Shown here: positions 1-36,660 of the stretch, piece by piece | Layout of the letters: the number at the start of each line of letters is the position of its first letter | Numbering within the stretch: the first letter of the stretch is position 1 | DNA from: Chloroflexota bacterium | Lineage (GTDB): Bacteria > Chloroflexota > Anaerolineae > Anaerolineales > VGOW01 | Assembly: GCA_016875735.1 (NCBI GenBank) | Contig: VGOW01000038.1 | Coordinates: 1 to 36,660 of the forward strand | Direction of reading: 5' to 3' | DNA: 36,660 nt | Notes under the pieces: generated by a model | Told to the model about the DNA's origin: nothing | The model's database searches: none | What the model saw: the letters and a program-made list of their open reading frames with translations, nothing else | Position numbers and translations under genes: made by a program

Positions 1-26
1 ATGTGATCCTGTCGGACTCAAATTTT

Positions 27-974
27 TCAGGTTGCTGTTTGCGACTCGGATTGCTGAACCGAAAGGTAAACGGCGAGCAACAGAGGAACGATGATGGCAA
101 TGGCAAAGGCGTTGGGCCCGGCGGCGGGAATGAATTGCCCCACCATGGTTTCGGAGGCGGTGTAGCCGTTCACCCAAATATCGGCTAGCGAGGCCAGCGC
201 CAGCCCCACCGCGTTGCCCGCCGCGCCCCACACGGCGGCCTCGCCCCAACGGGGCCGGTTGGGAAACGCAAATCGCACGGCGATGGCCAGACCGCATCCA
301 ACCAACACCGAGAATCCCATGAAAAGAGAAAGATCGACGCGAACAAAATCCGGCGGCGGGCTGAAGCCGGGACTCGGGTTGGCGAGGAAGAAGGCCGCCG
401 CCGCGATCCCGGCCGCGCCGGTGATGACGGCGCCCACGTCCCATGATTGTCGTTTGTCGTCGAACAGCATCGGCAGTCCGGCGAAGAGTCCGATGAGGCC
501 ATTGGCCAGAGTCCAATGCGGCGAGACGTAGCCCACGAACAGATCGCCGATGAGATTGCCGCCCGCGCCCACCATGAGGCCGACAACGGGGCCAAAGGTG
601 TAGCCGAAGAATACAGGCAGCGCCACCGCGGGCCGCAGTGAAACTTGGCTGAGGGCCGGCAGGGTGAAGGTGACGCCGTTGAACATCCACGCAAACACGC
701 CGTAGATCACCGAGCCGATGATCATGTAGACGATGTTCTGCGCGTTCACGTCCCACGCGCCGCTCTCGCGAGTGGCGTAGCACAAGCCCAGCACGGCAAT
801 CGCGCCGATGCCCATGAAGAGGAAGCGGAGGCCGATGGCCGTCGCGCTCGTGTCGAGAAACGACTCTTCGACCGGCTTGATGGCCGGCGCGAAGAAGTAC
901 GCCGCCAACGTGAGCGCGGCCAAAATGAGAATGCAGATGCCGAGGTTTTGTAGATTCTTGTATGAGTCATTCAT
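27..974 (-). CDS. ECF transporter S-component-like membrane protein (long form)
   Basis: A 315-residue hydrophobic protein with about seven to eight predicted membrane spans. Its middle part (LRPAVALPVFFGYTFGPVVG, then GGNLIGDLFVGY and LANGLIGLFAGLP) matches, segment by segment, the S-component at 7751-8296 (FRPAVAVLALFG, GNTLGDALTGW, VGNGLMGMIPGL). S-components are substrate-binding membrane subunits of energy-coupling-factor vitamin or metabolite importers. This copy has an extra N-terminal helix and a Pro-rich loop (NPSPGFSPPPD), so it is longer than usual S-components. I chose ATG 974 because GGAG lies 9 bases upstream; the frame runs open to an ATG at 1001 without a ribosome site. It starts 23 bases after the methylase stop and may be co-transcribed. 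With no EcfA/EcfT of its own in view, it could share the module at 5911-9174. The substrate is unknown. Confidence 0.75.
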   Translation of the reverse strand: MNDSYKNLQNLGICILILAALTLAAYFFAPAIKPVEESFLDTSATAIGLRFLFMGIGAIAVLGLCYATRESGAWDVNAQNIVYMIIGSVIYGVFAWMFNGVTFTLPALSQVSLRPAVALPVFFGYTFGPVVGLMVGAGGNLIGDLFVGYVSPHWTLANGLIGLFAGLPMLFDDKRQSWDVGAVITGAAGIAAAAFFLANPSPGFSPPPDFVRVDLSLFMGFSVLVGCGLAIAVRFAFPNRPRWGEAAVWGAAGNAVGLALASLADIWVNGYTASETMVGQFIPAAGPNAFAIAIIVPLLLAVYLSVQQSESQTAT

Positions 975-997
975 GACAATCAACTCCGCTGGAAGAT

Positions 998-2437
998 TCA
1001 CCGAATGTCGCTTATGCGGCGGGTTTTTGCCTTGCGCCGCGTCGTTTGTGAGATAGCCTTAACTCGTGAGCGCCGTTTTCCATTTGCAGGTGATTTGAAT
1101 GCGTGACCATTCGCTCCAAGTTTTCGATCATGAACGGCTTTCGTATTCTTTCTGCGCACGACAACAATGTATTCCCGCGTCATGGTTGCGTCCACGGCAC
1201 CCGGAGCATTCGTAGGGCTGTTCCTCAAAGGCATTCTTTTGTTCGGAATTGAGCGGTGGAAAGTGCTAATATGCTCAAAGCCGAAGCCTTCAAAGAAATC
1301 TCGGATTGCAATATCAGTTGGCAAAACTACGCCCTTGACTTTGCGATTCCCAACAACGTAACACGCGTGGCCGCCCAAACGTATCAATTGCGACACGTGG
1401 AAGATCGAGTCGTGTAAATCGGAATAAAAGGAGGCAACTTCCAGCGCGCGTTTAATATCCGCACTGCTAATCTGGATCAAGGCTTTATTCAAAGCATCGC
1501 TAGGTAAGTTGGGGAGTGACTTAATGGCTTTCCCGCCCATCAGTTTGTTGTCAATCTTGCCTGGTTCAGGCAAACCCAACCATGCAGCAGAGAGGCGGGA
1601 GTATTGACCGTAAGCCACTGTTGTGTGTGAGTCGCCATATGGTGGAGACGTCACAACTATATCTACACTGGCAGGGAGCAGGGTGCCAGATGGAGTGCCC
1701 ACGACAGAATTAAAATCACACACTTGCACTGCAGGCGATTCCCTGAAATTGTGCATGATAGCAAGAAACTTATGTAGCCCCGCTCGATTCCGTTTGAGTT
1801 TCGAAGACATAATCTCAAACACATTTGGGTTGAAGGTGTGAAGCCTTTTGGAATCATAACGGTAAAGTTTGAACTCGTTGTTGCGGGTGTTGGAACTCTC
1901 CCTCACGGTTTCACTGAACGCAACCTGAAAAAACAACCTAACTGCATCATTCTCAATATCATCAATGAACATCTTGAGCCGGGATAGCTTTTCAGCAACC
2001 TGGGGCTTGAACCAAAAATCAATGCGACTGATACCCGGAATGAGGGATGGCTTTACAGAGCGGCTAACGTGCGAGCTCGCAATACATCTGTCAAACCTGG
2101 TGATTTGGTCGTCGATCTCCCGCTCATCAGGTGTACACGTTTTTGCTTGAGCAATGAGTCGAGCCAATGGATTCAAATCTGTGCCTACAGCATTGATCCC
2201 ACGAATCAGGCCCTCAACCAATGATGTCCCGGTGCCACAATAAGGATCGAATAACAACTTAGCATTGATGCCAAACATGTCCAACAGATTTCCCGCAACT
2301 TGCGGGATCATCCTGGCCGGATAATCGTGATAGCAGTGGGTCAATTCTCGCGTGGATGCGCCATTGAAAGTCCAGTCAAGCAAATCCGGGCGCGGGTTGA
2401 GTTCAGAAAACAGACTGACCTGATTTGTGTGGGCCAT
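998..2437 (-). CDS. DNA methyltransferase of a type II restriction-modification system
   Basis: A 479-residue SAM-dependent DNA methyltransferase. Residues 64-71 (DPYCGTGT) form the SAM-binding motif I, followed by GTDLNP. Residues 263-270 (TSPPYGDS) form catalytic motif IV; the SPPY form is usual for N4-cytosine methylases, though N6-adenine activity is not excluded. About 190 residues separate the motifs, leaving room for target recognition. The last 50 residues are strongly basic. ATG 2437 has AAGGAG in front. The gene lies 168 bases downstream of the endonuclease gene on the same strand, with a large palindrome between them. Base composition is clearly more AT-rich than the ECF or FeoB genes, which suggests horizontal acquisition together with the endonuclease. 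Confidence 0.85.
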   Translation of the reverse strand: MAHTNQVSLFSELNPRPDLLDWTFNGASTRELTHCYHDYPARMIPQVAGNLLDMFGINAKLLFDPYCGTGTSLVEGLIRGINAVGTDLNPLARLIAQAKTCTPDEREIDDQITRFDRCIASSHVSRSVKPSLIPGISRIDFWFKPQVAEKLSRLKMFIDDIENDAVRLFFQVAFSETVRESSNTRNNEFKLYRYDSKRLHTFNPNVFEIMSSKLKRNRAGLHKFLAIMHNFRESPAVQVCDFNSVVGTPSGTLLPASVDIVVTSPPYGDSHTTVAYGQYSRLSAAWLGLPEPGKIDNKLMGGKAIKSLPNLPSDALNKALIQISSADIKRALEVASFYSDLHDSIFHVSQLIRLGGHACYVVGNRKVKGVVLPTDIAIRDFFEGFGFEHISTFHRSIPNKRMPLRNSPTNAPGAVDATMTREYIVVVRRKNTKAVHDRKLGANGHAFKSPANGKRRSRVKAISQTTRRKAKTRRISDIR

Positions 2438-2490
2438 ACTTTCTTGCTCCTTAGAGACTGTTTCATAAAATGGTTAACCGCCTCGATTTG

Positions 2491-2578
2491 TCATTCTGAG
2501 CGAGCGTAGCGAGCGAAGAATCTCGCCCTTTTCATGCCAGAGCGGAGATTCTTCGGCGCTTCGCGCCTCAGAATGACA
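2491..2578. repeat. 88-bp REP/MITE-like palindrome
   Basis: Two arms of about 34 bases (2491-2524 and 2545-2578) are imperfect inverted copies. The outer part TCATTCTGAG is repeated inverted as CTCAGAATGA, and the inner part GAAGAATCTC as GAGATTCTTC, around a 20-base centre. It occupies the gap between the restriction enzyme and methylase genes. No transposase is nearby, so it is a non-autonomous repeat by appearance. It could also fold in the transcript and separate expression of the two genes. Confidence 0.8.
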
Positions 2579-2605
2579 GGCGCAGAGGCTTTAAGAAACA
2601 CTCTC

Positions 2606-3352
2606 TTACGCGTATATCTCACGGAGATCCCCTGCTACTGCGGAAAAGTTTCTCACAGGGGTATCCCAATCGCCCGGTTTGCAGAGATAAACGAAGTCAA
2701 AGAAACTCAATGCACCTCTCTGTTGCGGATTCATGATCTCATTGTAAAAGTTGGTTGTGATGAATCCGACCTTGAAATTGTTGCTGGCTTTGGAACTCAA
2801 CCCATACTTTTCTTTTATGGTTGTGGCGTCCTTGGATGTCGCAATATCCATAAGGAGCTTCCACCGATAAGTTTGCCCTGCCCTCTCTCGCAAAGATGTT
2901 TTCATAGAATAGATCAGGATTGGCTGCCTTACAGAGTCATTCGCACTATAGACGAGCAGATCGATATCTGGCTTTTGCACATCGTTCCCGACCTTAATAG
3001 TGGCGTATTGGTCAATGAGGCTGTGCTTCTTGGGTTTCAATACAAAAAGGAGGTGGTCTGGCAGGAGGCCTTCCTCTTGAAGATGTATCAAAGAGTACGC
3101 CACCAGTCCTTGAAAGCCGTTCCCCGCCACGCTCTTGCGGGTTTGTGCGAGGTCCTTGATTTTTCCGGCCTTGATCCGCTTTCTAATAAGGGCGGTTACC
3201 TGATCATCCGCATCATTCATAATCGCGTTGAGATAATCCAAGGCTTGTACTGGCCCAATGTCGTCAACCTTCTTCCTAAACAATTCCAGTATGGGGCGAA
3301 AATAGTACCTGGATTCTATCTCAGACTGTGTCTTGACATTTGCTTTCCGCAT
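2606..3352 (-). CDS. Putative type II restriction endonuclease (PD-(D/E)xK-like)
   Basis: A 248-residue protein. Residues 128-131 (PDID) and 149-157 (SMKTSLRER) fit the PD...(S/T)xK active-site variant of type II restriction enzymes; the SxKTSLRER-type motif recurs in several such families. A BsaWI/CCGG-family relationship is possible but not proven from sequence alone. The cognate methylase follows on the same strand. ATG 3352 is preferred, with GAGG 4 bases upstream; an in-frame TTG lies at 3364. It begins 31 bases after the stop of the FAH-family gene, so it may be read from the same promoter. Bases 2761-2820 contain only 24 G+C of 60, far below the flanking genes, consistent with transfer. 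Cleavage site and activity are unknown. Confidence 0.72.
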   Translation of the reverse strand: MRKANVKTQSEIESRYYFRPILELFRKKVDDIGPVQALDYLNAIMNDADDQVTALIRKRIKAGKIKDLAQTRKSVAGNGFQGLVAYSLIHLQEEGLLPDHLLFVLKPKKHSLIDQYATIKVGNDVQKPDIDLLVYSANDSVRQPILIYSMKTSLRERAGQTYRWKLLMDIATSKDATTIKEKYGLSSKASNNFKVGFITTNFYNEIMNPQQRGALSFFDFVYLCKPGDWDTPVRNFSAVAGDLREIYA

Positions 3353-3383
3353 CTTGCCTCGCAACGCATTGGTGATGAAGTGG

Positions 3384-4379
3384 CTACTCCCCCCTCACTA
3401 CCCGATTCCTCAACACGCCCAGCCTTTCAATCTCCAACTCCACCACATCGCCCGGCTTCAGCCACGGGCCTTCGCCCTTCGTCAGTTCGAGCAGACAGCC
3501 CGTGCCCACCGTGCCGGAACCGATCACATCGCCGGGCATGAGAAACGCATCGGCGGAAGCATGCTCGATGATCTGCCCGAACGAATAGAAGATGTCGCGG
3601 AAGTTGCCGCGCGAACGTTCCTCCCCGTTCACCCGCGCCGCCATTTCCAGATCGAACACGCCCGGCCTGCCGGTGGCGCGGTCGCGCAACTCATCCAGCG
3701 TCACCAGCCACGGGCCGAGCGACGTGGCAAAATCTTTGGCCTTCGCCGGGCCGAGCATCTTCATCTCTCTGCGCTGAACATCGCGCGCCGACCAATCGTT
3801 CATGATCGTGAAGCCGAAGATGAACTCTTCCGCGCGCGCCGCCGGAATATCGCGCCCATGTTGGCCGATCACGCAAGCGATCTCCAACTCATAATCCATC
3901 GCCTGCGTGTGCTTTGGATAGGGCACAGCTTCGTCCGGTCCGAACACTGAATTGGGGTTGGTGAAATAGAAAGCGGGGAACTGATACCACGCTTCGGGCA
4001 CTTCGCGCCCGCGGTTGCCATAGGCGGCTTTGACGTGCTGTTCGAAGGCATAGAAATCCCGCAGGCTCATCGGGCGCGGCAGAGGCGGATACAACGTCGC
4101 TTCGGGGCGCCGCCACCCCACCCGTGCCCGGTGCGCCCCCTTCGCCGTCGTTGGCTCCACGCCGTCCAACACATTCAACAGATTCCGCGCATACCGCCAC
4201 GCCGACTGCCCGGCGTGAATCAACTCGAACACCGAACCCGGCAGCGGCTCCGGCGGCAGGCCGCGCGCACCCTGCGCCCAACTCTGCGTGGCGCGCAGAT
4301 CGATCACCACATCGTCCAACATCGCGCCGAGCCTCGGCTCGCGAGGAGAGTCGGGGGTGGTAAAGGTAACGTATTTCAT
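3384..4379 (-). CDS. Fumarylacetoacetate hydrolase family protein
   Basis: A 331-residue enzyme of the FAH superfamily, which hydrolyses or decarboxylates beta-diketo acids, for example in aromatic amino acid breakdown. All key positions of fumarylacetoacetase can be placed: D108 and H115 in RDFYAFEQH (metal ligand and catalytic base), E164 and E166 in DYELEIACVIG, D195 in MNDWSARDVQ, and a lysine in PAKAKDFATSLGPW. The C-terminal GDVIGSGTVGTGC loop is also typical. The first 100 residues form the smaller N-terminal domain. The start overlaps the stop of the nucleotidyltransferase gene by 4 bases (ATGA), so the two are translationally coupled. The true substrate cannot be told from sequence; no homogentisate pathway genes are seen nearby. 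Confidence 0.9.
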   Translation of the reverse strand: MKYVTFTTPDSPREPRLGAMLDDVVIDLRATQSWAQGARGLPPEPLPGSVFELIHAGQSAWRYARNLLNVLDGVEPTTAKGAHRARVGWRRPEATLYPPLPRPMSLRDFYAFEQHVKAAYGNRGREVPEAWYQFPAFYFTNPNSVFGPDEAVPYPKHTQAMDYELEIACVIGQHGRDIPAARAEEFIFGFTIMNDWSARDVQRREMKMLGPAKAKDFATSLGPWLVTLDELRDRATGRPGVFDLEMAARVNGEERSRGNFRDIFYSFGQIIEHASADAFLMPGDVIGSGTVGTGCLLELTKGEGPWLKPGDVVELEIERLGVLRNRVVRGE

Positions 4380-4864
4380 TCGCCGCCCTGCTCGTCCAAC
4401 AATTCTTTGAGAGCTCGCAGGGCGATGAGATGGGGACGATCCTTTTCGCGGCCAACAGCCTCCTTCGCCCGAATCAATCCGTCAACAGTCAGTGCCCAAA
4501 CCTCGAAATCGTGGATCGCCACAGCAGACGAATAACTGAGAACGCTCTGATAATCGCCGATGCCCGCCACATCACCCATCAGATCAATATCGCCGAAGAC
4601 TGTAGAAAACTTCTCCCCCTTTTCGCTCGATGCCAGCAAAGAAATCACATCGGCCAATGCGCCGCGAATTGTAGGGCAATACGGCGCCAGCGTTCGGCAC
4701 AAGAGGGCGATGGTCTCTGGTGAGCGATCGAAACAAATATCGAGATCAAGAGTCGTGTAACTGCCAGCGCGGAGAGTCATTGCCACCCCGCCGATCACAA
4801 CCATCTTGACCCGGGCTTCAGCGAGGAGGCGCAATAGGGCGACGAAGTCTGGTTGATCTTCCAT
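4376..4864 (-). CDS. Nucleotidyltransferase-like protein (DUF6036/AbiEii-like)
   Basis: A 162-residue protein. Residues 21-45 carry the minimal nucleotidyltransferase signature: a VVIGGVAM segment followed by TTLDLDICFDRS, which supplies the DxD-type metal-binding acids. This layout is shared with stand-alone nucleotidyltransferases, including toxin-like AbiEii relatives and DUF6036. The C-terminal half is helical (ALTVDGLIRAKEAVGREKDR), as in that group, where a Lys/Asp-rich segment follows. It overlaps the preceding small gene by 47 bases and the next (FAH) by 4 bases. Pairing with a small partner suggests a two-gene module; a toxin-antitoxin role is inference only. Confidence 0.7.
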   Translation of the reverse strand: MEDQPDFVALLRLLAEARVKMVVIGGVAMTLRAGSYTTLDLDICFDRSPETIALLCRTLAPYCPTIRGALADVISLLASSEKGEKFSTVFGDIDLMGDVAGIGDYQSVLSYSSAVAIHDFEVWALTVDGLIRAKEAVGREKDRPHLIALRALKELLDEQGGE

Positions 4865-5069
4865 GCTTTGCGGCTACCCCTTGTTTTTCGAGCGCAGAGC
4901 GCGACACCAATATCAGGTGCGCCATCGACTGCATCAATAAAAGCCGCTCAGTCGGTGTCCGCTTGAGCATACTGCGCAGTCCGTCTATGTCTACGCCAAA
5001 CTCATGCGCGATCTGAACGGCGCTCTTTGGTTCTTCCATAAATGGTAGATTACCACAACTCGCCGCCAT
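4818..5069 (-). CDS. Small partner protein of the nucleotidyltransferase
   Basis: An 83-residue protein of unknown function. The core, from about residue 11 (MEEPKSAVQIAHEFGVDID), is helical and contains TPTERLLLMQSMAHL, a segment seen in short proteins encoded beside nucleotidyltransferase genes. Two starts are possible: ATG 5069 and ATG 5039. Neither has a clear ribosome site, and the recognisable core begins at the second. Its 3' end overlaps the nucleotidyltransferase by 47 bases, showing tight coupling. It is divergent from the SAM hydrolase gene. It may be an antitoxin or recognition subunit; this is context inference. Confidence 0.6.
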   Translation of the reverse strand: MAASCGNLPFMEEPKSAVQIAHEFGVDIDGLRSMLKRTPTERLLLMQSMAHLILVSRSALEKQGVAAKHGRSTRLRRPIAPPR

Positions 5070-5070
5070 T

Positions 5071-5098
5071 TTGCGAATGGCGCGGGATGGGTTAGAAT
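5071..5098 (+). promoter_or_regulatory. Candidate promoter of the SAM hydrolase/ECF operon
   Basis: TTGCGA (5071-5076), a 16-base spacer and TAGAAT (5093-5098) precede ATG 5117, giving a leader of about 12 bases. On the other strand TATTCT (5094-5099) overlaps the same box and could serve the divergent small gene. No strong ribosome site is seen before 5117. Confidence 0.45.
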
Positions 5099-5116
5099 AT
5101 CGTCACCGCGTGCGCT

Positions 5117-5914
5117 ATGGCAAACCTCATCACCCTCACAACCGACTTCGGCCTCCGCGACGGATATGGCGCTGTGATGAAAGGCGTCATCCTCGGCATC
5201 GCTCCTCAAGCGACCCTCATCGACATCACTCACGACATCGCACCGCAAAACGTGCGCCAGGCGGCCAACATCCTCGCCCGCGACGTGGCCTACTTCCCGG
5301 CCAACACCATTCACGTCTGCGTCGTCGATCCGGGCGTGGGCACCGCGCGCCGCCCCCTCGCCGTGCGCTTCGGCTCGCAAGTCTTCGTCGGCCCCGATAA
5401 CGGCCTCATCACTTTGCTCCATGCCCGCGCTCAACAGGAGGGCTGGCCGATGGAGTTCTATCATCTCGATCAGCCGCAATACTGGCTGGCAGAGATCAGC
5501 AACGTCTTTCACGGGCGCGACCTCTTCGCCCCCGTCGCCGCCCATTTAGCCAACGGCGTCCGGATCGATTCCGTTGGAAGTCGGATCCACGATCCGGTGC
5601 TTCTGCCTCTCTCCGCAGTGGAGCGCACAACCGGCGGCCTGCGCGGCGAAGTCACGCACATCGATCATTTCGGCAACCTCGCCACCAGCATTCTCAAAAC
5701 CGATCTATCCGGGCTGGGTAACGTGAGCGTGAGAATTCGAGGAGTCGAGATCGGAGGAGTGGCGCGCACCTTCGGAGACCGCGCCGCCGGAGAGTTAGTT
5801 GCCCTCATCGACAGCGCCGGAGAGTTGGCGGTGGCGGTCGTCAACGGAGACGCCGCCAAACGCCTCGGCGCCAAAGTCGGCGACCGTGTCGAGATCGTTT
5901 CTTCATCCTCATGA
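5117..5914 (+). CDS. S-adenosylmethionine hydrolase (adenosine-forming), DUF62 family
   Basis: A 265-residue protein of the SAM hydroxide adenosyltransferase family, which splits SAM with water into adenosine and methionine; chlorinases and fluorinases are relatives. The N-terminal domain has TTDFGLRDGYGAVMKG, VVDPGVGT and VGPDNGLI. The Asp-Arg-His triad of the hydrolase branch can be placed at D71, R78 (7 residues apart, as in characterised hydrolases) and H132 in FHGRDLF. The C-terminal beta domain begins near residue 175 (GEVTHIDHFGNLATSI). The stop overlaps the start of the EcfA gene by 4 bases (ATGA), so it belongs to the transporter operon. Hydrolase rather than halogenase activity is expected from the triad. 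Confidence 0.9.
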   Translation: MANLITLTTDFGLRDGYGAVMKGVILGIAPQATLIDITHDIAPQNVRQAANILARDVAYFPANTIHVCVVDPGVGTARRPLAVRFGSQVFVGPDNGLITLLHARAQQEGWPMEFYHLDQPQYWLAEISNVFHGRDLFAPVAAHLANGVRIDSVGSRIHDPVLLPLSAVERTTGGLRGEVTHIDHFGNLATSILKTDLSGLGNVSVRIRGVEIGGVARTFGDRAAGELVALIDSAGELAVAVVNGDAAKRLGAKVGDRVEIVSSSS

Positions 5915-7566
5915 GTCAATTGCCGCTGGTCATCAAACACCTTTCGTTCAAATATCGCAACCGCCCAACGTACGCGCTGCAAGATGTGTCGCTCGAACTC
6001 AAGCCCGGCGAATTGGTGGTGGTGGCCGGGACGAGCGGCTGCGGCAAAACGACTCTCATCCGCTGCATCAACGGCCTCATCCCGCGCAGTTACAAAGGCG
6101 ATCTCGAAGGCACGATGCTGTTCAACGGCGTGGGCGCCTCCACATTCTCGCTGGCGAAACTTTCGCAGATGGTGGGCACGCTTCTGCAGGACCCCGAAAA
6201 ACAAATTCTCGGATCGCAAGTGAAAAGCGAAGTGGCCTTCGGGCCAGAGAACCTTGGCCTGCCGCGCGAGGAAATTGCCGCGCGAGTGAACGAAGCGCTC
6301 GACCGTTTGGGCATCGGCTATTTGCGCGACCGCGAAACATTTTCCATTTCCGGCGGCGAAAAGCAAAAGGCCGCGCTGGCCGGGTTGCTCGCCATGCGTC
6401 CCAACATCTTGCTGCTCGACGAGCCGTTGGCCTCGCTCGACCCGGCTTCGGCTCGCGAGGCGCTGGCCGTGTTCCGCAAACTGGCCGACGAAGGCGCGAG
6501 CATTCTTTTGGTCGAGCACCGCGTCGAAGATACGCTGGCCACCAACCCCGATCGGATCATGTATCTCAAAGACGGCTGTGTGAAATATCTCGGCAAGCCG
6601 GACGGATTGGCCGACGCAGTGGACTGGCGCGAAGTGAAACTCCCCGCGCCGCAGGTCATCCGCCGTGTGCAAACGAGCGGCCAACCGTCCCGGCCCTCTG
6701 CGCCGCCGCCCGACCGACAACTTCGGGCCACACACGCCGCGCCGGTCATCGTGTTCGACCGCGTTTCGTTTGGCTATGGCGAAGGGCCGGACATTCTCAA
6801 AGATGTCAGCCTCGAAATCCGCACCGGCGAAACGGTGGCTATTCTCGGGCCCAACGGGGCGGGCAAAAGCACGCTCATCAAACATGCCATCGGCCTTCTG
6901 CACCCGCGCCGGGGCCGCGTGCTGGTGGAGGGCAAAGACACGCGCGAACTTTCGGTGGCGCAAGTGGCGCACACCATCGGCTATGCATTTCAGAGTCCCA
7001 CGCACATGCTCTTCGCGCCCACCGTGAACGAAGAACTGGCCTTCGGCCCGCACAATCTCGGCTACCCGCAGAACGAGATTGACGACTCGGTGGCGGCGTC
7101 GGTGAGCATCCTCAACCTCAACGGATTAGAATCGTATCCGCCGCTCTCGCTTTCATTCGGACAGCAGAAGCGCGTGACCATCGCCTGTGTGGTGGCGATG
7201 CGCTCGAAGATTCTCGCCCTCGATGAGCCGACCGCCGGGCAAGATTTCGGCAACTACATGTCGTTCATGGACAGCATCCTTCTCAACGAAGGCAAAGCCA
7301 GCGACGGCAAACCCGTCGTGTCCAATTTCGATGCGGTGCTGTTCATCACTCACGATCTCGATCTGGCCGTCACCTACGCCTCGCGTGTGATTCTGGTGGC
7401 CGATGGCGCGATTGCCGCCGACGGGATGCCGGAGACCGTGCTGAAAGATTACGCTTTGCTCCAGCGGTGCCGGGTGGTGCCGACTTCTCTGCTGGCAGAA
7501 AACATTCGCCTTCTGCCGCAGACGGGCAAATTCCAGCGGGCCGAGTCGTTGGCCGCAGTCCGGTAA
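5911..7566 (+). CDS. ecfA: Energy-coupling factor (ECF) transporter ATPase, two fused ABC domains
   Basis: A 551-residue protein with two ABC ATPase domains, equivalent to EcfA1 and EcfA2 fused. Domain 1: Walker A GTSGCGKT (40-47), signature SISGGEKQ (about 145-152), Walker B LLLDEP. Domain 2: Walker A GPNGAGKST (313-321), degenerate signature LSFGQQKR (414-421) in place of LSGGQ, Walker B LALDEP. A Pro-rich linker (about 255-275) joins them. It powers uptake with EcfT and an S-component encoded next door. The start overlaps the SAM hydrolase stop, so both are made together. The gene is GC-rich (bases 6421-6480: 43 G+C of 60), typical of the host. The deviation in the second signature suggests unequal ATP sites, which is inference. 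Confidence 0.92.
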   Translation: MSQLPLVIKHLSFKYRNRPTYALQDVSLELKPGELVVVAGTSGCGKTTLIRCINGLIPRSYKGDLEGTMLFNGVGASTFSLAKLSQMVGTLLQDPEKQILGSQVKSEVAFGPENLGLPREEIAARVNEALDRLGIGYLRDRETFSISGGEKQKAALAGLLAMRPNILLLDEPLASLDPASAREALAVFRKLADEGASILLVEHRVEDTLATNPDRIMYLKDGCVKYLGKPDGLADAVDWREVKLPAPQVIRRVQTSGQPSRPSAPPPDRQLRATHAAPVIVFDRVSFGYGEGPDILKDVSLEIRTGETVAILGPNGAGKSTLIKHAIGLLHPRRGRVLVEGKDTRELSVAQVAHTIGYAFQSPTHMLFAPTVNEELAFGPHNLGYPQNEIDDSVAASVSILNLNGLESYPPLSLSFGQQKRVTIACVVAMRSKILALDEPTAGQDFGNYMSFMDSILLNEGKASDGKPVVSNFDAVLFITHDLDLAVTYASRVILVADGAIAADGMPETVLKDYALLQRCRVVPTSLLAENIRLLPQTGKFQRAESLAAVR

Positions 7567-7750
7567 CCCCCACTCCAACCCTCCGGGAGGCAGGGAGGGG
7601 GTGAGCATCTTTTAGCCGTGAATGGTGTTGCTATATGTGGAATCAATGGCGGGGGAGAAAGGGAGTCGGCCGCACGATCCAATCCTTCAATTTTTTTGAC
7701 GTATCGGCGCAACATCGTTCACATTCATCTTACTTTGAGGAGGAGCACCA
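7567..7750 (+). other. Intergenic region before the S-component, with inverted repeat
   Basis: Directly after the ecfA stop, 7566-7602 holds an imperfect inverted repeat (ACCCCCACTCC ... GGGAGGGGGT), a frequent stop-codon-flanking type in such genomes. No clean promoter could be chosen. A very strong ribosome site, GAGGAGG at 7737-7743, lies 7 bases before ATG 7751. The region suggests that the S-component level is set separately from the ATPase. Confidence 0.5.
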
Positions 7751-8296
7751 ATGGATAAGAGCATTTGGAAGTTCGGAACGCGCGAAGTGGTGTATGCCGC
7801 GATCGGCGCGGCGCTGTACGGCGTGCTGTCGTGGGTCACCAACATCTTCCCCCTGCCCTCGGCGGGCAATGTGTCATTCCGCCCGGCGGTGGCGGTGCTG
7901 GCGCTGTTCGGCGTGGCCTTCGGCCCGTGGGTGGGTTTGCTATCCGGGCTGGTGGGCAACACACTCGGCGATGCGCTCACCGGCTGGGGACTCTACTGGA
8001 ATTGGAGTGTGGGCAACGGGCTGATGGGCATGATCCCCGGGTTGGCCGTCTCCATGATCACGGCCTACAACAAACCGCGTGATATGGGCATTGGCGTAGG
8101 CTGGAGTTTGGGCGGCGCACTGGTGGGCATGGCCTTTGCCTCGCTCACCGAAATGATGGTGAGCGGCATTGATCTGAACACTGCATTGGTCGGCTACCTC
8201 ACGCCCGCCTTTCTCGGCAACGCGGTGATCATTATCATCCTCCTGCCGATTCTCATGATCGCCTACAACTCGGTGGCCGGACGTTTGGGGCGCTGA
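7751..8296 (+). CDS. ECF transporter S-component
   Basis: A 181-residue membrane protein with about six spans, the usual size of an S-component. It starts with a short basic segment (MDKSIWKFGTREVVY), then YAAIGAALYGVLSW and FRPAVAVLALFGVAFGPWVG, and a conserved GNTLGDALTGW loop. It is a paralogue of the product of 27-974. The ribosome site GAGGAGG precedes the ATG. Its stop TGA shares one base with the ATG of the EcfT gene (TGATG). By operon logic it supplies the substrate-binding subunit for EcfA/EcfT encoded beside it. Substrate is unknown; the neighbouring SAM hydrolase hints at a SAM-, methionine-, adenosine- or cofactor-related compound, but this is inference. Confidence 0.85.
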   Translation: MDKSIWKFGTREVVYAAIGAALYGVLSWVTNIFPLPSAGNVSFRPAVAVLALFGVAFGPWVGLLSGLVGNTLGDALTGWGLYWNWSVGNGLMGMIPGLAVSMITAYNKPRDMGIGVGWSLGGALVGMAFASLTEMMVSGIDLNTALVGYLTPAFLGNAVIIIILLPILMIAYNSVAGRLGR

Positions 8297-9174
8297 TGCT
8301 CGTCACCTGGAAATACCGCCCGCGCGACACGTTCATCCAGCGGCTCGATCCCCGCACGCGGATCATCATGCTGGCCTGCATGGTGGTGGCCTTCACCGTG
8401 TTCTGGGATCTGCGCGTGGTGCTGCCGCTGGCGGCGCTGTCGTTTGCGCTGTTTGGGCTGGCGCGAATCGAGTGGCGCGATGTCAAGCGGGCGGTGCTGT
8501 TCATTTCGGCTTTCGCCATCATTCTGGTGATCGTCAACGCCATCCTCGGAGCCAGAGGCGCCCCCCCCTCGGTGCGCGCCGACGTTTCGCCGGTGGTGTG
8601 GCAATCGCCGGAGATCGTCATCGGCAGTTGGCATTGGGCATTTCGAATCACGGCGGCGCGCATCATGTTCATGATCTCGCAGTTGTTGCGATTCTTGGGC
8701 ATGGCTTTCATGGCCATCCCCATCCCCTACACGCTCGACCCCGAACTGTACGGCGCAACCTTCCGCCAACTCGGCGTGCCCGATAAGCCATCCTATTCCA
8801 TTGACCTCGCCTTCCGGCTTGTGCCCACGCTGGCCCGCGATTTTGGAATCACTATCGATGCGCAGCGAGCGCGCGGCTACGAGTTGGATAAAGTGAAGGG
8901 CGGCCTCTTCGAACGCATCCGCCGCCTCGCGCCCATCATCGTCCCGGTGGTGATTCAATCCATCGTGGATGGCGAAGAGATCATTGACGCGATGGAACTG
9001 CGCGGCTTCGGCGTCGGCAAGCGCACGTGGACTCGGCACCTGCATTACCGCCCGGTGGATTACGCGATCATCGCCGTGGGGCTAGTGTTCGCTGTCGTGT
9101 GCACCCTCATGGGCCTCCTGCAAATTGCCGCCGACGTTTGGCTGCCGCCGCTTCTACTTTCGCTCGCCGGTTAA
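8296..9174 (+). CDS. ecfT: ECF transporter transmembrane protein EcfT (CbiQ-like)
   Basis: A 292-residue integral membrane protein. The N-terminus RDTFIQRLDPRTRI followed by clustered hydrophobic helices is typical for EcfT. The coupling-helix motifs are visible: AQRARGYELDK (the Ala-Arg-Gly motif) and, further on, MELRGFG. These helices dock the ATPase domains. The ATG shares one base with the S-component stop, so translation is coupled. A terminator follows at 9195-9226, closing the operon of SAM hydrolase, ecfA, S-component and ecfT. Confidence 0.9.
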   Translation: MLVTWKYRPRDTFIQRLDPRTRIIMLACMVVAFTVFWDLRVVLPLAALSFALFGLARIEWRDVKRAVLFISAFAIILVIVNAILGARGAPPSVRADVSPVVWQSPEIVIGSWHWAFRITAARIMFMISQLLRFLGMAFMAIPIPYTLDPELYGATFRQLGVPDKPSYSIDLAFRLVPTLARDFGITIDAQRARGYELDKVKGGLFERIRRLAPIIVPVVIQSIVDGEEIIDAMELRGFGVGKRTWTRHLHYRPVDYAIIAVGLVFAVVCTLMGLLQIAADVWLPPLLLSLAG

Positions 9175-9194
9175 CCCAATTCAGCGCCACACTT

Positions 9195-9226
9195 CAGAGG
9201 CGGCCCGGCGGGTCGCCTCTGTTTTT
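9195..9226 (+). terminator. Rho-independent terminator after ecfT
   Basis: CAGAGGCG (9195-9202) pairs with CGCCTCTG (9214-9221), followed by TTTTT (9222-9226). It lies 20 bases after the ecfT stop and 24 bases before the start of the next gene. Confidence 0.85.
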
Positions 9227-9249
9227 CGCTTGTGCTATCATTTGCGGCG

Positions 9250-10479
9250 ATGGACTACTACGCCATCCTCGACATCCCGCGCAGCGCCACCCCTGAGCAA
9301 ATCAAAGCGCAGTATCGCATCCTCGTCCAGCTCTTTCACCCCGACCGGCTTCAGCACGTCAACACTGCCGTGCGCGAATACGCCGAAGAGCGGCTGAAGA
9401 AAATCAACATGGCCTATGCCGTGCTCGGCGACCCGCTGAAGCGCGCAAAGTACGACGACGATGGCAGCCTCGCCGCCCCGTCCAAAGGCGGCAAGAAGCG
9501 CAAAACCCGTTTCGCCGACGACCCCGAGCCGATGTATGCCTACACCGCCAACTTCGACGACTCGGAAGTGGAAGATTGGATTCGCGAAGAAATGCGCCGG
9601 AGGGCTTACGAGGAAAGCCAGTATCAGGCGCGGCAGGCCCGCAGCGCCGAAGAGCAAAAACGGCGCGAGGCCGAAGATCGCGCCCGACGTGCCGCCGAAG
9701 CCAACCTGCCCCGTGCGCAAATCAAAGGAGATGAGCTCGTTCTACAGCTCGCTCCCGATCTGTGGCTGCCCCTCGTTCGAATCCCGGACGGCGACTTCCG
9801 CATGGGCAGCGACCCGGCCCGCGACCCCGAAGCGCGCACCGACGAATATCCCCAGCACACCGTTCATCTCAATGATTACTTCATTGGCAAGCACCCAATC
9901 ACTCATTACCAATATCAAATTTTCAAAGACGCCGCCGAGCCGCGCAAGCTCGGCGAAACGACTCGCTGGCAATGCCCGCCGGGCAAAGAGACTCACCCCG
10001 TCGTCAACATTTCGTGGGACGAGGCCACCGCGTTCTGCATGTGGCTGAGTCAGGAAACGGGCGTGATCTTCCGCTTGCCCACGGAGGCCGAATGGGAAAA
10101 GGCCGCGCGGGGAACCGATGGCCGCATTTTTCCGTGGGGAAACATTTGGGACGCGAGCAAAGCCAATTGCGATGAAGTGCGAGTGGGCACGACGCCGGTG
10201 GGCCAATTCTCGCCCGACGGCGACAGCCCCTACGGCGCCGCCGACATGAGCGGCAACGTGTGGGAGTGGTGCGCCGACCGATACGGCGAGAACGAATATC
10301 AGAGCCGCGCCAAGACGACGCGCAACCCGTTCGGCCCGGAAGACGGCGAGGGGGTGGTGGTGCGCGGCGGCGCATTCGACAAAAGCGCGAAGCACGCTCG
10401 TTGCGCTCACCGCAATTGGTATTATCCGTTCAACCGAAGAAGGGATGTGGGATTTCGGATTGTGGCCGAGCCGTTCTGA
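9250..10479 (+). CDS. J-domain / FGE-sulfatase-like fusion protein
   Basis: A 409-residue protein in three parts. Residues 1-70 form a DnaJ-type J-domain with the HPD motif at 30-32 (LFHPDRL), which would stimulate an Hsp70 partner. Residues 105-155 are a highly charged helical linker (EEMRRRAYEESQYQARQARS). Residues 170-408 form a formylglycine-generating-enzyme-like domain: GDFRMGSD, RLPTEAEWEKAARG, DMSGNVWEWCADRY, RGGAFD, and a final RDVGFRIV. Only one cysteine (C385 in HARCAHRN) is at the position of the catalytic pair of true FGE, so sulfatase activation is doubtful. ATG 9250 is chosen because the J-domain begins there; TATCAT at 9236-9241 fits a leaderless start. The stop is 3 bases from the convergent PBP gene. 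Confidence 0.88.
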   Translation: MDYYAILDIPRSATPEQIKAQYRILVQLFHPDRLQHVNTAVREYAEERLKKINMAYAVLGDPLKRAKYDDDGSLAAPSKGGKKRKTRFADDPEPMYAYTANFDDSEVEDWIREEMRRRAYEESQYQARQARSAEEQKRREAEDRARRAAEANLPRAQIKGDELVLQLAPDLWLPLVRIPDGDFRMGSDPARDPEARTDEYPQHTVHLNDYFIGKHPITHYQYQIFKDAAEPRKLGETTRWQCPPGKETHPVVNISWDEATAFCMWLSQETGVIFRLPTEAEWEKAARGTDGRIFPWGNIWDASKANCDEVRVGTTPVGQFSPDGDSPYGAADMSGNVWEWCADRYGENEYQSRAKTTRNPFGPEDGEGVVVRGGAFDKSAKHARCAHRNWYYPFNRRRDVGFRIVAEPF

Positions 10480-10482
10480 CTC

Positions 10483-13400
10483 CTACTTCTCCTTCACCGT
10501 AACCCTCACCGGCTCGCTTTCGGCGTCGTTGCCCGCCGCGTCCACCGCCCGCAGATGAATGGTGTGCGTGCCCGCGCTCACGCCTTTGAGCGGCCAACGA
10601 TACGTGAACGGCGCGACGGTGCTCGTCTGCGCTTTCTTTCCGTCCACAAAAATTTCGATGAAAGCCAATGACAGATTGTCTTTCGCGTCGGGCTGGACGA
10701 TGACCGATTCGTCTGCGCCGAGAGTGAAGGTGTCGTCGGGCGACGGCGTAATGAGGCTCACGACGGGCGGCGTGTTATCCACCGTCACTTGCACCGTGTA
10801 GTTGGCAAACGTCTGATCGTTTTTCACTGCCAGCAATTGAACCGAATACAGCCCGTTGGGCAAACCGGCGGTGTCCCATAGTTGCAATTCCGCGTTCTCA
10901 AGTTGTTCGCCGCGGTCGCCGCCGATCTGAGTCCATTGCGTGGGGTTGAGTCCCGGCCCGAACTGCACGCGAAAGAACGAGAAGTTGTCGCTCTTCACCG
11001 TGCCGGTGATGGGCACCGTGCCGCGCACATACGAGAACGGCTGGAGTGAAGTGATGACGATGTCGCCCGGCGTGGCTTCGGGCGGAGTGTAGATCGTGTC
11101 GTACTCAATGGGTGGCTGAGGCAGGCCGGCCAGCCGCACCCAGTCGGCGGCCTCCGGCGGCAAAATTTCGTACACACGATTCTCGATCAGTTCGGGCGGC
11201 GTGTACACTGTCGCCAGTTTGCCCGTCTCACGATTCACTTGAAACGCCTGCCAGATGTTGTCGAAATTCACCGGCTCGGTGCCGGGGATGAAAATTTCGT
11301 TGACGGTACTTTGGCAATCGCGTGTCGGCAAAAGGCCGCTGGGATAGCACACCGTCATGTGCGTGATGCCCGGCGGCTCATCCCAACCGAGAGGCGGCAA
11401 ACTTTGCGTGGCGTAAATCATGATCGCGCGCCAGATCGGGGCGGCGCCGGTGAGGCCGGTCACCTTTTCCATCGGAGTCGAATCGGTATTGCCCACCCAC
11501 ACCCCGGCGGCGATCTGCGGCGTGAAGCCGAGCGTCCAATTATCCACGAAATCGTTGGTGGTGCCGGTCTTCGCCGCGGCGGGGCGGTCGAGCTCCAACG
11601 GGTTCGGACTCCCGAACGCGCCGATGCGGGCCTGATTGTCCGAAAGGACATTCGTGATCAGATAAGCGAGTTGTTCGCTGAGCACTTGCTGTGTTTGCGG
11701 CTGGGCCAAGTCGCACGGCGATTGACCCTCGTCGCCACAGCGCAAAAGCAGATTGCCCTTCGAGTCTTCGATGCGCAGAATGGCGACGGGGTCGAGGGCG
11801 CGGTAGCCGCCGCGCCGCGCGTCGGGCGGGATGGCCTGCCCGGCCATTTGCCCCCGATTGTCCATCACGCCGTAAGCATACGTCATATCGAGCAGTGAAA
11901 CTTCGCCGCCGCCGAGCGTGAGGGCCAGGCCGTAGAAGTTCGACTCGCGGTCGAGGGTGGTGATGCCCATGCGGTGCGCGGTGCGGATGACGTTCTCGAC
12001 TCCGACGCGGCTCATCATTTCGACGGCGGGGACGTTATACGAACGCGCCAGCGCGATGCGCAGACTCACCGGACCGTGAAATTGGCGATCATAATTTTCG
12101 GGGACGTAGGGGATGCCGGTTCCGGTGGCGAACGCCGTGCGCACGTCGAGCACCATCGTGGCCGGGGTGTATCCCTGCGAGAAGGCAGTGATGTAGGTGA
12201 AGGGCTTGAACGAGGAACCGGGTTGGCGGCGTCCATCCACGGCGACGTTGAAGCGCCCATCGATCGCATCGTTCCAATAATCGAGCGAGCCGAGCATCAC
12301 CAAAATTTGCCCGCTGGCCGGATCGATCATCATCACCGAGGCATTGGAAACTTTGTGATCGACTCCGATGTCGGAGGCGCGCGGCGCGGGGAGGAACGCG
12401 GCGGCCTCGCACGGAGCGCCGATGACGGTGGGGATGACGGTGGCCGGATCGGCGCCGCCGAGCCGCACGACTTGAGTGCGCGCCACGCATTCGGCCTGAT
12501 CCTGCAAGTTGAGATCAATCGAGGTGATCACTTTGAGACCGCCGCGAAAGGTGAGTTCGGGGCCGAGCATTTGGGTGAGCTGATTGATGACGTAGAAACT
12601 GAAGTGCGGGGCGCGGATGTCGAAGCGCTGATTGAACGATTGCAGGCGGCCCAACACGTCTTCGGCTTTGGCCGCGGCGGCTTCGGCGCGAGTGATGTGG
12701 CCTTCGCGGGCCATGGCGTCGAGCACCAACTCTTGGCGGAACTTGGCCTCGTCGGGCGCGGCCAGCGGGTTGAGCGCCGGGTATTGCGGAATGGCGGCCA
12801 GCATCGCGCTCTCGGCGAGGCCGAGTTCGGCGGCGCTCTTGCCGAAATACACCCGCGCGGCGGCGTCAATGCCGTAGGCAAGGTTGCCGTAGAAGTTGGT
12901 GTTGAGATACCACTCCAGAATCTGATCTTTGCTGTATCGCTTCGTCACTTCGGCGGCGATGAAGAGCTCTTTGAGTTTGCGGTCGTACGATTTTTCGGCG
13001 CGTTGATCGGGCGGGATGATCACGTTTTTGACCAACTGCTGAGTGATGGTGCTGCCGCCCTGCACCGCGCCGCCGCGCAAATTAGACACGAAGGCGCGGG
13101 CGATGCCTTCGAGATCGTAGCCGGGGTTTTCGTAAAACGTTTTGTCTTCGATGGCGACGGTGGCATTGATGAAATGTTTGGGGATGCGGTCGATGCTCAT
13201 CCATTGGCGGTCGCCCGCGCGGGGATCGATCACTTCGTAGAGCAGCTGTGTGCCGGTGCGGTCGTAGAGTTTGGTGGTTTGGAAGAATTCGTTGTTCGAG
13301 GAGGAGAAGGCGGCTTCGAGCGTGTCGGCGGAGGGCAGATCGGCGACGTAATTGGTGTAGGCCTGCGAGAGGCCGATGCCGACTCCGGTGAGGGCGACGA

Positions 13401-13521
13401 GTCCCACCGTGGCGAGGGCGAGGGCCACCGAGGCGAGACTGCGCAAGAGGCGGCTGCCCCGTTGAGCAATTTGCCCACGGCGCATTCGGCGGCGGTGGAT
13501 GATGGAGGCGGGGGAGGGCAT
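10483..13521 (-). CDS. Class A penicillin-binding protein (transglycosylase/transpeptidase)
   Basis: A 1012-residue bifunctional peptidoglycan synthase anchored by one N-terminal helix (about 25-50). The glycosyltransferase-51 domain shows catalytic E125 in VAIEDKTFY and GGSTITQQLVKN (155-166). The transpeptidase domain has S436-S-F-K439 in RQPGSSFKPFTY, SYN at 494-496 and KTGT at 651-654. After about residue 830 come two beta-sandwich segments (TSLQPFSYVRGTVPITGTV and NTPPVVSLITPSPDDTF), like Ig/FnIII repeats, which lengthen the protein by roughly 180 residues compared with a plain PBP1A. These probably bind wall polymer or protein partners outside the membrane. Convergent with the J-domain gene, and divergent from the ATPase cassette. 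Confidence 0.93.
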   Translation of the reverse strand: MPSPASIIHRRRMRRGQIAQRGSRLLRSLASVALALATVGLVALTGVGIGLSQAYTNYVADLPSADTLEAAFSSSNNEFFQTTKLYDRTGTQLLYEVIDPRAGDRQWMSIDRIPKHFINATVAIEDKTFYENPGYDLEGIARAFVSNLRGGAVQGGSTITQQLVKNVIIPPDQRAEKSYDRKLKELFIAAEVTKRYSKDQILEWYLNTNFYGNLAYGIDAAARVYFGKSAAELGLAESAMLAAIPQYPALNPLAAPDEAKFRQELVLDAMAREGHITRAEAAAAKAEDVLGRLQSFNQRFDIRAPHFSFYVINQLTQMLGPELTFRGGLKVITSIDLNLQDQAECVARTQVVRLGGADPATVIPTVIGAPCEAAAFLPAPRASDIGVDHKVSNASVMMIDPASGQILVMLGSLDYWNDAIDGRFNVAVDGRRQPGSSFKPFTYITAFSQGYTPATMVLDVRTAFATGTGIPYVPENYDRQFHGPVSLRIALARSYNVPAVEMMSRVGVENVIRTAHRMGITTLDRESNFYGLALTLGGGEVSLLDMTYAYGVMDNRGQMAGQAIPPDARRGGYRALDPVAILRIEDSKGNLLLRCGDEGQSPCDLAQPQTQQVLSEQLAYLITNVLSDNQARIGAFGSPNPLELDRPAAAKTGTTNDFVDNWTLGFTPQIAAGVWVGNTDSTPMEKVTGLTGAAPIWRAIMIYATQSLPPLGWDEPPGITHMTVCYPSGLLPTRDCQSTVNEIFIPGTEPVNFDNIWQAFQVNRETGKLATVYTPPELIENRVYEILPPEAADWVRLAGLPQPPIEYDTIYTPPEATPGDIVITSLQPFSYVRGTVPITGTVKSDNFSFFRVQFGPGLNPTQWTQIGGDRGEQLENAELQLWDTAGLPNGLYSVQLLAVKNDQTFANYTVQVTVDNTPPVVSLITPSPDDTFTLGADESVIVQPDAKDNLSLAFIEIFVDGKKAQTSTVAPFTYRWPLKGVSAGTHTIHLRAVDAAGNDAESEPVRVTVKEK

Positions 13522-13564
13522 AGGGGCAAGGATGGCGTAGAGAGAAATGTTGTCACAAAGAGGT

Positions 13565-13577
13565 GCAACATTGTTGC
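13565..13577. promoter_or_regulatory. Perfect 13-base palindrome between divergent genes
   Basis: GCAACA-T-TGTTGC lies 44 bases upstream of the PBP start (minus) and 68 bases upstream of the ATPase start (plus). Perfect dyad symmetry in a divergent intergenic region is what an operator looks like, but no regulator gene is adjacent. Chance occurrence cannot be excluded. Confidence 0.35.
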
Positions 13578-13644
13578 CAGAAGGCGTAGGTGAAGTAAAA
13601 TAGTTGAGCGCTTACAGAGCGGCCCCCAGTGTAATCGAGGTTAT

Positions 13645-14796
13645 ATGCGCATAAGTCATATCGAACTGTATAGCTGGAAGAACTTCCGACAAGTGAAAGT
13701 CGATTTGCAAGAACGGGTGTTTCTCGTTGGCCCCAATGCTTCTGGCAAATCTAATTTTCTGGATGCCCTGCGTTTCCTGCGCGATTTGGCAATCCCAGGT
13801 GGAGGCTTGCAACGCGCCTGTGTCGAACGTGGTGGCGTATCCAAAATCCGATGCCTGGCTTCTCGGCAAGATCCAGAGGTTGGCATTACTGTAAGTTTAG
13901 CAGAAAGCAAGGATACGTTGTGGCAATATGAAATCAAGTTTAACCAACAGCCTCGCGGTTATCGCTCACCGCTTCTCACCCATGAAGCCGTTTACAAGAA
14001 CGGCTCTCTGATCTTGAAACGCCCTGACGAGAGTGACCGTGGGGATACGCCGCGTTTAACACAAACTGCTCTAGAGCAAATCAATCTGAACGTTCAATTC
14101 CGCGAGATTGCCCAATTCTTCGAAAAGATTTTTTACCTTCATTTGGTGCCTCAAATCATTCGAGGCGCTGAACCAGGTGGCAATGGTAGTTTGGCTGATG
14201 CCTATGGTCGAAATTTCCTTGAGCGTGTGGCTCAGACCAGCAAGAAAACTCGTGATGCTCGATTGCGGCGTATACGCGATGCATTAGCGATAGCAGTGCC
14301 ACAGCTGAAAGAATTATCTCTCGTCAAGGATGAGCGCGGTGTTCCTCATTTGATAGGGGCTTATGAGCATTGGCGGCCGCGTGCCGCCAAGCAAAATGAA
14401 GAACAATTCTCAGATGGCACTTTGCGCCTTCTGGGTCTGTTATGGGCACTTCAAGAGGGGGACGGCCCTCTTCTACTAGAGGAGCCCGAATTGTCTTTGC
14501 ATACTGGCGTAGTGCGTCGCTTGCCGAACCTAATCTATCGAGCGCAACGGGCACAGAAGAAAGCTCTCCGCCAAGTGATTCTCAGCACTCATAGTGCAGA
14601 TCTCTTGTCCGATCCGAGTATCGGGGGAGAAGAGGTGTTAATGCTTGCCCCCAGCACTGAGGGGACACAAGTCAAGGTGGCGGCAAGTGTACCGGAAATC
14701 CGGCAGTTGCTCGAAGATGGGATGAATGCTGCTGATGCCATTATTCCACATACCGAACCAGAGCAGGCAATTCAACTGGAGTTATTTGCTTTGTGA
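13645..14796 (+). CDS. AAA ATPase (SMC/RecF/OLD-type), putative defence protein
   Basis: A 383-residue ABC/SMC-superfamily ATPase of the AAA_21/AAA_15 sort. It opens with MRISHIELYSWKNF, typical of RecF/OLD-like ATPases. Walker A is GPNASGKSN (29-37), the signature region is FSDGTLRLLGLLWAL (from 255), Walker B is LLLEEPELSLH (277-287), and the switch histidine is in STHSADLL (314-321). There is no long coiled coil. GAGG lies 4 bases before ATG 13645. The stop overlaps the GTG start of the TOPRIM-like gene by 4 bases. The pair looks like a split OLD system or PARIS (ATPase plus TOPRIM effector). Bases 13681-13740 have 29 G+C of 60, well below host genes, so it is probably acquired. Confidence 0.88.
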   Translation: MRISHIELYSWKNFRQVKVDLQERVFLVGPNASGKSNFLDALRFLRDLAIPGGGLQRACVERGGVSKIRCLASRQDPEVGITVSLAESKDTLWQYEIKFNQQPRGYRSPLLTHEAVYKNGSLILKRPDESDRGDTPRLTQTALEQINLNVQFREIAQFFEKIFYLHLVPQIIRGAEPGGNGSLADAYGRNFLERVAQTSKKTRDARLRRIRDALAIAVPQLKELSLVKDERGVPHLIGAYEHWRPRAAKQNEEQFSDGTLRLLGLLWALQEGDGPLLLEEPELSLHTGVVRRLPNLIYRAQRAQKKALRQVILSTHSADLLSDPSIGGEEVLMLAPSTEGTQVKVAASVPEIRQLLEDGMNAADAIIPHTEPEQAIQLELFAL

Positions 14797-15404
14797 AGCA
14801 CATTACCGTGAGTCTGGCAGTGGAAGGATTGTTGGACGAGCAAGTCTTGAGATGCCTGTTGATGCAATCTGGCAAACCACTAAAGGCTGGTGCATGCTAT
14901 GGCAAGCAGGGCCGTAACCATTTGTTACAGAATCTGTATCGGTTCAATCAGGCTTCTATTCACACTCCCTTTATTGTGCTGGCGGACCTCGATCGGGACG
15001 AGTGTGCTCCAGCTTTGGTGAAACGTTGGCTCCCTTCCGGCGGGCATCCTAACTTCATTCTACGAATTGCTGTGCGCGAGATCGAGTCATGGCTGATGGC
15101 AGATGCCCAGGCCTTTGCGGAATTCCTTGGTGTACCGCCAAGCAGGATTCCGCTACGACCCGACGAAGAATCCGATCCAAAGGCTCTGGTCATATCTCTG
15201 GCTCGGAGGTCACGATACAGAGAAGCGCGCGAGGATATAGTGCCTGCCCCAAGTAGCACAAGCCAGGTAGGCAAAAACTATAACGGACAGCTTTCCAAAT
15301 TTGTTCTGCAACATTGGAACGTTCAACGAGCTCGCAAGTGTTCGCCCAGCCTCGATAGTGCATTGAGTGCTATCAAGGATTTCACTCCTACTACATTCAA
15401 TTAG
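14793..15404 (+). CDS. TOPRIM-like (DUF4276-like) protein, partner of the ATPase
   Basis: A 203-residue protein starting at GTG 14793, which overlaps the ATPase stop (GTGA). Features fit a TOPRIM fold: an early acidic residue in SLAVEG (E11), then IVLADLDRDE with D65 and D67, then REIESWLMAD (E96, E98, D104). TOPRIM domains cut or re-join nucleic acid using two metal ions, and stand-alone DUF4276/DUF4435 TOPRIM proteins act as effectors next to SMC-like ATPases. The C-terminal half (SQVGKNYNGQLSKFVLQHW) is not assigned. Base composition matches the ATPase gene, so both travelled together. Family placement is by motif only; nuclease activity is inferred. Confidence 0.7.
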   Translation: MKHITVSLAVEGLLDEQVLRCLLMQSGKPLKAGACYGKQGRNHLLQNLYRFNQASIHTPFIVLADLDRDECAPALVKRWLPSGGHPNFILRIAVREIESWLMADAQAFAEFLGVPPSRIPLRPDEESDPKALVISLARRSRYREAREDIVPAPSSTSQVGKNYNGQLSKFVLQHWNVQRARKCSPSLDSALSAIKDFTPTTFN

Positions 15405-15405
15405 C

Positions 15406-15690
15406 GTGTCGGTTTTCCAGCACTCCAATTCTATCCTCATCACTGGCTGTTCGACCGGCTTTGGCCGAGCGACGGCCCTGCCCTTTGCGCGCAAGGGCTG
15501 AAAGTTTTTGCCACGGTGCGGAAAGAGAGCGACCGCGAGAGTCTGCTGAACGAAAGGGCGGGCGACATCGTTCCGTTGCTGTGCGATATTGTGCATGAAG
15601 ATCAAGTGCAAGAATTGGGCCGGGCAGTGGCGGCGCGCACGGAGACACTCGACGCATTGGTGAACAACGCCGGGTCGGCCTTTGCCGCGC
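15406..15690 (+). pseudogene. Broken 5' fragment of a short-chain dehydrogenase/reductase
   Basis: From a possible GTG at 15406 the frame reads NSILITGCSTGFGRATAL, the Rossmann TGxxxGFG nucleotide-binding motif, and hits a TGA after ARKG. The expected continuation (LKVFATVRKESDRESL ... LDALVNNAGSAFAAP, including the NNAG motif) is in another frame, so about one base has been lost near 15490-15498. The protein ends after roughly 95 of the usual 250 or so residues, where the sequence changes into a thioesterase gene. It begins directly after the TOPRIM-like stop. Non-functional as it stands. Confidence 0.82.
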
Positions 15691-16294
15691 CTATGAACTG
15701 ATCAACGAGTCCGGCGGTGAGACCGTCGCCCGCGCCACCACCGATTGGGTGTACGTGGACTCCGCCACCCTGCGCCCGGCCACCATCCCCCCCGAAATGG
15801 CGGCCGCCTTCGGGGTATCGCCCGATTCCGAACCCGGGCCGCGCTACAAATTCCCGCCCGCCCCACCGCCCCCGCCCGGAATCTTCCGCGCCAGGCGGCG
15901 CGTGCAGTGGCGCGAGATCGATTCGCAGATGCACCTGAACAACGCCATGGTTGTGGAATACGCCAGCGACTGCGGCGGCCCCCTGCTGGAAGCGCACGGC
16001 TGGACGTATCGGCGCATGATCGACGAAGGCTTCGGCATCGTCATCCGGCGGTATCACGTCGAATACAAACAATCGGCGCAGCTCGACGACGAACTGGAAA
16101 TCGCCTCGTGGCTGTCAGAGGTGCGGCGGGCCACCGCCATCCGCCATTACACCCTCCGCCGCGTGAGCGATGGCTCACTGCTGGCGCAGCTCCATGCCTT
16201 CGCCGTGTGGATCGATCTCAGCGCCGGCCAGCCCATCCGCATCCCCCCGCGCTTCATCGCCAATTTCGCGGCCAACATCTCGGCTCCCCAGTAA
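15689..16294 (+). pseudogene. 5'-truncated acyl-ACP thioesterase (hotdog fold)
   Basis: About 200 codons in one open frame: YELINESGGETVARATTDWV (end of a first hotdog domain), a Pro-rich linker (APPPPPGIF), then a second 4HBT domain with RVQWREIDSQMHLNNAMVVE and a final AFAVWIDLSAGQP. Such thioesterases (about 280-300 residues) release fatty acids from acyl carrier protein. The first 80-100 residues with the start codon are missing and replaced by the dehydrogenase fragment. A GTG at 15749 could restart translation but lies inside the first domain, so I call it a pseudogene. GC-rich, i.e. native sequence, unlike the cassette upstream. Confidence 0.75.
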
Positions 16295-16413
16295 CCCGCC
16301 GAGAAACGCGCCTTGCCTAACGTCATCTGCAACACGTCGCCTCTTCAATAGACTCTATCGCAAATAACGAGTGGGCGACGGCAGTGCTGAGGCTGGCGGG
16401 CGAGGCGTGGCCC

Positions 16414-17229
16414 CTACGGCGCCTCCGCGTCCCTCATCACGTGCGCCCGATACCGCGCCATCAGCTCCTTCGTGATCGGGCCCGGCTCGCCGATCACCAC
16501 TTCGTCGATCTGGCGCACCGGCATCACCTCCCGCCCCGAACTGGTGATGAAGGCTTCGGCGGCGCGCGGCAGATCGCTCACCGCAATCGGCGCGAGTGAG
16601 ATGGGCAACAGCCCGGCCGCCTCTTTCAACACCACGCCGCGAGTCACGCCCTCCAGCACGCCCTCGCCCGCCGTGCGCAAAACGCCATCGAGCGCCGCAA
16701 AAAAATTGCTCGAGAAGCCTTCGAGAATACGGCCATCATTGCCCACCATCAGCAGCTCGTGAAGGCCGGGATCGGCGTCGGCTTTGGCCGCGCGCGACGG
16801 CGCAATGAAACGGGTGTGCTTGGCTTTCGGCGTCCCGCGCTCAAGATGAACGGTGGCGCACCGCGCGCCGCGCGTGTACAACTCCGCCGGAAACGATTCG
16901 AACGGCTCGACGCTGAAATACACCGCCTCGCTATCGAACGGGGTGGTGATCCGCAAACGAAGGGCGGGCAGGTTTTCGCGGGCGATGATCGCGCGCAGGG
17001 CGGCGCGCAGGGCCGGGAAGTCGAGAGCGCGCGGGCGATTCAGTTCGGCGTGCGAATCGGCCAGCCGCCGCAAATGCGCGCTGAGTCCCAAAATGTGATC
17101 GCGTTCGTAAGTGCGGCAGGTGGTGAAGATGCCTTCGGGGAGTTGGAGAGAAACGGAATCGAGGGTGGGGCCGGTGAGGTCGGTGAGAGTGAGTTCGCTC
17201 GGGGTGAGGCGATAAACGCGGGCGGGCAT
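16414..17229 (-). CDS. Class IV aminotransferase (PLP-dependent; IlvE/PabC-like)
   Basis: A 271-residue fold-type IV PLP enzyme, the family of branched-chain aminotransferases, D-amino acid transaminases and aminodeoxychorismate lyases. Recognisable are the probable PLP lysine in TPKAKHTRFI, EGFSSNFFAALDGVL (the E-x-S/T-x-N motif), GVLEGVTRGVVL and AFITSSGREVMPVRQID (cofactor phosphate and substrate loops). The N-terminal region is divergent, so I do not assign a specific substrate. The start ATG 17229 has a TATACT box only 7 bases upstream, which suggests a leaderless message. It is separated from feoA upstream by a 13-bp stem-loop. Confidence 0.85.
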   Translation of the reverse strand: MPARVYRLTPSELTLTDLTGPTLDSVSLQLPEGIFTTCRTYERDHILGLSAHLRRLADSHAELNRPRALDFPALRAALRAIIARENLPALRLRITTPFDSEAVYFSVEPFESFPAELYTRGARCATVHLERGTPKAKHTRFIAPSRAAKADADPGLHELLMVGNDGRILEGFSSNFFAALDGVLRTAGEGVLEGVTRGVVLKEAAGLLPISLAPIAVSDLPRAAEAFITSSGREVMPVRQIDEVVIGEPGPITKELMARYRAHVMRDAEAP

Positions 17230-17236
17230 GGGGGAA

Positions 17237-17242
17237 AGTATA
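17237..17242 (-). promoter_or_regulatory. -10 box abutting the class IV aminotransferase start
   Basis: TATACT on the minus strand ends 7 bases before ATG 17229, which places transcription start at or next to the start codon. No ribosome site is present between. A matching -35 is not evident, since it would fall in the inverted repeat. Confidence 0.5.
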
Positions 17243-17254
17243 ACCCCCTCCCGG

Positions 17255-17288
17255 CCTCCCCCATCGGCAGAATCACCGATGGGGGAGG
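17255..17288. repeat. Stem-loop between feoA and aminotransferase gene
   Basis: CCTCCCCCATCGG (17255-17267) pairs perfectly with CCGATGGGGGAGG (17276-17288) around an 8-base loop. It follows the feoA stop on the minus strand but has no T-run, so it may be a transcript-stabilising or Rho-dependent end structure rather than a classic terminator. Confidence 0.65.
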
Positions 17289-17292
17289 GGAA

Positions 17293-17517
17293 TCACATCG
17301 GCCTCACCACAATTTCGCTCGCCACTTCGCGGTCAATCGAAATCTCGGTTTCGCCCACGCGGAAGATGATGGCCGGATCCAGTTGTTCCATTTGCACGGT
17401 GCTGCCGGGCACGAGCCCGTACGCGCTCAATCTGTCCAACCGCGCCGGGTCGGAAGAGCGCAGTTCGATCACTTCGGCCCACTGCCCGGCGCGCATACAA
17501 TCCAGCGTCATTGTCAT
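17293..17517 (-). CDS. feoA: FeoA-family ferrous iron transport protein
   Basis: A 74-residue small cytosolic protein with the FeoA SH3-like fold: DPARLDRLSAYGLVPGSTVQM corresponds to the RLxxxGLxPGxxV core, and the end SIDREVASEIVV is typical. FeoA supports Fe(II) uptake by FeoB. It is the last gene of the feo operon, its ATG overlapping the stop of the Cys-rich gene by 4 bases (ATGA). The order feoB-small gene-feoA is reversed compared with the common feoA-feoB. Confidence 0.88.
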   Translation of the reverse strand: MTMTLDCMRAGQWAEVIELRSSDPARLDRLSAYGLVPGSTVQMEQLDPAIIFRVGETEISIDREVASEIVVRPM

Positions 17518-17729
17518 TGCGTGTTTTCCTCGGCAGGCTTCTGCGGTTTTGTCGGTTCAATCTTCCACAACCGCCGCAGTAATTTCGCCAGACCCGATTT
17601 CGATTCGTCCACCACTTGATAGCCGCAGTTGGGGCAGCACAAAATGGCGCAGCCGTTCGACATGGGACAGGCGGCGTGGCAGGCCATGTTCGTTTCGTCG
17701 TATTCGTAGCCGCAGAGTGAGCAGATCAT
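17514..17729 (-). CDS. Small Cys-rich (zinc-ribbon-like) protein in the feo operon
   Basis: A 71-residue protein starting MICSLCGYEYDETNMACHA. The first 40 residues contain seven cysteines: CSLC, then CHAAC, then C-AILCCPNC, plus one histidine, enough for one or two metal sites (zinc ribbon or Fe-S). The rest is basic (LAKLLRRLWKIEPTKPQKP). ATG 17729 is chosen because GGAGG stands 8 bases upstream; an in-frame ATG at 17744 overlaps the FeoB stop but sits on the ribosome site. It lies between feoB and feoA with 4-base coupling to feoA. It is not a recognised FeoC; a role as a FeoB accessory or iron sensor is inference. Confidence 0.8.
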   Translation of the reverse strand: MICSLCGYEYDETNMACHAACPMSNGCAILCCPNCGYQVVDESKSGLAKLLRRLWKIEPTKPQKPAEENTQ

Positions 17730-17743
17730 TTTCGTGCCCTCCA

Positions 17744-19693
17744 TCAAAACACAATCCCCAACGCGCGAAAGACAACATGGAGCGCCGCGCCCACGCCGAA
17801 GGCAAAGGGGAAGATGAAGGCCACCGTCCACGCGGCGGTCTTCCATCCGTGCTCTTTCACCATCACCATCACATTGGCAATGCACGGCACGAACAGCGTC
17901 ACCACCACCAGGCTGATCACCAACTGCGTATCGTTGAGCAGTCCGTCGCGGGCCATGTGGAAGAGGCCCGCCGCGCCGTAGTCGCGGCGCAGGAAACCGA
18001 TGATGAACGCGCCGGTGGTTTGTGCGGGGAGGCCGAGTCCCCCGGTGATCAAGGGGGCGGCGACTCTTTCCAGCGCGGCCAGCATCCCCGTCCGATCCAA
18101 GGCAAAGAGAATGAATGTGCCGAGCAAAAACAACGGCAGAACTTCTTTGAGATACCATTCGAGCCGCGCCGCCGTTTTGATGAGGATGTTGCCGAGCAGT
18201 GGCATGCGGATGGGCGGGAGTTCGAGGATGAAATCGGAGCGTTGGCCGGGCAGGAGGCGCGCGGCCAGCCAGCCGACGGCGAACATTGTGACGGCGACCA
18301 CCCCTGCCCACATCGCGACGGCGGCGGGCGAGAGCATGGACATCATGCCCAACAGCACGCCCAACTGCGCCGAGCACGGCACGCCGAGCGCGAGCAACAG
18401 CGTGACCATCACTCGCTCTTTGCGCGTGTCGAGGATGCGCGTGGTCAGAGTCGCCATTGTGTCACAGCCGAGCCCCAGTACCATCGGCAACACGGCTTTG
18501 CCGTTCAGCCCCATCGCTTTGAAGGGGCGGTCGAGCATCACCGCGAGGCGGGGCAGGTAGCCCGAATCTTCGAGGAGGCCGAAGGCGATGAAGAACGTGA
18601 GCACGATGGGCATGACGATGGCGATGCCATACGAGAGAGCCATGGTGATCAAGCCGTAGTCGCCGACGAGCAGATCGACGATGAGCGGAACGGGAATGAA
18701 GGCGGCCAGCGATTTGGCGGCGGGCAGGATCCACGCATCGAACAGCACGCTTTCCATCCAATCCACCAGCACGCCCGCGCCGAACTTGCCGACGAAGAGA
18801 TACAGCCCGACGAGCACAACGACGAGGATAGGCCAACCCCACACGGGGTGCACGGCCAGCCGCCCGAACGACTCGGCCCAGCCTTTGCCATTGGAGGGCG
18901 AGACGCGGATCACTTGCGCCAGCAAACAATCCACGCATTTGAATCGCTGTTGAGTGATCACATAGTTGAGCGGCTGATCGTATCGGGCGGCGGTTTGGGC
19001 GGCGATGGCCCGAATGGCTTCGATGCGATCCGGGCCGCCGCCGTATTGGGCGAGGATCGAGTCGTCTCCGGCGAGGATCATGAGGGCGAGGGCGCGCGCG
19101 CCCGGCAGATCGGCGGGCAATAACGCGGTGACAGAGTCCACGGCGGATTCGATGGCGCCGTCGTAATGGATTCGGTATCCGATGGGGCGCGGCGCGTCAA
19201 GGCGGGCGCGGAGTGCGTCAATGCCTTCTTTCCGAGTGGCGACCGTCTCCACGATTTCTGCGCCGATGATTTGCGAAAGGCGCTGGGTGTCGATGACGAT
19301 GCCGCGCGCGCGGGCCTCGTCGGTCATGTTGAGATCGAGGATGAAGGGGTGGCCGAGTTCGGCGAGTTGGAGGGTGAGCAAGAGTCCGCGGCGGAGGTTG
19401 CGCGCATCGGCGACTTGCACGACGGCGCGCGGCGGGCGCGAGAGGAGGATGTTGCGGGCGACGCGCTCGTCGTCGGAGCGGGGATAGAGGGAGTAGATGC
19501 CGGGCGTGTCGATGAGGGGGAGGCCGCCCACTTTGCCCGCGCTCACTTCCACGGTGGTGCCGGGAAAGTTGGAGACTTCGACGTAGCGGCCAGTGAGGGC
19601 GCCGAAGATGGCGCTCTTGCCCACGTTGGGGTTGCCCACAAGCACAATGGGCGAGTCAGGGTCGATGGCAACGGCGGGTGAATGGCAGTTCAT
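17744..19693 (-). CDS. feoB: Ferrous iron transport protein FeoB
   Basis: A 649-residue membrane GTPase for Fe(II) uptake. The N-terminal G domain has G1 GNPNVGKS (20-27), a G2 threonine in NFPGTT, G3 DTPG (62-65) and G4 NMTD (122-125, the NxxD variant). A helical linker follows to about residue 275, then around ten membrane spans with the two Gate-type regions: LPMVLGLGCDTMATLTTR and LGVPCSAQLGVLLGMM, including the conserved cysteine in VPCSAQ. ATG 19693 is preferred over TTG 19699. It heads the feoB / Cys-rich / feoA operon, with a promoter at 19816-19844 and an inverted repeat in its leader. Confidence 0.95.
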   Translation of the reverse strand: MNCHSPAVAIDPDSPIVLVGNPNVGKSAIFGALTGRYVEVSNFPGTTVEVSAGKVGGLPLIDTPGIYSLYPRSDDERVARNILLSRPPRAVVQVADARNLRRGLLLTLQLAELGHPFILDLNMTDEARARGIVIDTQRLSQIIGAEIVETVATRKEGIDALRARLDAPRPIGYRIHYDGAIESAVDSVTALLPADLPGARALALMILAGDDSILAQYGGGPDRIEAIRAIAAQTAARYDQPLNYVITQQRFKCVDCLLAQVIRVSPSNGKGWAESFGRLAVHPVWGWPILVVVLVGLYLFVGKFGAGVLVDWMESVLFDAWILPAAKSLAAFIPVPLIVDLLVGDYGLITMALSYGIAIVMPIVLTFFIAFGLLEDSGYLPRLAVMLDRPFKAMGLNGKAVLPMVLGLGCDTMATLTTRILDTRKERVMVTLLLALGVPCSAQLGVLLGMMSMLSPAAVAMWAGVVAVTMFAVGWLAARLLPGQRSDFILELPPIRMPLLGNILIKTAARLEWYLKEVLPLFLLGTFILFALDRTGMLAALERVAAPLITGGLGLPAQTTGAFIIGFLRRDYGAAGLFHMARDGLLNDTQLVISLVVVTLFVPCIANVMVMVKEHGWKTAAWTVAFIFPFAFGVGAALHVVFRALGIVF

Positions 19694-19715
19694 GATCAAT
19701 GCGTCGGGTTAATGA

Positions 19716-19752
19716 ACTTCGCCTGTAAGCGGGGATGCATTACAGGCGAAGT
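19716..19752 (-). promoter_or_regulatory. Perfect 13-bp inverted repeat in the feoB leader
   Basis: ACTTCGCCTGTAA (19716-19728) and TTACAGGCGAAGT (19740-19752) are exact inverted copies separated by 11 bases, 23 bases upstream of the feoB ATG and about 57 bases inside the predicted transcript. There is no T-run on the feo strand. It may be a protein operator or an RNA hairpin controlling feoB; it does not look like a classical Fur box. Confidence 0.6.
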
Positions 19753-19815
19753 CAACCGGGGAGGAGGAGGGGTAGGCAAATTTGGTTTGCAAGAACTACC
19801 GCTCACTACGATGCC

Positions 19816-19844
19816 ACTATAAATCTCAAGCCGCGCCGGTTCAA
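19816..19844 (-). promoter_or_regulatory. Promoter of the feo operon
   Basis: On the minus strand TTGAAC (19839-19844), a 17-base spacer and TATAGT (19816-19821). Transcription would start near 19809, about 115 bases before feoB. The rest of 19753-19900 holds no convincing gene. Confidence 0.6.
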
Positions 19845-19901
19845 GTGCAAAACGTCACAACGGTGTATGACAAACGGCAAGGGGCGGTGGGCGTTAAACA
19901 G

Positions 19902-19924
19902 AAAACGCCCGAGAAACTCGGGCG
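19902..19924 (-). terminator. Terminator of the rRNA operon
   Basis: On the minus strand, CGCCCGAG pairs with CTCGGGCG around a 3-base loop and is followed by TTTTC. It lies about 16 bases beyond the 5S gene, closing the operon just before the feo promoter region. Confidence 0.85.
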
Positions 19925-19939
19925 CTTTCTGAGAAGGCC

Positions 19940-20056
19940 CCTTGGCAATGACCTACTCTCCCAGGCGGTCTCCCGCCAAGTACCATCGGCGCTGGCGGTC
20001 TTAACTTCCGGGTTCGGGAAGGGACCGGGTGTGCCCCCGCCGCTCAAATCACCAAG
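19940..20056 (-). rRNA. rrf: 5S ribosomal RNA
   Basis: About 117 bases. The 5' end CTTGGTGA pairs with the 3' end TTGCCAAGG, and the conserved CCCGAACCCGGAAGTTAAG and GATGGTACTT segments are present. Last gene of the rRNA operon; ends are estimated to within a few bases. Confidence 0.93.
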
Positions 20057-20141
20057 AGACGAATTCACGATGTAAAGGACTGAATACTCAAGAGAAAGAT
20101 GTGTGTGAAGTCGAAACTCCAAGTTCTCCGCATCACGTTGG

Positions 20142-23084
<2,943 letters not shown>

Positions 23085-23399
23085 ACGTGATGCGGAGAAA
23101 TTGAAGTTTCCACATTCACATGTTCGTGTCACTTTCTCTATCTTTGTCGTTTCATGAGTATTCAGTTGGTAAAGTGCAACCGACCCCCGCCGGATTCGGC
23201 GTTGGACGCCGATGGCTGATGTGGAAGCGGCGCTTCCAAGTCACCCATCGAAACCCAACGTTCTTTGATTTTGTAAAAGAGACAAAACGACCCGGCACAT
23301 CGCCGAGCCATTGTTGACCAAAAGGCGATCTACCTAAAAGTATGATTAGAAGAAGTATTCCTTCGACAAACCCGTCGTCTTTCCTTTTCCACTACTCAG
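23085..23399 (-). other. Spacer between tRNA-Ala and 23S
   Basis: It begins with the arm of the 23S processing stem. It contains several small GC-rich hairpins in a row around 23190-23240, for example GCCG-GATT-CGGC and GGAAGC-GGC-GCTTCC. No gene is seen. Confidence 0.6.
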
Positions 23400-23472
23400 T
23401 GGAGATGAGGGGGCTCGAACCCCTGACTTCCGCCTTGCAAAGGCGGCGCTCTCCCAACTGAGCTACATCCCC
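23400..23472 (-). tRNA. tRNA-Ala (TGC)
   Basis: A full cloverleaf: acceptor GGGGATG/CATCTCC with discriminator A, anticodon stem CCGCC/GGCGG with loop TTTGCAA, T-stem AGGGG/CCCCT with loop TTCGAGC. CCA is not encoded (CTG follows). Located in the 16S-23S spacer. Confidence 0.97.
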
Positions 23473-23476
23473 ATGG

Positions 23477-23550
23477 CAAAGGATAAATTTGGAATTATGA
23501 ACAATGAACTTCTGAACTTTCATCCTTCACCGTCCATAATCCATCCTTTG
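23477..23550. repeat. Inverted repeat between the two spacer tRNA genes
   Basis: CAAAGGAT (23477-23484) and ATCCTTTG (23543-23550) are perfect inverted copies, followed inward by GGAATTATG against CATAATCC with one bulge. The motif style (AAGGAT, ATTATGAA, CATCCTT) is that of the repeat at 33121-33186. Confidence 0.6.
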
Positions 23551-23556
23551 ATAAGG

Positions 23557-23630
23557 TGGGCCTTTCTGGACTTGAACCAGAGACCTTCCCCTTATCAGAG
23601 GGATGCTCTAACCAACTGAGCTAAAGGCCC
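23557..23630 (-). tRNA. tRNA-Ile (GAT)
   Basis: Acceptor GGGCCTT/AAGGCCC with discriminator A, anticodon loop CTGATAA, and T-loop TTCAAGT. CCA is not encoded (CCT follows). Located between 16S and tRNA-Ala, the usual order of a spacer tRNA pair. Confidence 0.97.
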
Positions 23631-23661
23631 AGACAGACTCACATAGTAAAGACGGCCAAGT

Positions 23662-23689
23662 CCTTTACAACTCAATAGTGACAGGAAAT
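23662..23689 (-). other. 3' arm of the 16S processing stem
   Basis: 28 bases, inverted copy of 25356-25383 with two mismatches. In the precursor RNA the two arms close a long helix around the 16S sequence, the classical RNase III substrate. Confidence 0.85.
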
Positions 23690-23776
23690 ATCACACTTGG
23701 GCTTACCCTTCGGGGGAAGGGTAATCAAGCAGGAGATAGAGCGCCTGCCCGCAGGCAATTGCTCGATACTCCCTAG

Positions 23777-25279
<1,503 letters not shown>

Positions 25280-25355
25280 ACTCTATCAGGCTTTCACCCG
25301 ATCAAGGTCTTAGGAATTTTGCCCCGCGAATGCGGGGCGCTGGACCCAATTGTGC

Positions 25356-25383
25356 ATTTCCTATCACTATTCAGTTGTAAAGG
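25356..25383 (-). other. 5' arm of the 16S processing stem
   Basis: 28-base partner of 23662-23689. On the minus strand it begins CCTTTACAACTGAATAGTG, and the bases just before (GCACCTTTACAA) resemble a boxA antiterminator, so both functions may overlap. A short hairpin (GCCCCGC/GCGGGGC, 25321-25338) lies between this arm and the 16S start. Confidence 0.75.
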
Positions 25384-25404
25384 TGCTTGCCTCAGAGCGG
25401 GCGG

Positions 25405-25434
25405 AATATACCACCCGCCCCCCCCGCCTGTCAA
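25405..25434 (-). promoter_or_regulatory. rRNA promoter P2
   Basis: Minus strand: TTGACA (25429-25434), an 18-base extremely G-rich spacer and TATATT (25405-25410). Consensus -35 and near-consensus -10. Transcription would begin about 14 bases before the 16S processing stem. Confidence 0.8.
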
Positions 25435-25445
25435 GGCCGAAGACA

Positions 25446-25478
25446 CAAAACGCCGATGTCATTACTTCAACATCGGCG
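25446..25478 (-). terminator. Terminator-like hairpin between rRNA promoters P1 and P2
   Basis: Minus strand: CGCCGATGT pairs perfectly with ACATCGGCG (25470-25478 and 25451-25459) and is followed by TTTTGTG. It is in the P1 leader, so P1 transcripts would have to pass it or be attenuated there. Confidence 0.7.
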
Positions 25479-25587
25479 AGGAATGCAGACCGATCAAACT
25501 CTGGTTCTGGTCTCTGCGAACCTCTTGTGTCTTTTGTTGTTAGGTCTTTCCGCACTGGTATTACGGATTAGACTGCGTTACGCTGAT

Positions 25588-25616
25588 AATATAACACTGT
25601 CATACAACCGTGTCAA
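25588..25616 (-). promoter_or_regulatory. rRNA promoter P1
   Basis: Minus strand: TTGACA (25611-25616), a 17-base spacer and TATATT (25588-25593), with an AT-rich upstream stretch (AAGTAATTTCTCAAA) that could act as an UP element. About 300 bases upstream of the 16S start. Confidence 0.85.
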
Positions 25617-25693
25617 GGGTGTTTGAGAAATTACTTTCAAGCAATCTTCGCCGTTTTGTCCGCAATACATTTCAGCCGTAGGCGAATCGTCAA

Positions 25694-25723
25694 TTGACTC
25701 GCCGCGCCATCTTCGCTTATACT
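25694..25723 (+). promoter_or_regulatory. Promoter of the mini-ORF/SWIM gene
   Basis: TTGACT (25694-25699), an 18-base spacer and TATACT (25718-25723), divergent from rRNA promoter P1. Transcription would start near 25730, about 150 bases before the SWIM gene. Confidence 0.65.
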
Positions 25724-25757
25724 GCCCATAGTTCTATTACAGGAGGAATACCGCCCT

Positions 25758-25799
25758 ATGAGCGGAGAAGCAAAAACATCGGCACTCAGTTCACCCTAG
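25758..25799 (+). CDS. 13-codon leader mini-ORF
   Basis: ATG 25758 is preceded by a strong ribosome site (AGGAGGA, 25741-25747) and encodes MSGEAKTSALSSP. Its stop codon abuts the base of a strong terminator-like hairpin. It has promoter, ribosome site and terminator in the right order, which is the layout of an attenuator leader peptide; no run of one amino acid hints at the signal. No homologue is known to me. Confidence 0.45.
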   Translation: MSGEAKTSALSSP

Positions 25800-25837
25800 A
25801 AGCACGCAGGCAATCAGCTATTGCCGCGTGCTTTTTT
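25799..25837 (+). terminator. Strong terminator-like hairpin before the SWIM gene
   Basis: AGCACGC-A-GGCAAT pairs with ATTGCC-GCGTGCT around CAGCT, with one bulged A, followed by six T. It ends 40 bases upstream of ATG 25878, so either it ends a short leader RNA or it regulates read-through. Confidence 0.8.
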
Positions 25838-25877
25838 GTTCCCACATCACACCTCTTCCACACAAAGGAGAAACCAC

Positions 25878-26120
25878 ATGGATAGCGGGATGATCAGCAA
25901 AATCGAAAAAGCAAAACGATATGCCAGCGAACGCGACAGGTTCCGCTTCAGCCAATTCTCCGTGCAGTTCCACGGAAGCAACAACGAGCACAACGTCAAC
26001 TTCGACCATGGCGCATGGAAATGTGACTGCGAGTATTTCGTCGTCCACAGTTGGTGCGCGCACACAAAAGCATTGGAAATCCTCCTCGACAAAATGATCG
26101 CCGAGGGAGTGCCAGCGTAA
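25878..26120 (+). CDS. Small stand-alone SWIM zinc-finger protein
   Basis: An 80-residue protein. The segment WKCDCEYFVVHSWCAHTKAL fits the SWIM motif CxCx(n)CxH with the spacing CxC-x8-CxH; SWIM domains bind zinc and contact DNA or protein. An N-terminal basic helix (ISKIEKAKRYASERDRF) and a beta-rich stretch (FSVQFHGSNNEHNVNFDHG) precede it. ATG 25878 has AAAGGAG 7 bases upstream. SWIM domains usually sit in larger proteins (helicases, transposases, Zws1-like); a free 80-residue form is compact. It is transcribed away from the rRNA operon behind a leader with a mini-ORF. A regulatory or DNA-binding role is inference. Confidence 0.85.
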   Translation: MDSGMISKIEKAKRYASERDRFRFSQFSVQFHGSNNEHNVNFDHGAWKCDCEYFVVHSWCAHTKALEILLDKMIAEGVPA

Positions 26121-26148
26121 AGCGCAAACAACCGAATACCTGAACTCG

Positions 26149-26190
26149 CAAACGGGCAAAGCCGATCGCGGCTTGCCCGTTTGTCGTTTC
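26149..26190 (+). terminator. Terminator after the SWIM gene
   Basis: CAAACGGGCA (from 26149) pairs with TGCCCGTTTG (to 26183), extended inward by AGCCG/CGGCT, giving a stem of about 15 pairs, followed by a T-rich tail (TCGTTTC). It lies 28 bases after the stop. Confidence 0.8.
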
Positions 26191-26215
26191 AGCCGATCGC
26201 TCCCCTCGCGTGGAG

Positions 26216-26256
26216 TATAATCACCGCAACACCGCGGGGCCGCGCCCCGTTTTTTT
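26216..26256 (+). promoter_or_regulatory. -10 box followed at once by a hairpin with T-run
   Basis: A perfect TATAAT (26216-26221; no good -35 at 17 bases) is followed after 13 bases by CGGGGC-CGC-GCCCCG (26235-26249) and seven T (26250-26256). The flippase ATG is 21 bases further. Transcripts from this box would begin with a terminator structure, so the site may be an attenuator, or the hairpin may insulate the gene from upstream read-through. Confidence 0.5.
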
Positions 26257-26276
26257 GCGCCCCACAACAATCCCGT

Positions 26277-27305
26277 ATGAAACGTTGGCAATTCATTCTC
26301 GGCATAACGGTCAGCGCCGTCTTCATCTGGCTGGCGCTCCGCAACATCGATCTCGCCAAAGCATGGCAGGCTTTGCAGACCGCCAATTACTGGTGGCTGG
26401 TCCCCGCCGTCGCCGTTTATTTCGTCGCTGTGTGGGCGCGAGCATGGCGCTGGCACTACCTTCTGCGCCCGCTCAAACGTATCCCCGTGCGCGCCATGTT
26501 TCCCACCGTCGTCATCGGCTACATGGGCAACAACATCTACCCTGCGCGCATCGGCGAATTGCTGCGCGCCTACGTGCTCAAGCGAAAAGAGAATCTGCCC
26601 GTGAGCGCCAGCCTCGCCACCGTTGTGATCGAGCGAGTTTTCGACGGCGTCGTCATGCTCGGATTCGTGATCTTCAACCTCCCCGCTTTGGCCGCCGTCT
26701 CCGGCGACTCCGGCTTCGTCGGCAACATTCAGCAAGCGGCCATCATCGGCACGATCGTTTTCTCCGTTGCCCTCGCCGTCTTTCTCCTCGCCGCGCTCTT
26801 CCCCCATCAATCTCTCGCCCTCTTCCACCGCTTCGCCGAGCCGCTCATCCCCGGCCCCTTCCGGCAAAAGGTTGTCGGCATGGTCGTGAGTTTTTGGACG
26901 GGGTTGGAGTCGCTCCGCTCCCCGATCAACATTGCCATGGTGTTCATCACCTCCGTCGTCATTTGGCTGCTCGAAACGGTGAAGTATTGGTTCGTCATGC
27001 ACGCCTTCAGTTTTGCCGTTCCATTCTTTGCCCTCATGCTCATGAACGGCATCGTCAACCTCGCCACCACCCTCCCCTCGGCGCCGGGATACGTTGGCAC
27101 ATTCGACGCGCCGGGCATCGCTGTGCTCACCGCCTACGGCGTCGAAGGCGGGCTGGCCGCAAGTTACACCCTCGTTCTGCACGCCGCCCTTTGGCTGCCC
27201 ATCACCGCGCTCGGTCTCTATTACTTCGGCAAAGAGAGTCTATCGTGGAGCAATCTCGAAACTGAACTGGCCGATGTGCGCCACGAGAAGGCCGCGCGCC
27301 TATGA
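26277..27305 (+). CDS. Flippase-like integral membrane protein (UPF0104/LPG synthase TM family)
   Basis: A 342-residue protein with about eight spans of the lysylphosphatidylglycerol-synthase membrane domain family (AglD/UPF0104). Typical elements: FIWLALRNIDLAKAWQALQ at the start, RAWRWHYLLRP, the GYMGNNIYPARIGELLRAYV segment, VVIERVFDGVVML, and ATTLPSAPGYVGTFDAPGI near the C-terminus. Members without the cytosolic transferase domain are thought to move lipids or glycolipid intermediates. ATG 26277 is where similarity begins; an in-frame ATG at 26181 would run through the -10 and hairpin. The stop overlaps the next gene by 4 bases. Confidence 0.88.
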   Translation: MKRWQFILGITVSAVFIWLALRNIDLAKAWQALQTANYWWLVPAVAVYFVAVWARAWRWHYLLRPLKRIPVRAMFPTVVIGYMGNNIYPARIGELLRAYVLKRKENLPVSASLATVVIERVFDGVVMLGFVIFNLPALAAVSGDSGFVGNIQQAAIIGTIVFSVALAVFLLAALFPHQSLALFHRFAEPLIPGPFRQKVVGMVVSFWTGLESLRSPINIAMVFITSVVIWLLETVKYWFVMHAFSFAVPFFALMLMNGIVNLATTLPSAPGYVGTFDAPGIAVLTAYGVEGGLAASYTLVLHAALWLPITALGLYYFGKESLSWSNLETELADVRHEKAARL

Positions 27306-28603
27306 ACATCGCCATCATCGGCGCCGGCCCGGCCGGGTTGGCCGCCGCCTACGATCTCACCAAAGCCAATCACCGCGTCACCGTGTACGAAGCCGCCCCG
27401 CAAGTTGGCGGCCTCGCCGGAGGATTCAAAGCCCCGCATTGGCAATGGTCGCTCGAAAAGTTTTATCATCACTGGTTTCAATCGGATCGCGCCGTGCTCG
27501 GCCTCATTGATGAACTCGGCTGGCGCGATCAAGTTCTCTTCCCGCGCCCATACACCGTCATCCATCACAAGGGTCAATTCCATCCCTTCGACGACATGTT
27601 CTCCAACATGCCGTTGTTCCTCTTGCGCCACTTCCCCATCACCGACGTGATTCGCTTCGGCCTCGCCGGAGCCTACTTGCGTTTCTCGCCGTGGTGGCAG
27701 CCGCTCGAAAAATACACCGCCGACGAATGGACTCGCCGCTGGTTCGGCGACAACGTATACAACATTTTGTGGCGGCCCATGCTCGTTGGAAAATTCGGCG
27801 AGGCCAACTTGCCGGTGGTAAACATGGCTTGGCTGTGGGCGCGTCTGCACAGCCGCACCACTCGGCTCGGCACATTCGTCGGCGGCTTTCAAGCCTTCAT
27901 GGACAAATTGGCCGATGTGGTGAGGAGGCAGGGCGGAGAGATTCGGCTGGACGGCGCGATCAACGGAATCCGGCAGAACCCAAATGGCAGTTTCACGGTT
28001 GAGTCGGCGTCTCCCGAATCGCCATTCGACGCCGTCATTTCCACCTCGTCCCCGGCCCTCATGTCCAAAATCACCCCCGATCTCCCAGCCGACTATTCGG
28101 CCTCACTGCGAGCGTTGAAATCAATGGGCGCGGTGGTGCTGATCATTACCCTCGACCGGCCCCTGACGAAATTTTATTGGCACAACCTGCCGAAGGAAGC
28201 GGGCTTCCCGTTCCTCTCGCTGGTGGAGCACACCAATTACATCGGCCCCGAAAACTATGGCGGCGATCACATCGTTTACTGCGGCGATTATCTCGAACCC
28301 GGCCATGAGTACTTCCGGCTGAGCAAAGAAGAACTGCTCGAGCGTTTTCTGCCCGCGCTGGCGCGATTCAATCCAGCGTTCGACCGAAGTTGGATGAAGC
28401 AGTCGTGGCTGTTCAAAGCCGACTATGCCCAACCGGTGCCGCCGGCGAATCATTCGCGCAACATTCCCTCGTTGCGCACGCCGCTGAAAGGTTTGTACTT
28501 CGCCAGCATGAGTCAAGTGTATCCGTGGGATCGGGGAACGAACTTTGCGGTGGAGATCGGGCGGCGCGTCGCCCGAATGGTAATGGAAGACCTCAAGCCC
28601 TGA
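27302..28603 (+). CDS. FAD-dependent oxidoreductase (amine oxidase/protoporphyrinogen oxidase-like)
   Basis: A 433-residue flavoprotein. The N-terminus IAIIGAGPAGLAAAYDL with the acidic end of the second strand in VTVYEA is the FAD-binding Rossmann motif; VGGLAGGF follows, as in the NAD(P)/FAD amine-oxidase superfamily, and the C-terminus GTNFAVEIGRRVARMV is the second FAD motif. Related proteins include protoporphyrinogen oxidase, phytoene desaturase and UDP-galactopyranose mutase, and others sit in glycan or lipid clusters. Coupled (ATGA overlap) to the flippase-like gene, so the pair may process an envelope lipid or isoprenoid; the substrate is unknown. Confidence 0.85.
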   Translation: MNIAIIGAGPAGLAAAYDLTKANHRVTVYEAAPQVGGLAGGFKAPHWQWSLEKFYHHWFQSDRAVLGLIDELGWRDQVLFPRPYTVIHHKGQFHPFDDMFSNMPLFLLRHFPITDVIRFGLAGAYLRFSPWWQPLEKYTADEWTRRWFGDNVYNILWRPMLVGKFGEANLPVVNMAWLWARLHSRTTRLGTFVGGFQAFMDKLADVVRRQGGEIRLDGAINGIRQNPNGSFTVESASPESPFDAVISTSSPALMSKITPDLPADYSASLRALKSMGAVVLIITLDRPLTKFYWHNLPKEAGFPFLSLVEHTNYIGPENYGGDHIVYCGDYLEPGHEYFRLSKEELLERFLPALARFNPAFDRSWMKQSWLFKADYAQPVPPANHSRNIPSLRTPLKGLYFASMSQVYPWDRGTNFAVEIGRRVARMVMEDLKP

Positions 28604-29194
28604 CTTGCCCCGCTCCGGTCGAGCATACCATTTCAGGAGTCAAGCGATGCTACGCCAGCGGTTAACGACTCTGTGGCGGTGAATTCGGAGCACCCCGCGC
28701 ATATCCCCAGACGGCGCGCGAAATCCGCCGTTTTGCAAACCACTCCTGCCTCCCAGCCAGATACCATCATCGGCTGAACTCATGCCACTGCCAGCGCCAA
28801 CCACAATGGCTGGCTGCCTTGCGCCGATCCTGAATTGGCGCAGAGGTGACAAATGTGGCTTCCGATCATGATTCCTGTCGCGGTAAAATGCAGTGGTCTT
28901 CCGGCTGATTGATAGGGGCGCGGACGGAGGCGGCCTTCTTTCCAGAGGCCCTGCACCAAAGGAGCATGATATGAGCAAACGGCGCATCAGCGTGCGCCAG
29001 AGTCTGGCATATCAGTAGTATCATAGGGCGCACAATAAACTCGAATAGGCGACGGCAATGCCGTCGCCTGCGCCGCAAAATTACTATTTCCGAAGAAGCC
29101 TAATGATCTTCGTCAATTGATCTCGTCGGGCGGGCATGGCTTGGGTCTCATCGCCGGGCCAGCCCGCCCGATACTGTTGCTCGCGGAGGCGCTC
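28604..29194. other. 590-base intergenic region
   Basis: No protein gene with recognisable content was found on either strand. It contains a possible 15-codon mini-ORF (28971-29018, MSKRRISVRQSLAYQ) with AAAGGAG 6 bases upstream, and a 10-bp hairpin AGGCGACGGC/GCCGTCGCCT (29047-29069) without T-run. It may hold a regulatory RNA or decayed sequence. Confidence 0.5.
28971..29018 (+). CDS. Possible 15-codon mini-ORF with strong ribosome site
   Basis: ATG 28971 follows AAAGGAG with ideal spacing and encodes a basic peptide MSKRRISVRQSLAYQ. A hairpin follows 28 bases after the stop. No coding statistics can be drawn from 15 codons; it could be chance. Confidence 0.25.
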   Translation: MSKRRISVRQSLAYQ

Positions 29195-29875
29195 ATGTGC
29201 GGTCGATTCACCCTCACAGCCGATCCGGATACACTGCGCGAAGTCTTTGCGTTGGATAAATCATCAGCCGCGCTGGCCGAACTTTCCCCGCGATACAACA
29301 TTGCCCCCTCCCAACCCGTCGCCGTCGTGGTGGCCGCCTCCGACTCCGCGCGCAAACTCGAATTCTTCCAGTGGAGACTCATCCCCTCGTGGGCCAAGGA
29401 TCCGAAGATCGGCTACAAGATGATCAACGCCCGCGCCGAAACACTGGCCGAGAAGCCCTCCTTCCGAACCGCCCTCAAAAAGCGCCGCTGCCTCATCCTC
29501 GCCGACGGCTTCTACGAATGGAAACGCGAAGGCAAAACCAAAACGCCCATGCGCATTCAACTCAAAGGCGGCGAGCCGTTTGCCTTCGCCGGGCTGTACG
29601 AATTTTGGAAACCGCCAGAGTCGGATGCCCTTCTCAAATCGTGCGCCATCATCACCACCGCGCCCAACGCCCTCATGGAAAAAATCCACGACCGAATGCC
29701 GGCCATCCTCAAACCGCAGGCGTACGATCTCTGGCTCACTCCCGGCGAACTGCCCGCCGAAAAAACTTTGCCACTGCTCAAACCTTATGCCGCCTCGCAC
29801 ATGAAAGCGGCAGCAGTTTCCATATTGGTGAACAACCCGGCCAACGATTCGCCGGACTGCATTCGGCCAGCATAA
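29195..29875 (+). CDS. SOS response-associated peptidase (SRAP/HMCES/YedK family)
   Basis: A 226-residue protein that forms a covalent link to abasic sites in single-stranded DNA and shields them. The start MCGRFTL places the catalytic Cys at position 2 after methionine removal, so ATG 29195 is fixed; GGAGG lies 5 bases upstream. Other active-site residues are present: Asn in MINARAET, Glu in GFYEWKR, and His in IHDRMPAIL. Length is normal for the family. No SOS (LexA) box was recognised upstream. Confidence 0.95.
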   Translation: MCGRFTLTADPDTLREVFALDKSSAALAELSPRYNIAPSQPVAVVVAASDSARKLEFFQWRLIPSWAKDPKIGYKMINARAETLAEKPSFRTALKKRRCLILADGFYEWKREGKTKTPMRIQLKGGEPFAFAGLYEFWKPPESDALLKSCAIITTAPNALMEKIHDRMPAILKPQAYDLWLTPGELPAEKTLPLLKPYAASHMKAAAVSILVNNPANDSPDCIRPA

Positions 29876-29901
29876 AACCGCCAAGCAGAAAGAGGTGATT
29901 C

Positions 29902-30870
29902 ATGCGCGCAATCCAAGTTCATCATTTTGGCGGCCCCGAGTCCCTTTCGAGTGACGACATCCCTGCGCCTCAGCCCGGCGCGGGAGAAGCCCTGATCAAG
30001 ATCGGCGCGGCCGGAGTCAATTTCATCGACGTGTATCATCGCACCGGGCGTTATCCCGGCGCGACTCCCTTCACGCTCGGAGTGGAAGCCGCCGGTGTGG
30101 TGGAGGCCGTCGGCGACGGTGTGACCGATGTGCGCGTGGGCAACCGTGTGGCCTACTGCCTGCATCGCGGATCGTACGCCGAATACCAAACCGCGCCCGC
30201 CGATAAACTCGTCCCCATCCCCAACGGCATGGATTACGACTCGGCGGCGGCGGCGTTGGTGCAGGGACTCACCGCGCACTATCTGGCCTTCGACTCGTAT
30301 CGCATTCAGCCGGGCGATGAGGTGGTTGTGCACGCGGCGGCGGGCGGCGCGGGCGCATTGCTCACCCAAGTCGCCAAACGGCGCGGCGCGCGAGTCATCG
30401 CCACCGTGTCCACCGAAGCCAAAGCCGCCGTGGCCCGCGAGTGCGGAGCCGACGAAGTCATCCTCTATTCGCAAACCGATTTCGAAGCCGAAGTGAAGCG
30501 GCTCACCGGCGGCAGAGGCGTGGCCTGTGTGTACGACTCGGTGGGCAAAACGACTTTCGAGAAGAGCCTGAACTGTTTGCGGCCTCTCGGCTATTTGGTG
30601 CTGTACGGCGGGGCCAGCGGCCCCGTGCCGCCCCTCGATCCGATCGTGCTGATGAACAAAGGCTCGCTCTTCCTCACCCGCCCCACGCTGGGCCATTACA
30701 TCCCCGACCGCGCCGCCCTGCTCAAACGCGCCGCCGACATCTTCAATTGGATCGCGGCGGGCGAACTCAAACTGCGAATCGAACGGCGCTACCCATTGGC
30801 CGACGCCGCCCAAGCCCACCGCGATCTCGAATCGCGGGCGACGATGGGCAAGCTATTATTGATCCCCTGA
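29902..30870 (+). CDS. NADPH:quinone oxidoreductase, zinc-independent MDR family
   Basis: A 322-residue medium-chain dehydrogenase/reductase. The N-terminal GroES-like domain carries GVNFIDVYHRTGRYP and GVEAAGVVEAVGDGV, and the Rossmann domain AAAGGAGALLTQVAKRRGA has the AxxGGxG-type loop of the quinone oxidoreductase branch. The catalytic zinc cysteines of alcohol dehydrogenases are absent, as expected. It reduces quinones or enones with NADPH. AAAGAGGTG precedes the ATG. A long inverted repeat separates it from xpt downstream. Confidence 0.92.
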   Translation: MRAIQVHHFGGPESLSSDDIPAPQPGAGEALIKIGAAGVNFIDVYHRTGRYPGATPFTLGVEAAGVVEAVGDGVTDVRVGNRVAYCLHRGSYAEYQTAPADKLVPIPNGMDYDSAAAALVQGLTAHYLAFDSYRIQPGDEVVVHAAAGGAGALLTQVAKRRGARVIATVSTEAKAAVARECGADEVILYSQTDFEAEVKRLTGGRGVACVYDSVGKTTFEKSLNCLRPLGYLVLYGGASGPVPPLDPIVLMNKGSLFLTRPTLGHYIPDRAALLKRAADIFNWIAAGELKLRIERRYPLADAAQAHRDLESRATMGKLLLIP

Positions 30871-30874
30871 CTCG

Positions 30875-30933
30875 ACACGAAGACACCAAGGCGCCAGGAC
30901 ACGAATCTTCTTTGTGTCTTTGAGCCTTCGTGT
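30875..30933. repeat. Imperfect inverted repeat between quinone oxidoreductase and xpt
   Basis: ACACGAAG at 30875 is repeated inverted as CTTCGTGT ending at 30933, and the inner parts (GGACACGAA against TTCTTTGTGTC) match loosely. About 59 bases, starting 4 bases after the stop codon. This form of stop-flanking repeat may serve as a transcript end signal for the upstream gene. Confidence 0.65.
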
Positions 30934-30945
30934 TCCCCATAACCA

Positions 30946-31515
30946 ATGCAATCACTCAAGAATCGCATCCTCACCGAAGGCCGCAATCTCGGCAATGGCA
31001 TCCTCAAAGTTGACGGCTTCATCAATCATCAAGTCGATCCCATGCTGATGAACGAATGCGGGCGCGAACTGGCCGCCCGCTTCACGGCGGTGGGCGCAAC
31101 CAAAGTGCTCACCGCCGAAATATCGGGCATCGCCCCGGCGGTGGCCACCGCCCTGCATCTCGGCGTGCCGGTGGTGTATGCGCGCAAAAGCAAACCCATC
31201 ACCATGCCCGATCAAATTTTCCTCACCCTCGCCCCGTCGCACACCAAAGGCCGCACAGTGGAGCTCATCGTCTCGCCCGAGTATCTTTCGCACGGCGAGC
31301 GCGTGCTCATCATCGACGACTTTCTCGCCACCGGCCAAACCATTCTCGGCCTCGCCCGGCTGGCGCAGGCCGCCGGGTCGGCCATTGTGGGCATCGGCGC
31401 GGTCATCGAGAAAACGTTCGAGGGCGGGCGCGACGTGCTCAAGCCGCTCGGCGTGCCCATCGAGGCGCTGGCCATCATCACCGACATGAGCAAGGGGAAG
31501 ATCGTATTAGCGTGA
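30946..31515 (+). CDS. xpt: Xanthine phosphoribosyltransferase
   Basis: A 189-residue type I phosphoribosyltransferase. The N-terminus SLKNRILTEGRNLGNGILKV DGF with NHQVDPMLM is characteristic of Xpt, and RVLIIDDFLATGQTI is the PRPP-binding motif. It converts xanthine and PRPP to XMP. XMP is the substrate of GMP synthase, encoded by the next gene, so the two form a salvage unit from xanthine to GMP. No ribosome site or purine-riboswitch-like structure is evident upstream; the gap is filled by the inverted repeat. Confidence 0.93.
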   Translation: MQSLKNRILTEGRNLGNGILKVDGFINHQVDPMLMNECGRELAARFTAVGATKVLTAEISGIAPAVATALHLGVPVVYARKSKPITMPDQIFLTLAPSHTKGRTVELIVSPEYLSHGERVLIIDDFLATGQTILGLARLAQAAGSAIVGIGAVIEKTFEGGRDVLKPLGVPIEALAIITDMSKGKIVLA

Positions 31516-31570
31516 GGCGTGGAGCGTGAAGCGAACGCCTCACGCCCGACGTTCCACGCCCTACGCCTCA
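31513..31570. repeat. Imperfect inverted repeat between xpt and guaA
   Basis: TGAGGCGT ... at 31513 (starting in the xpt stop codon) is repeated inverted as ACGCCTCA ending at 31570, with arms of about 21 bases that match with a few mismatches. A third inner copy of the motif (GCCTCACGCC) is in the middle. Ends 4 bases before guaA. Confidence 0.65.
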
Positions 31571-31574
31571 GGTC

Positions 31575-33119
31575 ATGGACTCCATCGCCATCCTCGACTT
31601 CGGCTCGCAATACTCGCAGCTCATCGCCCGGCGCGTGCGCGAGGCGCGTGTATATTGCGAACTCTTTCCGTGGGACGCCGCCCCCGATAAAGTCCTCGCG
31701 CTCAAGCCCAAAGCCTTCATCCTCTCCGGCGGCCCCAATTCCGTTTACGAACCCGATGCCCCCGCCCTGCCCGGCTACGTTTTGGACTCGGGCCTGCCGG
31801 TGTTGGGCATATGCTATGGGATGCAGTTGATGGCCCGCGCGCTCGGCGGGCATGTGGCCGGATCGGATCGGCGCGAGTATGGGCGGGTGGAATTGAAGTT
31901 TTCGACGGCGAGCGCCCTCGTCCCGCATCATATCGCCCACTTTCCGTTTCACGTGTGGATGTCGCACGGCGACAAAGTGGACTCTGTCCCCTCCGGTTTC
32001 GCCGCCACCGCCACGAGCGAGAACTGCCCCATCGCCGCGATGGAAGATGCCGCGCGCAAACGATACGCTATTCAGTTTCACCCGGAAGTGAATCACACGC
32101 AGTACGGGCGCGAGATCATCGGCGCGTTCATCGAGCAGGCCGGTCTCAAAGCCGAATGGACGCCCGGCTCGATGGCCGAAGAAGCCGTTGCCAAAATTCG
32201 AGCGCAGGTGGGAAAAGAGAAGGTGCTGGCCGCCGTGAGCGGCGGAGTCGATTCAACGGTGGCGGCGGCCCTTGTGCATCGCGCTGTCGGCGATCAACTC
32301 ACCTGTTTTTACATCGACACCGGACTCATGCGGCAGGGTGAGTCGGATCAAGTCATCGCCGCCTTCCGCGAGAATCTTCATGCGAAACTTTGCCCGGTGA
32401 ACGCCGTAGAAGATTTCATGGAAGCGCTGGCCGGAGTGACCGAGCCGGAGCGCAAACGCAAAATCATCGGCGAGAAGTTCATCCGCCTTTTCGAACGCGA
32501 GGCGCGCGAACTGGGGCACGACGCAAAGTTTTTGGCGCAGGGCACGATTTATCCCGATGTGGTCGAGTCGAGCGGCAAGGGGCGCGAGCAGGCGGCGAAG
32601 ATCAAAACGCATCACAACGTCGGCGGCCTGCCCGATGATCTTCAGTTTGAGTTGGTGGAGCCGCTGAGGTTTTTGTTCAAGGATGAAGTGCGGGCGGTGG
32701 GAACAGAACTGGGCCTGCCCGACGAATTGGTGTGGCGGCAGCCTTTTCCCGGCCCCGGCCTCGCCATCCGCTGTTTGGGCGAGGTGACGTGGGATCGGTT
32801 GGAGAAACTGCGCGCCGCCGACAAAATCTTCACCGACGAACTGCGCGCCGCCGGGATGCTGAGGGGCGACACGGCGCAGGCCTTCGCCGTGCTTCTGCCG
32901 GTGAAGAGCGTGGGGGTGATGGGCGACGGGCGAACGTATGAGGAGACGATTGTTTTGCGGGCCGTGACCACCAACGATTTCATGACCGCCGATTGGGCGC
33001 GACTGCCCTACGATTTGCTGGCTCGTGTGTCGAGCCGCATCGTGAATGAAGTGAAAGGCGTGAACCGGGTGGCTTACGATGTTTCGAGCAAGCCTCCGGC
33101 GACGATTGAATGGGAGTGA
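31575..33119 (+). CDS. guaA: GMP synthase (glutamine-hydrolysing)
   Basis: A 514-residue two-domain enzyme that aminates XMP to GMP with glutamine and ATP. Class I amidotransferase domain: catalytic Cys in [21 protein letters not shown], and His/Glu in [11 protein letters not shown]-pyrophosphatase domain: [14 protein letters not shown]-loop near residue 220, then [11 protein letters not shown] and [10 protein letters not shown]. The C-terminal dimerisation part ends in the canonical KPPATIEWE. Full length, single protein. Follows xpt in the pathway and on the strand. Confidence 0.98.
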
Positions 33120-33120
33120 A

Positions 33121-33186
33121 AGGAAGGATGAAGGATGAATTATGAAGGATGAAATTAATTTTTCATCCTTCTGCCTTCATCCTTTG
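33121..33186. repeat. Inverted repeat after guaA (GGATGAA family)
   Basis: AAGGATGAAGGATGAATTAT with a second AAGGATGAAA faces TTTCATCCTTC and CTTCATCCTTT. It starts just after the guaA stop and ends 6 bases before the next start. The motif family is the same as at 23477-23550. Confidence 0.7.
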
Positions 33187-33191
33187 CAAAC

Positions 33192-34154
33192 ATGGACTAC
33201 ACTGAAATTCTCTCACGCGCGTGGAAGATCACTTGGAACAATAAAATTTTGTGGGTCTTCGGATTCTTGGCCGGGCTGGCTTCGGGGAGCGGAGGCGGGA
33301 GCGGGGGCGGCAGTGGCCGCGGCGGCGGGGGCGGCCCCTCCGGCGGGGGAGAGTTCGGGCCGGGCAACTTGCCTCCGGACATCGAACGGCAGTTGGAGAG
33401 GCCAGAAGTGATCGGCGTGATCATCGGCGTCGCGTGTTTGCTGATCATCATCGCCATCGTTGCCTTCGTGCTTTCGATCATCGGGCGCGGCGGACTCATC
33501 GGCGGCATTCGCTTGGCCGACGACACCGGCAAAGTGGCGTTCGGCGAGGCGTGGGCGGTAGGCAGACGCTACTTCTGGCGGCTGTTCGGCATTGAGCTGT
33601 TGCTGGCTGTTGCCGGTCTTGTGGTGGGCGCAATGGGCGCAGCCACCGGACTCATCGGCGCGTTTACGCTGGGCATCGGCTTGTGTTTTCTTCTGCCCGT
33701 GCTGTGCGTGCTCATCCTCGCCCTCATCCCCCTCAGCATCACCGCCCACTTTGCGCGCTTCGGAGTCGTAGTCGAAGACAAGCCGGTGATGGATGCCTTC
33801 CGGCGGGGCTGGGAACTCCTCAAAGCGAACCTCGGACCGATCATTGTGCTGGGCGCGATACTGATCGTCATCAGCATCATCGCCGGGCTGGTGCTCGTCC
33901 TGCCGTTCTTCGCCATCGTCTTCCCCACCATCTTCGCTTTCATGCTCAACCCCGAAGACCCGAACTGGGTGATCCTCGGCGCGTCGGGGCTGGCTTTCCT
34001 GTGCTATCTGCCCATCGCCATCGTGCTCGGCAGCATCCTCGAAACGTGGCAAACCTCGGCGTGGACTCTGGCCTATCGGCGATTCATCGGCAGTGCGCCC
34101 GCCGCGCCCGTTGCCGCGCCGCCTCCGCCGCCCACTCCGTTCCAACCGGCGTGA
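33192..34154 (+). CDS. Membrane protein with Gly-rich loop, unknown function
   Basis: A 320-residue protein with about six membrane spans. The N-terminus DYTEILSRAWKITWNNKILW is amphipathic and followed by a short hydrophobic stretch, then a low-complexity Gly/Ser loop (about residues 32-55), then two groups of helices (113-190 and 225-290) and a Pro/Ala tail. RRGWELLKANLG between helices recurs in DUF4013/DUF7544-like membrane proteins, which I only suggest. The GTG of the next gene overlaps its stop (GTGA), so both are coupled. Confidence 0.75.
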   Translation: MDYTEILSRAWKITWNNKILWVFGFLAGLASGSGGGSGGGSGRGGGGGPSGGGEFGPGNLPPDIERQLERPEVIGVIIGVACLLIIIAIVAFVLSIIGRGGLIGGIRLADDTGKVAFGEAWAVGRRYFWRLFGIELLLAVAGLVVGAMGAATGLIGAFTLGIGLCFLLPVLCVLILALIPLSITAHFARFGVVVEDKPVMDAFRRGWELLKANLGPIIVLGAILIVISIIAGLVLVLPFFAIVFPTIFAFMLNPEDPNWVILGASGLAFLCYLPIAIVLGSILETWQTSAWTLAYRRFIGSAPAAPVAAPPPPPTPFQPA

Positions 34155-34960
34155 GGCTCGCCTCTTTCTTTGATCGCCCTGCTCAACGCCTCGCCAACGA
34201 ACATCTTTCCATCACCGTTGTTCCGGCGTTGAGCGGGCGCGTGATGGAGTTGAACCTCGCCGGGCAAAACTGTTTTTGGATCAACGAACCGTTGCTGCGC
34301 GGCGAGATCGGCGGCGACCCGGCCTTCGGCAGTTGGAAGAATTGGGGCGGCTACAAAACGTGGCTCGCGCCGCAGAGCCGGTGGCCCGATCCGAACGCCC
34401 AATCAGAAGCGATGGATAACGTCGAGTGGGATGTGCTCTCGCACTCGGAGGCGGAGATCGAACTGCGCGGCCCGATCATCCCGTGGAGCGGACTCCGGTT
34501 GGGGCGTCGACTCTCACTGGCCGCCGACGAGCCAAAGGTGCGGGCGCGAGAGTCGATGACCAACGCGGGAGCAGAGCCGCAAACATGGGCGGTGTGGGCA
34601 GTGGCGCAGTTTCCGGTTCCCGGTTGGGCAGTGTATCCAGCCGAAGGCGCGCGGCGCGCGCTCGCGCCGCCCGCTCGATCATTCGACGGAGATCGTTTGC
34701 GCTTTGTGGGCGACTCAAAATGGAAAACGGGCGCGTTGGTTTCGGAGGGTTGGGGCGAATACCGCGCGGACTCGTGGCGGTGGACGTTTCGAGCGGCGTT
34801 CGCGCCGCACGCTTCACTGCCTCATCCCGACGATTGCAATCTCGAAACGTGGAGCAACTCGGCGCCGGGCTACATGGAACTGGAATGGCTGGGGCCGCTG
34901 GTGACGCTGGAGCCGGGCGAGAGTTGGGAGTGGGGAACGGAGTGGGCGATTGCGGTTTGA
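34151..34960 (+). CDS. DUF4380-family protein (galactose-mutarotase-like fold)
   Basis: A 269-residue protein starting at GTG 34151 (overlap with the previous stop). VVPALSGRVMELNLAGQNCF followed by NWGGYKTWLAPQSRWPDP is the DUF4380 signature, a beta-sandwich of the galactose mutarotase type. The central part (ESMTNAGAEPQTWAVWAVAQ) and the final ESWEWGTEWAIAV fit this fold. Family members are uncharacterised and are thought to bind sugars. No signal peptide is seen, so it is cytosolic here. Confidence 0.8.
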   Translation: MRLASFFDRPAQRLANEHLSITVVPALSGRVMELNLAGQNCFWINEPLLRGEIGGDPAFGSWKNWGGYKTWLAPQSRWPDPNAQSEAMDNVEWDVLSHSEAEIELRGPIIPWSGLRLGRRLSLAADEPKVRARESMTNAGAEPQTWAVWAVAQFPVPGWAVYPAEGARRALAPPARSFDGDRLRFVGDSKWKTGALVSEGWGEYRADSWRWTFRAAFAPHASLPHPDDCNLETWSNSAPGYMELEWLGPLVTLEPGESWEWGTEWAIAV

Positions 34961-34966
34961 TACAAT
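34961..34966 (+). promoter_or_regulatory. -10 box abutting the PuuD-like start
   Basis: TACAAT directly follows the stop codon of the DUF4380 gene and ends 6 bases before ATG 34973, with no ribosome site between. This arrangement fits leaderless transcription. Confidence 0.4.
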
Positions 34967-34972
34967 TGCCTC

Positions 34973-35701
34973 ATGCGCCCACCTCTCATCGGAATCACCG
35001 TTCACCCAAAGACTGCACCCGACCGCGACGACCTCGACACCCTGCTGGAAGGAATCATTGCCGGAGTGGAGCGCGCGGGCGGTTTGCCCCTGCTGATCCC
35101 GCTCGGCCTCGACGAGGCGACACTGCGCGATCTGTATGCGCGGCTCGACGGCCTGCTCCTCTCCGGCGGCGGCGATATTGAGCCGGGCCGATACGGGGCG
35201 ACGATGCACGAAAGCATGGGCGGCGTGGATGCCGAACGCGACCGCGCCGAGTTCGCTCTCGCTCAATGGATTGTGAACGATCCGGCGCGCAAACCGCTCT
35301 TCGGCATCTGCCGCGGACTGCAAGTGATCAACGTGGCCCTCGGCGGCACACTGTACCGCGACATCGGCGAATACCCCAACGCGATCCGCCACACCTTTTC
35401 TGCGCCCGACTATCCCAACGACTATTTGCCGCACGAAGTGAAGATTGACGAAGACTCGACTCTGGCTCGTGTGATCGGCCAACCGATCCTCCGCGTGAAC
35501 AGCCTGCATCACCAAGCCTGCCGCGATGTTGCGCCCGGCCTTCGCGTCTCTGCCGTCGCGCCCGACGGCCTCGTGGAGGCTATCGAGATTCCGCATCACC
35601 CCTTTGCGCTCACGGTGCAGTGGCACCCCGAATGTCTGCCCGCCGCGCCGGAGATGCGGGCGCTGTTCGAGGCGTTTGTGGCGGCTTCGGGGCGCGCGTG
35701 A
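34973..35701 (+). CDS. Class I glutamine amidotransferase-like hydrolase (PuuD / peptidase C26)
   Basis: A 242-residue protein of the gamma-glutamyl-GABA hydrolase family. The nucleophile Cys is in LFGICRGLQVINVALGG, the catalytic His/Glu are in VQWHPECLP, and LLSGGGDIEP and GTLYRDI are family motifs. PuuD hydrolyses gamma-glutamyl-GABA in putrescine breakdown; other members act on gamma-glutamyl conjugates. No other putrescine genes are near, so the substrate is open. Followed by a bidirectional terminator shared with the convergent tRNA-Ser. Confidence 0.92.
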   Translation: MRPPLIGITVHPKTAPDRDDLDTLLEGIIAGVERAGGLPLLIPLGLDEATLRDLYARLDGLLLSGGGDIEPGRYGATMHESMGGVDAERDRAEFALAQWIVNDPARKPLFGICRGLQVINVALGGTLYRDIGEYPNAIRHTFSAPDYPNDYLPHEVKIDEDSTLARVIGQPILRVNSLHHQACRDVAPGLRVSAVAPDGLVEAIEIPHHPFALTVQWHPECLPAAPEMRALFEAFVAASGRA

Positions 35702-35762
35702 GTTGGCGCAAAATGGCTTGCGAAGTTTACCCGATTCTTTTGATTTTTCTGCAATGATAGAA

Positions 35763-35800
35763 CAAAACGCCGAACGACATCATCACAGTTCGGCGTTTTT
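35763..35800. terminator. Bidirectional terminator between puuD-like gene and tRNA-Ser
   Basis: AACGCCGAAC (35766-35775) pairs with GTTCGGCGTT (35788-35797). TTTTT follows on the plus strand and TTTTG on the minus strand, so it serves both convergent genes. Confidence 0.88.
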
Positions 35801-35808
35801 CGCATGAG

Positions 35809-35893
35809 CGGAGAGGGTGGGATTCGAACCCACGAGGCTTGTGGCCTACCCGATTTCGAGTCGGGCGCACTCGACCAACTATGCGACCTCTCC
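35809..35893 (-). tRNA. tRNA-Ser (CGA)
   Basis: 85 bases with the long variable arm of a class II tRNA. Acceptor GGAGAGG/CCTCTCC, discriminator G (usual for Ser), anticodon loop CTCGAAA reading UCG codons, T-loop TTCGAAT. CCA is not encoded. Confidence 0.97.
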
Positions 35894-35903
35894 GTGAGCG
35901 CGA

Positions 35904-35924
35904 ATTATAACATGGCAGTATAAT
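35904..35924. promoter_or_regulatory. Divergent back-to-back -10 boxes
   Basis: ATTATA (35904-35909, TATAAT on the minus strand, towards tRNA-Ser) and TATAAT (35919-35924, plus strand) are mirror copies 9 bases apart. The minus box is 11 bases from the tRNA 5' end. -35 boxes are weak for both. A further TATAGT stands at 35963-35968 on the plus strand. Confidence 0.5.
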
Positions 35925-35979
35925 CGTGGCCTACCTCGCTGAAACGAGCGGGTGAGAGGGGGTATAGTCCTTGCCTCCT

Positions 35980-36017
35980 CCAGCCGTTCGTGCCAAGCCG
36001 AGCGGCTGGTTCTTTTT
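35980..36017 (+). terminator. Hairpin with T-run before the PLD-helicase remnant
   Basis: CCAGCCG (35980-35986) pairs with CGGCTGG (36003-36009), followed by TTCTTTTTC. It ends about 12 bases upstream of the GTG at 36029. Confidence 0.65.
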
Positions 36018-36028
36018 CGGAGTGAACA

Positions 36029-36626
36029 GTGCCACGCATCTTTGACAACATCGAGCAGCAACTCCTCCCGGCGCTCACTCAAACACTAACCATCTCCAAG
36101 CGAGCCGATTTCTGCGACAGCATGGATCAGCCTCAAGCGATCCGGCTGAAGCGCCGCCTGGCCGAAGAGTTTCGCCGCCAGTTGATGCTGGGCGCGCCGA
36201 CCAACGAAGACGAGGCCGGTTTGCGGCGGTTGGCCCGGCAACTCCGTGAGCAAAAGCTGATTGTCAAACTTCATCTGCGGCACGCGCTCCACGCCAAGCT
36301 CTACTTGATCTTCCGCGACGATTTCAATAACCCCATCTCCGGCTTCCTCGGCAGCAGCAACCTGACCCTATCGGGTTTGTCGTATCAGGGCGAACTCAAA
36401 TGTGGATGTGCTTGATCACGATGCCTGCCAGAAACTCGCTGACTGGTTCAAAGATCGTTGGGAAGATCGGTTCTGCCTCGACATCTCGCAAGAGTTGATT
36501 GCTGTCATCGAAGAGAGTTGGGCGAGGGAGGAGCCACCGACACCCTACGAAGTCTATTGGCTCATTGGGAATTGGCGTGGTAGCCCCCATATCTGGGGGT
36601 GTAAACTGGCAGGAAAAACGGAATAA
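36029..36626 (+). pseudogene. Decayed PLD-domain SNF2-type helicase
   Basis: The start PRIFDNIEQQLLPAL, the part LHAKLYLIFRDD with GSSNLTLSGLSYQGEL (the HxK...N phospholipase-D-like motif) and VDVLDHDACQKLADWFKDRW belong to large helicases with an N-terminal PLD nuclease domain, normally around 1000 residues. Three lesions are visible. First, after RADFC the text jumps to DSMDQPQAIRLKRRLAEE, where members have a further segment of some 60 residues (in-frame deletion). Second, an extra A in AAA at 36398-36400 shifts the frame after GEL. Third, similarity ends after PYEVY near 36560, so the helicase motor is gone. GTG 36029 has GGAG upstream. Confidence 0.78.
36584..36599. repeat. Small palindrome after the helicase remnant
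   Basis: CCCCCA-TATC-TGGGGG, six perfect pairs, lies about 24 bases beyond the point where helicase similarity stops. It may mark the deletion or insertion junction. Confidence 0.4.
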
Positions 36627-36634
36627 AACCAACC

Positions 36635-36660
36635 ATGAGCAAAGCCCAAGTAAGCATTCC
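36635..36660 (+). CDS. Possible start of a further gene (partial, cut by window end)
   Basis: ATG 36635 opens the frame MSKAQVSI to the window end. There is no strong ribosome site (GGAAAAACGG is 13 or more bases upstream). Too short to identify. Confidence 0.3.

Follow-up and report, generated by a model that had tools for sequence, protein, structure and literature searches.

A HEC-01 gene pair from a Chloroflexota bacterium as a probable split ATPase-TOPRIM conflict system

A two-gene cassette located in a window of 36,660 nucleotides (the whole stretch of DNA that was analysed, from contig VGOW01000038.1 of a Chloroflexota bacterium) was assigned by profile matches to HEC-01, a named candidate of PADLOC-DB 2.0.0, and is probably a split ATPase-TOPRIM conflict system that works by a PARIS-like keeper-and-release principle, with a putative nuclease as effector and a presumed role in defence. 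The contribution of this work is evidence for how HEC-01 probably works. We computed the predicted fold and the conserved acidic residues of the effector, the linkage of the two genes, their co-evolution, a patchy and mobile distribution and the presence of restriction-type neighbours; among these, the linkage, the mirroring of the two trees and the Hma or type III-like genes beside some relatives are new, as is a same-genus interval that is empty or holds other cargo.

Both genes lie on the plus strand. The gene for HEC-01A, an ABC/SMC-head-type ATPase, spans positions 13645..14796 (ATG start, ORF of 383 aa), and the gene for HEC-01B, a protein of predicted TOPRIM fold, spans positions 14793..15404 (GTG start, ORF of 203 aa), with four bases (14793-14796) common to both ORFs; an earlier note on this DNA had given the cassette, its coordinates, the 4-base overlap and the 203-residue partner exactly. 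The cassette has a G+C content of 50.6%, and GC3 was 0.47 and 0.52 for its genes versus 0.75-0.85 in the three flanking genes on each side. The counts by which the pair had been called AT-richer than its flanks (29 G+C of 60 in 13681-13740 and 43 of 60 in 6421-6480) were likewise exact. When 282 segments of cassette length were compared, leaving out those starting in the rRNA region, 13 were lower in G+C, each of them starting between 0.7 and 1.9 kb, in the region of a DNA methylase gene. That other AT-rich stretch carries a type II-like methylase (998-2437, minus strand; PADLOC MTase_II, E of 4.5e-120) next to an ORF (2534-3541, plus strand) without Pfam or PADLOC match, and the lower G+C at 20-25 kb fits the rRNA operon (5S, LSU and SSU, with tRNA-Ala and tRNA-Ile) at 19940-25278 on the minus strand. 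The promoter of the pair presumably lies at 13522..13644, between the pair and a PBP gene that is transcribed away from it. A single sigma-70-like match was present there (13574-13601), such matches occurring in the region at chance level (2 found, 1.8 in shuffles). Terminator matches around the cassette were at chance level only, no RNA family reached its gathering score within the cassette, no direct or inverted repeats of at least 14 bp were detected in 13400-15800, and no tRNA lay within 7 kb.

The earlier note had regarded the pair as undescribed and had listed membership of a named system as a refutation; the pair is such a member, both proteins being present in PADLOC-DB 2.0.0 as HEC-01. 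HEC-01A was matched by profile PDLC04180 (E of 4.4e-154; residues 1-380 on profile positions 1-380 of 382) and HEC-01B by profile PDLC04194 (E of 6.8e-67; residues 1-199 on positions 1-199 of 204), that is, over nearly their whole length. According to the part of the source available, HEC means Hma-embedded candidate, and HEC-04, an ATPase-TOPRIM fusion, protects E. coli from T4 and T5 (PMC12111858). Several HECs, including HEC-06, are described as active in the accessible text of another report (PMC12988326), and in the portion available of a third HEC-01 is simply listed by name among other systems (PMC12724379). The literature searched yielded no mechanism for HEC-01. The combination of an ATPase with a TOPRIM domain is itself of a known kind, represented by OLD, Gabija, PARIS and HEC-04.

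The ATPase carries all the motifs that had been read from its sequence, and these were conserved across 76 homologues, namely the window protein and those of 75 of the 80 loci described below (L045, L050, L080 and L087 were left out for in-frame stops and L068 for an ambiguous letter). In the Walker A motif GPNASGKSN (residues 29-37; 13729..13755, plus strand), G29, N31, A32, G34, K35, S36 and N37 were present in 76 of 76 sequences, as were S256, D257, G258 and R261 of the ABC signature-like FSDGTLRL (residues 255-262; 14407..14430, plus strand) and E279, E280 and E282 of LLLEEPE, which comprises Walker B and the catalytic Glu (residues 276-282; 14470..14490, plus strand); H316 of the switch STHS (residues 314-317; 14584..14595, plus strand) was found in 75 of 76. 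Pfam assigned the protein to AAA_21 (E of 2e-38), and the PADLOC profile of AriA, PDLC02980, matched it with an E of 5.4e-33, a far weaker match than that of HEC-01A. The AlphaFold2 model (pLDDT of 93.1) had the heads of SMC, Rad50 and PtuA as nearest solved folds (Z of about 21), and the best PDB sequence match was GajA (E of 1.6e-14, over the first 58 positions). HEC-01A is the probable sensor, and the probable keeper of the nuclease.

In HEC-01B, the acidic residues listed in the earlier note were all found, and most of them proved to be strongly conserved in an alignment of 66 partner sequences. E11, the presumed catalytic Glu (14823..14825, plus strand), was present in 66 of 66; in the presumed metal-binding DxD motif D65-L66-D67 (14985..14993, plus strand), D65 was equally invariant and position 67 was Asp in 59 and Asn in 7 sequences; and within REIESWLMAD (residues 95-104; 15075..15104, plus strand) E98 was conserved in 65, W100 in 66 and D104 in 60. 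The complete set of invariant residues comprised E11, D65, W100, K130, G160, A180, S186 and L187. On the partner tree, Asn at position 67 accounts for 7 changes, so that either the motif does not strictly require its second Asp or some of the proteins are impaired. The alignment omits L068, three partners cut by contig ends (L010, L060 and L080), five broken ones (L034, L048, L066, L067 and L078) and the loci without partner (L027, where the contig ends, L047, L050, L069, L073 and L079). Apart from its own HEC-01B profile, the partner was matched by DUF4276 (PF14103), marginally (30.8 bits at a gathering cut-off of 30.2) and over profile positions 38-117 of 192 only; no paper on DUF4276 was found in the literature search. 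Neither DUF4435 (Pfam) nor AriB (PADLOC) matched at E of 1 or below, which agrees with the idea put forward beforehand that the effector differs from the DUF4435 protein of PARIS.

Since the search of the partner profile against PDB sequences returned rows at chance level only (best E of 0.68), a fold search was needed. The AlphaFold2 model of the partner, built from 66 input sequences, had a pLDDT of 96.4 and a pTM of 0.91. In this predicted model, strands at residues 4-10, 30-37, 60-65 and 88-93 belong to an alternating beta/alpha core, with E11 just past strand 1 and D65/D67 at the end of the third strand, as in a TOPRIM fold. After re-alignment of 1000 Foldseek candidates, the first six rows were OLD TOPRIM domains (Z of 9.4, 8.2, 8.0 and 8.0) and chains of a PARIS complex, taken to be AriB from their length (Z of 8.6 and 7.5), with rmsd of 3.6-4.1 over 160-164 residues, and the first unrelated row had a Z of 6.2; according to the aligner's own notes, a best Z of 7-8 is typical for models without a clear relative. 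Further down the ranking were two retron OLD-type chains (Z of 5.5 and 4.7) and a small TOPRIM protein (Z of 4.5). Foldseek alone was weaker, with a best E of 6.8e-3, none below 0.001, and probabilities of 0.96-0.97 for OLD and 0.28 for the PARIS chain. The fold match is thus not overwhelming, and it is these predicted-fold matches, together with the position of E11 and D65/D67 at strand ends, that make the partner TOPRIM-like; the structure prediction that the earlier note had proposed as a check of its TOPRIM-like partner came out in its favour, with both the OLD TOPRIM domain and the AriB-like chain. HEC-01B is a probable metal-dependent nuclease.

The same comparison bears on the substrate. 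The TOPRIM protein might cut or nick phage or plasmid DNA, as in OLD or Gabija, and the ATPase might sense DNA or the level of nucleotides, a reading that we rate as a serious option though somewhat below even chances, and which is a variant of the best explanation and not a contradiction of it. It draws on the best fold match being an OLD TOPRIM domain, on the clear preference of Foldseek for OLD and on the nearest folds of the ATPase being SMC, Rad50 and PtuA heads; however, the PARIS chain was about equal after re-alignment (tied within 1 in Z), and the fold itself cannot tell DNA from RNA.

The two genes are closely linked. A four-sequence ATPase profile searched against genome contigs gave at least 369 confirmed relatives, and in the best 80 of these loci the partner was directly downstream in 74 (66 full-length, 3 cut by contig ends and 5 broken). 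The partner profile used for this count was built from 33 'next ORF' sequences, the window's included, chosen by length and motif from the same loci, so that these members match it by construction. With cut and broken partners included, 74 of the 80 loci have the same two genes side by side, so the pair does not consist of chance ORFs. All 66 full-length partners were separate ORFs starting at most 14 bp from the ATPase stop; 65 lay within 10 bp and 36 overlapped the ATPase by 4 bp, overlapping starts being preferred where a choice exists. This organization, with ATPase and TOPRIM-like partner in two ORFs and fold matches to both OLD and the PARIS complex, bears out the split OLD/PARIS-like design suggested from the sequence. 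Distances in the ATPase and partner trees were correlated over 64 pairs (r of 0.82), a value reached in none of 999 permutations. No partner was found in 5 of 79 testable ATPase loci (L047, L050, L069, L073 and L079), the contig of L027 ending inside the ATPase. Three of them (L069, L073 and L079) have a HEC-01A-type ATPase at one shared site without partner, beside a gene that we take to be IMP cyclohydrolase-like.

In six loci (L034, L048, L066, L067, L078 and L004) the partner showed an internal deletion, a missing part, a frame break or a split, and the ATPase frame was open. These could stem from errors of assembly or from decay of an effector that carries a cost, and since most loci come from metagenome assemblies, gene breaks can be artefacts. 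Losses of this kind are expected for a costly toxin and would suit an ATPase-regulated toxin-antitoxin pair, selfish or stabilising, for which defence is incidental. We consider this unlikely: stops were also seen in ATPase frames (L045, L050, L080 and L087), and no plasmid copies were found by tblastn. The loci were fetched by their ATPase, so ATPase losses are undercounted.

The best 80 loci cover 23 named phyla, 3 of the loci being archaeal, and 64 of the 66 rows of the partner alignment carry 19 named phyla. On the ATPase tree, 30 phylum changes were counted among 55 labelled rows of 19 phyla, compared with a mean of 43 and a minimum of 38 in 200 shuffles, which indicates some vertical signal and much transfer. 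Within the phylum, the partner matched in 7 of 400 genomes, including the window's own, 4 of them strongly. At the sensitivity used, no relative was found in phages and plasmids by tblastn or in viral contigs searched with the ATPase alignment, and the partner as sole query gave no close relatives in genome contigs or viral contigs. Judged from these sequences, the distribution appears to be patchy and mobile, and the cassette would, if this is right, move between bacteria and archaea.

We also clustered the flanking ORFs of the best 80 loci for recurrent neighbours. Hma-type or type III-like restriction-modification genes were present on the same strand in 11 of the 80, at most 190 bp upstream in 9. 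A helicase of one cluster was upstream in seven loci (L032, L048, L053, L056, L058, L065 and L068), within 190 bp in five of them, at 2.1 kb in L048 and at 6.4 kb in L068; the five of these helicases that were compared with profiles were HmaA. In L048, L056, L058 and L068, methylases of a single cluster lay downstream, and the L068 member, the one compared with profiles, was HmaB. In four other loci (L019, L035, L045 and L052) a type III-like methylase was upstream at a distance of no more than 40 bp (MTase_III in both of those tested), and a large gene of one cluster was downstream in three of these, weakly REase_III in L035 (E of 2.4e-10) and without match at E of 1e-30 or below in L019. In L068, another HEC-01B (E of 1.9e-71) was found just upstream of the pair; this region of an Anaerolineae chromosome (L068:8101-15736) has two HEC-01B genes in a row ahead of the HmaB methylase, the first of them preceded by a gene at 8101-9345.

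The earlier note had proposed co-occurrence in defence islands as a check, and here the outcome was different. A scan of near neighbours that covered 118 of 278 ORFs, all from L009-L042, gave mostly metabolic and housekeeping families among those listed, and the commonest PADLOC family, among 25 of 222 listed, was HmaA, in 3 of 118 ORFs; the tables comprise 25 of 222 and 25 of 126 families and are counts of families, not named proteins. In a rough control of 86 ORFs at least 7 kb away, 17 PADLOC families were found, each in 1 of 86. With the families listed for the scanned near neighbours mostly housekeeping in appearance and defence hits also in the far control, there is no general defence-island setting, and the support from neighbours comes from embedding among restriction-type genes.

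The apparently housekeeping settings seen in these partial scans, together with the SMC/Rad50-type head of the ATPase, could also point to a repair or chromosome-maintenance pair, a Rad50-like head with its nuclease, and not to defence; an archaeal OLD-family ATPase, Cran1, has a cell-cycle role instead of a defensive one according to the section available (PMC12796447). Such a function is improbable here, because the partner is as patchy in the phylum as described above, four other same-genus genomes lack an ATPase match better than E of 1.9e-5 (two of them only 63% and 76% complete), and phylum switches and relatives among restriction genes are not a housekeeping pattern.

Because the partner is assigned to TOPRIM and some relatives lie among restriction genes, a PARIS-like mechanism is the best bet for the pair. 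HEC-01A would most likely form an ATP-bound oligomer that holds HEC-01B silent, would sense an invader, probably through a phage protein or disturbed nucleic acid, and would then release or activate HEC-01B. The latter would cleave nucleic acid by means of metal ions bound at E11, D65/D67 and E98; its substrate may be host RNA, by analogy with AriB, or DNA, by analogy with OLD and Gabija, and infection would fail at a cost to the cell. A release model for PARIS, in which AriB is a tRNase, is given in the accessible part of one study (PMC12409363), and the split PARIS pair is treated as a possible OLD class 4 in the portion available of another (PMC10568477). The available text of a 2026 BREX survey describes TOPRIM-linked OLD-ABC pairs in BREX and Hma-type ('BR') systems and proposes for them a backup layer (PMC12839542). 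More tentatively, HEC-01 may be a guard of restriction-type systems, in which the ATPase would recognise phage anti-restriction proteins, in the way that AriA recognises Ocr, and would then set free a distinct TOPRIM ribonuclease of the DUF4276 family; it would then form a separate split class beside PARIS, in bacteria and archaea, occurring alone and with Hma or type III-like genes, with modules that can be stacked, as the second HEC-01B of L068 suggests. This extended proposal is possible but has the odds clearly against it. If the PARIS-like reading is right, a catalogued candidate gains a concrete mechanism, a switch split into ATPase and TOPRIM protein for which candidate catalytic residues are named, and the range of TOPRIM effectors in immunity widens beyond DUF4435 and OLD.

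With PARIS the pair shares the order of the two genes, an ATPase and then a TOPRIM protein, the fold match of the partner to the chain taken as AriB, and acidic motifs (E, DxD, E) whose order and spacing resemble those of three DUF4435 proteins, including one from the source genome; it differs in that the partner is not a DUF4435 protein and has 203 aa versus 306 residues in the PARIS chain, and in an ATPase of 383 aa versus 464 for AriA. A comparison of the partner profile with a DUF4435 protein was partly collinear and not significant (probability of 9%). OLD and GajA of Gabija likewise combine an ABC ATPase with TOPRIM and provided the best fold match of the partner and the best PDB sequence match of the ATPase, respectively, but in OLD classes 1-3 and Gabija both parts are in one chain, whereas the window pair consists of two ORFs, and its neighbours are a PBP gene and a remnant of a short-chain dehydrogenase (SDR) gene, not a helicase. 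HEC-04 has the same architecture in one fused chain, with a different partner family. PDC-M38 (ATPase plus DUF3226, which we take to be TOPRIM-like) also has this architecture and lies close to the corresponding interval of another genome in the genus, but its partner family is different, and the partner profile was partly collinear with a DUF3226 protein without significance (probability of 13%). As for HEC-01 itself, some relatives adjoin Hma genes, whereas the window copy is not inside an Hma system.

The position of the cassette beside the PBP gene had been recognized correctly, and what had been called a recombination scar on the other side turned out, by tblastn with same-genus SDR genes, to be a decayed 5' SDR remnant (about 15424..15695, plus strand), which forms the right-hand edge of the insertion site. 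Two genomes of the same genus, G318 and G401, have PBP orthologues with 77% identity, and in a third, G402, the orthologue is in pieces. The PBP and SDR genes of G401 are about 370 bp apart with nothing between them; the interval of G318 holds a PD-(D/E)XK gene and an nSTAND1-WD40 gene; and that of G402 holds a glyoxalase-like ORF, with the PDC-M38 pair 1.5 kb past the SDR gene. At L113:374-5445, the corresponding interval in a genome of the same genus, an nSTAND1 NTPase carrying WD40 repeats and a PD-(D/E)XK_3 protein are encoded, without PADLOC match at E of 1e-4 or below. The ATPase search in the four other same-genus genomes included two that are 97% and 92% complete, and the partner search among same-genus genomes covered G318. 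The interval takes up varied cargo and, judged from three genomes, may favour defence genes. The best explanation is that the cassette was gained by horizontal transfer between the PBP gene and the SDR gene, and, if so, cargo of this kind is exchanged at this interval within one genus. That the cassette adjoins a decayed SDR gene might also mean that it is itself dead in the source genome, but with both frames open and the motifs intact this is very unlikely.

The source genome contains two further loci of related type. A second, distant HEC-01A relative is encoded at G000:C75:1903-3000 (L121), with 30% identity over residues 2-355 (E of 4.6e-12). At positions 402-2316 of L129 (G000:C25), another ATPase gene is directly followed by a DUF4435/AriB-type gene (32.8 bits in Pfam, E of 1.7e-9 for AriB in PADLOC).

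Follow-up and report, generated by a model that had tools for sequence, protein, structure and literature searches.

A putative ribosome-dependent transcription attenuator upstream of a stand-alone SWIM-domain protein gene in Chloroflexota

In a 36,660-nt stretch of Chloroflexota DNA (the whole of contig VGOW01000038.1; hereafter the window), a short leader ORF ending at the foot of an intrinsic terminator was found ahead of a gene for an 80-aa SWIM zinc-finger protein. When tested on relatives, this leader layout is far beyond chance. Based on these sequence comparisons, we propose that the locus may be a ribosome-dependent transcription attenuator dedicated to the stand-alone SWIM-domain protein, a reading to which we give about an even chance of being correct.

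Results

All elements of the locus in the window lie on the forward strand. A promoter (TTGACT-18-TATACT, 25694-25723; 10/12 match) is followed by a Shine-Dalgarno sequence (AGGAGG, 25741-25746) and a mini-ORF of 13 codons (MSGEAKTSALSSP, 25758-25799), a putative leader peptide whose frame is kept in relatives. The TAG stop codon of the mini-ORF (25797-25799) sits at the foot of an intrinsic terminator hairpin (25798-25837; core AAGCACGC...GCGTGCTT), which is supported by folding and by covariation in relatives and is followed by T6 (U6 in the RNA) at 25832-25837. The final bases of the stop codon form part of the extended stem, and the minimum free energy of the hairpin is -22.1 kcal/mol, compared to -10.2 ± 2.2 kcal/mol in shuffled sequences (z = -5.35). 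A second Shine-Dalgarno sequence (AAAGGAG, 25864-25870), located 26 nt beyond the U-tract where the hairpin ends, precedes the SWIM gene (25878-26120), in which family comparison located the motif C49-x-C51-x8-C60-x-H62. The first-pass annotation of this DNA had described the same succession of elements, all of which are present, with the mini-ORF start placed at 25758 and the gap between T6 and the SWIM ATG measuring 40 nt rather than 41. It had also read the arrangement as translational attenuation. The part concerning attenuation by a leader ORF is supported, since the frame is kept in relatives, but the kind was wrong: the U-tract marks the hairpin as an intrinsic terminator, and the SWIM ribosome site lies outside it, so transcription attenuation would be the more fitting description. 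Translational attenuation of the erm/cat type was rejected, as the hairpin does not sequester the SWIM ribosome site.

Just 3' of the SWIM gene, a further hairpin (AAACGGGCAA...TTGCCCGTTT, 26150-26182, forward strand) was read from the sequence and left unscored by the terminator scan. It is probably the SWIM gene's own terminator, and the gene is therefore probably monocistronic. The divergent neighbour of the locus is a 16S-Ile-Ala-23S-5S operon, and upstream of the 16S gene, on the minus strand, two near-consensus promoter-like pairs were observed (25616-25588 and 25434-25405; 11/12), with TG before each -10 box. The divergence from rRNA promoters pointed out in the earlier annotation is thus real in the window but does not extend to the family: no rRNA was found in the flanks of 250 other related loci, indicating that this neighbour is incidental and peculiar to the window.

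Within the window's order (Anaerolineales-type Chloroflexota), the SWIM gene was detected in 265 of 300 genomes, which represent 107 of 113 genera; across the phylum, 158 of 201 sampled genomes contained it. In both samples it was almost always present as one copy per genome. All named related loci were labelled Anaerolineales, Anaerolineae or other Chloroflexi, except for one probably misnamed MAG. Family members have in common an N-terminal helix, a small sheet and CxC-x8-CxH, the same motif as in the SWIM zinc finger PF04434, found here in a stand-alone protein of 80-95 aa. The PF04434 profile was matched by 11 of 18 diverse family members (best E-value 3.5e-5), and the window's own copy contains the motif, yet fell below Pfam reporting in the profile search. 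The AlphaFold model of the protein (pLDDT 88) has a helix-strand-strand-strand-helix-helix order, and a fold search of the PDB with this model gave no significant match (best E-value 0.59). A search of the literature for bacterial stand-alone SWIM proteins found nothing. In one family (loci L133 and L139), the zinc ligands are lost, with CNS...VDSH replacing CxC...CxH and the remainder of the protein conserved. Two SWIM matches, L009 (G012) and G047:C90:505-735, contain one in-frame TAG each.

The genes around SWIM vary: of 251 loci, 58 have a transpeptidase-like gene downstream and about 27 an acetyltransferase-like gene upstream, both names being read from the sequences without a profile search. 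Because of this variation, the neighbourhood is uninformative on the function of the SWIM protein. The transpeptidase-like gene occurs in one group of lineages, on the same strand and about 110 nt past SWIM, and encodes a twin-arginine signal.

To compare leaders, 171 loci were collected and oriented, and their promoters and terminators were located. A total of 124 leaders passed, for which the promoter had to score 10.4 or more, and 72 remained after those more than 70% identical were dropped. The promoter was found in the corresponding place in 124/124 leaders, which is partly by construction, since selection was on promoter score. The p-values given below ignore relatedness beyond the 70% identity filter.

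An ATG was present between the -10 box and the hairpin in all 72 dereplicated leaders (58.6 ± 2.7 in shuffles), and in 57 of them an ATG either had a ribosome site or was positioned as in leaderless transcripts, 5-10 nt from the -10 box (20 ± 4 in shuffles). ATGCG or ATGAG occurred in 42/72 leaders (13.6 ± 3.1 in shuffles); the choice of mini-ORF start favours these two sequences, and the shuffles used for stop positions hold the start fixed. Apparent leaderless mini-ORFs were seen in L042, L046, L050, L052, L053 and L080, where the ATG lies 6 nt past the -10 box and CGA comes next.

The ends of the mini-ORFs were concentrated at the terminator. Stops fell between -12 and +6 from the hairpin start in 35 of the 57 mini-ORFs (19.5% expected; binomial p = 5e-12, relatedness ignored), and only 7 stopped well short of the hairpin, compared to 21.8 expected. 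Furthermore, 50/57 mini-ORFs reached -12 or further downstream, compared to 15/38 ordinary long genes with terminators from the same loci (Fisher p = 9e-7); stops of the ordinary genes fell between -12 and +6 from their terminators in 13/38 cases. Under a stricter automatic rule requiring a Shine-Dalgarno-led ORF that reaches the hairpin, 74 of 132 terminator-bearing loci qualified (7.2 expected), comprising 66/106 within the order (4.7 expected) and 8/26 outside it (2.5 expected), and more clear cases outside the order were recognized by eye (for example L060, L061, L149 and L151). The automatic rule found no hairpin-reaching frame in some families of the order and in several beyond it, and several lineages, such as L143 and L155, did not show the leader layout. 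The first-pass view that such a layout is out of the ordinary for a stand-alone SWIM protein is not right, as the layout is common in the SWIM family.

Mini-ORFs are usually 9-17 codons long, and their peptides differ between genera. In genus g11, the peptide begins with MR/S-L/I-F-H/Y-G followed by variable residues, and codons 2-6 have 17 differences at the second position, compared to 230 at the first and 233 at the third. One g11 genome has a TTG start with the frame unchanged. By this pattern of substitutions, the mini-ORF frame in the genus looks coding. Comparison across relatives shows that selection acts on the reading frame, which as a rule stops at the terminator or within it. The first-pass annotation had made its reading depend on conservation of the mini-ORF, which is indeed kept as a frame in related leaders. 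The conservation of frame and start suggests that the mini-ORF is translated as a leader ORF between promoter and gene, as in attenuators.

Several bases of the leader are conserved. ATGCGA was present in 29/72 leaders, and CGA, a minor arginine codon, was codon 2 in 24/57 mini-ORFs, compared to 1/181 ordinary starts. The conserved hairpin bases are GGCACGCG...CGCGTGCC: CACGC was found in 42/55 leaders of the order, compared to about 5% of 38 ordinary terminators, and GCAC in 38/55 leaders of the order and 10/17 outside it. The hairpin pairs covary, with double changes at 6 of 8 pairs and 97.7% of pairs kept, and the loop ranged from 3 to 11 nt across the scanned leaders. The conserved start region had no complementarity to 16S rRNA (CTCGCA), and no Rfam leader family was matched. 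A covariance model of the leader gave strong matches (E < 1e-3) at the SWIM gene; among 31 genomes, no second copy reached this threshold, and the weaker second matches were unrelated sites. The leader module thus appears dedicated to the SWIM gene.

As in attenuators, an intrinsic terminator lies between the leader ORF and the gene. The distance from the hairpin end to the SWIM start has a median of 35 nt in the 72 leaders, and promoter-like sites past the terminator were found in 1/72, compared to 2.75 expected, so a SWIM promoter of its own after 25837, the other outcome that would have spoken against the first-pass reading, did not appear beyond chance. Because the gap past the terminator leaves too little room for a promoter and is poor in promoter-like sites, SWIM mRNA must arise by read-through.

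Discussion

We hypothesize that the decision between termination and read-through depends on the ribosome translating the mini-ORF. When no ribosome is at the mini-ORF end, the hairpin would form and transcription would stop; when a ribosome close behind RNA polymerase is at the mini-ORF stop, the 5' arm of the hairpin would be covered and SWIM would be transcribed. The mini-ORF stops are placed so that a ribosome terminating at them would cover the 5' arm; otherwise the frame mostly enters the hairpin. Experiments in E. coli have shown that the translating ribosome represses almost completely a terminator located a few bp past a stop codon, and that termination recovers once the spacing exceeds about 27 nt (PMC4824070). 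The stop positions, taken with this repression, make occlusion the best reading of the leader, and from the geometry and the E. coli experiments we infer that active translation would turn SWIM on. Such a switch would gauge whether translation keeps pace with RNA polymerase rather than the supply of one amino acid; sensing of a single amino acid is disfavoured because the peptide sequence varies. A caveat is that, over the first 100 nt, the first ribosome seldom catches up with RNA polymerase in the absence of polymerase pausing (PMC4824070); on this account, the leader could plausibly gauge how fast the two machines run relative to each other. Occlusion is also weakened by the 7 of 57 mini-ORFs that stop well short of the hairpin and by the families in which the automatic rule found no hairpin-reaching frame.

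A different use of the ribosome is known from uORF attenuators that sense ribosome stress. In a stall-sensing attenuator of the whiB7, vmlR or amino-acid type, a slow or arrested ribosome early in the ORF would favour an antiterminator, and SWIM would be induced by translation stress. The parts list of promoter, short uORF, terminator and downstream gene matches, and CGA at codon 2 in 24 of the 57 mini-ORFs could slow the start of the ORF; this codon is the only one that recurs in the listed peptides, which otherwise vary and contain no regulatory codon run. However, no antiterminator signal emerged when either arm of the hairpin was tested for pairing with the leader: duplexes between the 5' arm and the upstream leader were no stronger than in shuffles, with a mean z of +0.25 and no value below -1.5, and the start region and hairpin arms did not co-vary. 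As no classical antiterminator was seen, the leader departs from the classical amino-acid or stall-sensing type, although it resembles stress-sensing uORF attenuators, and we consider stall sensing unlikely. Alternatively, the mini-ORF and terminator may constitute an independent tiny gene or small RNA, with SWIM expressed from a constant leak through the terminator. The promoter-ORF-terminator unit is complete, and ordinary genes also stop near terminators (the 13/38 above), but mini-ORF stops are nearer to the hairpin, or lie within it, when compared to the stops of ordinary genes, the reach to the hairpin is conserved between genera where the peptide is not, and the strong model match occurs at the SWIM gene without a second strong match elsewhere. 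We regard such independence as rather improbable.

Simple occlusion does not account for the strong conservation of the hairpin bases and ATGCGA. Autoregulation would draw on exactly these features: termination or translation of the mini-ORF would be controlled by a factor, the SWIM protein itself or another, that binds to the hairpin or to the AUGCGA start region. The GCAC counts in and outside the order exceed the needs of a terminator, and ATGCGA recurs in 29 of the 72 leaders. On the other hand, nucleic-acid binding by the SWIM protein is putative, the loop length ranges from 3 to 11, and hairpins are retained in the family (L133, L139) that lost the SWIM ligands, leaving this explanation doubtful at best. 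It is equally speculative that the SWIM protein itself reads AUGCGA and the GGCACGCG hairpin, which would make it a phylum-wide, single-copy, self-controlling regulator of transcription-translation coupling in Chloroflexota. Short ORFs are common, but a chance arrangement is excluded by the comparisons of starts, stops and the automatic rule in relatives; ordinary translational coupling is unlikely because the mini-ORF stop, 78 nt from the SWIM start, is too far away, and the hairpin leaves the SWIM ribosome site uncovered. Chance or simple coupling is accordingly a most improbable account of the locus.

The proposed attenuator shares with E. coli pyrBI a leader ORF translated up to the terminator, with no need for an antiterminator; judged from the stop positions, translation of the mini-ORF would likewise reach the terminator. 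The pyrBI leader ORF is longer and senses UTP through polymerase pausing. Different from pyrBI, the ORF here is usually 9-17 codons and the target is the SWIM protein. The whiB7/wblC, vmlR and bmrCD uORF attenuators also combine a short uORF and an intrinsic terminator with a downstream regulatory or resistance gene, but published accounts of them involve alternative structures or induction that depends on stalling, whereas no alternative structure was found in the SWIM leader. In Sinorhizobium meliloti, a uORF attenuator of a DUF1127 gene, which encodes a small protein whose function is unclear, similarly lets the translation state of the uORF control transcription; it is Rho-dependent and has no intrinsic terminator at the stop codon (PMC12218461), and the SWIM leader differs from it in its intrinsic terminator, protein and phylum.

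A tiny leader that is kept in most of the order and recognizable in other classes implies that SWIM expression must be tied to translation. The locus seems to represent a natural attenuator acting by direct ribosome occlusion without an antiterminator, and it offers a testable handle on a very widespread, uncharacterized SWIM protein of Chloroflexota.
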